This document shows, piece after piece, positions 1-64,000 of a DNA stretch of 64,000 bases. Source of the stretch: Dactylorhiza incarnata (taxonomy: Eukaryota > Streptophyta > Magnoliopsida > Asparagales > Orchidaceae); NCBI GenBank assembly GCA_033032865.1, contig JAWHQI010000099.1, forward strand, positions 6,403,501 through 6,467,500, given 5' to 3'. A program made the position numbers and the translations under genes. The notes below the pieces were generated by a model, which saw only the letters and a list, made by a program, of their open reading frames with translations, was not told the origin of the DNA and ran no database searches. How positions within the stretch are numbered: position 1 is the stretch's first letter; every line of letters starts with the position of its first letter.

Positions 1-236
1 CCCCCCTCTAGAGTAAATCTAAGATCTAATCTCACTTTTAGAGTGACAAACACCCTTCCATTTCTCTGTAAAAGTCCACTGACCATCTCCAACGCACTGC
101 CTTCGCTTTGCTGAGCTTCCAATGCCAATCACTGACACTCTTTGTCTACACTGGTTGCCTCTCGAATTCGATCTACTAGATCACACTACATCTCGATCCA
201 GTTCAGCCGAGCTGCGCTGGACTCACCCTTAGCCAC
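1..236 (-). pseudogene. Element A pol fragment: RNase H-integrase linker
   Basis: Read on the minus strand, this stretch continues the frame of the RNase H fragment at 7895-8552 exactly, once the MULE and one copy of its 10-bp target duplication are removed. The linker has the LNWIEM-type sequence that follows RNase H in Tekay elements (compare ANWILMHDE and the following region of element B). An in-frame TAG follows within about 15 codons. The remainder of integrase is outside the window. Confidence 0.75.
227..236. repeat. Left target-site duplication of the MULE (ccttagccac)
   Basis: The same 10 bases recur at 7895-7904 directly after the right terminus. They extend to 11 if the shared C is assigned to the duplication. 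The length is in the 8-11 bp range known for Mutator-like elements. Confidence 0.9.
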
Positions 237-290
237 GAATTTTTTTTTGGTCCAGTTATCGGACCCTAAAAATTGTCTGAGTATAAATAC
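237..290 (+). repeat. Left terminal inverted repeat of the MULE
   Basis: It starts with a short T-rich run and contains ggtccagttatcggacccta, which is found as its reverse complement at the right end. The shared part runs on to the gagtataaata motif, with a few mismatches and a one-base length difference in the T run. Confidence 0.92.
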
Positions 291-621
291 CCATACTTCA
301 TTTCACAAAAATGGATTTTCCCTCCCAAATTACCGCGTCTTCTCCCTCTTCTCTTCCAGCCAGCTGCTCAAGTTTCCCCTTCTCATTTTTTCCGTTGAGC
401 TGCATCGCTTCTTCTTCTTTCTTCCGGGAGCTGCATCTGTTCTTCTGCTTTCTTCCGGCGAGCTGCGCCTCGCTCTTTATTCTCCTTTTTTCTGGCGAGC
501 AGCAAACCTTTCTCCTTACTTCCTTTCTACCGGCGACAACCGACGTTGTCGTCCTCGCAAACTTCGTCCAAGCCACCGTCGACGTATCTTCCGACGAGAA
601 GTGCCGATCAGCTCCGCCACC

Positions 622-3197
622 ATGGAGAAATTTGGAGAAACTTTAGAGAAGAACATTCTGGCAGTCAATGTAAGCGACCGTCCTCGTATCTCTATATTTT
701 CTGTAGTTCTGGTTGTAAGTTTGATGCTGTTGGAGGTGTGATTGTAGGGTTTTGCAATGTGTTTATTTATGTTGATTGGGTAAAATCCGGTCGGAATTTG
801 TTTATTTGTACTCTTACTGGATTATTCTCCGGTCCGAGTATACCTGTTTTACAATTCAAGGTCATTTTTTCTTAGACTAATGACTCGTTTTAATCCGTAG
901 GAGAATGACATTGTTATCTTTGCGACCGTGCACTCTGATGAGGAAGCCTACAATATATACAGGGAGTACGCTCGCAAAGTTGGATTTAGTGTCCGTAAAG
1001 AACATATCTTATATTGGACACATACTCGAAATGTGAAGGCAAGAGAGTTTACATGTGCAAAAGCAGGCTTTAAAAGATTGAATCCAGAGAAGGATGCGCA
1101 AAGAAAATTCCGCAAACTTGATACTCGTACAGGCTGCTTGGTTAGTTTGCATTTTGCTGCTGATAAAGAGGGGAAGAATTGGGAAGTGGTGAGATTCGTA
1201 GAGGAACACAATCACCCACTCGCTCTAGAAAATGACAGTCATTTGTTGAGATCTCATCGGGAAATATCTAATGTCCAGGGAAGTCTTCTGAAGAGTATGA
1301 CTGGTGCTGGGATCAAAACAATTCAAGCATACAACTTCATGGCTGATGAGGTTGGTGGATACGAAAACATCGGTTTTTGTAAAACAGATGCATACAATTA
1401 CGTACAACGAGAACGAAGAGCACTAATAGAAAGCGGCGATGCCATGAGTTTGCTAAAAATATTTAAGGAAAGACAAATGACAGATAGCATGTTCTGCTAC
1501 GATGTCCAAACGAACGAGTTAGGACGTTTAACTAGTTTTTGCTGGACGAATGGTCATATCAAGATTGATTATGATACTTTCGGGGATGTTATTATTTTTG
1601 ATACACTATCGGTTGAATAAATATAACTTGGCTTGCGCTCCGTTTATTGGTATAAATCATCACTGGCAAAATGTCTTTGTAGGTGGCGCATTCGTTGCAG
1701 AGGAAACCATTGAATCTTTCTGTTGGGTTTTTGATACATTTTTAAGATTTGTCGGTGGAAAACAACCAAGCATTACTTTTACAGATTAGGATCAGGCGAT
1801 GGTCGTTGCAATTGCAAGGGTTTTTACAAGCACTCGACACCGCCTTTGTCAGTGGCATATTTCGAAGAAAGCTCCTTCAAAGGTTCCCTCCTTTAACAGT
1901 GATAAGAGTGTTAGAGCTTTATTCTACCACTGCATGAGCAAATGCGACGACCCGGATAAGTTTGATTCACATTGGAGTGGGATGATTTCAAGAGGCAACT
2001 TGAAAGACAACAAATGGCTTTCTGATCTGCACAAAATTAGAAATAGATGGTCTACTGCGTTTAATAAGGACATTCTAGACGTTGGAATTCTATTTACTCA
2101 GAGAAGCGAATCGGCGAACAATGTTTTACACGGCTGCGTAAAACCAACAAGTTCCCTTGTTGAATGTTATACCGGGATGGAGAAGATGATTTCATCTTGG
2201 CGTAGATCTGAACATGATGAAGATTTCAAGTGTAAGCATGGTACCATCACTTTGAAATTTAAAAATTGCCCTTTATTAAAACAAGCATCCAAAGTATATA
2301 CACAAGAAAAATGTTCTCCATTTTCGAACAAATTTTTATGGATGGAGCTATTAGTATGTGCTTTTGTGAGGAAGTTAGATATGAGGATGATCATATTTTA
2401 TATGTCACTAGATATTGTGATGCTTCTGTGGACGGCAAGCAATTGGTTGTTAAAGTTAACTCGAACACATTTGATGTTATGTGTTCATGCAAGGGTTCTG
2501 AAACTAGAGGAATGTTGTGCAAACACATCTTATGCGTATACAAATCGAAGAATATAAAACAAATAAATTCTTGTTACACTCTTGCGGCCAAGAAAGAATT
2601 TAACCTTTCAAAGAGCACTTTCATGAAAGAAGTCCAACCCAGCTTGGTATTTAGAAACCATCTTCTACGGTTCACTTACGAATTAGCCCAAATAGTTGAT
2701 ACGTGTTATCCGGCCCAGCAACATGTCTTGGCTGCCTTGACTGAATTAAGGAGAAGCACAGAAGATATTGTAGACAGAGAAGAGGGGGTGAAGAAAGGAT
2801 TTACTTAAGAAAATTTTCAAAGTACAAGCGGACTGAAGGATCCAAAAGGAGCACGTCGTAAAGGAGTGTAAAATGCTCGATTGAAGAGTTTTTTTGAAAA
2901 ACCGGCAAAGAAGCGAAGTAAGTTTGCATTTTTATATTTGATTTGTAAAATTACTTTCCATATGCTTGCAACTACGTTTAATTTTAATAGTGTACAAACT
3001 ATATAGGGAGGAAAAAGGAGTCTAAATCTACCACAGGAAGATTAGATGAAGAACCAAAGGAGTTCGACTTTATAGGAAGTGGCAACTTCGAGAAAAGCCC
3101 CGACAATGTGTCCCCCAATGTTTTCAGTGACGCGATTGACGAAGCATCTTTATCTGCGCCCTTCAATTTTTGTAGTGTCCCTGATGTGCTTCTTTGG
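622..3197 (+). pseudogene. FAR1/FHY3-type MULE transposase (degenerate)
   Basis: Domain order is as in FAR1-related proteins: an N-terminal FAR1 DNA-binding domain (SDEEAYNIYREYARKVGFS near 925-985), a MULE transposase core, then a SWIM zinc finger (CSCKGSETRGMLCKH near 2485-2527). I place the start at the ATG at 622 (context CACCATGG). A 48-nt exon 1 ends at 669, and an intron 670-900 (gtaagc...gtag) joins in frame to exon 2. Core acidic residues visible are the D of FGDVIIFDT, the D of TFTD and the E of RSESANN. Damage: a frameshift near 1600, an in-frame TAG at 1787-1789 where relatives have Gln, and a further frameshift near 2290. A basic tail continues to about 2915, and a probable intron (gtaagt near 2920 to tag near 3006) leads to a last exon ending near 3197. 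The protein would normally bind the element ends and cut DNA; this copy cannot. Confidence 0.85.
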
Positions 3198-3465
3198 TGA
3201 ACATTCATAGATTTTTTTATGTTTGTAACACTTTTGTATTCAACATAACCTCCACATGCTTTGTATTGTTTTTATTCTGTGAAATTATGGGCGGATTCAG
3301 TTTAATGTTATGGTATTGTGCCGTGCCTGGGAAAAAATATAATGCTTTGATGCTTTTTGGATCCTGTCGGGATTGAACCGTGCTGTGCCAAAAAAAATGT
3401 TATGTTTACACAAACACACACACACACATATAAACACGCACACACAAACCGTTCGGCCAGCGCCA
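3198..3465. other. MULE spacer with a CA-rich microsatellite
   Basis: No gene is visible. An AT-rich stretch is followed by a short (CA)n run around 3411-3430 and then the palindromic array. Confidence 0.6.
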
Positions 3466-4118
3466 GCTGTTCGTCGAACGGCCAGGCCGTTCGACGAACG
3501 GCCAGGCCAGTTCGTCGAACGGCCAGGCCAGTTCGTCGAACGGCCAGGCCAGTTCGTCGAACGGCCAGGCCAGTTCGTCGAACGGCCAGGCCAGTTCGTC
3601 GAACGGCCAGGCCAGTTCGTCTTCGTATATGTAGCAGTTCGACGAGCGCCAGTCGTTCGTCGAACGGCCAGGCCGTTCGACGAAATGGCCTGGCCGTTCG
3701 ACGAACTGGCCTGGCCGTTCGACGAACTGGCCTGGCCGTTCGACGAACTGGCCTGGCCGTTCGACGAACTGGCCTGGCCGTTCGACGAACGGCCAGGCCA
3801 GTTCGTCGAACGGCCAGGCCAGTTCGTCGAACGGCCAGGCCAGTTCGTCGAACGGCCAGGCCAGTTCGTCGAACGGCCAGGCCAGTTCGTCGAACGGCCA
3901 GGCCAGTTCGTCGAACGGCCAGGCCAGTTCGTCGAACGGCCAGGCCAGTTCGTCGAACGGCCAGGCCAGTTCGTCGAACGGCCAGGCCAGTTCGTCGAAC
4001 GGCCAGGCCAGTTCGTCGAACGGCCAGGCCAGTTCGTCGAACGGCCAGGCCATTTCGTCGAACGGCCTGGCCGTTCGACGAACGACTGGCGCTCGTCGAA
4101 CTGCTACATATACGAAAC
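3466..4118. repeat. Palindromic array of 21-bp units (gttcgtcgaac + ggccaggcca)
   Basis: About two dozen units of 21 bp, each made of the near-palindrome gttcgtcgaac plus ggccaggcca. A direct block (about 3490-3620) is followed by inverted units (about 3680-3790), then a second, longer direct block (about 3790-4050). A flank of about 70 bp at 3621-3690 (cgtatatgtagcagttcgac...) recurs as its reverse complement at 4050-4118, so the segment 3621-4118 is bounded by inverted repeats. Because 21 is a multiple of three, long frames with seven-residue repeats are open on both strands. They are by-products of the repeat, not genes. Confidence 0.93.
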
Positions 4119-4476
4119 TTTTCCCCGACACATAATCTCCTAAACCACCACAGAACCTTCAGATTTTTAAATCTCTCATAATATCCATATCTTCAGCATA
4201 TACAAAACTTTTCCCAAGTGAAGAGGCGGTTATATAAGATTAAACACAGAATATACTTTTCAATTGGTAAATATATCATAAAATATCATGTAGGAGAAGC
4301 TCAAAAATATACTAATATTGTGTTGTTAGGAAGAACTGTAAACTAGAAAAAACTGCAATCATTAACTGTAATGCCTTCATTAATAGTTCATTAACTCCAT
4401 GTTCGATATTTAAATCATATTGTTCGATATTTAAACCATAATGTTCGATATTTAAACCATAATGTTCGATATTTAA
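4119..4476. repeat. AT-rich spacer with a 21-bp tandem repeat (tgttcgatatttaaaccata)
   Basis: The first part is AT-rich with no gene. From about 4399 to 4476 there are four tandem copies of a 21-bp unit containing gttcgatatttaaa, ending at the stop of the Ulp1-like gene. This places it in the 3' flank of that gene. Confidence 0.75.
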
Positions 4477-7063
4477 CTATTGCTTTGAGCAAAAAAGCTC
4501 AATCATTTCGACCGCAATTTCAGCCCAAAATTTAGCCATCTTCTTCTGCCAGCCTTTGAATGAAGCCCAAGATACTGATTTTGAGCTAGCTATCGCCTCC
4601 ATGTACTTCAACACAAAGATCCCACAGTCATTCCCTCCTTCTGTGTAGGTGCCTCCGCCAATGTTTTGATGTCCCAATTCTTTATCCCAGGTGGCAGTGA
4701 CTTGCCTGTATCCTGCTCCAAGTTGGATATCTGGGGAAAAATAACACATTAGGAAAAAAAACATTCGAAAACACAGCCCAAAAATAAATAAATAGAATAT
4801 ACCAATGAGGGCAATATAGAATTATGCATCGGGTTGGGCATTGAATCATAGAAGTACCACAACTGTTCTTCTAAACTACAAGTTAACAATGCCCAGTGGC
4901 CCGGCAAGTGCACTGACATCAAAATAATATCGGCCACTTCGACATTTCTTGGGGTTATGTGGGTCAGTAATCGATCGTAGTCGACACCGCAACTCTTATA
5001 ATACTGCATATATATAATATTTTAACATAACATCACTAGATAACAAATAATATAAAAATTTAAATTATAACTCTTACTGCATAATTTGGAGAGACATATA
5101 TAAGGTTTCTCCATGCCTTCGGGGATTTGCTCCTCCGAATATCCAACACAATGGCAAAGACATCTAGATGGCTATCCATTAGCCATCCTTGCCACAATAA
5201 ATCCTCCATACCCTCTCTAGTTAATGTTGTGTTGCCACAATCGAATAAACGGTCCCTATAATATGGAGAGAGAAAAAATGAGTCACAACATAATGAAATG
5301 CTCATGTTGTACCATCTAGCTTAAATCCCTGTATTGTATATAAAGTAACAATGACATTTGTATTAATAATCAGAAGTTTAAGTGCTAGAAATTTATTTGT
5401 ATTAATAATCAAAAGTAAAATAATGAAATGCTCATGTAGATGAAAGTGCCAGAATATTAAATACGCATAGACCAAGCTCTACAAATATAAAATACGCATA
5501 GTCGAAGACAATCACAATTACCTCTTGCCATACCGACTCAATGTTGAGTCTACGACTTCTCTTGCTGTCGCTGTCAAATGCGATCGTCCCGGGAATTGGA
5601 TTTCTTCTTTCCCGGTCGATTTGGTAGATAGACGTGTTCTTTTGAGGCTTTTCAAATCGGGTGTGGATTCACTAACACTAATTGTTTCCTTTAATGATTT
5701 ATTTTGTGTGGGAGGAACTAACGTAACAATGGGTGAAGATGGTGTGGGGACAACTGACTCCTTCTTAATCAGGGCCATAAGAGAATCAAATCTCTCTTGG
5801 CAATTGCTTCGCAGTTCACGGACCTCAGCCAGAATTTTTTCTTCGGATTGATTAATCTGTCTTTTAATTAACTTCTTCAATTCCTCTTCTTTTTTCTTCT
5901 TCTCCTTCTCTTTCTTGCTCTTCTCCAACAATCTTTTAGCCTTCTCCCTATCCATCGACTCCTCAGCCACTTTCTTAACTTTTCCAACTATTTTCTTCGT
6001 CGGCCTCAACTTTAGAACCTCCTCGAAAGAGGAGTCTGACTCCTCAGGACCGAGTACATCTTGCTCCTCCGCACTTAAGCAAACAAAACTTAGTCTTACC
6101 TACACATAAGAGATGTTGTGAACATCATCAAGTAGTAGGGAGAACACAATTAACAAGAAGAACCAAACCTAATATAGAACATGAAGCTACCTCTTTCTTT
6201 GGAAATAACAGTCTGGGCAGATCTTCACAGAACTTATAACTAAAACCACCTTTGGCGGCCCATCGGCATAAACGTGGCTTATCCATCGCATCCACCGGCA
6301 CCTGTAAGTTGGTGTGTTCGTAAAACCAAACCTAGAAGATAGTAAATCAAAAAAAATTATTCAATAGAACCTCAATAGTACTGCATCAACATATTCAGTA
6401 TTAAACATATTAAGAACCCACCACAAGTATAATGGAGCAGCCTTCGAGGTAGCCCAGACTGGCAGGTTCTTTTCGGGAGCAGCTCAGTGTATGTAGATCC
6501 TCAATTTGCTTATGTAGAAATGTATGCACGGCCTTCGGCCAATTATATTTTCTAAAATCGTCTAATCCACGGAACTTTTCTAGGCATAATGGAAGTCTAA
6601 GAGACTTCAAGCGAAATAAAAACCTGCAAAGTACGTACTTCACTAGTGCATAAACTCTTTCCACTTCCATTTCATTAGAAGACGCCTCTATATTAGCTAA
6701 TTCATTGAGATGGGTTACTAGGTCCGATTGTGTCACATTTGATAACGGTAATCTCTTAAACTCATAATCATGTCCCCTATTGGGTAGGCCAAGTATAAGG
6801 GATACCTCATTGACAGTCATTCTAATGTAATATTGGCCTAATAGAAATGCACCCTTATCCGGCCTATACAACCTAATGAGTCTGTAGAGCAGCAAAATAT
6901 TCTGTGGTAGGTCGGGTAGGGTGAAAAAATGCATCACAGAAGAGTTAATTAAGATATTCCTTGAGCCCTCTATAAGAACATCCAACAAGGGTTCTGCTTG
7001 TTTCTTAAATGTGGAAATTGCGCATCTACTGTTTAGGCATATAACTGCTGCTTGGCCATCCAT
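4477..7063 (-). CDS. Ulp1-like C48 cysteine protease gene carried by the MULE (multi-exon, approximate structure)
   Basis: Minus-strand exons in order: an N-terminal block (about 7063-6410) with the plant-mobile type motif EVSLILGLPNRG, a lysine/glutamate-rich coiled-coil block (6009-5518), a short block (5305-5060), and the protease core (5009-4803 and 4730-4477). The core shows the catalytic His in LPGHWALL, the Asp in FYDSMPN and the Cys in GGNDCGIFVLKYME, as in Ulp1/SENP enzymes that remove SUMO. One intron is clear at 4802-4731 (gtatat...ccccag). Other exon edges are not resolved. The start at 7063 (MDGQ...) is the first plausible ATG but could be an internal exon edge. I see no certain stop inside the exons, so it may be intact, but the missing splice sites keep this open. 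Its role in MULE transposition is not established. Confidence 0.72.
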
Positions 7064-7841
7064 CTGCATATAAAATACATAAACAATGGCGTGATCCGGG
7101 ATAAATCCAGCCGGAAATACCCTAAACCCAAACAAGTGTAATGTTCAGCTGTGATACGGGATAGATCCGGCCGGATATGCAAAAATGTAGGCCAAAAAAA
7201 AAATACACACACACCAACCAAAACATAAGCAGCAAAAAAACCAGGGCAGATCTTACAACAAACACCTAAATTCTCAAATTCACTACACAATCGATTCTAC
7301 AAATATGGCCTCGAAATTCAGTACTTAACTCCTAACCTAAGTCCATGTTAGATGAAAACAGAAATTTCTATGAAAGCAGTACTCAACTTCTAACCTAAGT
7401 TTATGTTAGATGAAAACCGAAATTTCTATGAAAGCTCAAATTCAGTACTCAATTTTTCTAACCTAAGTTCATGTTAGAACAAAACAAAAAATTTCCTTCA
7501 TGAAATCGAAAATATTGTAGTATGTCTGTGTGCTACCACATTTTTAATCGGAACTTCATACCTAGTCGGAACGATCGGCCTCCGCAAGTTGTAGTCTGTC
7601 TAAAAACCCTAATCCAAGAACTGCCCCTCACTGCTCTGCGTCGCCGTCGAGCTCGGCGTCGCCGTCGAGTGACAGAATATTTTCCTCTACCTCCTCTGAA
7701 CTCGTGTGGCTGAAGAGTTAGGGCCCGATCTTTCTCCGACGAAAGGTGTTTCCGGCGAGGGTTTGAGTGGAGCGAGCAGATTTGAATTTGAAAGGCAGTT
7801 TCGGGGAAGCAAATGATAGTGGGGCCCAGCTGTAAGAAAAT
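7064..7841 (-). promoter_or_regulatory. 5' region of the Ulp1-like gene, with a 60-bp tandem repeat
   Basis: No coding exon is recognised here. Between about 7319 and 7490 there are three diverged tandem copies of roughly 60-65 bp containing aacctaagt-atgttaga and gaaatttctatgaaag. On the minus strand this is where the promoter and leader of the Ulp1-like gene should lie. An aaaaccctaa motif occurs near 7601-7610 on the plus strand. I could not choose a TATA box. Confidence 0.5.
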
Positions 7842-7894
7842 ATATTTATACTCGGACCGTTTTTAGGGTCCGATAACTGGACCAAAAAATTTTC
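7842..7894 (-). repeat. Right terminal inverted repeat of the MULE
   Basis: It is the reverse complement of the left terminus: on the minus strand it reads gaaaattttttggtccagtt and then the same ggaccctaaaaa and gagtataaata motifs. The first base is a G, as in the left end. Confidence 0.92.
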
Positions 7895-7904
7895 CCTTAG
7901 CCAC
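7895..7904. repeat. Right target-site duplication of the MULE (ccttagccac)
   Basis: Exact copy of 227-236, lying within pol of element A. Confidence 0.9.
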
Positions 7905-8668
7905 ACACACAATGCCAAGAGAGTCAAACTCTCGCACCAAACGCTCGTCATGCGCTTCAATCCAATTTCCTTGCCCAGAGTACTTCCTACTCAAGGCGTT
8001 AGCCACCACATTGGCCCTGCCTGGAGTATACTGAATCGCTATGTCGTAGTCCCCAAAGAACTCGACCCACCTACGCTGCCTCATATTAAGATCCTTCTGA
8101 TCTAAAAGATACCTCAAGCTTTTGTGGTCCGTGAAGATTTCAACCTTCGCACCATACACGTAATGCCGCCACAACTTCAACGCAAAAATTACCGCCGCCA
8201 ACTCCAAGTCATGGACGGGGTAATTTCTCTCATAAGGCTTTAGCTGCCTCGACCCATAAGCTATCACGTTGCCATGCTGCACATGCACGCAACCCAAACC
8301 GCACCCTGACGCGTCGCTGAAAATTTGGAATCCCTCAGTCCCACTAGGAAGACTTAGGATTGGAGCAGACATCAATCTTTCCTTCAAGGTCTCGAACGCA
8401 TGAGCACACTCCGGCGTCCACACAAACTTCTGGTCCTTTTGGGTAAGAGTGGTGAGGGGAAAAGCTATCCGCGAAAAGTTCTCAATGAACCTTCTGTAAT
8501 AACCAGCTAGTCCAAGGAAACTCGGGAATTCCGCCACGGCAGTACAGGCCAATCTCTAAGGGCTTCAATCTTCGCAGGATCCACCACCACCCCATCTCCA
8601 CTAATCACGTGGCCCAAGAATGCCACTTTCCCGATCCAGAACTCGCACTTTGAGAACTTCGCATAAAG
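7905..8668 (-). pseudogene. Element A RT-RNase H connection and RNase H
   Basis: Gypsy RNase H with [10 protein letters not shown], the glutamate of [11 protein letters not shown] and the [10 protein letters not shown] segment. The last active-site motif reads NVVANALSR where element B has NVVADALSR, so an active-site Asp is Asn. Upstream, GLAGYYRRF is preceded by a frameshift near 8545 and by the CEFW / FLGHVIS linker in another frame up to the TAG at 8669. It belongs to the same protein as the RT just upstream. Confidence 0.85.
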
Positions 8669-9792
8669 CTAGTTCTCCCTCAATGTCTGCAACACTATTC
8701 TCAGATGAGACTCATGCTCCGCCTTTGACTTCGAATACACTAAGATGTCATCAATGAACACCACCACGAACGAATCCAGGTATTGTCGAAACACTCGGTT
8801 CATTAAATCCATGAACACTGATGGCGCGTTCGTCAAACCGAACAGCATCACCGAGAAATCAAAATGACCATATCTCTTCCCAAATGCCATCTTGGGAATA
8901 TCCTCTTCTCGAATCCTCAACTGATAGTAACTCGACTTCAAGTCTAAGTTGGAGTACACCGTCGACCCCACCAGCTGATCAAACAAATCATCGATCCGCA
9001 GAATCGGGTACTTATTCTTGATGGTCAACTTATTCAACTCGCGATAGTCTATGCACAACCGCATACTACCATCCTTCTTTTTAACGAACAACACCGGCGC
9101 ACTCCGTGGTGAGGAGCTGGGCCTAATGTACCCCTGCTCGAGCAACTCTTGCAACTGCACCTTTAACTTGGCCAGTTCCCTTGGTGCCATCCTAAATGGA
9201 GGATGCGACACCGGCCTCGCATCCGACACCAACTCAATTGAAAAGTCGATTTCACGCTGAGGAGACACTCCCGGAAGCTCCTCAGGGAACACATCCTCGA
9301 ATTCCTCCACCACTGGCACTTCTCCGATTGCCAACTTTGTGGAGCGAGTCTCCAACAAAGCGACAAATGCCTCACCTCCTTGATTCACCGCACGCACCAT
9401 TTGCACAGCAGAAATCAGGGAGCAGGCCACTCCGCATAGGCCCTCAAACTTGACCTCCGCTCTTCCTTCACTCCTTAAGGTCACCACCTTAAACAGGCAG
9501 TCAATACTAGCTCGTTGCTCTGCAAGCCAGTCCATCCCCAGGATGATGTCAAATTCGGCTAGTGGTAGAATTGCTGCTACCAACTCGAAATCACACTCGC
9601 AAATCCTCAGCACAATACGTCCTTTCCTTCCAGTGGTCATGACAGACCCATTCGGCATGCGCACACTAAGCTCCGCCTCTGCCTCGATAGTCTCAACACC
9701 GATACTCCGGGTAAAGCTTTCCACAAGGAAAGAGTGTGATGCTCCCGTGTCGAACAACACTCTAAAGGGATAGCCAGAAACTAGAACGAAGC
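8669..9792 (-). pseudogene. Element A aspartic protease and reverse transcriptase
   Basis: Read on the minus strand from the end of the intron at 9792. The protease motif is [11 protein letters not shown]. The RT motifs are [33 protein letters not shown] and the catalytic [10 protein letters not shown]. The frame ends at a TAG (8669-8671) where element B has CAG (SQLYAKFSK), a C-to-T change at a CHG site. The spliced junction with gag gives [14 protein letters not shown], matching element B at the same place. Confidence 0.87.
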
Positions 9793-9860
9793 CTAACACG
9801 CATATGATGAATATGAAAGGTCGCAAACAGGTTAAAACTATTAAACGAAAACTTTCATAC
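9793..9860 (-). other. Candidate 68-nt intron between gag and protease (element A)
   Basis: On the minus strand the donor is cag|gtatga and the acceptor is gtgttag|g. Without splicing, Gag ends at a TAA inside the intron; with splicing, Gag joins protease in phase 1. Element B has an intron at the same codon (59528-59610). The pol frame is also open through the region, so a -1 frameshift is an alternative. Confidence 0.6.
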
Positions 9861-11029
9861 CTGTCACCACGTCAGGTTGACGAATCGCTTCCTGCTGCCC
9901 GAGGTTGTATGCTCTAGGATGCACAGGTGGGAAACGGGAAGCACTGGACTCCGCCGCCTTCCTTTTCTCCCCAACACTAGGACCAGAACGCACCGACTGC
10001 TCCTGCCTCTGCTCTGGCTCAACTCCACTCTCGAAATAGACCCGAGCTATGTGTCCCACTTTGCCACACTTGTAGAATGCCACTGGCCCCTTGGAACGGA
10101 ACTCTCCAGAAGCCGCACCGCTCCTCTCGCCAGTCCTGAAAGGACGGGGCTTTTTCTTCCACCAACTTTTCTCAGACTTCCCCTGAGACTGAGATGACTT
10201 ACTTTCTCCCTGCTTTGCCGCCAAGCCCTTGCGGCGCTGGGTTCACTCCATATCATTCTCCAATGTTTGAGCAGCTTCAACTAACTCATTGAACCCAGCA
10301 TTCTTTAAGGCTATCAGAGGTTGCCTTTAATTCTCTCTCAGACCCTGATAGAAGAGATTATCCCTCTCCTCATCGTCTGCCATTGTCGTTTTCGTGTAAC
10401 GACCCAACTGAGTAAACTCCTGCAAGTACTCGTCTACCATCTTCTCGCGTCGCACCAAGTGCAAGAACTGCCGCTGAAGGGCGAACCTCATCGAAGAGGG
10501 GATATAGCGCTTCAGGAAGTCATTCCCGAACTCTTCTATGGACGGGGCACGTCCAGGGAAATGACGACCGCTATGATTCACCCACCACAGCTTGGTGTCG
10601 CCTTCTAACATAAACGCTGTGAACTGCGACTGCTTGTCCTCTGGGGTCTCTACCGCTTTCAGGAGTTCCTGAATTCTCGCCAACCAATCCTCGGCGTCCG
10701 TCGGAGTGCCAACTCCTTTGAACGCCGGAGGATGGAAACTCAGATAGTACTTCATCTGACGATCTCCTTGCCCAACCACTCTCTCGGCTAACGGCTCTAC
10801 CTGTCTTACTCCCACCTCCGGCGTCACAGTGGACGGAGTAACAGGAGTCACAGCCTGCACTATAGGCATCACAATCTGTGGCATTGACGCAGCTTGAGCC
10901 TCCACCATTGCCTCTGCTAGCATACGACAAAAGTCTGCTGGGGACACACCCATATTCACAAGGGCTGGGGCCGTTGCACTACTTGTCGATGGCTCCTCTT
11001 GATGCCTCAACGTCCCCGCATCGTCGCCA
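9861..11029 (-). pseudogene. Element A Gag
   Basis: Minus-strand Gag with the retrotransposon gag domain (PPAFKGVGTPTDAEDWLARI, then FLKRYIPSSMRFALQRQFL, then the VDEYLQEFTQLGRY segment). A zinc-knuckle relic follows whose second part is degraded (FYKCGKVGHIARVYFE: CX-CGKVGH with the last Cys replaced). In-frame stops occur at 10324-10326 (TAA) and near 10243 (TGA), in one continuous frame. The frame opens at 11029 directly after gcttatgctag and has no nearby ATG, as in element B. The C-terminal motif [14 protein letters not shown] matches element B. Confidence 0.83.
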
Positions 11030-11183
11030 CCATCCTAGCATAAGCAAGAAAAAAAAATGAATCAAACTCTATTCGCAAGACTCGAACGCAAGGACATTCA
11101 TGGTCCCACAAGGTACTCCTATGTGGACAACCTCTTAACACGATCCGAATACGCTAAACCTCAACAAGAACGCTAACCTCTTT

Positions 11184-11192
11184 CTGATACCA
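11184..11192 (-). other. Primer binding site of element A (tRNA-iMet type)
   Basis: On the minus strand it reads TGGTATCAG, three bases inside the LTR end, complementary to the 3' end of initiator tRNA-Met. Confidence 0.85.
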
Positions 11193-11195
11193 AAT

Positions 11196-11542
11196 TGTAA
11201 CACCTCCCCTGCAATGACTATATAATATAGGTCCGGCCGGGACCCCACATCATATAATCGCCACAACTTTAGTATTAAAAAGTGATATAGATCTAACCAT
11301 CTCTAAACTTAGAACCAACACAGCAGAAACATTAAATAAACCACAGAAGTTGTCCACATCTACATATGAGTACTACGGCCTTAAGGCCTTACAAAACTCA
11401 AGTCAAAACAAAAAGGGCATAGAAATGTCCAACAGATCATCACAATCCGAAGCTACCTCGGCATGCAAGCCGGAACAGGTAAAGACCTCATAATCAAACA
11501 AGAAAGCATGAAAACTGCACTTCATGAAGCTTAGGCCTTTCT
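11196..11542 (-). repeat. Element A 5' LTR, inner segment
   Basis: Begins on the plus strand with tgtaacacct; the LTR ends at 42680 with aggtgttaca, forming perfect 10-bp inverted ends. Element E interrupts it after 11542. With the part at 40792-42680 the LTR totals about 2.2 kb. Confidence 0.85.
11538..11542. repeat. Target-site duplication of element E, left copy (tttct)
   Basis: Repeated at 40787-40791, directly outside the right LTR. Confidence 0.9.
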
Positions 11543-13342
11543 TGTTGGATCTGTAGGCGCCCTTAGAGGGGGGGGGGGTGAATAAGGGTTTTAAACTTTT
11601 TATGATTATTAAAGAAAATTATTCTCTGTTGCTACCGCCAGCGGTAGTGTTACCGCTCGGCGTTAGTGACAGAGAAAATATGTTTAGGTTAAACCAATAA
11701 AAATCATAGAGCATGAATCAGAGATGAAAAAACAAACATATTTTCATTAATATTAAATTGAAATAGTCATGATTACAGAAACTTTTCCCAATAACGCTTG
11801 GAAAGAGGCGACCAATGAATATTCTTTTTGTTTTCTATACCATCTCGTATCCCCACGGACTGGTTGGCTTTAGCCGATCTCTCCCCAGATACGGCCTCAA
11901 GCCGCTCTAGCCAATCTATCACCAGAAAGGCCTCGAGCACCCCCTAGATCTACTCCCTAGACCCAGTCGCCAACACGAGGCAAATTCCTTCCTAAGTCCT
12001 ACCTAGACCTAGTCACCGTGTGGCGAATTTCCCCTAGTCCCCGCAAGGCCCTAGTTACCGTGTGGCGAATTCCTCTACGGAACCAAAGATATAAAGGTTA
12101 CAATTAGAAAAGAAAACAAAACACAAACTAAAAACTCCCTCAAAAGTAGAACTTGATGTCGATGTAGATGCGATCGTATTGGTCTTCAAGTTCTTTGCTT
12201 TCATGAACATTGACGGAGTTCTTCGGGCTGCTTGGAGAAGGCTCTCACGAGTGCTATAAATATGTGGCTTCAATTCCTTCTTTAACAGTAATCCTCAACG
12301 AAGGAAGCGCGCGTCCTTAAATAGAATCAGCCGCTACTGCCTGCGGTAGTACTATCGCCCCGCGGTAGCCACATTAGGCAATGATCAAGCACGTGGATCG
12401 TGGCAACTTAGGCAACTATTGAGCGCCAAACTTTGAGCTCCGACTAGCGCGCTGCAGTAACACTAACGCTCCGCGATAGCGAGATAATCTTCCTTCAGCC
12501 AATATCTCCTTCCATATTTGCTCCTCAATCACATGCAGATGGGAGGATTCCAAAAGCTACCTCCGGGCGTTAGTCCTTAACGCGCTGCGATAGTACTTAC
12601 TAGAATAGCGTCCCGTCGACATTCCTTTTTCTCCACTGTTTCCTTCCCGACAATTGTTTCCATTTATACTAGCGCCATCGGTAGTGCTAACGCTCCACGG
12701 TAGAGCACATCTCTTTTCGTCAATCGTATCTTCGTCGAACTGCATCATATTTCGTCGAGCGCTGCATTCATTTCGTCGAACGCTGTTTTTGTCGAACGCC
12801 GTTTTCATTTCATCGAATTGGAATTTTCGTCGAATGGCATCTACTTTCGTCGAACACTATTTCATCGATTCTCTAGCGCCAACAGTAGTGCTAACGCGTT
12901 GCGGTAAACCATGCATTTCGTCGAGCACCGCGATAGAGCATGCAGTTCATCGATCGTCGCGGTAGAGCATGTTGTTCGTCGAACGCCATTTCGTCGAACG
13001 CCAGTTCGGTTCTCAGTGGTTTCCTTCTCAATGGTTTCTGATTCGCTAGCGCCAGCGGTAGTGCTAGCGCTCCGCAGTAGAGCACTTCTCTTTTCGTCGA
13101 ACGCAGTTTTATTTCGTCAAACAGCTTCACATTTCGTCAAACCGCTAGCGCCAGCGATAGTGTTACCGCACCGCGGTATCAATCAGAGAATCATCCTGAT
13201 GTTGCTTCGACGTCTTTCTTTTTCACTCCTTTGGGGATTGAATGTTGAAGATCCTGCACACTATAAACACAATGCACGTATGATCAAATACAATAAGATT
13301 TGTTATTGTCAAACCAAGAGATGCGGAAAGCATGTTCCAACA
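11543..13342 (-). repeat. Element E 3' LTR (left)
   Basis: Starts tgttggatctgtaggc and ends gcatgttccaaca. An 11-base G tract at 11568-11578 is followed by tgaata. It contains many taccgc/gcggta and gctagcgccagcggtag palindromes (11625-13180) and repeated ttcgtcgaac motifs (12725-13140). The long frames seen inside are products of these repeats. Confidence 0.9.
12640..13185. repeat. Palindrome array in element E LTR (ttcgtcgaac and agcgccagcggtag)
   Basis: Two interleaved motif families. ttcgtcgaa(c) occurs about ten times, with many one-base variants. The ctagcgccagcggtagtgctaacgc type occurs about four times here and more loosely from 11625. The matching array in the other LTR is at 40085-40625. 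Confidence 0.85.
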
Positions 13343-16300
13343 AACTCCCCCTTTTGATAATAACAAATTCCTTTAGAAAGAAATAGTTCAAAAGATAGGA
13401 ATTGTGTTTATTAAAAAATATAAGCATGAAATTTAAGACATGTGCATATGCTCCCCCTAAATGAATGCTCCCCCTACAACAAAACTTCCTTTGAACCTGA
13501 CTTCCCCAAACATGTGAATTTCTTTCAAATTTATTCTCCCCCTTTTGGTATTATCAAAAAGAGGGTGGAGAGAAAGTCAAACATTAAATAATGTGTTCCA
13601 TAAATGTGTAGAGAGGGAATGAACATGATAAAGAGATAAATGCTTAGGAAAAATACAATATATATGAGTGAAAAAAAATGTGAAGAAATTGTCATAAAGA
13701 AACACTTGTTAGGAAAATGTATTCATGATCGAGCATACAAGTAGTAAAGAGGTGGAAAGCATTAAGAAATATATTTTTGAAGTGAACATCTATATAAGAA
13801 TGGTGAAGCATAGTAGATGATTAAGAGTTTTAGACATAACAAAATAGATGTTGTAGCAATTTAAGTACAAAAAAATTTCAGATGCAACATAGCCATACAC
13901 TAGTTTTGGAAGGTATGCAATAAAGAGTACACATCGCGATTAAGAGAGAAGGAAACGATAAGGAGTTTTTAGAAATCTCCATAGAAATAAATCAGAGTTC
14001 TTAGCATAAGTATTTTCATAGAAATATATTAGAGTTTTTAGCTTAAAGATGAAACAATATAACATTTGCCAAGTAATATTATCATGTTAGTTCTTCCCCT
14101 TTATATAAAAGTTTTAAGCATAAAAAAGGTAATGATTTCCAAGAACCAATCTACCCAGACAATATGTCTACACCCTAGCCCCATACTAAGTGACGGATGG
14201 GCATGAGGAGCTGCATACATGCTGTAGGTTGGGGTGTTAGTCCCATATGCAAACACTAGACAAAACTCACCCTATCAATCTTTCCCCCCAGTGCCTCGCA
14301 AGGCCCCACTGGAACCCTCCCCGGTTAAGGACAAGACATGACTTAGAGATTAGGTTATCTAATGTCTACAACCCTACGCCCCCGCTATGGTGAGATATGA
14401 AGTCATGAATAATAATTATTGGAAACATTTAAGCGTTTTAAATCTAATTAGAATTTCATAGCCAATGAGTTTATATTTTTATTTGAATATTAAAAGGAAG
14501 TCACATAGCTAATTTGAAATCCATTAATAAATTAGAGTTTTATTACAATATTTTCATGTTTAGAGCAACCAATATAAAGTTTACCAAGCAAGTCGATCTG
14601 CCACTTATTGAAAGAAAGGAATTTTAAGATTCAAGTGACGATGCTCACACAAGAAAAGACTTTAAATAAGTATGAAAGCGCAAGGTAAAAACAATTATAT
14701 GGTTATGATGCAGAAGACTTATAGAAATACAAGAGAACATCTTTTTATAAACATGACGATTCATAAGAAGATATATGAGTTAAATTCCAAAAATGAAGAT
14801 GTTTTTGTAAATCAATTTGCATTTAAAATCTTTAAGTTAGACAATAAAGTAACCAAACATGAAATAAATATATCAATAAGAGACTGCTACAATGTTATTA
14901 TAATTCACAAATTCAAGACATACCAAACATTGTAGAGAGCATGCTAGGTTATCTAGTGCATTTCATAAATAAAGAGTAGTATAGAATTTGCATTAGGATT
15001 CAATACTCATGAGAAGAAGTATTATGGAAGATAATGATGTGCACATAAGTGTATTTTGAGTAGAGTAAATAACTGTTTTAATCAAAAATATAAGAAATAT
15101 GTAAAGTAAAGAGCACAATAAAACCCAAATAATTTTACTTCCACACACTTCAATGCACAAAAAAAATGTACAACTACCAAGGTGCTTTGCACACACAATG
15201 CTCATTAAGACTTATCAGGGTGCAAAGTAGTGCTTGGGGGATCACATATTTTATTTTATTTTAATATTGAGACTAGTGATCCGGTGTATTTAAGAGTAAG
15301 TGGTTTTTATTTTGAAAGAAAGATAAGGTTTGCACAAGACACTTTACTATTCTTTTCAAGGTGCTCAACCTCACAATGCTTATTAAGACTTATCAGGAGG
15401 TTCAAGTAGTGCTTGGTGGAGTTATTTTTGTCGCTTTATTTTATGATTTTTGTTTTGTACAAAGTTCTCCGAATACACTTGTTTTGCAAATCAATATAAA
15501 TTATGAAAACATAACCACTTTTCTTAACTTTTAAAAGTGCAAATAAAGGTAGTGTAGGTAAGATACTTGTGCAATTTTAATTCATTGTACTATTACAAAA
15601 CATATACAAGCATTCTTAGATTAAAAACATATGTAGACAATGCCAAAATAAGTGAGTGAATAAATATCATTATCAAACATAAAACATTTACTCATACTTA
15701 GAGGCATGCTAAGCTTGGTTCTACAATATTTTTATAATATAATTTATGCACATGAGTTTAGAAGTATCAAAGCATGATACAAACAATGTTCAAAGTAGTT
15801 TGAAGGAATGAATTGTAACATTGTAGAAGGTCTAAATGATGGATTAAATCATGCTTGAGTTTCACAATAAAGTCCATACATTATTTTTGATATTTTTGAA
15901 AAATAATTTTAATTTAAATTTTGGACTTTTATAATTTGATCTTGGACTTCCTGAGGTCTACCATGTGAGAGGCTCGCCCAGTACTAGGTGATGTGATGGG
16001 ATGATAGCCCAAATCTCCCTTTCGCAAGATACATGTAAATAAAAAAGTTAAGTTCAAAATAATAAATTTTGATACTTGTTTTTATTTTATATTTTTGTAT
16101 TTGATTTTTGCATATAGAAATATAAATCAAACAAATAACCAAAAAGAATATAATAACATATTTTTTGTAATTTCGTTTTTGTAATTTTGTATTTTAATTT
16201 TTCAAAAATCAATTATAGGCAGAAATGCAAAAATGAGTAGTACATATAAAATAATATATTTTTAGTGATTTTTTTTTGGAATTTTAAAATTACAGAAAAT

Positions 16301-17097
16301 CGGATACTTGAGCTAGCGCCGGCGTTAGGTCCTAGCGCCTGCGTTAGCTCACAGAGAGTGCTTATTTTAATCATATAGCCTAGATTTTCTTCGATTTTGC
16401 TTTCAATTTTTCTTAATTATGTTTGTGCAATGTAAGGCCTGTCTAATGAAGTGAAGAGATGAGAAGAAATTGCAAAAAGTTGCGGAAGTTAATTTTTTAG
16501 TACATGGGTTTCATATTCATTAAAGCTCCATATTCATTAAACCTTAATTCTTGAGTTTTGCACTACATATGCATGAGTGAAATGATCATAAATATGTGAA
16601 ATAATATTCATGCAATTTTTCAATTCCGGTTTGACATGATTATGATTTAACATACTAGGGGTAGTAAAAAATGATGCAAATATATTAAATACCTAAGCAA
16701 AACCTGCGCATTTTATAAATTTAGCCTAATACCTCTAAAATACCTTTTAAATCCATTTTGACTCTTATTTCATTTACTCTTAATAATATCATATGACAAA
16801 TTTAGTTTTTCAAATTTTATAAGACTTTTAGGAAATGGATTTAGAAGGATAAACATAAAAAGGATAATTAGATCACTTGAAAAATGATATGACTTTATAT
16901 TCAACTTTATTCAATTTGATTTATTTATGAATTTTGGTTTAATATGTGAAAGTCATATCACAAGTTATATAAAGTGATCATATCATGATGGTTCAACAAA
17001 AAGGAAAATAAACAAAAAAGTAGGTTAGACATATCATGAAGTAGAATAATGATATTTCATTTTTAGTTGATTTCTACTTCATGCAAATGATTGGATA
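13343..17097 (-). other. Non-coding internal region of element E, with multiplied polypurine tracts
   Basis: AT-rich; no pol domain could be read in any frame. On the minus strand, the PPT aaaagggggagtt lies against the LTR (13343-13355). Further agggggag copies follow within about 220 bp (near 13450, 13468 and 13545). A palindromic ctagcgccggcgttag block occurs near 16313-16345. Paired blocks of similar sequence near 15165-15230 and 15360-15420 (caaggtgc, tcacacaatgct, attaagacttatcagg) suggest an old duplication. The region fills the space where pol would be expected. Confidence 0.7.
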
Positions 17098-18209
17098 CTA
17101 ATGAATGAGATATTTAGGTATCCAAAGAGGACCGGGTGTGACGGTTCCTTTGGGTACCCAAATACATCGTGTTTGCTTTTGGGGAGATAATGATGAATGG
17201 GCCTTTTTGAGTGGAGTTATTGTTTCATCTTTAACTTTGGGCCTCCATTCAAACCCTGGACAAACATTATTTTTAGTTTTCAAATTTCCATAATAATTTA
17301 CTTGAATATTTGGATCAAAATGATTTTTGAATTTATAATTTGAAGGAAATTTGTTTACCTTTAATTTTAGGTTGAGAGAAACATGATTTTGTAAATAATG
17401 GTGATTTTGATTTACAAATCCTTTATGTTCCTTACTCCCATTATTAAACTTAGTTAAGATGTTCATATTTATATTCAACTTGTTTTTAGATATAGTTTGA
17501 TATTGTGAATTTGTATTTACAATTTTCATAGGCAAGTTGATTTTTGATTTTAATTCATCATTCTTGATCTTTAAATTATGTCTATCTTTATTATAAGCGA
17601 TTGTGCTATTTTTAAGAGTGGAAACAATTGAATCAATATGATTTTGATAGTTATTTCTATATTCATCAAATGTTTCATCCATCTCTTTAATTTCAATTTT
17701 ATAGTCTTTACACTTATCACAATCATTTTTCAAAGATGAATTTTCTAAACATAATTTTTCATTTTGTTCTTTTATAAAAAGAAGTTCCTTTTCAAGTTTC
17801 TTATGTTTATCTTTTAATTCATTATATTCTACACAAGGTGTAATGTTTTCAACTAAGGAGCCATGGGTAGAACTTGATAAATTAGAATTTGATTCTTCAA
17901 TAATTTTTGCCTTTAAATTATCATTTTCTAAGCGCACATGTTTATTAGCATTTTTTAATTTTTTAATTTTGCGCTTTGTAGTTTGAAGCAATTGTAATGT
18001 AGAAATAGAAGTACACAAAATGGAATTTGATTTCCTTACATTGCTTTCGAGAGAGGTACGATTTGAACATAAAGTTTCTTTGACATCTTTTTGGCACTCC
18101 TCTTCTGAAGATAGTATTTCTCCTTCTCTTCCACTTGATGTGCACTCCATGGATCCATCATGAGAGGAGCATTCTTGAAGACATGTGCAAGCTTGCATAT
18201 TCTCCGGTT
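17098..18209 (-). CDS. Element E Gag, C-terminal part (coiled coil)
   Basis: Second half of a Gag split by element F. When F and one copy of the cttgc duplication are removed, the frame from 32440 to 32086 continues here without a stop to 17098, for 488 codons in all. This part is rich in Lys, Glu and Asn with long heptad-like stretches (KLEKELLFIKEQNEKLCLEN), as in SIRE-type Gag. The C-terminus (RCIWVPKGTVTPGPLWIPK) resembles the WVPK-type sequence that lies just before protease in autonomous relatives. The stop therefore falls where pol has been lost. Confidence 0.72.
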
Positions 18210-18214
18210 CTTGC
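18210..18214. repeat. Target-site duplication of element F, left copy (cttgc)
   Basis: Same five bases at 32086-32090. Confidence 0.93.
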
Positions 18215-19050
18215 TGTTTGCCCGGAAAACCGCTTCTCGGGTTGGACCATTAGCAGACCGTTCGAACTCCTGGGACAGGCCGCTGGGTCCCGGGATCAGC
18301 AGTTCCCAGTTCAAGAAGGGCCAGGCCGGGCGGCCTGGTGTCATTTCCGGATCGCCCCCAAAGGGAGAAGATCGTCAAAAGCTAAGGCAAAAAGTTCATC
18401 CGCAGTCTCAGCTAGAAGGCCGCGCGGGTTGTCCCATAGAAACTCGAGGTTCCAGCCCCGAAGAACAGGCCGGGGCTCCAGATCAAAGGCTATCCAAGTT
18501 ACCTCGTGAAGATCGGCTAAGTCATGACCAGAAGGCAGACCGCGGTATCAATCTCCAAACCGCGCGGTCTGTATTATTGACTTAGTCCCGGTATCCTCAG
18601 CCTCAAGTCAGACGGGTAGGGAAGGCAGGCCGTCAGGTCGCGCGGCCTCTTTCTTTTTTCTTCTCTATGCATCCCGTCACCGCCTGCCCGTTTCTCCTGT
18701 ACCCGGGCAGGAGGTTATTTTATCCCTGCCCATTCGGGCAGGCCCCCAAGCCTATAAATAGGGGGCGGCACTGTTCACAAGACACGCACACTCGAATCGA
18801 AGAGCTCGCTTGTCGGAGCTCCGGTCTCGAGTTTCAGGTCTTGCGAACTGTTTGACCGGCCGGCTTCTGCTTTCCTGCACTTGTAACCGCTACTTTTCAA
18901 TCAAAGGAAAGCCCGTCGCAAGAGTGGCATTTGCCGCGGCGGGCGAAGTCCGGCCTCGACCGCTGCTAGCGGTCTAAATTCTCTAACCAAATAGTAACCG
19001 ATAATCCGCAGCCCTCGATTTTCTTTGTGAGCGCACTTTTGAATCGAACA
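18215..19050 (+). repeat. Element F 5' LTR
   Basis: 836 bp, tgtttgcccgg...gaatcgaaca. It contains several GACCGCGCGGTC-like palindromes (for example near 18407, 18558 and 18638) and the promoter TATA box. Five substitutions separate it from 31250-32085. Confidence 0.96.
18752..18760 (+). promoter_or_regulatory. TATA box of the element F 5' LTR promoter
   Basis: ctataaatag, followed by a G-rich stretch. It has the position and context of an LTR promoter, about 290 bp before the LTR end. The same motif is at 31788-31795 in the 3' LTR. Confidence 0.75.
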
Positions 19051-19101
19051 GAAACACGCGGCCTTCAGATCGCGGACTATCAGCGAAATCTTTGGTTCAG
19101 A

Positions 19102-22100
19102 ATGTCAGACCGCCAGTTCCCTCCAAGAGACCAGTCCGATCATAGCGATGACTCCCTGTGGGAGGCTCTGGAGCAAACTAAGAGAGAAGCCGACCAGGCT
19201 CAGAAAGCAACTGATCAGCGTCTGGACGCGATCAGTCAGGCTCTAGCTCTGCTAACCAAGCGGTTAGCCCCCCAACAGGCCGCGGTTAACCCGGCCATGA
19301 CCCCTGTTCTACCTCCTCCACCTCCATACCCATTTGCGCAGGTCGCTCACTCCCAACCGCCACCAGAAGGTTCTGCGGATCGGCAGAATTTCTACCAAGA
19401 GGCCGCGCGGCGTATGCCGGCTCGAGTCCTTGACTTCCAGGGGGCGGCTTCTCAGGCCGCTCGCTTTTCCTATCCGCCTGAGGTCGCCGCCTACCAGTCC
19501 TACCCGGCCGGAGCACCTGCCCGCTCCTATCAGGCGGCCTGTCCGCAAATGACCGCAGCAGAGATCCCCTACCACCCTGCTTTTTCTCTATACGAGGATG
19601 CCGAGGAGAGTTCTCCCTTCACGGATGAGATCCGGGGAGAGCCGGCTCCGAATAACTTTCGAGAACCACGCTTATCAACATATGGTGGGGAGTCCGATCC
19701 GGCAATTCATCTTCAAGCGTTTGAATCGGCTGTTGCTCTGAGGACCATCACTGATGCAACTAAGTGTAAGCTCCTGGTGACGTCCTTCGATGGACAAGCC
19801 AGAGAATGGTTCTATGGATTGCATCCTCGATCCATTAGATGTTTTGCAGAACTGCGTAGAGAATTTCTGCTTCGATTCTCTACCTCGAAAAAGAGGAAGA
19901 ACGGTCCGGCAGCCCTATTTGAGATACGGCAGCAGGAAAACGAAACGTGGGCCCGCTTCGTCGACCGTTTCCAAAGGGAGATAATGGAGGTGCAAAACGT
20001 CGATCCAGAGTTATATAGGGTCGCTCTGATGCATGGCCTTAGGGAGGGGCCGCTGAAATTTGAAGCTCAAATCAGGGAGCCAAAAACATACCAGGAGATG
20101 ATTAGTCTGGCTAACAAATTTATCAGGGGAGAAAAGACCAATCCTGGTTATGTTGCCAAATTGCTCAGTAATAACGATCAGTTTAATCCCGCATCAACTC
20201 ATCAGCAACGTTACAATCATCCATCTCGGCCTAATTTCGAACCCCGGGCTCAGAGGGGGAGGAATCTTAAGCCTAAACAACCATTCCTCGGCCATCAACG
20301 GTTTCAAGATCAGAAACCGCCGTTGGCCATCACACCCACTCAACCCATGGGAGCTCCGCAAATAATGCCTGTATATCTGCCGCAGTACATCGCACAACCA
20401 TCCCCAACTATCCCATCCATCCGATATGATGAATCTCAGGAGTCGTTCACCCCTCTCAACGTCACCATGAACGAGGTCGTGCAGATTCTCCAAAAGAGGC
20501 CTGACTTCAAGAGGCCTCCTCCCTTGAAATCAGAAATTCGTAACCGGAACCCTAACTTTTATTGTGAATATCATAAAGAGGAAGGGCATCAGACTGAGGA
20601 TTGTCGGGCCCTCCGGTGGTTGATAGAGAAGCTCCTGAAAGAAGGGAAGCTCCGAGGGTTGATTCGGCAAGAAACCCCGGTTGAGCCGCGAACCGAGAAG
20701 AAGAAGGAAGTGGTCGAAGTGACCTGGGAGTGTGCTGATGTGGAAGAGGCAGGTTGCTATGGGGATATACATCCCACAACCGAGTGTATAGAGGTGAATG
20801 ACGTTGGCCCTCTTGGCAACATCTATTGCATTCATGGTGGGGCAGGAGTAGAATCTTCTCGGAAATCTAGCATCGGGAGAGTTACGAAGCAAGAAGTGGC
20901 AGTCGCCTCCACTTCTACTCCAGAAAGGGCGGTCGTTACCTTCGGCCAAGAAGATCTTTCCTCAAATGCAAATCCTTTTGATGATGCAGTGGTGATAAAG
21001 GCGGTTATTGAAAACTACACCGTGCACAAAATTCTGATTGATACCGGCAGCTCAGTTAATCTCATTTTCCGCGAAACATTCGAAGCCCTTAAAACTGGAA
21101 AGTCTTTACTCTCCACGGAAGGGCCCCTCTATGGCTTCTCGGGAGAGAAGAAGGAAGTGGAGGGGTGCATAAAGCTTTTGGTATCGCTGGGGGGTATAAC
21201 AAAGCTGATAAACTTCGTGGTGGTGGAAGCCCCAAGCAGCTACTGTGCAATTTTCGGAAGGCCAATTCTGAACGCTTACAGAGCGGTAGTATCTACCTTC
21301 CATTTGGCATTGAAGTTCGCCGCTGAGGGGCGTCAATATCGGATCCGGAGTGATCCAAGGGTTGCTCGCGAATGCTATGTAAAGACAGTCAATGTGATCA
21401 CCGAGGCACCACTTCACAAGGCTCAGAATGACATCTACGAGGTGTCCAAGCTCCCTGAGGAAATCAAAGAAAGCACAGAGCGGAAAGGAGTTTACCTGGA
21501 ACCTGCCCAGGAGATCCAAGAAGTCCCCATTGCTGAAGGGGAAGAGAAGAAGCTGATCGTCAACGCCGAGCTGTCGGAAGAGGAAAAAGCTCAACTAATC
21601 TCCTGCCTGTTGGAGAACTTGGACATCTTCGCCTGGTCAGCGGAGGACATGCCTGGGGTAGATCCAGACATAGCATGCCATCACCTCAACGTCTCTCCTG
21701 AATTCAAGCCGATCCAACAAAAGAAGAGGGAGGTGGCAACAAAGCTGGCATTGCCCATCAGAGAGGAGGTTTCCAAGCTCCTAAAAGCGGGTTTTATTTC
21801 TGAAATTCAATATCCAACGTGGATGTCAAACATTGTAATGGTTCCAAAATCTGGTGGGAAGTGGCGCATGTGCGTAGACTTCACAAAGCTCAATAAAGCG
21901 TGCCCCAAAGATTGCTATCCCTTGCCTCGGATAGATGTCTTAGTAGATTCCGCGGTAGGATATAATTTCATGAGCTTTCTAGATGCATTTTCTGGTTATC
22001 ACCAGATTAAGATGCATAAACCTGATATCCCGCATACATCCTTCATTACCAATGATGGATGTTATTGTTATCTTGTCATGCCCTTCGGGCTCAAAAATGC

Positions 22101-24720
22101 GGGGGCGACATATCAGAGGATGATGGACACAGTATTCAAAAAACAGAAAGGGAGAAATCTTGAAGTATATGTAGACGATCTTCTTCTAAAAAGTAAAACT
22201 TTTTCAAACCATCTGAAAGACCTCGTAGAGACGTTCGCTACTCTGCGGAGGTTCAAATTAAAACTAAATCCTTTGAAATGTGTGTTTGGGGCCAACAAAG
22301 GAAAATTTCTGGGACACCTTCTCACTCCTAATGGCCTCGCGCCAAACCCAGATAAAATAAAGGCCATCCTGGACATGACCCCTCCTCGCAATCCGAAGGA
22401 AGTGCAGCAACTTGGGGGGAGGTTGGCAGGATTGAGCCGATTCATTTCCAAGTCGGGGGATAAAAGCGCTCCATTTTTCAAAACACTTAGGGGAGGATCT
22501 AAGTTCGAATGGAGTGAAGAGTGCGATAATGCTTTCGAACAGTTGAAAAAGCAGTTAACCTCAACCCCTCTTCTTCAAAGCCCTCGCAAAGGGGAAACAC
22601 TATTCTTATACTTAGGAGTGGGCCCAGATGCGATAAGCTCTGTCCTGGTGCGGGAAGAAAAAAAGAAGTAGTTTCCGATATATTATGTCAGCCACATCCT
22701 CAAAGATGCGGAAACTAGATATTCAATCTTGGAGAAATTAGCCTTGGCTTTGGTCATGTCATCACGAAGGCTCCGCCCCTATTTTCAGGCTCATTCCATT
22801 CAGGTGGTCTCGGACCATCCACTAAAGAGCATCTTGGAAAAGCCGGATCATTCAGGAAGGTTGGCCAAATGGGCAATCGAGTTAAGCGAGTTCGAAATAT
22901 TATACATTCCCAGAACGGCAATAAAGGCACAAGTATTGGCAGATTTCTTGGTAGACACGATGGAGTCTAATCCAGAACAAATAATGCAATCTCCCTTGGC
23001 TTGGATCATTTATGTGGATGGGGCTTCTGGCAGAAACTCCGTGGGAGCCGGAGTGGTTCTGATCAGTCCAAATGGCATCAGGCTGGAGCAGGCTATCAAA
23101 TTCTTCTTTTCAGTTACAAATAACCAGGCCGAATACGAAGCATTCTTGGCCGGCTTGAGACTCGCGAAGGAGCTTGGGATAGAACACGTTCATGTGAAAA
23201 CTGATTCTCTTGTGATGGCTTCGCAGGTTCTAGGGAATTATGAAACAAGAGAACCGATATTGAGAAAGTATCTATTTTTAACTAAGAAAGAAATTGGGAG
23301 ATTCAAATCCTTCATTATCGAACACATTCCGAGAACACAGAATGAAGGGGCAGACGAATTGTCAAAGTTTGGTCTTCCATCAGGAGGGGTGACCTCAGAA
23401 CTCTTTCGTCCGGCAATAGATGAGACAGAGAAAGAGGAGCTCATGCAGATCGATCAGCATCCTTCCTGGAAAAACCCCTACGAATTGTTTCTGTCAAAAG
23501 GAGAGTTTCATTCATCAATCAAGGACAGAAATAGATTCAAAAGAAAGGCAGCCTACTACTACTTGATGGCAGGAGTCCTGTATAGAAAAACTCTGATTTC
23601 TCCCTCAGCGCGATGTGTCTCAGAAGAAGAAATTCCGATCGTACTTCAGGAAATTCATTCAGGAGAGTGTGGTAGTCATTCAGGAGCAAAGACTTTGGAG
23701 AAAAGGATCTTGCGGCAGGGATATTTCTGGCCGACCATGAGGAAAGATGCTGAAGCATTTGCCAGGCGATGTGTCCAGTGCCAAAAGTTCGCTCCTCTTC
23801 AACATTTGCCTGCTCAGTCGCTCAGGTCGATAACCGCGCTGTGGCCCTTTGCAGTATGGGGAATGGATCTTATGGGACCCTTTCCGATGGCCAGCGGTCA
23901 GCGCCGTTTCATCCTTGTAATGATCGACTATTTCAGTAAGTGGATTGAGGCAAAAGCGCTGGCGAAAACAACAACTCAAATTGTCAAAAACTTCATCTGG
24001 GGGGAAATAATCTGCCGACATGGAATTCCGTTAGCAATTGTTACCGATAATGGTCCACAGTTCAACAATTCCGAGATGAAAAGCTTCTGCGATCAGGTGG
24101 GAATTGATCTGCGATTTTCCTCAGTACATCATCCCAGGACCAATGGTCAGGTGGAAGCAGCGAACAGGCAAATCCGGCAGCTCTTGATGAAAAGGGTCTT
24201 AAATCAAAAAGGGAATTGGGCGGACCAGCTTCCTTCCATCCTTTGGACTCTTCGTACTACGCCATCTTCAGCTACAGGGGAGACGCCGTTCAAACTATCT
24301 CATGGCTCAGAGGCCGTTGTTCCCGTAGAATTTGAAGTGGTCACTCCAAGGGTTATATATGCAAAAGAGGGAGGAGAATCATGTATGGATGAAAATGATG
24401 AGGCTATGAGGTATAGTCTGGATCTGATCGAGGAGCTTCAAGACGAGGCAACTATCAGACAGGAGGAAGTTAAAAGGAGGATGGCAAAATATTTTGACAA
24501 GAATGTCAGAGTAAAGCAGTTCGCAAGCGGTGATTTGGTATTAAAGAAGGTAGATGCTGCAGCCAGGTCTGGTAATGTTGGAAAGCTGGATCCTAATTGG
24601 GCAGGACCTTTTATCATCAAAGAAGTATTAAAGAACGGGGCCTACCGTCTCCACACCAGTGAAGGGGAAGACATCCCGCGTACTTGGAGCGGTGACGATC
24701 TTAAACGATTCTATCCTTGA
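19102..24720 (+). pseudogene. Element F Gag-Pol (single internal stop)
   Basis: One frame from the ATG at 19102 (51 nt after the LTR) to 24720, with one TAG at 22669-22671 where FPIYYVSH follows in frame and Gln is expected (CAG to TAG). Domains in order: Gag (IHLQAFESAVALRT... near 19700-19880), a Tat-type knuckle CEYHKEEGHQTEDC (about 20560-20605), protease LIDTGSSVN (about 21035), RT with the catalytic YVDD (about 22168), Gypsy RNase H (22480-22960), archaeal-type RNase H with YVDGASG, NNQAEYEA, KTDSL and EGADELS (23010-23370), and integrase. The integrase has HSGECGSHSG / CVQC, then D (WGMDLMGP), D (VTDNGPQ) and E (NGQVEAANR), and a C-terminal domain to 24720. The stop lies between RT and RNase H, so it is more likely a mutation than a regulated readthrough site. 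Confidence 0.93.
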
Positions 24721-25069
24721 ATTATCTCTTTTATTCTCTACATTTCTTTTTGTATTAAATGAAAAGCCCTATACTGACACCTCTTCTTGTCTGATGGTTC
24801 TCTACATTGTGAATGCAAATATACATATCTCACTCCCCAAACCTCTGAGATATCGCCGAATTCTGCTCGAACCCCCTCGGATTGTAGTCGTAGCGTAAAA
24901 ACCCACCAAGACCATGTGATGCGGGGAGTTTTCGCACACGTGTAGTGGTAGCTTGCCAATTCCGCTGCGGAGGTCTCCAGAATTTTGGATCCCGGCCGAT
25001 ATCTGACACACCCCTGCATCAAGGGAGGTCTAGGTGATTGTCAGCTCTATCATGCCCTGAAGGGATATA
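24721..25069 (+). other. 3' flank of element F pol, no gene seen
   Basis: Non-coding. It starts T-rich after the pol stop; I recognise nothing specific before the hairpin repeats. Confidence 0.5.
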
Positions 25070-25079
25070 GTTACAGCTT

Positions 25080-25378
25080 TGATGATCTTTCTGAGGAAAG
25101 CAATGTTCGCCGCCGAGGCCCACCTGCCCAACTGATCATCATAGTCTGTGACCATCGAATACTCTTAGGTACTCTCAAAACGGTGCCTAGTTGGGCCCAC
25201 AACTGAGTTGATCTCTCTGAGGAAAGCAATGTTCGCCGCCGAGGCCCACCTGCCCAATTGATCAACTCGGCTTGTAACCCTAGGCAAGAGAGCGGATGAG
25301 TCGTTTACAGCTCTTATGACCACTTGAGGAAAGCAATGTTCGCCGCCGAGGCCCACCTGCCCACTTGGTCATTTGAGT
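25080..25378. repeat. Three hairpin units: identical 38-nt core, covarying stems
   Basis: The core at 25093-25130, 25219-25256 and 25326-25363 is identical over 38 nt (starts gaggaaagcaatgttcgccg, ends cacctgccca). Each copy is closed by a different stem: GATGATC/GATCATC (25081-25087 with 25134-25140), GAGTTGATC/GATCAACTC (25205-25213 with 25260-25268) and ATGACCA/TGGTCAT (25316-25322 with 25366-25372). In copies 1 and 2 the stem-to-core spacing is the same (5 nt and 3 nt). Sequence between units is unrelated. Paired changes that keep complementarity are the classic sign of a structured RNA; function and strand are unknown. Confidence 0.88.
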
Positions 25379-25685
25379 CTGTACATACCTTTTTTATTCT
25401 CTCTACAGGGAGGTATTTGCCTCTTATGGTTTCTTGTATAAGAACAATTCGAGGAAGATTCGGTTAAAACAGGTGCAGGTGTTCGTCTACCCTAATAAAG
25501 GGTTATGATATTAAGACCGTGCGGTCTGTACATACCTTTTTTATTCTCTCTATAGGGAGGCATTTGCCTCTTATGGTTTCTTGTATAAGAACAATTCGAG
25601 GAAGATTTGGTTAGAACAGGTGCAGGTGTTCGTCTACCCTAACAAAGGGTTATGATATTAAGACCGTGCGGTCTGAACATCTAAA
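25376..25685. repeat. Tandem repeat of about 153 bp, two copies
   Basis: From gtctgtacatacc (25377) through aagaccgtgcg (25514), and again from gtctgtacatacc (25528) to ccgtgcggtctga, with a few differences. Each unit ends with the palindrome gaccgtgcggtc. Confidence 0.85.
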
Positions 25686-26786
25686 CCGAACGGTCTGATT
25701 GGATATAAGTTGGGATATTTCCTGGCAATTATATAATGACCCGAGTGGTTATCCAACCGGGCGACCTTATCAATTTTTTAATTAGGTATCTCCGGAACCG
25801 ATCATCTATTACCCGGGTGGCATTCAAGCCGGGCGGGTCCATTCATCTTTTATAAATTGATATTTCTGGAACTAATACATATAATTGCTCGGATCTCATT
25901 CTGGCCGGACGGTTTTATCTATCTATCCATCCTTTAATAAGTTGGATGTTTTTAGATTTAGTCATATGATTATCCGGATTGTGTTCTAGCCGGGCGAATC
26001 TGTCTGTCTTTAAACTAAGTTGGATATCTCCAAAGCTGATTATCTGATTGTCCGGGTTGTATTCAAACCGGGCGGGATCATCCATCCTTTATAAAGATTG
26101 AATATTTTTGGAGCTAATTATATGATCGCTCGGGTTACATTTTGACTAAATCGGATCTATCTATCTCTCCATTCTATCAAGTTGTATTTCTGGATCTGGC
26201 TATATGATCCGGGTTGAATTTTAAACCGGCCGGGCACTATCTATTCCTGAATGAATAGTCGAAATTGGATATTTCTGGATCTGAATACATGGTCGCTCGG
26301 ATTGTGCTCTAACCGATCAGGTTAAGCTATTTCTTAGCGAAAATTATCTCTAGACACAATGGATTGCTCGCCAGGACTGAATTCGAACCGCGTGAAAGTT
26401 GTTCATTATTTATAGCAGCAAGTATAAAATATCTTCAAATGAAAAGAAGCCGCCCGGTCTATATTATAGTCGCATAAGTCTATGCGTTATGGATCACACT
26501 ATCAGAAATTAGGCGTGTTGAGATCTAAACAAGTAATCGCACGGTTCGGACAAAGGATCGTCGAAGATAATCCATCATCACTTATGCTCGGACCAGGATG
26601 TTCGCGCGGTTGGATCATAAAGAGCAAAGAAAAGAGACAAGGTGTCACAAGTAAGTAATAATAGAAGGACAATCAGACAGGTAAAATCTCTGTTTCATTT
26701 TTTCAAAATGTGTTTACAAAATATTGACCGCCCGGCCAACAAAAAGAAACCGGCGGTTACAAAAATTAAAACAAAAGACAAGGGCA
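25686..26786. repeat. Degenerate tandem units with ccgggcgg / ccgcccgg motifs
   Basis: From about 25700 to 26350, diverged units of roughly 80-95 bp alternate a gga-ctga-tat-tgat part with an aaccgggcgg-type motif and catcctttataaattgatattt. The remainder up to the stop of the antisense gene is non-coding with scattered gaccgcccggtc palindromes (26443, 26721). Confidence 0.65.
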
Positions 26787-28655
26787 CTAATCTGCCGATA
26801 CTTTCTTCTTCTTCTTGACAGGAGAATTTGAGTCCGCACCATCGATGTCAACCTCCGGCGAATAACCTTCGCTTAAAGAGGAGGAGCCGAATGAACTGCT
26901 GTCACTAGACCGCCCGGTCTTGCTTGCAGAACCGGTGGTTCCAGAGGACAAGCTGTCCTCGTCGTCGTCATCGCTGGCATCACCATCCGCGTCGGCTTCT
27001 TCAGCGGCTTCACCACTTCCATCGCCTCCTTGGTGGAGCACGATCTCCCTGCCCGCGTCGGCCTCGGCCTCCTCGCCTACCTTGGATTTTCCTTTTTTCC
27101 TTCGGCTGATTTCGTCAAGTTGGACCTTCAAGGCGGGGAAGAGGTCGGAGAAGGTGGTTCCATCAAATCCTTCACACAGACCGCCCCGGTCACCTATGAG
27201 ACCCAAGGCTTTGTCGATCCCCTGGGCCACATGAGGCAGCACTTCATCTTGGAAGGCCGGGTTGGTCACCTCATATTGCTTCTGCAAGAAGAGGAAAAAT
27301 GAGTTAGGCCGCTCGGGCTAAACAAAGGGAACCGCGTTGTCTTTTGAGAAACTCACCGCCACGACTTCTTGAAGCCGCGCGTTCTCCTCTCGAAGCCGCG
27401 TATTCTCCGCAGCCTGCTCCTCGTACTTCTTCTCCAGGTGTTTCTGAACAGAAACTAGCCGCTTATACGCCAAGGCCATGAAGTGGTTGGCCGAAAACCC
27501 CCAGGCGCCGGCTTGAGCCGCTAGCCGGGGGAGCTCTTCTTCAGGGGTTCTCATCAGCTTCCTTAAAGTCTTTCGACCATACAAGGCGGCCCCAGCGGCT
27601 AGGGCATGGCGTTCAATTTTGTCGCTCCCCCATGGAGGAAGAGCGGTGGATACCTGGATCCGGCTTCCATCCCTATGCCAAAGGACGGTCGGATTGCCTT
27701 GCAGATCGGGCGGGTTCCCACAAGAGCGAAGGAGCTCGTAGTCATCAGGAGAAGCCGGGCCTTCTTCCTCAGACGATAGCGATCTGTTTCGCTTTAGCCT
27801 CTTCTCCCTTTGAGTCAAAACCGGGACGACTGGCGTGACCGGCTTGTTCGCAGGGACGGCGTGGGCAGCTGAAAAGAGAAAACAAAAGTGTAAGTAACGA
27901 AGTCCGCGCGGTTACATACAGGCGGTCTGAAAGAACTTACTATGCTCAGGGAGGATATCCTCCAGCTCCGAGAACAGCGGGATGTAGTGGTTGATATCCA
28001 ACCGCTCGTTCTCAAGGAACGCGAAGGTGTCCGCCTCAATCTTTCCGACCTGAGGGATCTGGAAAACTTCCTCCCCTCGGACTTGCGGGTTGGTCTGCAA
28101 CAGTCCGAAGTTGCCTTCGAGCATTACGAACCGCTCCGACCAGTCGGAGACTTTATTCGCCAAATTGACGATCTTCAACCCATGGCAGCCGAAGTAGAGG
28201 TGCCCCCTGTAAGCTGAAGTCCCCGAGTCGGAGGCAGCCCGCACCGAGAAGAACTTTCTGAATAGGTCGAGGGAGAACCTGATCCGCTCGAACCGCAGGT
28301 ACGAGATGAAACTATATATGGAGGCGATGGAGTTCGGTGGAAGTTGACCGGGTACGACCCCGTAAGGGTCGAAGATGGCTATTACTTCAAGCGGCAGTGG
28401 AAACTTGAAGCCATATTCGAAGTGGTCAACCGGGATAGCTATCTGGTGCGGATTGGAAGAGTTAAACCGCTCATCGCGTAGAGGAAGCCGCGCGAGTAGA
28501 TTACTCCCTGCCATGTGTTTTGCGATGAAATCGTCCAGTTCGCTCTGAGTAAGGCGGCATTCCGGATGGTCCCCCGAATGGAATGCTAAGGCCGCATCAG
28601 CTCGGACGGCTTTAACTTTAACAGGTCGCTGCGACTTGTTCTTGGATCGCGCCAT
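26787..28655 (-). CDS. Antisense gene 1 of element F: Transposase_28-like protein, three exons
   Basis: Predicted exons on the minus strand: 28655-27941, 27868-27357 and 27281-26787, giving 573 residues. Introns are 27940-27869 (gtaagt...cttttcag, phase 1) and 27356-27282 (gtgagt...ttgcag, phase 0). Both remove in-frame stops and keep the frame. The N-terminal part (EYGFKFPLPLEVIAIFDPYG, VPGQLPPNSI, SLDLFRKFFSV) resembles the plant Transposase_28 / putative gypsy-type transposon domain. A coiled coil follows (KHLEKKYEEQAAENTRLREE), then an acidic Ser/Asp tract and a final basic KKKKK, a possible nuclear signal. A TATA box lies 37 nt upstream of the ATG. The biochemical function of the family is not established. 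Confidence 0.82.
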
Positions 28656-29003
28656 CCGGAAATCGTGAGAATGACTTCGAAGAATTCCCTACTTATAGAT
28701 TTCTATGATCTGTGAATAGTAAAATCATATCGCGGCTATACATTCTAACCGCGCGGTCAATGATCTAAATGGTTAGATTCACCAGAAAAATAAAAGAAAC
28801 AAAGGCATCCAGGAAAACAGAAACAAGCATACATCACAGATCGAGCGACCTGAAGTCGGTTCGAATAAAGCATGAGATCTAAAACAGAACACAAAGTATA
28901 GCGGTTAAATAAGAGACCGCACGAGTTATCCAGAATACAAGACAAAAAACATTGTTCAAATCAATAAGCCACGCTTATAGTACAAATTGTTCTCAAAAGC
29001 CGG
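28656..29003 (-). promoter_or_regulatory. Promoter region of antisense gene 1
   Basis: Minus-strand TATA box tataagtag at 28689-28697, with the ATG at 28655, implying a very short leader. A ccgcgcggtc palindrome lies at 28749-28758. The rest is the gap between the two antisense genes, with no other gene seen. Confidence 0.6.
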
Positions 29004-29779
29004 TCACGGCTGACGGCGTTCTGGGGAGACATCCTCTCGGTGAAGTCGCGCAACCTGGTCACTGGTTGTGTTCAGGAGAGAGTAAATCTGGCTTGTATGA
29101 TAATGAAGGTGGTTGATTGTGCTATGAAGCCGCCCGGCATCCCTTTCGACCCGCGTAGCCGCAATCATACGGGGGGTTGCGACGGCCTCGTCAATCATTG
29201 GATCAGCCGCCCGGACTAGGGGAGGATTCGAGCTCGCTCCAATAGTCGGGCGGCTAACAGCTACCACCCCATCGTTCATATTTCGCCGACCAGCGGCGAC
29301 TTCTCTGGTTAAACACAGGAATTTATCCTGGTAATATTTCGAGTCGCTCTCAAATTTAGTAGAGGCTCTCTTCTCCTTCTCCAGTTGAGCGGTTAGAGCG
29401 GCTCGCGTAGCCACCACTGCTGCCCGCGCGGCCTCAAGCTGCGTCTCCAGGACTTTCTCCTTTTCTGAGCCGGATTTCCTGTTGATCTCCGACTGCGCCT
29501 TCAGCGCCTCTTCAGCCTTCTTCCTCGCAATCTGCTCAGCCTCCAGAGCGGTCCGAGTGGCGGCCTCCCGGTCTTCTACCTCCTTCAAGCGGGCTCTCAG
29601 GTCGATCAGATCTTCCTCGAGATGGTCAAACAGCTGCGGTCCTTCCGGCAAAGTCGTTGCACTGATTGGAATCAGTGGAACTAACGGAGGCAGGCCGGCC
29701 TCAAGGTCGCCCGACTTCGTAACCTGGTCCACGCTATCTGAAAGAAGCCGCTCGGTTATGGAAAGTAAGAGCATGCAAC

Positions 29780-29840
<61 letters not shown>

Positions 29841-31061
29841 GAACATAAATACAAAAGCAGTGCCTGGACGGACAGGCCACTTAGACCGTTTCGGATTCAC
29901 TAATTTATTTTGGCGAGGCCGCGGAATGGAGAAGCGGACAGCTTTATAGTCCGTGGAGCCCTTACCTGCCACAAGAGGATCAGGCCGCGACGGCTTGTTC
30001 AAAGTTCGTCCCGCCCCCTCCTTCTTCACCATCATTATTTCTTCCCCGGTCATCGCTGGGGGAACTTCCTCCCGCGCTTTCAGCACTTCTTCAATCTCCC
30101 TCGTTCTCTCTTCGACCTCCAAGGCAGTCCGGGCGGCAGCTTCTCGTTCTTCGGCCTCCGTCCGAGCGGTCTCTTCGGGCCGGACTGTATTATCAGTGGC
30201 AGAGGGATTCTGTCTGGAAACAATCGGGCTGTCAAGAAGCTGATCTCGCTTCACCAGCTCATCCATACCCCTGAAGATCCCATTAAAAGATAAGCTGCTC
30301 GCCGAGTCCGGAGGAAGTTCGCCCGGTTTCGTATCAGGGGTAGCCGGTGATTCATTTGACTTGTTGGGTGGAGGAGTCGCAAGACCTAGCTCCTCCTTTA
30401 GTCGCGAATTGGTCTGGAGGAGGGATTCAGTCGGTTTCTTAAGGGCCGCCCTTTCCTTAGCGGCTAACCTCTTGACCTTCTTCGTTATCCGCTCGGTCAC
30501 GGACCCGGTCTTCTTCCTTTTCCTCTCCTTCTTGCTCGGAGCTGGGCTAACTTCTTTGGAAGGGCTGGGGTAGTCGTCCACGGACAAGGGGGTATTCAGA
30601 TCGCCCGCCCTTGGGGAGTTGACCGCCTCTTCCTCCAAGTTTCTAACTAGCAGATGGGGGTTCCCAGAAGGAGTAATCTCCATGCCAAACGAGTCGTTTT
30701 CGCCGGTCTTCTTCGAAGGGCTACCGGTACCAGCTTTTTCGGGAGGAGCGGTCTCCTCTTTGTTCAGCGGGTTGGCGACCTGTTGACCAGGGTCTTCTGA
30801 AGGAATCAGCGGGTCACCAAGAAGAGGCCTCGAACTGTTCGCCACGGGCTCTGCAGGAGTATTGGGAGTTGTTAAGTCCACGACCGGCTTGAGGCTATCC
30901 GCTGCGGCCTTCTCGGCCCGCTTTCTCTTTTTCCGGTCCTTCCGGTCTTGCTTTTCTGTCTCTTTATTCGACTTCTCCGACGGCTCGCGCCTCTTATCTT
31001 CCGCCCTCTTTTGATCTCCGCTGGGATCCACGCGGTCTAGCACAGCGTCTAAGAAGTCCAT
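29004..31061 (-). CDS. Antisense gene 2 of element F: charged coiled-coil protein, two exons
   Basis: Exon 1 31061-29966 and exon 2 29737-29004, predicted 609 residues. The intron 29965-29738 (gcag|gtaagg...tttcag|a, phase 1) contains a (TA)n run, and removing it deletes a spurious IYIYIY stretch. The N-terminus is rich in Lys, Arg, Glu and Ser with basic clusters (DRKKRKRAEK, KKERKRKK) suggesting a nuclear protein. Two similar coiled-coil blocks occur, one per exon (EEREAAARTALEVEERTREI and EDREAATRTALEAEQIARKK), an internal duplication. I recognise no enzyme domain. A TATA box lies about 100 nt upstream. Antisense genes at this place are known in several Tat-lineage elements. Confidence 0.75.
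29783..29837. repeat. (TA)n microsatellite in the intron of antisense gene 2
   Basis: About 27 uninterrupted AT dinucleotides between a conserved donor and acceptor. Likely length-variable between copies and prone to assembly error. Confidence 0.95.
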
Positions 31062-31156
31062 TGCTGAAGAATCGCCGGTCTTAAAAATTCTAACCGCAAC
31101 TGGCGAGTAATACCCCGTGATTTCAGGAAAAACTCCGCAGAATGAATTCTCTGGCT

Positions 31157-31164
31157 CTTTTATA
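31157..31164 (-). promoter_or_regulatory. TATA box of antisense gene 2
   Basis: On the minus strand tataaaag, about 97 nt upstream of the ATG at 31061 and inside the internal region, so the gene does not need the LTR promoter. Confidence 0.65.
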
Positions 31165-31249
31165 GAATTTAAGGCAGGTCGGATGCGGTCTCCCGGTCAA
31201 AACTAATATTTTCGAAATTCTCTTGAGATTTGAAAATATGCGGGGATTA

Positions 31250-32085
31250 TGTTTGCCCGGAAAACCGCTTCTCGGGTTGGACCATTAGCAGACCGTTCGA
31301 ACTCCTGGGACAGGCCGCTGGGTCCCGGGATCAGCAGTTCCCAGTTCAAGAAGGGCCAGGCCGGGCGGCCTGGTGTCATTTCCGGATCGCCCCCAAAGGG
31401 AGAAGATCGTCAAAAGCTAAGGCAAAAAGTTCATCCGCAGTCTCAGCTAGAAGGCCGCGCGGGTTGTCCCATAGAAACTCGAGGTTCCAGCCCCGAAGAA
31501 CAGGCCGGGGCTCCAGATCAAAGGCTATCCAAGTTACCTCGTGAAGATCGGCTAAGTCATGACCAGAAGGCAGACCGCGGTCTCAATCTCCAAACCGCGC
31601 GGTCTGTATTATTGACTTAGTCCCGGTATCCTCAGCCTCAAGTCAGACGGGTAGGGAAGGCAGGCCGTCAGGTCGCGCGACCTCTTTCTTTTTTCTTCTC
31701 TATGCATCCCGTCACCGCCTGCCCGTTTCTCCTGTACCCGGGCAGGAGGTTATTTTATCCCTGCCCATTCGGGCAGGCCCCCAAGCCTATAAATAGGGGG
31801 CGACACTGTTCACAAGACACGCACACTCGAATCGAAGAGCTCGCTTGTCGGAGCTCCGGTCTCGAGTTTCAGGTCTTGCGAACTGTTTGAAAGGCCGGCT
31901 TCTGCTTTCCTGCACTTGTAACCGCTACTTTTCAATCAAAGGAAAGCCCGTCGCAAGAGTGGCATTTGCCGCGGCGGGCGAAGTCCGGCCTCGACCGCTG
32001 CTAGCGGTCTAAATTCTCTAACCAAATAGTAACCGATAATCCGCAGCCCTCGATTTTCTTTGTGAGCGCACTTTTGAATCGAACA
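31250..32085 (+). repeat. Element F 3' LTR
   Basis: 836 bp, the same ends as the 5' LTR and 5 differences. The bases just before it (gcggggatta) form only a weak polypurine tract. Confidence 0.96.
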
Positions 32086-32440
32086 CTTGCGATTGTTCTA
32101 TACCTGTAGAAGGAGAATCATAAGTTCTTTCAAGAAAATTCCAAATCTCATATGCGGTAGGAAGAGTACAAATAAGTTTGAAAATATTTTGATCTAACGC
32201 ACAAAATAAACTATTCATCGATTTTGCATTTAAAATAATTTCGTTCCTAGTTAGTGCGCTAGGTGGTTTTTCAATAGTAATATTCCAAACTTTTTCATCT
32301 AAGGCCTTAAGAAAATTTTTCATTAATGTTTTCCACCCTTTATAATTTTTGCACATAAATAAAGGTGGTGATAATCCTTTTTCATTTACATTAAAATTTC
32401 CCCCACTCGTAGAAGCGAGATCATGATCAAGAGGCGCCAT
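32086..32440 (-). CDS. Element E Gag, N-terminal part
   Basis: First 118 codons from the ATG at 32440, with the Copia gag start region (PPLFMCKNYKGWKTLMKNFL, then IWNFLERTY). It is cut by element F at the cttgc duplication (32086-32090), and the frame continues at 18209. The PBS lies 36 nt upstream of the ATG. Confidence 0.8.
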
Positions 32441-32475
32441 TATTCCCGATTGTTAAGCCGATTTGGAATAACCTA

Positions 32476-32487
32476 GCTCTGATACCA
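32476..32487 (-). other. Primer binding site of element E (tRNA-iMet)
   Basis: TGGTATCAGAGC on the minus strand, two bases inside the LTR end at 32490. Confidence 0.92.
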
Positions 32488-32949
32488 CTTGTTGGATCTG
32501 TAGGCACCCTTAGAGGGGGGGGGGGGGTGAATAAGAGTTTTAAACTTTTTATGATTATTAAAGAAAATTATTCTCTGTTGCTACCGCCAACGGTAGTGTT
32601 ACCGCTCGGCGTTAGTGACAAAGAAAATACATTTAGGTTAAACCAATGAAAATTAGAGAGCACGAATTAGAGATGAAGAAACAGACATATTTTCATTAAT
32701 ATTAAATTGAAATAGTTATGATTACAGAAACTTTTCCCAATGATGCTTGGAAAGAGGCGACCAATGAATATTCTTTTCATTTTCTATACCGACTCGTATC
32801 CCCACGAACCGATTGGCTTTAGCCAATCTCTCCCCAGATACGGCCTCAAGCCGCACTAGCCAATCTATCACCAGAAAGGCCCCGAGCACCCCCTAGATCT
32901 ACTCCCTAGACCCAGTCGCCAACACGAGGCAAAATCCTCCCTAAGTCCT

Positions 32950-34538
32950 TGATGCACAGGTCTAGCACACCGCTATAGGCGGTAGCAAGGCTGCGACACG
33001 AAACGACAGTGTACCGATTGTTCAAGTAATATAAAATGTGGTAATGAATCGCCAAGTATCGAATCTCAAAGGAACACAGTAAGGTGGAGTTATCTATCGA
33101 GGAAGGACTTGAGATTGAAGTCCTTTCGAGCGGATGGATTGCGGAAAAGGGGGATTTGGTTTATGGAAAATAAAAGAAAACTATTACTCAACTACTCCTA
33201 TGCAGGCCTTGAGCGCACTGCTTTGCTAGGCGGGATGGAAACTACACATGCCTTGAACGCACTACTTCGCAAGGGCGGATGGAAAGGTAGGCACATGAGA
33301 TGGAAGAGTAGGCACACGGAATGGAATGGCGGGTTGCGGAGTGGAATGGAGCGGGGTGGAATGGATTTGCTGGCGCACCTCAAATACACATATAAACGAA
33401 ATACTTTCACAAAAAGAATAAATAAGAATTAACACAAGTCTATATTGTACATCATCACTAAAATGAGGATTACATTCATATACATCTACGCAAGTTAGAG
33501 AAAATGCAAGAGATACGACCAAATCCGGAGGCTTGTTGTAGATTCTCGGTAGGAATTACAGGGCTGTCAATCCGCGTCCTAGCTCGGTCACAACTATCTT
33601 CCGGGGTAGAGGAGGGTTGTCACTTCCTCCCAATGGACCCGTCTTCTCCAATAAACTACAATCCGGCCACGTCTGCTGCGAAGAACTCTTTGCTTGGCGA
33701 TGAAGATGAGGCTGGAATCCTCTCCGTGAAGCACTTGGATAATGGAGGCGGCCGAGAGGATGTTCCGGCTATGGATTTGCAAGAGAATGGCGGCCGGAGC
33801 TCCTCCCAAAGGTGGGCGGCGATGGAGCGGCAAAAATGGCACGGAACTAGAGCTCTGGGCGCGAGAAAATTGATCGATTCGATTAGGCCGAATTCTGCAG
33901 CTTAAATAGAGAACTGGTCAGAAATTGGTCACGCACGGTCGAACGCACGACTGTGCGTGAACCATGCGATATTAATTAAGAAAAATACCCAGGAAGATGA
34001 TCCGGAGCGCCCGTGCATTTTACTCACGCACGGTCAAAGCCGACCGTGCATAAAAACGCACGGGCAAATTCAGAAAGCCAAAAACAAAGCTAAATAGGTC
34101 GATCGTGCGATTCCTTCACGCACGTGCAACTGCCCGTGCGTAGAGACGCACGATCAACCACAGAACATCATTTTCCACCACAGAAGAGAACGCACGATCA
34201 CATACGACCGTGCGCCAAGGAAAATGCACGACCGTGCGAGATATATAGACATGAGTTCTGGATAAAAAATGGATGAACAGTCCACCTGCATCAGCCACAA
34301 CACAGCTGGGAATACCCCTCCAGCTCAAGCATAAACGCATAAAAAGAATGGAGAGCACATTGTGCTTTCCCCCAACAATAAAACGCGCAATTGCACACCA
34401 CAATGAGCCAAGACATTGCACTAATAGTGAAAGCGCGTACGAGTAAAATATAAGCAATTAAGAACTGAAAATGATGTGCAAAGGCAGGAAAACTAGCCCA
34501 GATGAGTCCATAATAGTGTATATAAATGGGCCTCATCA
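32950..34538 (-). repeat. Element G 3' LTR (left)
   Basis: 1,589 bp, the same length as the right copy, with several percent divergence. The part near 33935-34240 is dense in cgcacggtc / gaccgtgcg and gcacgatc motifs. Confidence 0.92.
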
Positions 34539-36267
34539 CACCCCCAGACTTACCTGTTTGCGCGTCCCGAGCAAACAAATCCGGCGGGATAAGAAAATGG
34601 TAGTTAGCGTAGAGAATTGCAAAGAAAGAGTAGGATGTGAAGTATCATACTCGTGCAAATAAAAATTCAGTAAAAGAAGATTCTAACTATACTAACTAAT
34701 TTACAATAGTATAAATGCGTAAATAAAGATTTAAGTTTACTCAGATGGTGAATCATGAAGAATTTTGCAATCATGCCCCGGTGTGAACGTAGACAAGCCA
34801 CTCAGGAGGGTGTTGCTAAGGACCGGAATTCAGGGGTAACTCCGCTGAAATCCATCAACGTCGTGAGCCATAAGCTTGCCCGGTCACACTCTCTCCACAG
34901 TGCTAGCAAACTCAAAAGGTGAATCAGTAGGGCTTTCGGGTTTTACGAGGCTTAGGTTACGGAATGATATACAATGATAAACATGACGGCTACGCAACCC
35001 AAATGAGCTAATAGACAATGCTGCACCTGAACAAGCTCAAGAACAATGCTAGTGTGACACACCCCCAGACTTAGCTTGAAAACTGGGTGTGCACACATCC
35101 CACTCCAAACAAATACCAACTGAATTTTTCTATTACGCCCAAGGGGATTTCTTTTCATTTCATTTTTTTCATATATTGCTTCTAACTTCATTTTTTTTCT
35201 AATCATTTTATCCCCCAATTGGTTCACAAGAATGTATTCAACACACAATATAATTTTTTTTCACATCACAAAAATTTCATACATCACACCCAAACAAGAA
35301 ATATAATTTCAGTTAACTCACTACTTGGTTGTGATAATAGGATAAGCTTCAGGTTTTGGTGATTGAAAGAAGAGCTGAAACAAAGGAGGGGTATGCACAA
35401 ATTGGCTTGCAAAGGTAAGTGTATAGGTCATGGAAATCAAAGCTCAAACTAGCCAACTAGATGGCCTACATCACGCTCAACTTTGTGAGTCGCTCTCACC
35501 CATGCTTCAAGAGTTGCTTGGGGCAAGTTCTTAACCTATGAGAAAGATAAACCTTCCTTCCGACTCAAGCAATGCACAACTAGCACTCGCTTACACACAA
35601 CACCAAGCTACTGCAAATTTTAGCCACATTCACCAAATGAGTAAAGTAAATCAAAAACTATGCAAGAACACTAATTGTAAATTAAAAGCATAGAGATAAT
35701 CTAATTTTACTCAAATTTCTATGGGAGCATGCAGATGCGACTAGAGCACTACACGAGTCAACATCGCACTCCGATTTGCAATTCCTAAGCTAACATCCTA
35801 TTTCACATTCCAAACCAAGATAGCGTGTACGGAAGCACACAAACAAGTGAGTGCGCGCTTGTGCGGGTGAACTGGTGTATGCTATAATATGACATAAATG
35901 AAAATATACTTCTGGTATGCTAAAACATGTACACATGTAGTGAACACTCGGTACACCCCCCAGACTTAAATTAGACAATCACATGAATTTTGACAATGAA
36001 AATAAGAAATTGCTAAGGAAGAGGGTACCTATGCTCAGATATGAGCATACCAGAAGATTGGCGTGTAAACCAAAAGAAAGCTGCAGCATCCGCCATCCAG
36101 AAGAAGGACCTGCAGGGGTAAGCTCTGCCAAAAACAAAAGAAAATATACAAAATAAAATGAAAAACACTAACTAAACTAAACTAGATGAAATAAAAATTG
36201 CAAGAAAAGTAAGATAATTACTGTGGTTATTGTCTTCCCAGCACGACTTATTTAAAACATAACAATT
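34539..36267 (-). other. Non-coding 3' internal region of element G with three PPT-like motifs
   Basis: taagtctgggggtg (minus strand) is adjacent to the LTR at 34539-34552 and recurs at 35057-35073 and 35954-35969. The rest has no coding potential that I can recognise. Confidence 0.75.
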
Positions 36268-37581
36268 CTAGCTAATAGGCGCATGGAGAAGGAAATGAAC
36301 AGGTAACTGTTCTAATATGCGTGTCGGTAGCGGGTACCGATACATAGAAAGAACAGTTACTCCCCTACCTAAATATAAATAATACATGCTCGTCACAGGA
36401 AGAGGGAATAAAAAGTTAGAAGAGGAGGAATCCTCACTCCACTCACCAAAACTATCCTTGCCCAGCAAAGTGTCGTCTTCATGGAGGTGGCAGGAGGAAA
36501 AGGTAATGAGTGGGGTTTCCACTATGGAGGAGGGGTCAACCTCCTCACATATGAGGATATGCTCCTCATTGACTCGAGCAAAATGCTCCAAGTCCTCCTG
36601 AAGTACCTGTGAAGATTCAACCTGCATAGGCTCAGATGAAGAAGGGGGTTCAAGAAATAAAAGAGAGGAATGACTTAAATAATCAAAAATCGGGAGACTG
36701 GTCCCGGTCTCACTCCCAGCAGGATCCAAGCATAGATCACTATTGGTATCATATGAGTCATAGCGAGGGGAGTCCAAAAGCTCGAGGTCCTCTGTGTTGA
36801 GTTGGACCTCCTCATCCAATAAGGAAGTGCAAACTTCCTCATCAGAAAGGGTTTCCTCCTCATCCCACCTCAGTGCGTCATCGTGTTCCAAGGAGTCACA
36901 CTCCCCATCAGAGAGAATAACATCCTCGTCCCACTTTGGCGCATCCTCAGGCTTCAAATTAACTTCCTGCCTAACATCATCAACTAGCTCACCAAAAATA
37001 GGTATAGAGAGTTCTTGCAAAGAAAGCGGAGGAACATGGGTAATAACATCATCAGAGAAAATGTGCACAGGTTCCTCCGAGGGTGAATCCAAAAGGAGTG
37101 ATGAATGCGCCGGGAGAGAAGTCTCCACCATGTCGTCACACCGATCAGCAGAAAGTTTGATGGGGATATCCGCAGCAGTCCCCCATAGACAAGGTGGTAC
37201 TGCGAATATATCATCAGAATCAGAATGAGCACCCAAAGGAGAGGTGGACGGAACGATACGAACATCATTTTCTTCATCCTCCTCCATCTGGCGCTGAAAC
37301 TCTACGCAATCTTTCAATGCGTGCTCGGTGCTATGACAACACAAACACCATTTTCCATTACTCCTTGATCTAGACGGGGCCGGAGAGGAATATGAAAACG
37401 GTAAATGGGGTGAAGAAGAGTGACCATAAGACTTAGGTACGGTGTATGAAGTACCGTAAGAGAACGGTGCTCCATATACTGGGCCTCGAGAATTATGCTC
37501 ACCATCTCTAGTGGGGCATTTATCACTAGAATGATTATGATTTCCACACCATCTACAACGAATATTGAAAGCCGAATACAT
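36268..37581 (-). CDS. Element G Gag-like protein with two zinc knuckles
   Basis: 437 residues, apparently intact. Near the N-terminus is CRWCGNHNHSSDKC, and about 65 residues later CLCCHSTEHALKDC; both fit CX2CX4HX4C. The remainder is strongly acidic (EEDEENDV, CDSLEHDDALRWDEEE), with two similar WDED/SDGE blocks. I see no typical gag core, so this resembles only the nucleic-acid-binding C-terminal part of an Athila-type Gag. It is the only coding region of the element. Confidence 0.7.
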   Translation of the reverse strand: MYSAFNIRCRWCGNHNHSSDKCPTRDGEHNSRGPVYGAPFSYGTSYTVPKSYGHSSSPHLPFSYSSPAPSRSRSNGKWCLCCHSTEHALKDCVEFQRQMEEDEENDVRIVPSTSPLGAHSDSDDIFAVPPCLWGTAADIPIKLSADRCDDMVETSLPAHSSLLLDSPSEEPVHIFSDDVITHVPPLSLQELSIPIFGELVDDVRQEVNLKPEDAPKWDEDVILSDGECDSLEHDDALRWDEEETLSDEEVCTSLLDEEVQLNTEDLELLDSPRYDSYDTNSDLCLDPAGSETGTSLPIFDYLSHSSLLFLEPPSSSEPMQVESSQVLQEDLEHFARVNEEHILICEEVDPSSIVETPLITFSSCHLHEDDTLLGKDSFGEWSEDSSSSNFLFPLPVTSMYYLYLGRGVTVLSMYRYPLPTRILEQLPVHFLLHAPIS

Positions 37582-37808
37582 GGTGTAGCGGGGGATAATT
37601 CACCAACAGAAAAAATTTCTTTGCAAAAATTAACTACACGCAAGAAAAAAAATGAATGCCTGCTTTAGATAAATCACAAAATAGATAAGGAATAATGAAA
37701 TTTAAAACTACAAATTCTAAGAACTAAAACAAAGAAGAAAATGGTATAAACAAATGGAAAAGGGCTTCTATCTCTCGACTTCCTCTCCAGAAACTCACAC
37801 GACTGTGT

Positions 37809-37826
37809 TCCCCACCAACGGTGCCA
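37809..37826 (-). other. Primer binding site of element G (tRNA-Asp-like)
   Basis: On the minus strand tggcaccgttggtgggga, six bases inside the LTR. It resembles the tRNA-Asp-type PBS TGGCGCCGTTGCCGGGGA, with three mismatches. Confidence 0.6.
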
Positions 37827-37832
37827 ACAACT

Positions 37833-39421
37833 TGATGCACAGATCTAGCACACCGCTATAGGCGGTAGCAAGACTGCGGCACGAAATGACAGTGTACCGA
37901 TCGTTCAAGTAATATAAAATGTGGGAGTAAATCCCCAAGTATCGAATCTCAAAGGAACACAGTAAGGTGGAGTTATCTATCGAGGAAGGACTTGAGATTG
38001 AAGTCCTTTCGAGCGGATGGATTGCAGAAAAGGGGGATTTGGTTTATGGAAAATAAAAGAAAAATACTACTCAGCTACTCCTATGCAGGCCTTGAGCGCA
38101 CTGCTTCGCTAGGCGGGATGGAAACTATGTAGGCCTTGAACGCACTACTTCGCAAGGGCGGATGGAAGAGTAGGCACGCCAGATGGAAGAATAGGCACAC
38201 AGAATGGAATGGCGGGTTGCGGAGTGGAATGGAGTGGGGTGGAATGGATTTGCTGGCGCACCTCAAATACACATATAAACGAAATACTTTCACAAAAAGA
38301 TTAAATAAGAATTAGCACAAGTTTATATTGTACATCATCACTAAAATGAGGATTACATTCATATACATCTACGCAAGTTAGAGAAAAGGCAAGAGATACG
38401 ACCAAATCCGGAGGCTTGTTGTAGATTCTCGGTAGGAATCGCCGGGTTGTCAATCCGCGTCCTAGCTCGGTCCCAACTATCTTCCGGGGTAGAGGAGGGC
38501 TGTCACTTCCTCCCAATAGACCCATATTCTCCGGTAAACTACAATCCGGCCACGTTTGCTGCGAAGAACTCTTTGCTTGGCGATGAAGACGAGGCTGGAA
38601 TCCTCTCCGTGAAGCACTTGGATGATGGAGGCGGCCGAGAGGATGCTCCGGCTTTGGATTTGCTAGAGAATGGCTGCCGGAGCTGCTCTCGAAGGTGGGA
38701 GGCGATGGAGCGGCGAAAATGGCGTGGAACTAGATCTCTGGGCGCGAGAAAATTGATCGATTCGATTAGGGCGGATTCTGCAGCTTAAATAGAGAACTAG
38801 TCAGAAATTGGTCACGCACGGTCGAACGCACTACCGTGCGTGAACCATGCGATATTAATTAAGAAAAATACCCAGGAAGATGATCCAGACCGCCCGTGCA
38901 TTTTACTCACACACGGTCAAAGCCGACCGTGTGTAAAAACGCATGGACAAATGCAGAAAGCAAAAAACAAAGCTAAACAGGTCGATCATGCGATTCCTTC
39001 ATGCACGGGCAACTGCCCGTGCGTAGAGACGCACGATCAACGACAGAACATCATTTTCCACCACAGAATAGAACGCACGATCACATACGACGGTGCGTCA
39101 AGGAAAATGCACGACCGTGCGATATATATAGACATGAATACTGGATAAAAAATGGATGAACCGTCCACCTGCATTAGCCACAACACAGCTGGGAATACCC
39201 CTCCAGCTCAAGCATAAACGCATAAAAAGAATGGGGAGCACATTGTGCTTGCCCCCAACAATAAAGTTCGCAATTGCACACCATAATGGGCCAAGACATT
39301 GCACTAATAGTGAAAGCGCGTACGAGTAAAATATAAGCAATTAAGAACTGAAAATGAAGTGCAAAGGCAGGAAAACTAGCCCAGATGAGTCCATAAAAGT
39401 GTATATAAATGGGACTCATCA
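37833..39421 (-). repeat. Element G 5' LTR (right)
   Basis: 1,589 bp, the same ends as the left copy. Palindromic gcacgg/ccgtgc motifs at 38810-39125. Confidence 0.92.
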
Positions 39422-40786
39422 GTCCTACCTAGACCTAGTCGTCGTGTGGCGAATTTCCCCTAGTCCCCGCAAGGCCGTAGTCACCGCGTGGCAAATTCCT
39501 CTACCGAACAAAAGATATAAAGGTTACAATTAGAAAATAAAACAAAACACAAACTAGAAACTCCCTCAAAAGTACAACTTGATGTCGATGTAGATGTGAT
39601 CGTATTGGTCTTCAAGTTCTTTGCATTCACGAATGTTGACGGAGTTCTTCGGGCTGCTTGGAGAAGGCTCTCACGAGTGCTCTGAATATGTGGCTTCAAT
39701 TCCTTCTGTATCAGCAAGCCTAAATGGAGGAAGCGCGGGTCTTTAAATAGAATCAGCCGCTACCGCCTGCAGTAGTACTACGGCCCCGCGGTAGCCACAT
39801 TAGGCAATGATCAAGCACGCGGATCGTGGCAACTTAGGCAACTATTGAGTGCCAAACTTTGAGCTCTGACTAGCGCACCGCGGTAACGCTAATGCTCCGC
39901 GATAGCGAGATAACCTTCCTTCAGCCAATATCTCCTTCCATATTTGCTCCTCAATCACATGCAGGCGGGGGGATTCCAAAAGCTACCTCCGGGCGTTAGT
40001 CCTTAATGCGCCGCGATAATACTTGCTAAAATAGCGTCCCGTCGACATTCCTTTTTCTCCACTGTTTCCTTCCCGGCAATTGTTTCCATTTATGCTAGAG
40101 CCATCGGTAGTGCTAACGCTCCGCGGTAGAACACATCTCTTTTCGTCGATTGCATCTTCGTCGAACTACCTCACATTTCGTCGAGCGCTGCATTCATTTC
40201 GTCGAACGCTGTTTTCGTCGAACGCCGTTTTCATTTTGTCAAACGACATTTTTGTCGAATCAGAATTTTCATCGAACGGCATCTACTTTCGTCGAACACT
40301 ATTTCATCGATTCGCTAGCACCAGCGGTAGTGCTAACGCGTTGCGATAAACCATGCATTTCGTCGAGCACCGCGGTAGAGCATGCAGTTCGTCAATCGCT
40401 GCGGTAGAGCATGCAGTTCGTCGAACGTCATTTCGTGGAACGCCAGTTCGGTTCTCAGCAGTTTCCTTCTCAACGGTTTCTGATTTGCTAGCGCCAGCGG
40501 TAGTGCTAGCGCTTTGCGGTAGAGCACTTCTCTTTTTGTCGAACGCAGTTTTATTTCATCGAACGGCTTCACGTTTTGTCGAACCGCTAGCGCCAGCGGT
40601 AGTGTTACCGCGCCGCGGTATCAATCAAAGAATCATCCTGATGTTGTTTCAATGTCTTTCTTTTTCACACTCCTTTGGGGATTGAATGTTGAAGATCCTA
40701 CACACTATAAACACAATGCAAGTATGATCAAATACAATAGGTTTTGTTATTATCAAACCTAGAGATGCGGAAAGCATGTTCCAACA

Positions 40787-40791
40787 TTTCT
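40787..40791. repeat. Target-site duplication of element E, right copy (tttct)
   Basis: Matches 11538-11542; it lies within the LTR of element A. Confidence 0.9.
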
Positions 40792-42680
40792 GGCCGGCGA
40801 GATAGGTCCAGCCTGCGATCCTTGCCCTGCATCCAAATCACAAAGAATGGTATAACGAGGGTCAGCTTTGGCTGACCAACAACGGTGTAACAACACCCTC
40901 CTCCCGGCCATCCTAGCGGACCCCGGGGAACTACTTCACACTGCAAGTCAGCACTTCGTATGCAAATGTAATAAACAATATTAACATAAACATGACAGGC
41001 ATGAGTGTCACAATCATCATCCACGTTTCTATGTTGAGCAATAAAAGTAAGGGGATCTAGCAATGCAGCATGTATGCAAACCTGGGTTTCACCCAAGGCA
41101 ACCTATGACGCGTATGCTTCTAACATAACATCACACATCAACATTTCATAACAAACCAATGGTACTTATCATTCCCCCCACGGGCTTACAAGCCCAAGGC
41201 CAAGAACTCCACTGAGACCTCACCCCTTACATGGCTCATCTTGCCAACGGGCGCATCAACATACTTGTTCTCGCCACAATCACTAAGAAAAAATCCAAGA
41301 ACTCCACTAGGACCTCACCCCTTACATGGCTCATCATGCCAACGGGCGCACCAACATACTTGTTCTTGTCAGTTAGCCCAGAAGGGGACTTGTCTTGCCG
41401 GGACACTCTCCCCACATGAATCCAAGCATTCACGGGCTAGCCAGCCGACCACAAAGACAAACTGCGCCTTCACATACACATAACAATTACCCTTTCCAAA
41501 CCAACGTTCATTCTCACACGAACATAAGGGCAACACATATGATGTTTTCACCATCATCAGATTTCTAGCAAAATCCCTAAAATGCACGTTAAGCAACATC
41601 ACCGAATCGGACCACCGGTCACGATTTCGGCTTCACCCAAAATGCCTAATCCACTAACGGAGCGGATCTCTAGTGCAAAATCATGTTGGGGACGGACTCA
41701 ATCAACCCGATGGTTCTTCTTGAACCAAGGCGACCCAAACCCCTCTCATTTGAGAGATCCGGTGCCATAAAATTTCAGAAAAGAGAAAGTAAAAGCATAG
41801 ATTCCATGCATGCATCGCAAAACCGGGAGGAGAGATGTCGTTACCCTAAGAGTTCTCTTCCTCACCATTGATCGGTTGAAAGGCATGGATAGAAAGAAGC
41901 GCATTCTAGTCCTCTCCACGGATCTTTTCTCGGATCGGCGAACGGAGCTCCGTTGCTCCAACAATTGCGGATCTAGCCTTCTTCTTCCTCCAAACCCTAC
42001 CTCTCTTCTATGCCTCCAAAGCACAGAGGACTTCACGAAAAGAGAATATAACTTCTCTGCCCTAAATAAAACCTTAGGACGCACTTATCTAGACCGCAGG
42101 ATCAAGATCCAAACAGATCGGATGTCCAGGAAATGCTACTTACGGAACAGGTTCCGTCAGCTAACGCCGGCGTTAGCGCTAGCACCCGCGTTAGCTCTTC
42201 GTCGAACTCCCTTCGACGAACTCTCTTCGTCGAACTCCCTTCGAAGAGCTCCCTTCGACGAGACTCCCTTCGTTGAAATCCCTTCGACGAACAAAGCCAA
42301 CTCAGTGTCCCAGCGGTTCTGAACTCTCTTCATTGAACTGTGTTCGACGAACTCCCTACGTCGAACTCCCTTCGACGAACTCCCTTCGTCGAACTCCCTT
42401 CGTCGAACTCCCTTCGATGAACGAAGCCAACTCAACATCCCAGTGTTTCCGAACTCCCTTCGTCAAACTCCGTTCGATGAACAGACAAAATCCCTTCGTC
42501 GAACTCCCTTCGATGAACGAAGCCAACTCAACGTCCCAGCGGTTTCGAACTCTCTTCGTCGAACTCCATTCGACGAACTCCCTTCGACTAACACAATCGC
42601 AAAAGGGGCTGCAACTAACGCCTACGTTAACACCTAACGCCGGCGCTAGCTCCCAGATACAAAAAACCTGAGGTGTTACA
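40792..42680 (-). repeat. Element A 5' LTR, outer segment
   Basis: Continues the LTR begun at 11196 and ends aggtgttaca. It contains a direct duplication of about 95 bp (near 41200-41295 and 41296-41375, sharing gacctcaccccttacatggc) and a palindrome array near 42160-42655. Frames inside are repeat by-products. Confidence 0.82.
42160..42655. repeat. Palindrome array in element A LTR (ttcgtcgaactccc, gctaacgccggcgttagc)
   Basis: The array opens with ctaacgccggcgttagcgct. About twenty ttcgtcgaactcc / ttcgacgaactcc motifs follow in both orientations, and it closes with aacgccggcgctagc near 42637. The same two motif families occur in the LTRs of the unrelated Copia element E. Confidence 0.85.
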
Positions 42681-43057
42681 AGTCTGATGACCGATACCAC
42701 TGCCCTTCGCAGGAGCAGAAAAGCCATCAATGAGAGGAAGGATGGTCTTTGGTTTATAAAAGTTTTCAACTAGCTTTATCTCTACCGCTAGCTTTCCTTC
42801 CAGCTCAGTTATGGACATCTCCTATTGCTTTATTAGTTTAGCCGAGCTTAGGAAATCATCCTTCAAGACTTGGACTTCATCTCTAAAGGGGTGTAATTTT
42901 TCAATTTCTCCTCTCAGATCCGATTTCACGATCTTGAGAGACTCAATCTTCTTTGTTTGAGATTTGACTACCTTTCAGCACTTGTCAAATCCCTTCAATA
43001 AGGCTTTGCCTGAACTAATATAACAGAGTCTTCCTCCGAGGAGTAGCCTTCATCCGC
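42681..43057 (-). pseudogene. Element C Gag extension (coiled coil), left segment
   Basis: Continuation of the Gag frame of 49531-50823 after removal of element D and one tccgc copy. Lys/Glu-rich coiled-coil sequence such as KSQTKKIESLKIVKSDLRGE is readable in the correct frame with scattered stops. It is cut at 42681 by element A. Confidence 0.7.
43053..43057. repeat. Target-site duplication of element D, left copy (tccgc)
   Basis: Same bases at 49526-49530. Confidence 0.9.
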
Positions 43058-44215
43058 TGTGAAAATTTTTGAATCTTTATGAAGTGAGCAGGAATCATAC
43101 AACTTAGAGTTCACAAGCCAAACAACCAGAAGCACATGAAGGAAATAGAGTCTTTATTGATAACAACAATCTTCATTACAGGGAGAGGTATACATGGCGA
43201 GACATGATTTCGCCAGTACACAAAACCAAAGAGAAAAATACAATGCTGAAGAGAAAGATAACTGAGACCACAGGCCGCGCGGTCTGCTTGCCGATCTCTG
43301 AATGCTGCCTGACCGCAAACCTTGCCGGTCACCTGATCAACACTCCTGACCGCTGAGCTTCCGCGATCTCCTTCCGAACTCCACTGATTCTCCCAAACTC
43401 CAGCAACCCATATTGCAAGCCGCAAGACCGCCCGAACACTTTCAGAAGAAGAGGTGATCGCTGCTGCCCGCACAATCCGCTGAAGCTGCACAAGGAAAAT
43501 TCAATCAGCAAGACCGACCGGTCACAAGAATTGAAATCGCAAGAATTAGACGCGAGCTCAGCTTACACTTGGTGCGATGTGTTTGATGCTATAGTGGCTC
43601 TTATTTATAGGCTTGAGACCTGATCTAGTCACCACCCTATGAGATAGGATCACCACCCTCCAGATCGCGCGACCCGAACCGGTCACCCCGCGCGATCAGC
43701 AACAGATCATTCTGCTTAGGTGAGATCGCCGGCTTCAACAACAGACCACGAGAGATCGCCACTCCCACAATGAAGCCGCCCACCACCAATGTTCACCAAC
43801 GAGACCGCGAACACAACTTGATCGCCAACGCTACATCGAACACAACCTGTTCGCCTGCCAGCCTCCTCCTGAGACCGTGAAGAGAGACCGCTCGACTAAG
43901 AAGCCTTAGCCAGCGAAAACAACCAGGAACCTGGATAGCCATAAGACCGGCTTTTGGAAACCTGAACCAACCTGTGCGGTCACACCAGATCGGCACAGCC
44001 CTGAGATAGATAGCCCGCCACACGGTCACAGACCAGACCGCGCGGCCTTACCCCAGCACCATGGACACAGAACATCGGTCATGCCAGGAGACTGCAGCTA
44101 GACTGAAGACAAGTCAGACCGCAGAGCAGATCGCCAGACGTGCGGTCTCACTAGACCGCGCGATCACCCTCCCAGACCGCCAACTCCCAAAACCTCCACT
44201 TCAACATTTTCAACA
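43058..44215 (-). repeat. Element D 3' LTR (left)
   Basis: 1,158 bp, tgtgaaaattt...ttttcaaca. Rich in gaccgcgcggtc, gaccgaccggtc and agatcgcgcgacc palindromes (43270-44170). Confidence 0.93.
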
Positions 44216-46047
44216 CTCTTGCTTGAAGTGGGAAGTTGAAAACAGCCCAAGTAGACTCCTCAACCGAGTGAACGGCCCCTTTGCCAGCGCCTTTGTGAAG
44301 ATGTCAGCAAAGTTGTCCTGACTCCGAACATGCTCGACCGAAAGAGACCCCTCCAGCACCTTCTCATGAATGAAATGATGCTCGATCTCGATATGCTTGG
44401 TCCTTGCGTGACAAGCTGGATTAGTAACCAGTTTGAGAGCACTCTCGTTGTCGCCGCGGAGCAGAGTCGGACCCCGAACCTCCTTATGGACGTCTCCAAC
44501 CAACCTCCTAAGCCAGATGGCTTCCTGAGCTGCCAAGGCCAAAGCCTTGTATTCCGCTTCCGTGGTTGAGACCGACACAGAATCCTGCTTCTTGCTACAC
44601 CATGATATAGCCGTGGGGCCCGCCATAAAGACGTATCCAGATGTCGACTTCCGATCATCCGAATCTCCCCCGTAATCAGCATCCATGTACCCATGCACCT
44701 CGAAGCCCGCATCCCTCCTATAAAGGAGACCCATATCTGAGGTCGCCTTGACATACTTCAATATACTCTTGGCCGCTAGAAGATGAGGCATCCGTGGTTC
44801 CGCCATATAACGGCTCACCCTGCCAACTGCATATGCAATATCCGGCCTAGTGATCGTCAGATAGATCAAGCTCCCAACAGAGCTCGGAACACCAACGGAT
44901 CTTCCAAAATCCTCCCCTCATCCTTCCAAAGTTTCATGGCCTTCTCTAGAGGTGTAGAGATGCACTTCCCTTCCTTCATGCCGAACCGCTCCATGATTCG
45001 CTCCGCATATCCAGCCTGGGACACCAGCACTCCACTCTCCTTCCTCTGCACCTCGAGTCCAAGGAAATGGTTAAGCTCACCCAGATCCTTCATCTCAAAC
45101 CTGATAGATAGCTCTGCCCAAAGCTGCGCTACCTCCTCCTTCGAATTCCCTGTCACGATCATATCGTCGACGTATAGCAGCACGATGACTTGAAGCTCCC
45201 CGCTCTTCTTGACGAACAAGCTTGAGTTTGAGTCTGAAGCACCAAACCCACAGAATAAGAGATACTCTGCAATCTTTCCATACCACACCCTCGGCGCTTG
45301 CTTCAACCCATACAGGGCCTTCTTCAACTTGCAGACATGCTCCAGAAAATCTTCAGATACGAAGCCTGGCGGCTGGGCCATGAAGATGTCCTTGTCAATC
45401 TCGCCGTACAAGAAAGCATTCTTTACATCGAGCTGCCAAATCTTCCTCCCCCAACACGCCGCCAAGGCAATCACAACCCAAACTGAAGTCATTTTTGCCA
45501 CCAGACTGAATGTCTCTTCATAGTCTTCACCGTATTGCTGCGAGAACCCCCGAGCCACAAGACGAGCCTTGTACCGCTCGATACTGCCATCAGCCTTCTT
45601 CTTAAGCTTGTAGACCCACTTGCATGTCACAGGGGTGATTCCCTTGGGCTTGGGCACCAGAGACCAAGTCTCATTCTTCTCAAGAGCACTCATCTCTTCC
45701 TGGATAGCCGAATCCCAATGTTCCACGCCTTTGGCCTTTTCAAAGCTCGACGGCTCCCTCTCATCCAAGGGACCTGCAAAGAAACATGAGACAAAGCTCA
45801 CCATGTTTCCTCCTGTATAGCGTTCAGGGGCAATGATAGTTTGCTTTGATCTCCGCAACGCCTTCCCCTGACTCGCAGTATCCTCAGCTACTTCTTCTCT
45901 AGATCCCCTTCCAGACATACTCGGAGCATCGCTCCCCCTGCTTCCTGATCCAGAAGCCTCTGCCTCAGAACTAGATATTGATGGACCACCTGGTGACACA
46001 AGTAGCTCCACCTGAAGATTTTCCACAGCTTTCTCTAGCTCCTCCAC
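44216..46047 (-). pseudogene. Element D reverse transcriptase and RNase H
   Basis: Copia [49 protein letters not shown] and the catalytic VLLYVDDMIVTG. After a frameshift near 44866 the RNase H follows: MIYLTITRPDIAYAVG, MDADYGGDSDDRKSTSGYV, STTEAEYKALA, RTKHIEIEHHFI. The end of the coding region runs into the LTR at 44215. Confidence 0.88.
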
Positions 46048-47019
46048 CCTGCTTTCTGGTAGCTCAACACCAGAACCCCCTTGTAAGATGTCATTTCGTC
46101 GAACACGACATCACGAGATACAACAAATCTCCGCGTCTCCGCGTCCATGCACTTCCAGCCCTTCTTACGGTCATCATAACACACGAAGACTAGCTTCCTT
46201 GCCTTCGCATCTAGCTTCGTCCGAAGCGCATCTGGAACGTGCACATAGCAGGTGGAACCAAACAACTGAAGGTGTGCCACACTTGGCTTTTCCTTAAACA
46301 TCAGTTCATGCGGGGTCTTCATATTGATGGGACTAAGAGGCATCTTTTTGATGACGTAGGCAGCACAAGACATTCCCTCCGCCTAGAAGGACTTTGGGAT
46401 AATCTTGGCATGCAGCCAACACTTGCAGGTTTCCGTCAGATGACGGATCTTCCGTTCTGCAACTCCGTTTTGTTGTGGAGTATGTGCACAAGTAAGCTCT
46501 CTCCGGATGCCCGCCTTCCTGCAAAAAGTAGAGAACTCACCAGAGGTGAACTCCCCTCCGTTATCAGTCCTCAGCTTCTTAACCCGCAGTCCAAGCCGAC
46601 CCTCCACGAGCTCCTTGAACTCCACAAACTTGGCAAATGCCTCTGCCTTCTCCTTCAAGAAATATACCCAGATATATCTGGTGTAATCATCGATCAACAC
46701 CAGCATATATCTGCTTCCTCCGAGGCTTGGGGTAGCAGTCGGTCCCATCAAGTAACCGTGGATGCACTCCAACAGCACACTACTCCTTGTCTGCGACTTA
46801 TCAAACGGTAGTTGATGAGACTTGCCGAACTGACATCCCGCGCACACATGACCGTCTCCGTAGGAAGATAGACTAGGCAGGCCCTTGACCAGACCTTTCA
46901 CCTCCATAGCTTTCAGCTTATCCATTCCTACATGCCCCAACCTCTCGTGTCATATCACAGCACTGTTGTTTGTCCTCATCTTGTCAACATAAGAACTTGT
47001 CGATAAAACGAATAAGTCT
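46048..47019 (-). pseudogene. Element D integrase
   Basis: Copia integrase with HERLGHVGMDKL / CAGCQFGK zinc-binding region, core residues in LRTDNGGEF and QNGVAERK. At the first catalytic position the sequence reads ECIHGYLMGP rather than the expected H-D-L/GP, so the first Asp is not seen. Stops at AVI*HERLG (TGG to TGA) and KSF*AEGM (TGG to TAG), plus a frameshift relative to gag. Confidence 0.83.
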
Positions 47020-48279
47020 TTAGCTCTTCCCCACATGGACTACCTCAGCCTTCACCGCCTCCACATTCCGAAGAAACCTCACTTCTGTTGGGCCAAACAG
47101 AACGTGATACCTAGCGTCTACAGCGTTGGTCATGGAGAAGAGGTTTTTCCTCATTCCGGGCACATGATAGACACTCTTCAAAGTTAGTGGCCCCCTATCA
47201 CTGCCCAAGGAAACAACCCCCACCTTCTCTACAACATGCACGGTATTATCAGCAGTAATAATGGCATCATTACCTGAATAAGGCCGCGCTGAAGAAAGCT
47301 TTGACTCGTCCCCGGTGAGGTGATGACCACACCCCGTGTCCACGATCCAGTCCTCCTGATAGTTGATAGGAGCATCAGCTCCAACAGAAGCCGAGAAGGC
47401 TCCTCTCCATCCTCCACCAACCTGCCTGGCTTCAGCTTTCCCCATTACTGCAGCAGCATGCCCCGGCTGAATATTCACCCGACATTCCTTCCTGATGTGA
47501 CCAAACTTTCCGCACCTGAAGCACTTGGGACCTTCCCCCTTCTTCTTCCCTTCAGCCTTAGGAGCATAGCCCCTCTCCTGTTGTCCAGAAGTTGAAGGCC
47601 CATTGCCTCCTCCATCGGTCTTCTTCTTATCCCACTTCTTCTTCTTTCCCGTGAAGAGAACTTCGCCATCTCCCCCAGACACCGACACCCCCGCCATCTG
47701 CCTTGCCAGACTCTCCTGCGAAGCAAGCAGATTTTCCAGCTCCAGCAGAGACGGCTGATTTGCCCAACCCTGCACCGACGTCACAAAGGCAACATATTCC
47801 TTCCGCAAACTACGAATGATGTGCCTCTTCAGCTTCGCCTTAGAAATTGGCTCGTCAGGATCCAGCGCTAAAATCTCGGCGCACAAGTTCTTCATCTTCA
47901 AGAAGAACGTAGAGATAGAAAGGTCACCTTGAGCCGATCTGGCCAGCTCATTCTCCATGAATTGAAGACTTGCCACATTCTTTTTGTTAAACATCCCATC
48001 CAGGGCTCTCCAGATCTCTGCAGTTGATGCACACCCCAAGATGTGATCAAACAAATCAGGTGATATTGCCCTCTTCAGGGCGAACTCTGCTTTGGCATTA
48101 AGTCGCCTCCAGTTCCTCACCTCATGATGGTTATCTCCAACCAGAAAAACTTCCTCCGTGCTCTCTCCTCCAACCACCTCCCAGAGGTCCTCACCCAGAA
48201 GATAACTCTGCATACAAGACCTCCACTTCTTAAAGTTGGTCGTGTTTAGCATCTCAATTCCAAGACCCCTCGCTTCCAT
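47020..48279 (-). CDS. Element D Gag and protease
   Basis: 419 residues from the ATG at 48279. UBN2-type Copia Gag (NFKKWRSCMQSYLLGEDLWE ... AEIWRALDGMF), zinc knuckle CFRCGKFGHIRKEC, then the protease motif DWIVDTGCGHHLTG. The frame stops at 47020, where pol should continue. The stop results from a frameshift, since the next domain is readable in another frame. Confidence 0.85.
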   Translation of the reverse strand: MEARGLGIEMLNTTNFKKWRSCMQSYLLGEDLWEVVGGESTEEVFLVGDNHHEVRNWRRLNAKAEFALKRAISPDLFDHILGCASTAEIWRALDGMFNKKNVASLQFMENELARSAQGDLSISTFFLKMKNLCAEILALDPDEPISKAKLKRHIIRSLRKEYVAFVTSVQGWANQPSLLELENLLASQESLARQMAGVSVSGGDGEVLFTGKKKKWDKKKTDGGGNGPSTSGQQERGYAPKAEGKKKGEGPKCFRCGKFGHIRKECRVNIQPGHAAAVMGKAEARQVGGGWRGAFSASVGADAPINYQEDWIVDTGCGHHLTGDESKLSSARPYSGNDAIITADNTVHVVEKVGVVSLGSDRGPLTLKSVYHVPGMRKNLFSMTNAVDARYHVLFGPTEVRFLRNVEAVKAEVVHVGKS

Positions 48280-48355
48280 GGCTCTACCACTGGTTCCTTC
48301 TTCACAAAGGCGATGGATACTCTAAGTTGTTCACTGCTCTATCCACTCCAACCTC

Positions 48356-48367
48356 GCTATGATACCA
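48356..48367 (-). other. Primer binding site of element D
   Basis: TGGTATCATAGC on the minus strand, directly at the LTR edge; one mismatch to the usual iMet PBS TGGTATCAGAGC. Confidence 0.85.
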
Positions 48368-49525
48368 TGTGAAAATTTCCGAATCTTTATGAAGTGAGCA
48401 TGAATCATACAACTTAGAGTTCACAAGCCAAACAACCAGAAGCACGTGAAGGAAATAGAGACTTTATTGATAACAACAATCTTCATTACCGGGAGAGGTA
48501 TACATGGCGAGACATGATTTTGCCAGTACAAAAAACCAAAGGGAAAAATACAATGCTGAAGAGAAAGATAACTGAGACCGCAGACCGCGTGGTCTGCTTG
48601 TCGATCTCTGAAGGCTGCCTGACCGCAAACTCTGCCGGTCAACTGATCAACACTCCTGACCGCAGAGCTTCCGCGATCTCCTTCCGAACTCCACTGATTC
48701 TCCTGAACTCCAACAACCCACATTGCAAGCCGCGAGACCGCTCGAACACTTTCAGAAGAAGAGGTGATCGTTGCTGCCCGCACAATCCGCAGAAGCTGCA
48801 CAAGGAAAATTCAATCAGCAAGACCGACCGGTCACAATAATTGAGATCGCAAGAATTAGACGCGAGCTCAGCTTACACTTGGTGCGATGTGTTTGCTGCT
48901 ACAGTGGCTCCTATTTATAGGCGTGAGACCTGATCCAGTCACCACCCTATGAGATAGGATCACCACCCTCCAGATCGCGCGACCAGAACCGGTCACCCCG
49001 CGCGATCAACAATAGATCATTCTGCTTAGGTGAGATCGCCGGCTTCAACAACAGACTGCGGGAGATCGCCACTCCCACAATGAAGCCGCCCACCACCAAT
49101 GTTCGCCAACGAGACCGCGAACACAACTTGTTCGCCAACGATACATCGAACACAACCTGTTCGCCTGCCAGCCTCCTCCTGAGACCGCGAATAGAGACCG
49201 CTCGACTAAGATGCCTTAGCCACCGAAAACAACCAGGAACCTAGATAGCCATAAGACCGGCTTCTGGAAACCTGAACCAACCTGTGCGGTCACACCAGAC
49301 CGGCACAGCCCTGAGATAGACAGCCCGTCACACGGTCACAGGCCAGACCGCGTGGCCTTACCCCAGCACCTTGGACACAGAACAACGGTCACGCCAGGAG
49401 ACCGCCGCTAGACTGAAGACAAGTCAGACCGCAGAGCAGATCGCCAGACGTATGATCTCACCAGACCGCGCGATCACCCTCCCAGACCGCCAACTCCCAA
49501 AACTTCCACTTCAACATTTTCAACA
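48368..49525 (-). repeat. Element D 5' LTR (right)
   Basis: 1,158 bp, the same length as the left LTR, with scattered substitutions. A second copy of the gaccgcgcggtc palindrome set. Confidence 0.93.
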
Positions 49526-49530
49526 TCCGC

Positions 49531-50823
49531 ATTGGGATCCGTCTCAGATTCAGAAAGAGGAGTATGAGAATTTACCTTCCCCTCATATGGGGTGTCATAG
49601 TTTTCCTCATCGCTCTGAGCCATTATACCAAAGTAGGCTTCTTCATCTAAGCTTGACTTGTCAGAGTTGCTGTTGCTCAGAGTTTTTGAATTTTTAGCCA
49701 AAAAGGTCTTTTCCTCCTCCTTTTTACTTTTGAAGGATTTCTTATCTTCTTTTCTCGAGCTATCCTTCTTCTTGTACGGGCATTCCACAATTACATGTCC
49801 TGGCTTGTTATAACAATAGCTGATGATATCAGCCGAAGAATGTTTATTCGATTTAGATTTATACCTGTCGTTGTTGTAACTCTTCTTGTGATGTTCACCA
49901 TCACGTCTCGATCTTCTGTGATCTGATGAGGAGGATTGACCTCTCCTCTGCTTTCTCTTATTCAGCAATCTCTTGAATTGCTTGGAGAGTAGGGAGAACT
50001 CTCTTTCGGACATGTCTGAGCTTGAGGAGCAAGCCACAGACTCGTCATCTTCCTCTGACGACTGTGTCCTTACCGGTACCATGACCTTGCTTTTCTTTGA
50101 CCCTTCGGCCTTCAGAGCTACAAACTTCTCCTTTCTAGAAGTCCTGTTGCCTTCTTCCTCAGCTTTCCGGATGATGAGCTTCAACTCATGGGAGAGAAGC
50201 TTCCCAAAAAGAATTTGTGGCTCCATAGTGACCAGCTTCCCGAATTCTCTGATGGCAAATGCCTTGGTATCCCATTCTTTCCACAGGGATCTCAAAAACT
50301 TGTCATTCAGTTTACCAACGGTGAATTCCCAATCATAGTTCCTAATGCCGTTGACGAACTTGAAGAACTTCTTGTGCGTGTCAGAAATAGAGTCCCATGG
50401 ATTCTGCTTAAATGCTTCATATTCTTGATTGAGCAGAGATCTTCGATCATCCCTTACTTCTTCCGTACCTTCCATCAAGACGACAAGAGAGTCCCACATA
50501 TCTTCAGCAGATTTGCAATGGAAGAGATTCTGCAGCATAGAATAATCCATAACACTGGCAATTATATTCTTTGCCTTCTTGTCCAAGGCGATAAGAGGGA
50601 TCTCGTCTTCAGTCAAATCAAGCATCTTCTTGGGAACTTAAACAACAGGGTTGATGGTAGATACTGTCATTGGAACATGAGGACCTTCTCCAACTATCTG
50701 AAAGATCCTTGGGTCGGCCACTTTCATGTAAAACTTAACTCTTTCCTTCCACATGGGGAAGTTTTCCTTTGTGCAGACTGACAGCTTCATGGAAGAATTC
50801 TTGTTTCTATTCATTCCAGACAT
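49531..50823 (-). pseudogene. Element C Gag
   Basis: ATG at 50823 (MSGMNRNKNSSMKLSVCTKE). SIRE-like Gag with YEAFKQNPWDSISDTHKKF and KFLRSLWKEWDTKAFAI. A degraded zinc knuckle (CYNKPGHVIVECP) lacks one expected Cys. A Lys/Ser-rich tail ends at ESETDPNAD, where element D is inserted; the frame resumes at 43057. One in-frame TAA lies at 50638-50640. No PBS is recognisable between the ATG and the upstream LTR. Confidence 0.8.
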
Positions 50824-50862
50824 AGTGTCTTTGAACAACTAGATTAAAAGATTATAGGTATA

Positions 50863-52487
50863 TGATCTAATTCACCTAAAGGGGGGGGGGGGGGGGTGAA
50901 TAGGCCTTTTGATTTTTACTTGTTTTATATAAGCAGTTAAACTATTCTATGCAGGAAATCACACACAACCTGAAAACACACAAGTGTTTATAGTGGTTTC
51001 CCAAGACAGTGTGTCTATGGGTAGTCCACTTTCCCCCTTCACCCTTCTAACAGTGTGTTAGACAGGGACAACTCCTCCAAACTCAGCTCCAAGAGCCAAC
51101 AACACAGATCCCTCAGGATCTCTCAGGTTTTCCCAACCCTACCTCAGGCACAGCAGCCCTACCTCAGATCAGCCACTGATCCTACAACTCAGGCCCCTTC
51201 CAGGTCCTACCTCAGAGGAATCCTCCTCCTACAGCTCAGGTATTAGTGCCCTACAACTCAGGCTAAACAGCCCTTCCTCAGATCTTCACAGATCCCACCT
51301 CAAGCTGTCCTCACATCTCTACAACTCAGATCAACCGATCCTACAACCTCAGGCCTTCAACCCTACAACTCAGAACCCAAAGGTTCCTGCAATCTCAGAC
51401 CAAATGGTCCTACAATCTCAGGCGAATTGCCCTACAGAAAAGTGAGTTTAAATCTTACTACAACAGACAACAGTTGAAGGAAGTCTCCAGTAGTTCCTGC
51501 ACAGCTTGTGCTTCCTTGTAGCTGGAGATGTTGATGGAAGCTACTATCTGATCTTCCTCTTCAGATGAAGGATGGAAGATCACCTTGCTCCTTCTTGCAA
51601 AGGAGCTAACTTTCTCTCTCAGTTTCTTCTTCCTTGTTCAGTGAGCAGGAGGAGAGAAACGAGAGCTTCGGTCGTCAATGGAACAGTTGATTTCTTTTGG
51701 CACACGACAGACCCTTTTCATAAGTGCCCTAATTTCTTCTTTTATACATCTATGATCTTCAACGGCTCTCAGCCATCCTTCTGAGAAGTATGGGAGAGAC
51801 TGGTGGTCCCCACGCTGACATTCTGCAACTTGCGCCATGGGCTGAACTCGTAATCTGCGTTCGACGAACTTGCCATACTCTGAGTTCGACGATCTTGCCT
51901 AACTCTGAGTTCGACGATCTTGCCTAACTCTGTGTTCGACGATCTTGCCAAGTCTCAGCTATTTCTTCCTTTCTGTCCGCGCTCGACGAACTGCCTTCTG
52001 AGTTCGACGATCTTGCTCCACTCTGTGTTCTACGAACACGCCATGCTATGTGTTGTTTCTTCCTTTCTGTCTGCGTTCGACGAACTGCCTTCTGAGTTCG
52101 ACAAACTGCCTTCTGAGTTCGACGAACACGCCAAGTCTTAGCACTTGCTTCTGTTGTCTCTTTTCCCATCTCAGTGGATCTGCTGATACAGACAGCCGTC
52201 TCAGCGGTTTCTTCTATCTGCAGGTCCTTCCCTGTCTCAGCGGATCCGCTGAGACAGTGAGCTCGTCTCAGCGGATTTGACCCTTTGTCTCCGCGGTTCT
52301 GCTGAGACTGAGAGCTTGTCTCTGCGGTTTTGTCAGTAAACAAACTGAACAACCCCTGCACCTTATTAAGTCCTAACCCTGCATGCTTATGAGATAGAAA
52401 TAAGGTTTATCAAATACAACTTGTACTTTGTATTGAGTGTGAGGCCTTCTTCAAATCAAGGGAACATTGAGGGTCAATTTCCCAACA
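50863..52487 (-). repeat. Element C LTR, shared between pol (right) and gag (left)
   Basis: On the minus strand it starts TGTTGGGAAATTGACC right after a PPT. The other end is probably ...TTAGATCA at 50863. A 16-base G tract at 50881-50896 is followed by tgaata, as in element E. Inside are CTACAACTCAG-type repeats (51100-51440), ttcgacgaac motifs (51855-52130) and ctcagcggatccgctgag palindromes (52170-52330). The 50863 boundary is uncertain. Confidence 0.7.
51100..51440. repeat. Degenerate minisatellite of (c)ctacaactcag
   Basis: Roughly fifteen imperfect units of 15-25 bp with the shared block ctac(aa/ct)ctcag, within the element C LTR. Confidence 0.75.
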
Positions 52488-53210
52488 ATCTCCCCCTATT
52501 TGAAGAAGGCGGAACATTCCCAATGCTAAGATACATAACCAAATAAAAACATATCATGGAAATGAACTATGTAGCATTCATGATAACATTGCTTAAGATA
52601 ACATTGTTTAAGCATGCTTTGATACCTTATGACAGATTATGTAAAGCTTTAACTAGCTCATAGGTTATCTCCCCCTTTCTAACTCAGATTATATTAAGCT
52701 TATTCATAATAACTACCTCTGATAACTTTATCAGAGGGCTAACTCTGATTTAGTCAAAGCATTGTCCATCTCCCCCTTTCTGGTTTCTTCAAATATTTTT
52801 CCCATAGGAATTGGGAGGGAACCACTACAGCATTTGCCAACTCCCCCTCAATCTGAGCAGGAACTTGCTCCCCCTCAAATTGAGAACTATTATCTTTAAT
52901 AGCTGATCTTGTTCAGTTTGAACAATCCATTTTAGCTCCCCCTCATTTGGAGCACATCTATTGATCTTATGATTTAAGGGAAACCTAAAGCTCATCTGAT
53001 CCAGATTTTTCTGATTTAGCTGATCATTCTACTATATATTATCCTACATTCAACATTTTTAGGGAGATTGTCTACCCTATCATATGGCCTATGCCTACTG
53101 TAAGTTTGATCAGTTCAGATGTCAGTATATCATAATAGTACAGTTTATCATAACAGATGAGAATATAAGCATGTTAACAACAGATATTAATTCATTAATG
53201 AACTCATTCT
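52488..53210 (-). other. Element C 3' non-coding region with five or more polypurine tracts
   Basis: On the minus strand aatagggggagat abuts the LTR. Further agggggaga/agggggagc copies occur near 52671, 52771, 52841, 52870 and 52937. No gene seen. Confidence 0.75.
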
Positions 53211-54067
53211 AAATTTAACATTCCTAAGTCAATTTTGAAAGAATTGAATTTGGCCTCATCCAGTGGCTTTGTGAAGATGTCATCTACTTGATTGTCTGTG
53301 GGGACATATTCAAGTTTGATATCTTTACATTCTGCATGCTCTCTTATAAAATGGTACCTAATTTATATGTGTTTGGTCCTACTATGGGAGACAGGATTTT
53401 CAGCAATAGAAATTGCACTGGGTGAGTCACACATCAGGGGAGTTTGTCTAACCTTTATGTTGTAATCCTCCAATTGATGTTGCATCCACAGAAGTTGAGC
53501 ACAACAACTACCTGCAGCAATGTACTCTGACTCAGCTGTGGATATGGCCACACTGGTTTGCTTTTTGCTGCTCCAAGAGATCAGCCTTCTCCCTAGGAAT
53601 TGACAAGTGCCACTTGTGCTTTTCCTGTCTTCTTTGCACCCTACAAAATCTGCATCTGAATAGCCTATTAGTTCAAAGTCATTGTTCCTAGGGTACAAAA
53701 GGCCAAGATTTAGGCTGCCCTTGAGGTATCTCAAAATCCTCTTGACAGAGGTGTAGTGAGATTCCTTAGGACAAGCCTGATACCTAACACAAACACATTT
53801 ATAATACATAATGTCTGGCCTACTAGCAGTCAAGTACAATAGGGATCCAATGATACACCTGTACATGAATTCATCAAAGGCCTTCCCCTTTTCATCCTTG
53901 TCTAATGATACATTAGATCCCATGGGTGTTCTCATGGTGGAGGCTGATTCCATCCCAAATTTCTTGATGAGCTCCTTGGTGTACTTAGTCTGGGAAATGA
54001 AAATTCCCTCATCAGACTGTTTCACTTGGAGCCCAAAGAAATATTTAAGTTCACCCATACTTCTCAT
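53211..54067 (-). pseudogene. Element C RNase H
   Basis: Copia RNase H: MGELKYFFGLQVKQ, GSLLYLTASRPDIM, YSDADFVGCKEDRKSTSGTC, STAESEYIAAGSCCAQLLWM, SHSRTKHI. An in-frame TAA at 53363-53365 is followed by the normal C-terminus (NQVDDIFTKPLDE) to a stop near 53213. It overlaps the RT frame by a -1-type shift at about 54065. Confidence 0.87.
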
Positions 54068-56107
54068 CTCAACTCCCCCTGCATTAGATTGGCAAATCTC
54101 TTGCAGAGGTTGTCATCAGTAGAACCAAATATTATGTCATCAACATAGATTTGGACTAAGAGACACTTGCCCCTTGTTTCCCTAAGAAACAATGTGCTAT
54201 CTATCTTTCCCCTCAAGAACTTGTTCTTGATGAGAAAGCTAGTCAATGTCTCATACCAAGCCCTGGGGGCTTGCTTAAGACCATACAGAGCTTTCCTAAG
54301 TAGATAAACATGAGATGAGAGAGTGGGATGGACAAAACCTGATGGCTGCTCTACATAAACTTCCTCTTTCAGATTCCCATTTAGGAATGCTGATTTGACA
54401 TCCATCTGGTATACCTTGAAGCCTTTGTGGGCTGCATATGCAAGGAATAGCCTTATGGCCTCCAACCTTGCAACTGGGGCAAAGGTTTGGTCAAAGTCTA
54501 TTCCTTCCTCTTGCCTATACCCCTTTGCAACCAGCCTTGCCTTGTTCTTGATGATTGTTCCATTCTCATCCATCTTGTTTCTGAAGATCCATTTGGTGCC
54601 AATTATGTTGTGTCCCTGTTGTCTTGGCACCAACTTCCATATCTTGCATCTCTTAAATTGCAATAGTTCTTCCTGCATTGCCTGAATCCAGAATGGATCC
54701 AAGTTGGCCTCTTCAAATTTCTTAGGCTCTACCTGTGACAGGAAACTGAGGAACAAGGACTCATTGTGAGCCCTGCTCCTAGTTGTCACACCTTGTTGAA
54801 TATTCCCAATAATCTGCTCCAAGGGATGATCCCTTAGATGTCTTGTAGCTACAGGCAGTCTCTCCTCTACATGCTGAATTTCTTCCACTGGGTCAGCAGC
54901 TTCTTCAGCATCTTGCTCCCCTATATCTTCTGGAATTGCTGCATCAGTATTAACCATACTGCTGCTGGATGGTTCTTGCATAGATAGTTCTTCCATGGCT
55001 CTTTCACATCCTGTCAAAATAGAAGAACTGTACCAGCCCTTATAAATAAGGCTGGTTTCATCAAATACCACATGCATGGACTCTTCAACAATATGGGTTT
55101 TCTTGTTATATACTCTATAGGCTCTACTATGTGAGCTATAGCCAACAAGAACTCCTAAGTAGCATTTTTCAGCAAACTTGGTTAATTGAGATTTTCCATT
55201 ATTTAGAATGTAGCATTTTGATCCAAAGATCCTAAAATATGAGATTGTTGGTTGTTTGCCTTTTAGAATCTCATAGGGGGTAATTCCATGAACTTTATTG
55301 ATGGAAGCTCTATTGAGAACATAACAGGCAGTATTGACTGCTTCAGCCCAGAAATATTCTGGGAGAGAAGAGTCACTAAGCAATGTTCTCCCAGCTTCTA
55401 TCAATGTTCTATTCCTCCTCTCAGCCACCCCATTTTGTTGTGGGGTCCTTGGGGAGGAAAATTCTTGAATGATACATAGTTCTTGACAGAACCTTTTCAT
55501 GGCTTTAGATTGAAACTCTGTGCCATGGTCAGACCTAGTTCTGACCACAGAACATTGCAAATCATTCTGAATGGCCTTGACATGGCTTATGAAGACATTT
55601 AGAGTATCAGATTTCTTTTTAAGGAAAAATACCCATGTATATCTTGAGTGATCATCAACAATCACTAAGGTATACAACTTCCCTCCTAAGCTCTGAATTG
55701 GCATAGGACCAAACAAGTCCATGTGCAATAAATAAAGGCATCTCTTAGTATCTTTGGAGCCAATACTTTTAAAAGTGACCCTTGTTTGCTTGCCCATTTG
55801 GTAGGCATGACATGGGCCATTTTTAACACATTTTAAATTAGGACTATTTCTAACCAAGTTCTTAGAGAATAGTCTATGCATTATCTTGTAGTTGATGTGG
55901 GCAAGTCTCTTATGCCATTGAACACATAGAGACTCACTCTCATTTGCCACAAGACACACAAGAGAGAAAGATGAATTACAAATAAAATCTAAGCAGTAAA
56001 CATTTCCACTCCTAGTGCCTGATAGTATGGTTTCCAAGTCATTAGACTTTTTGATTAGGCACTTATCATTATGGAATTCAATGACATAGCCAAGATCACA
56101 CAGTTGG
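54064..56107 (-). pseudogene. Element C integrase and reverse transcriptase, truncated by element B
   Basis: Starts inside the region before integrase. The zinc-binding [11 protein letters not shown] / C...C segment has [14 protein letters not shown], with one Cys altered. Core residues are [17 protein letters not shown] and [13 protein letters not shown] follows with [34 protein letters not shown] and [13 protein letters not shown], typical of SIRE-like Copia. The frame is open to 54064 and ends in a frameshift into RNase H. Element B cuts the upstream part at 56107. Confidence 0.88.
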
Positions 56108-58093
56108 TGTAACACCCCAAAAATCGTAGTTCAGCGAAGTAGGCGGAGTGGTAGTGCTGCACTTAAAGCAGGCTAAATTTTCCCTTTCTGCTCTTAGCGC
56201 ACGATCAGTGGCCTCATCGCGCACGACCGGTGATCGTGCGCCAGCGATCGTGCGTTAATTCAGAAGAGAATCGAGTTCTGTCCCGGACAGTGCGCACGAC
56301 CATTTCCCTCTTCGCGCACGACCACTGACCGTGCGCCTGTGATCGTGCGCCCTGTTTATTCTGCTCCGCGATTTTGAGCGGAGAAGAAGATCGGTCTGTC
56401 CAAATCCTTTGGAATCCGATCCAATGGCTAGGATTAGATGCTGGAGGTCTTTAGGGCTGATGAGAGGAGTTGAATCCTCATAATCTCTAAGCCTTTCTCT
56501 CTCCAAACCTAGAGAAAGAAGAAGGAGGCAAGGAAGAAGAAGGAGAGATCCCGCCATTGACGGAGTTCCGGAGCTCCGTTTCGCGAGCCGTTTCCAGATT
56601 TGGAGAGTGCAGACCGGTGCGGTCCTTTCCCTCTGTGTGAAATCTTGGATCCATGGCTAAGAAGAACGTTCTAGGGTAACGATTCTTCCTCCCGAACTTT
56701 GGACTTGTATTTGTCCTTTCATTCCTCTTTCTATGCTTGCATGAGGAATCCCTTTCACCAAATGGGTGAAGTGTAGGATTTCCTCAAGTTCTTCGGAACT
56801 CCGGGTAGATTGTATCCGTCCCCGGCATTATTGCATGTAGAAAATCCGGTAGTCGTGCGGATTTAGGCATTTTGTGTGAAGCCTATTCGTGGCCGTGAGC
56901 CCGAATCGGTGATGCTTGATTTGCGACGTTGCATTTAGGTTAGGCCTAGAATGCGTGCCAAAGAATGACTCCGTGAAATCATCTATAGCAGTGCGGGAAA
57001 TAAGTTTAGGCGTCTTGTGAAGATGCTAACGAAAGCCCCATGCTTTGAGATTGGTTGAAGGCAAACCTTCACCACGAAATTGATGCGGAGCGTATTGCAC
57101 CTCCCTTGTTGAGTATTCGCGAAGCCTAGATCCTTGTGAAGGGGTTAGGTGCGTAGCGTATAATTAGTGTAGCACTTGAAAGTGCTAAACCCTTACGGGC
57201 CGAGGTGAAGCCGTACCCGCGTCGTGCGATAGATCGCGACGGTTAGAGCACGGGCAAAGCTAAACCGAACCCGTTTCCATGCAGATCGGTAAGAGGTCCC
57301 TTCCTCATGTAAGCCGTGTGATCATGGGAGAGGTCGTGGAAGGTGTCATACCTAAACCGACCAAAAGCTCTTGTTCCCACCTAAGGCTGTGACCCTTAGG
57401 GTGGAGTGTTGTGGAATTGATATTATGATTAGCCTCATACGATTGCTTAGGCGGTTGTGGGGAACCTTCGGGTGAACCCAACCAACCTCATGTGCATACC
57501 TAGGTTCCCCTCTCTTTTGATGCTCAACCTAGAAGATTGATTGTGCTTGAAACCTCACCTTGTGTAGTTTGCACTTTCTTTTTATTAGTACTTGTTGCTA
57601 GTTTGGCTTGCTTGCAGGGTAGAAGCTCCGCCACCCCGGAAAAGGGGTGGGGTCGTTATAATTTGGTCAGCTTTGCTGACCGTTACCTTGTTTGCCACCA
57701 CTTGGTGGAATGTTCTTATGCAGGTGCAGGTGAGCCTAGCGGAAAATAGCGGGCGGTGACCCTTTTGCTGGGTTGGCCCTCGAAGGCCAGCCTCTTTTCT
57801 GTTTTCCATGTATTGCCGGCCTGCGTGCCGATGTATGTTTAAGGAGTTTTATTACATTTGGTTAAATGTAAGGCCTTAAGGCCGTAACTCTACTTTATGG
57901 TTTCATTCCTATGATAGTGGACAGTTCTAAATGTAATGTTTTTAATCAAATGCTTCCGCTTACATTTTGTACTCTCGTGTAGTTGTATTCTTTTCTGTTT
58001 ATCACCCTTTTAACTCCTAGCTAGTGTGGTTTGTATGGCGTGGGGTCCCGGCTGGACCCGCTGTTATACTTTTCGTACTGGCAGGGTGTTACA
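56108..58093 (+). repeat. Element B 5' LTR
   Basis: 1,986 bp, tgtaacacccc...gggtgttaca. Repeated gcgcacgatc / gatcgtgcgc palindromes at 56195-56350. A ggtcagctttgctgacc block near 57664 is also found in the element A LTR. Confidence 0.93.
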
Positions 58094-58096
58094 ATT

Positions 58097-58109
58097 TGGT
58101 ATCAGAGCC
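58097..58109 (+). other. Primer binding site of element B (tRNA-iMet)
   Basis: TGGTATCAGAGCC, three bases after the LTR end, perfect for initiator tRNA-Met. Confidence 0.95.
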
Positions 58110-58317
58110 TAAGGCGTCGATCCGTAGTTTAGCGAATTCGGGACGAATTCCTTTTAAGGGGTGGTGCGCACGGGTTGTGCATTCACCTAAAATGACAAAA
58201 ACTAATAAGAATGTCCACTTAGGAATGAAAAAACATACTTGTTTGCGGAACCTGAGCGTTCCATGATTGATGTTTGATATGTTTTGGGTCACTAAATTGT
58301 GCTCTGCATGATTATAG

Positions 58318-59527
58318 GTGACTAGAAGTGCTGCGGGGCAGTCTCGACCCCGTAACACCGCTGAAAGTAGTGGGTCGGCTGAAGTGCCAACGACCACTCC
58401 TTCTGCTGAAATGATCAAATTAGTCGCGGAGGCTGTCTTCGCGATGATCAACGCTCAACCCCAAAGGCTGGTCCAGCCTGCTACTCCAACTCCGGATGTG
58501 GCCCCTGAGGCTGTTGCTGTAGTGGAACCTGCCGCGGAACCAAGGGTGGAGGCCCCTGTGCCTTTAGCTGTAGTAGAACCTGCGGTAGCGCCGAGGGTGG
58601 AACGCCAAGTTGCGCAAGTAGTTGCGGGGCGAGCACGTGACCAACAATTAAAGCATTTCCTGAGCTTTAATCCTCTTACCTTCTCGGGATCTGAGTCCCC
58701 AACGGAGGCAGAAGACTGGTTGTCAAGAGTTAGAAGAACTCTGAGGGCGACAGCGACGGACGAAGCCATGATGGTCACCTTAGCCACTTTCCTTCTTGAT
58801 GGAGAGGCTGTGCTGTGGTGGGAAGAGCAGGAGCTGCATAAGTTCTGCGGTAGAGATATTACTGAAATAACAATGGCTGAGTTTTCAAAGTCGTTCCTCC
58901 AAAGGTTTATCCCCTCTGCCCAGCGCATTGCGTTACAAAACCAGTTCTTGAGTTTGACACAAGGTGATCGCTCCGTTGACGATTACTTGCATGAGTTTAC
59001 CAGACTGAGTCGCTATGCGGGGTCCTTGGTGGAGGATGAGGAGACAAAGACAAATAAGTTCTATGAAGGGCTTCGGGACGAGTTGAGGCTGCTCCTTGCA
59101 GTCCCTATGACGTTTGGCTTCCAAGTGATGGTGCAAACTGCCAGATCTTTGGAGTTGGACATGAAGAGGGTACAAGCAAGGGGTGTTGTAAAGAAACCTG
59201 AGTTTCATGCGCCGGCCTCTCAGTCCAAGTCGGATTTCAGAAGGAACAAAAGGAAGTTCAAACAGGCGGAACCAGCTCCTTCAAATGTTTCGGGAGCCAC
59301 GACCGCGCGGACTCCTATTACGTGTTTCACCTGCGGGAAGGTGGGACACAAAGCTGCGGTGTGTCGAAATGGTCCCCCAAAGGCTGGTAATCGAGCGGTG
59401 GATTACGCTCGTGCTGCGGAAAAGGGTAAAGCTGCGGAGTCTTCGGCTTCCCAGCACATTCCGACTCAGCCGAGAGTCTATTCGCTTGGCCAACAAGAAG
59501 CTATACGACAAACTGATGTCGTCATAG
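58318..59527 (+). CDS. Element B Gag
   Basis: Frame open from 58318, directly after attatag, with no ATG until 58411. Whether translation starts at 58411 or uses an upstream exon is unresolved. Retrotransposon gag domain [20 protein letters not shown] ... [12 protein letters not shown] ... [18 protein letters not shown], then zinc knuckle [14 protein letters not shown] near 59323. The C-terminus [14 protein letters not shown] leads into the candidate intron. Unspliced, Gag ends at the TAG at 59536-59538. No stop lies within the domain. It coats genomic RNA and forms the particle. Confidence 0.85.
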
Positions 59528-59610
59528 GTACGAATTAGAAGTTAGCTTTTACAGCTATATATATAATTCATACTGTTGTACGACTATATGCTTTATTTGT
59601 GTGCAATTAG
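59528..59610 (+). other. Candidate 83-nt intron between gag and protease (element B)
   Basis: atag|gtacga ... gcaattag|g, phase 1. Splicing gives [22 protein letters not shown] in frame and equals the element A junction. The pol frame is also open through the segment, so a -1 shift cannot be excluded. The sequence and length of that alternative peptide differ between A and B, which favours splicing. Confidence 0.62.
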
Positions 59611-62600
59611 GTTTCGTCCTAATTTTCAACTATCCGGCGAGAGCTCTATTTGATACGGGTGCATCGCTCTCTTTTCTGTCCGAGGACTTCGTTGTGCGAA
59701 TCGGAGTGCCGTCTACCTTCGTAGAGGATAGATTGGAAGTAGTGCTACCCAATGTATCTCGAATGAGTGCGGATAGGAAGAGCTGTGTGAAGGTGCGGAT
59801 CGGAAGTCAGGATTTCGACTTGGAAGCGTCGTTATTACCGTTAGCTGAATTTGATGTGATCTTCGGCATGGACTGGCTCTCGGAGCAGCGGGCATGCATA
59901 GATTGCAATACAAAGGAGATCACTCTGGGAAGGAACACCGAAGGAGAAACCATGTTCGCCGGTATGCGAGGAGCGAGCAAGACGCTGATGTCTGCTCTCC
60001 AGGTGGTTAAGGCGGTGAGAAAAGGCGCCGAGTTGTTCTTCACCTTGTTGGAGGCTTCAGAGCCAATGCCCAGGTTATGTGATGTCCCAGTTGTAGCGGA
60101 GTACGCCGACGTGTTTCCTAACGAACTCCCTGGGGCTCCGCCTCAGCGAGAGATCGATTTCTGTATCGAGTTGGTGCCAGGTGCCAAACCTGTGGCCCGC
60201 TCACCGTACCGGATAGCACTAAAGGAATTGGCAGAGCTGAAGGTTCAATTGCAAGAGCTGCTAGAGCAAGGCTACGTACGTCCAAGTTCATCGCCTTGGA
60301 GTGCACCGGTCCTCTTTGTGAAAAAGAAGGATGGGAGCTTGCGTCTATATATTGATTATCGAGAGCTAAACAAGTTGACCGAGAAGAACCGATATCCGAT
60401 TCCAAGAATCGATGATCTATTCGACCAACTGGTGGGGTCGACGGTTTACTCCAAGCTGGACCTAAGGTCCGGCTATTACCAACTGCGGATAAGGGAACGT
60501 GACATTCCAAAAACAGCATTCAGTACCCGCTTTGGGCACTATGAGTTCACGGTGATGCCGTTTGGTCTGTCCAATGCACCGTCGGTATTCATGGACTTAA
60601 TGAACAGGACGTTCCGAGAGTATTTGGATCAATTTGTGATCGTCTTCATCGACGACATTTTGGTATACTCTCAGTCGGAAGAGGAGCATGTAGGGCATCT
60701 GCACGCAGTTCTGAGCACCTTGAGGAGGAGTCAGCTATATGCCAAATTCTCCAAGTGAGAGTTTTGGCTACCGTCAGTAGCATTCCTTGGTCATGTCATT
60801 AGTGGAGAAGGAATTGCAGTTGATCCGTCGAAGATAGAAGCGATCCGAGCGTGGCCTTTGTTGAAAAACGTAGCGAAAGTCCGAAGTTTCTTAGGACTTG
60901 CCGGCTATTATAGGCGCTTTGTGGAAAACTTCTCGAGGATCGCACTTCCTCTCACAAAACTGACTAGGAAGGATCATAAGTTCGTTTGGTCGCCCGAGTG
61001 CGCATGAGCTTTTGAAGAGCTGAAGAGCCGTCTGACCACGGCGCCCATTCTATGCTCGCCACAAGGTACGGAAGGCTACGAAATTTATAGCGACGCCTCA
61101 GGAAGTGGTTTGGGTTGTGTCCTAGTGCAGTTCAGGAAGGTAATTGCCTACGGCTCCCGGCAACTGAAGGTTCATGAGAGGAACTACCCGGTCCATGATT
61201 TGGAGCTAGCGGCCGTGGTTTTCGCCCTCAAACTTTGGAGGCATTATTTATATGGCGTGAAGATCGATATCTTTACCGACCACAAGAGCCTCAAGTACTT
61301 GCTGGATCAAAGGGAGTTGAATATGCGTCAAAAGAGGTGGATGGAGTTCCTTGGGGACTACACCTTCGACATCAAATATACTCCCGGTAAGGGAAATGTA
61401 GTAGCGGACGCGCTGAGTCGTCGGGCTCCCGCTCAAGCAAATTGGATTTTGATGCACGATGAGTGTCTAATCCGCGAGCTGGAAGAAATGGAGATCATTT
61501 GCATTGATAGGAGAACGTCTACTTCAACATGCTTGAACTGGACGGAGGTTCAATACGACCTTGCCGACCGAGTTCGACAAGCATTGGAGCTGGACGAGAG
61601 CATGAAACGCTATAAGGCGGAAACCGTTGAGGGGTTAAACGCTGATTTCTCCTTCGAAGACGACCTTATGTGGAAACAGGAAAGGTTGTGCATCCCAAAC
61701 GTTGGCACTCTACGGGCGGAGTTGATGTACGAGGCTCATCATACCAAGTACTCAATCCACCCGGGGAGCACTAAAATGTATATGGATTTGAAGAAGCTTT
61801 TCTGGTGGCCGGGTATGAAGAAAGACATTGCCCTTTACGTGGCCAAGTGTCATACTTGCGCGTTGGTGAAAGCGGAATGTCAACGTCCCGGTGGGTTTCT
61901 GAAGTCCTTGCCGATTCCGGAATGGAAGTTTGACGATATTTCGATGGATTTCGTGCACGGATTGCCGAGATCGCAACATGGAAACGACGCCGTCTGGGTG
62001 ATCGTGGACCGTTTGACAAAGGTATCACACTTCATTCCGAACCGGAAGGATGATTCTGTAGAGAAGTTAGCAAAGCTCTATGTTGATAGTATTGTGAGAC
62101 TGCACGGTGTCCCTCGTAACATCGTCAGCGATCGTGACGGGCGTTTCACATCGAAAGATTGGAGGCTTATCCATGAACTGTTGGGCACGAAATTGAAGTT
62201 CAGCACGGCCTTCCACCCGCAAACGGATGGACAGACCGAGAGAACCAACAGGACTATGGAAGATATGCTCCGAATGTGCGCTCTAGATTTTGGAAAGAGG
62301 TGGGAAGATCATCTCTATATGATCGAGTTCGCCTACAATAATAGCTACCAAGCCAGTATAAAGATGGCTCCCTTCGAAGCCCTCTATGGTAAGAAGTGTC
62401 GTACGCCGTTGTCTTGGGCGGAAACGGGCGATACTAAGCTATTAAAGCGAAAGGATGTTGAGGAAGCAACTTCGACGATCCGGACTATACGTTAAACGCT
62501 ATTGGTTGCCCAGGGTAGGCAAGCAAAATTTTTCAACGCCAAGCATAGGAACCTAGAGTTTTCCGTCGGTGACCGGGTTTACTTGAAGATCAAACCGTTC

Positions 62601-62996
62601 AAAGGGGTATCAAGGATCCGACGCTTGAAAAAGCTCAGTCCAAGGTACTTAGGACCGTTTGAGATCGTGGAGCGTGTTGGTGATGCGGCTTATCGGCTTG
62701 CACTATCTGCAGAGCTGAGCGGTCTGCACTACGTGTTTCACATTTTAGTGTTGAGGAAGGCAGTGCAAGAGCCTACTCATATCGTTGCGGTCGGCAAAGT
62801 TCCGGTTGATAGTGGGTTGTCGACGAAAGTCAAGCCCTTACGCATCGAAGATACCGAAGTAAAGCAGCTGCGGAACAAGTCCATTCGGATGGTAAAAGTC
62901 CGATGGGATAATTGCGGCCGAGAGGAGCTCTCTTGGGAGAGAGAGCAAACGATGCTTGCGGAGTACCCCGAGCTATTTCTCTCAGGTAATATATAG
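59611..62996 (+). pseudogene. Element B Pol (protease, RT, RNase H, integrase, chromodomain-like end)
   Basis: One frame with stops at 60756-60758 (TGA in FSK*EFWL, Cys expected), 61005-61007 (TGA in SPECA*AFEEL) and 62493-62495 (TAA). Protease [13 protein letters not shown] with [20 protein letters not shown] and [10 protein letters not shown]. RNase H with YSDASGSGLGC, ELAAVVFAL, TDHKSL and NVVADALSR. Integrase with H...H (HHTKYSIHPG) / CHTC, DFVHGLP, VSDRDGRFTS and TDGQTERTNR. The C-terminus has MVKVRWDNCGREELSWERE ... EYPELF, the shortened chromodomain end typical of Tekay/Del. Apart from three stops it is well preserved. Confidence 0.92.
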
Positions 62997-63045
62997 CTGT
63001 AATTCTTGCTATTTCTGTTTTATAAATTTCGGGACGAAATTCTTT

Positions 63046-63060
63046 TAAGGGGGGTGGAGT
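63046..63060 (+). other. Polypurine tract of element B
   Basis: aaggggggtggagt directly before the 3' LTR, preceded by gggacgaaattcttt, a context typical of Tekay/Del elements. Confidence 0.9.
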
Positions 63061-64000
63061 TGTAACACCCCAAAACTCGTAGTTCAGCGAAGTAGGCGGA
63101 GTGGTAGTGCTGCACTTGAAGCAGGCTAAATTTTCCCTTTCTGCTCTTAGCGCACGATCAGTGGCCTCATCGCGCACGACCGGTGATCGTGCGCCAGCGA
63201 TCGTGCGTTAATTCAGAAGAGAATCGAGTTCTGTCCCGGACAGTGCGCACGACCATTTCCCTCTTCGCGCACGACCACTGACCGTGCGCCTGTGATCGTG
63301 CGCCCTGTTTATTCTGCTCCGCGATTTTGAGCGGAGAAGAAGATCGGTCCGTCCAAATCCTTTGGAATCCGATCCAATGGCTAGGATTAGATGCTGGAGG
63401 TCTTTAGGGCTGATGAGAGGAGTTGAATCCTCATAATCTCTAAGCCTTTCTCTCTCCAAACCTAGAGAAAGAAGAAGGAGGCAAAGAAGAAGAAGGAGAG
63501 ATCCCGCCATTGACGGAGCTCCGGAGCTCCGTTTCGCGAGCCGTTTCCAGATTTGGAGAGTGCAGCCCGGTGCGGTCCTTTCCCTCCGTGTGAAATCTTG
63601 GATCCATGGCTAAGAAGAACGCTTCTAGGGTAACGATTCTTCCTCCCGAACTTTGGACTTGTATTTGTCCTTTCATTCCTCTTTCTATGCTTGCATGAGG
63701 AATCCCTTTCACCAAATGGGTGAAGTGTAGGATTTCCTCAAGTTCTTCGGAATTCCGGGTAGATTGTGTCCGTCCCCGGCATTATTGCATGTAGAAAATC
63801 CGGTAGTCGTGCGGATTTAGGCATTTTGTGTGAAGCCTATTCGTGGCCGTGAGCCCGAATCGGTGATGCTTGATTTGCGACGTTGCATTTAGGTTAGGCC
63901 TAGAATGCGTGCCGGAGAATGACTCCGTGAAATCATCTATAGCAGTGCGGGAAATAAGTTAGGCGTCTTGTGAAGATGCTAACGAAAGCCCCATGCTTTG
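63061..64000 (+). repeat. Element B 3' LTR, cut by the window edge
   Basis: Matches 56108-57047 with about a dozen substitutions and small indels. The gcgcacgatc palindromes are at 63148-63305. Confidence 0.95.

Follow-up and report, generated by a model that had tools for sequence, protein, structure and literature searches.

Three hairpins with an invariant 38-nt core and covarying stems downstream of pol in a Retand-type retrotransposon: a candidate structured RNA

Constitutive transport elements (CTEs) lie downstream of the genes, and for Retand/Tat elements, tandem repeats in the stretch that separates pol from the 3′ LTR were reportedly described by Macas in 2009. Retroviruses achieve the export of their RNA with structured RNA elements (PMC7551171, PMC11379458), and the transport element treated in PMC11379458 sits near the 3′ end of the genome. 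In RSV, a stability element shields the stop codon ahead of a long 3′ UTR (PMC2925335, PMC5580461). According to a survey of Retand elements, about half of the recently active members carry tandem repeats past pol and ahead of the 3′ LTR, which most often adjoin pol or this LTR, and the origin and function of these repeats are called unknown (PMC11963269).

Past pol, Retand elements continue for several kilobases that contain repeats and antisense ORFs without an assigned function. In the window analyzed here, which is the whole 64,000-nt stretch of Dactylorhiza incarnata DNA, the post-pol region of one such element holds three hairpin units in which a fixed head is presented on a covarying stem, and this combination is evidence of RNA-level selection on part of that region. 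The units share lineage and region with the Retand/Tat tandem-repeat arrays, which are described as family-specific and often next to pol (PMC11963269; PMC7004042). However, such arrays are detected by TRF as at least three units of 8–100 bp, whereas the units described here form no TRF array, are separated by dissimilar spacers, and have kept only the hairpin and its head.

The host retrotransposon and its post-pol region

The units are hosted by an LTR retrotransposon that spans 18215–32085, with TG...CA ends and a 5-bp target duplication (CTTGC). Its main features are the following:

18215–19050, plus strand: 5′ LTR with TG...CA ends, flanked by the CTTGC duplication; 836 bp, 99.4% identical to 31250–32085
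19027–24720, plus strand: gag-pol region with two ORFs (19027–22671 and 22729–24720), from the ORF list and Pfam
27912–28655, minus strand: antisense ORF with Transposase_28 (PF04195), Pfam E 9.9e-08
29004–31061, minus strand: second antisense ORF, 685 aa, from the ORF list
31250–32085, plus strand: 3′ LTR; 836 bp, 99.4% identical to the 5′ LTR

Pfam identified Retrotrans_gag, RT, RNase H, a second RNase H, and integrase in the gag-pol region, and a retrotransposon protease match stayed under its Pfam cut-off. The second RNase H (RVT_3, residues 97–214) lies between RT_RNaseH (residues 2–55) and the integrase domains (residues 299–469). An additional RNase H (aRH) placed after the first and ahead of integrase is given as a criterion for Retand elements, and Ogre elements likewise carry an aRH at that position (PMC6317226). 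Common Retand features are also an antisense Transposase_28 ORF between pol and the 3′ LTR, and a pol-to-3′LTR length of 2,933–6,566 bp (PMC11963269); here, PF04195 is found in the minus-strand ORF 27912–28655, and the pol-to-3′LTR stretch (24721–31249) comprises 6,529 bp. The first-pass annotation had spoken of a Tat-type retrotransposon, and by the published criteria (PMC6317226, PMC11963269) this can be narrowed: judged from its domain order, antisense ORF, and region length, the element is of the Retand type of the Ty3/gypsy Tat clade. Among the best 120 of 2134 matches to the C-terminal part of pol (22729–24720), the top six were proteins of the orchid Platanthera zijinensis with 57–65% identity, which makes an orchid host likely. 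No pol relatives were found in viral contigs, the search of bacterial MAGs gave two distant matches with 25–28% identity, and no plant relative came up in the viral or prokaryote collections that were scanned.

With 99.4% LTR identity and its target duplication, the element is young, and therefore the differences between the units have most likely been carried through replication. The initial codons of ORF 19027–22671 fall inside the 5′ LTR, and the gag-pol frame is broken within RNase H at 22671–22729, giving the two ORFs; with its pol frame split, this copy may not be autonomous. At 19051–19095, directly after the 5′ LTR, there is no primer binding site starting with TGG. The 685-aa antisense ORF had no Pfam match at E 0.001, and it includes 27.5 AT dinucleotides at 29783–29837 that are translated as Tyr-Ile repeats.

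The element and its surroundings also contain other repeats. The palindrome ACCGNNCGGT occurs nine times in the window, as compared to 0.21 expected occurrences, and seven of these copies are in the host element, two of them at equivalent positions of the 5′ and 3′ LTRs; the palindrome is a candidate site for binding by a protein of the element or of the host. By window count, the copies in the host element are as follows:

18559, 25516, 25663, 25685, 26909, 28748, and 31594 (start positions): ACCGNNCGGT

A 147-nt repeat at 25377–25680 (2.1 copies) begins within the 3′ arm of unit 3, and by eye both of its copies resemble a 3′ splice site, as they have a pyrimidine-rich tract that closes with CTACAG or CTATAG and is followed by GGAGG. 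It is followed by eight degenerate repeats of 75–87 nt at 25725–26359 (mean column identity 63%), which were missed by TRF; a possible ninth at about 26360 was excluded by eye. When the eight were tested for the hairpin signature, only a four-pair CCGG/CCGG dyad with one double-changed pair was found. Elsewhere in the window, a minisatellite-like stretch at 3357–4181 has three long overlapping ORFs (two on the plus and one on the minus strand) with repeats such as RRTARPV.

Architecture and covariation of the three units

The units, as defined by alignment and folding, are the following:

25070–25154, plus strand: unit 1, with arms 25073–25087 and 25134–25149, bulge 25145, and core 25093–25130
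25196–25280, plus strand: unit 2, with arms 25199–25213 and 25260–25275, bulge 25271, and core 25219–25256
25304–25387, plus strand: unit 3, with arms 25307–25321 and 25367–25382, bulge 25378, and core 25326–25363

That an identical 38-nt core is present at these three places had been noticed in the first-pass annotation, and a window-wide search confirmed it: at up to three mismatches, the 64 kb contain these three copies only, with a chance expectation of none. The spacers of 5 and 3 nt between stem and core in copies 1 and 2 had also been correctly described, and the 5′ spacer of unit 3 is one base shorter; the units are 84–85 nt long. All of the stems given at that time are present, but they were too short, as the actual stem consists of 15 pairs with a bulge in all three copies. 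The distance from the pol stop, given earlier as about 360 nt, is 353 nt as measured to the 15-pair stem of unit 1. All three units share one register, in which a four-pair outer helix, a one-base 3′ bulge at the equivalent position, an 11-pair inner helix, and short unpaired spacers lead to the core, and RNAalifold recovered the same stem without a supplied structure.

Eight of the 15 stem pairs are invariant, five are changed on both sides, one is changed on one side, and one departs only by an unpaired cell. The earlier statement that the flanks differ in every copy was thus too strong. Two of the five double-changed pairs also contain one unpaired cell, and pairing is kept in the changed copy. 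In the common register, 42 of the 45 paired cells are standard pairs (93.3%), as opposed to 20–36% in six controls that were slid by one to three columns, and the stems hold three mismatched cells and one G.U cell.

The pairing was compared with several chance expectations. The uninterrupted stems of 8, 9, and 7 bp in units 1–3 were matched in 5, 1, and 8 of 2000 flank shuffles, and the local pairing scores of 14.8, 13.4, and 12.3 in 0, 0, and 1 of 2000. The window itself is a less favorable background than the shuffles and contains other palindromic sequence: with the same geometry, runs of at least 7 bp occurred at 210 of 20,000 random sites, and local scores of at least 12 and at least 14 at 29 and 15 of 3000 random sites, respectively. 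Column shuffling reached the observed pairing in 12 of 500 cases, a test to which three rows give little reach, and its measure of further pair types gave no signal with only three sequences (258 of 500). In a simple model of unconstrained divergence from a paired ancestor, with a star tree and uniform substitution, none of 20,000 runs reached 42 paired cells (mean 34.6, maximum 41), and the paired changes in these three sequences of one element are thus beyond neutral expectation. The arms differ between units at 7, 9, and 12 of 30 positions, and at this rate the probability of an unchanged 38-nt core in three copies is about 3e-9. The inter-unit spacers are mutually dissimilar, and no similarity was detected in five of six comparisons of spacers and outer flanks; in the sixth (24990–25069 versus 25388–25450), the similarity was reached by 16 of 300 shuffles. 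As pairing is kept, the core is unchanged, and the spacers are dissimilar, the stem looks to be held as a shape and the core as a sequence, with the spacers being free. The conserved RNA structure that had been postulated at first sight is therefore supported by the common register, the five double-sided changes, the kept bulge, the dissimilar spacers, and the sense-strand z-scores described below.

Template-switch mutation occurs in hairpins, and paired changes could in principle have arisen in the absence of any selection, if hairpin template switching during reverse transcription had rewritten one arm from the other, leaving the two complementary, while short gene conversion kept the heads alike. 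Copying of this kind would tend to erase irregularities, yet the bulge is kept in all three units and the three mismatched cells and the G.U cell persist, and gene conversion would have had to stop at the edges of the head in every copy. We therefore regard a mutational artefact as improbable.

An invariant block could also be read as a site that acts as double-stranded DNA, for instance a GCC-box enhancer, and the core indeed has one GCCGCC, and one TGGGCC if read in reverse, motifs that we take to correspond to such named boxes. However, a DNA site would not need covarying arms, and motifs of this kind are much shorter than the identical block, which makes this explanation very improbable. 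A coding role of the core was also considered. Several frames are open, and a 77-aa antisense ORF (25071–25304) has two of the cores in frame, but the third core is 107 nt further and out of frame relative to this ORF, and a coding role was ruled out. A protein search with the 77-aa ORF gave five candidates with shared words, none of them at E 10 or better.

Strand preference and searches for relatives

In the sense orientation, the folding z-scores of units 1–3 were −3.35, −2.98, and −3.37, as compared to −2.12, −1.10, and −3.01 in antisense. A finer scan from 24720 to 26400 (85-nt windows in 4-nt steps, 420 windows) gave −4.0, −3.2, and −3.9 on the plus strand versus −3.0, −1.5, and −2.3 on the minus strand; on the plus strand, units 1 and 3 were the two deepest of all windows and unit 2 was the tenth. 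Windows at z −3 or below numbered 20 of 420 on the minus strand versus 10 of 420 on the plus strand, and the deep minus-strand windows were mostly in or just past the 147-nt repeats, with values down to −4.5. In a coarse scan (90 nt, step 30), none of the eight windows of the hairpin block reached z −3 on either strand (minimum −2.6 on plus and −2.88 on minus), and such values were found in LTR windows, in some windows of gag-pol, and further downstream. Sense-only U.G pairs are found once in the stem of unit 2 and once in unit 1, there immediately beyond the 15-pair stem, and their antisense equivalents are A.C. By raw minimum energy, the antisense strand has the lower value in unit 2 (−26.6 versus −25.4 in sense) and unit 3 (−29.7 versus −27.7 in sense). 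The predicted functional strand therefore leans to sense by the z-scores of all three units and by the U.G cells, with the raw energies disagreeing in units 2 and 3.

The structure might alternatively act in RNA from the antisense strand, such as a Transposase_28 mRNA whose 3′ UTR would include the units. Both antisense ORFs point toward the units, and the stem can also form on that strand, with the lower raw energies just mentioned. However, the z-scores are better in sense in all cases, the U.G cells of units 1 and 2 would become A.C, and a distance of 2.5 kb separates the Transposase_28 stop from the units downstream of it. Action in an antisense RNA thus appears quite improbable.

The core alone does not fold better than its shuffles (z 0.34). 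For the sense strand, the model predicts a near-certain GCC/GGC helix, with GCCGA as open loop, and because the core never varies, these inner pairs are predicted from energy alone. Long-range pairing of the core was rejected, as the pairing with the rest of the element was matched by 36 of 60 shuffled cores, and that with the leader by 21 of 60.

The covariance-model search that the first-pass annotation had proposed was run within the window and found the three units only, and further degenerate copies were therefore rejected. Without filters, the model detected in 24700–31300 besides the units only their mirror images and matches at E 0.89 or worse. Rfam 15 gave no match at the gathering cut-off across the window, and with permissive filters in 24700–26500 only HSR-omega_2 was reported, with 16.7 of 55 bits and outside the units, and nothing else up to E 5. 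Identity with a known Rfam family was thus rejected, and none of the Rfam ribozyme families matched in 24700–26500, even under the permissive settings. An exact 19-nt piece of the core had one match in a viral contig, by eye an ordinary phage coding sequence, and an exact 26-nt piece had none in prokaryote genomes. Five core pieces of 15–16 nt were not found in the published papers searched, and no export or stability motif was recognized in the units. No invariant-core hairpin with a covarying stem was found among the best-ranked papers on Retand elements, their repeats, and RNA structure (at most the top 20 of up to 1,996 per query, mostly as titles and abstract openings), a result that covers part of the print record. 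PMC7004042 does not mention "hairpin" or "secondary structure", and the available parts of PMC11963269 do not mention a fixed-core hairpin.

Each unit might also be a self-cleaving ribozyme of an undescribed class, as a fixed core on a free covarying stem matches the appearance of ribozymes. Hammerheads combine three helices with conserved motifs in the core. Retrozymes are a precedent for ribozymes in plant retroelements (PMC4918200), and their hammerheads share with the units the fixed core and the free stems in a plant retroelement, but the core motifs do not fit: CTGANGA is found in units 1 and 2 only (as CTGAGGA), the only GAAA of the core overlaps it and leaves no room for a second helix, and unit 3 has no CTGA at that place. 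Apart from the weak hit outside the units, there was also no Rfam match, and three cleavage sites within the genomic RNA would destroy that RNA. Self-cleavage is therefore highly improbable.

A putative docking element on genomic RNA and the known elements closest to it

Taken together, the units represent a well-supported candidate for a structured RNA, seen in three copies within one element, with a putative role. Our preferred model, to which we give an even chance, is that they constitute a triplicated protein-docking cis element on the unspliced Retand genomic RNA that would serve its export or its protection from decay. In the unspliced genomic RNA, the units would be transcribed as part of the 3′ UTR and would represent three copies of one cis-acting RNA element, each being a long bulged stem that presents the fixed 38-nt head. 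The stem would be kept as a shape, so that its letters drift in pairs, and the head would be kept as a sequence, as each of its letters would be recognized, with an RNA-binding protein as the most likely reader. With three copies, each RNA would offer several docking sites, and the bound protein would permit the long unspliced RNA to exit the nucleus or to escape the decay of messages with long 3′ UTRs. This role is suggested by the location, 353 nt past the pol stop at the opening of the 6.5 kb before the 3′ LTR, and the choice among export, stability, and packaging would be guided solely by this position.

Packaging or dimerization is the next best explanation, although we consider it unlikely. 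The Gag protein of the element would bind the fixed heads and take the genomic RNA into particles, and several hairpins with a fixed head would suit a Gag target; the gag ORF does have the Retrotrans_gag domain. However, retroviral packaging signals are mostly at the 5′ end. The packaging sequences of Ty1 are likewise reported within 580 nt of the 5′ end (PMC4974528). Furthermore, the self-pairing of the core is weaker than the shuffle mean (−17.7 versus −22.0), and this explanation is also disfavored by the proportion of shuffled cores that reached the core-to-leader pairing, as given above.

With their 85 nt, the units offer a testable entry point to the question of how LTR retrotransposons of plants export an unspliced RNA of great length from the nucleus, protect it from decay, and bring it into particles. 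More tentatively, they could belong to a new family of post-transcriptional control RNAs in plant Ty3/gypsy elements, in which a triplicated hairpin recruits a host export factor or decay-blocking factor, possibly partnered by the antisense-encoded Transposase_28 protein. In such a family, and with the same reserve, the units might by analogy play in plants the part that transport or stability elements play in retroviruses. CTEs and the units are both structured and reside in unspliced retroelement RNA, with binding being putative in the case of the units. However, the CTE is described as a stem-loop of 150–175 nt that has two internal loops and acts by recruiting NXF1-NXT1 (PMC7551171), whereas here three separate hairpins are found, whose sequences were compared via Rfam only. 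The RNA stability element (RSE) of RSV and the units are both located downstream of a stop codon that precedes a very long 3′ UTR; the minimal RSE comprises 155 nt immediately after the gag stop (PMC2925335), whereas here the structure is present in triplicate and starts at a distance of 353 nt from the pol stop.
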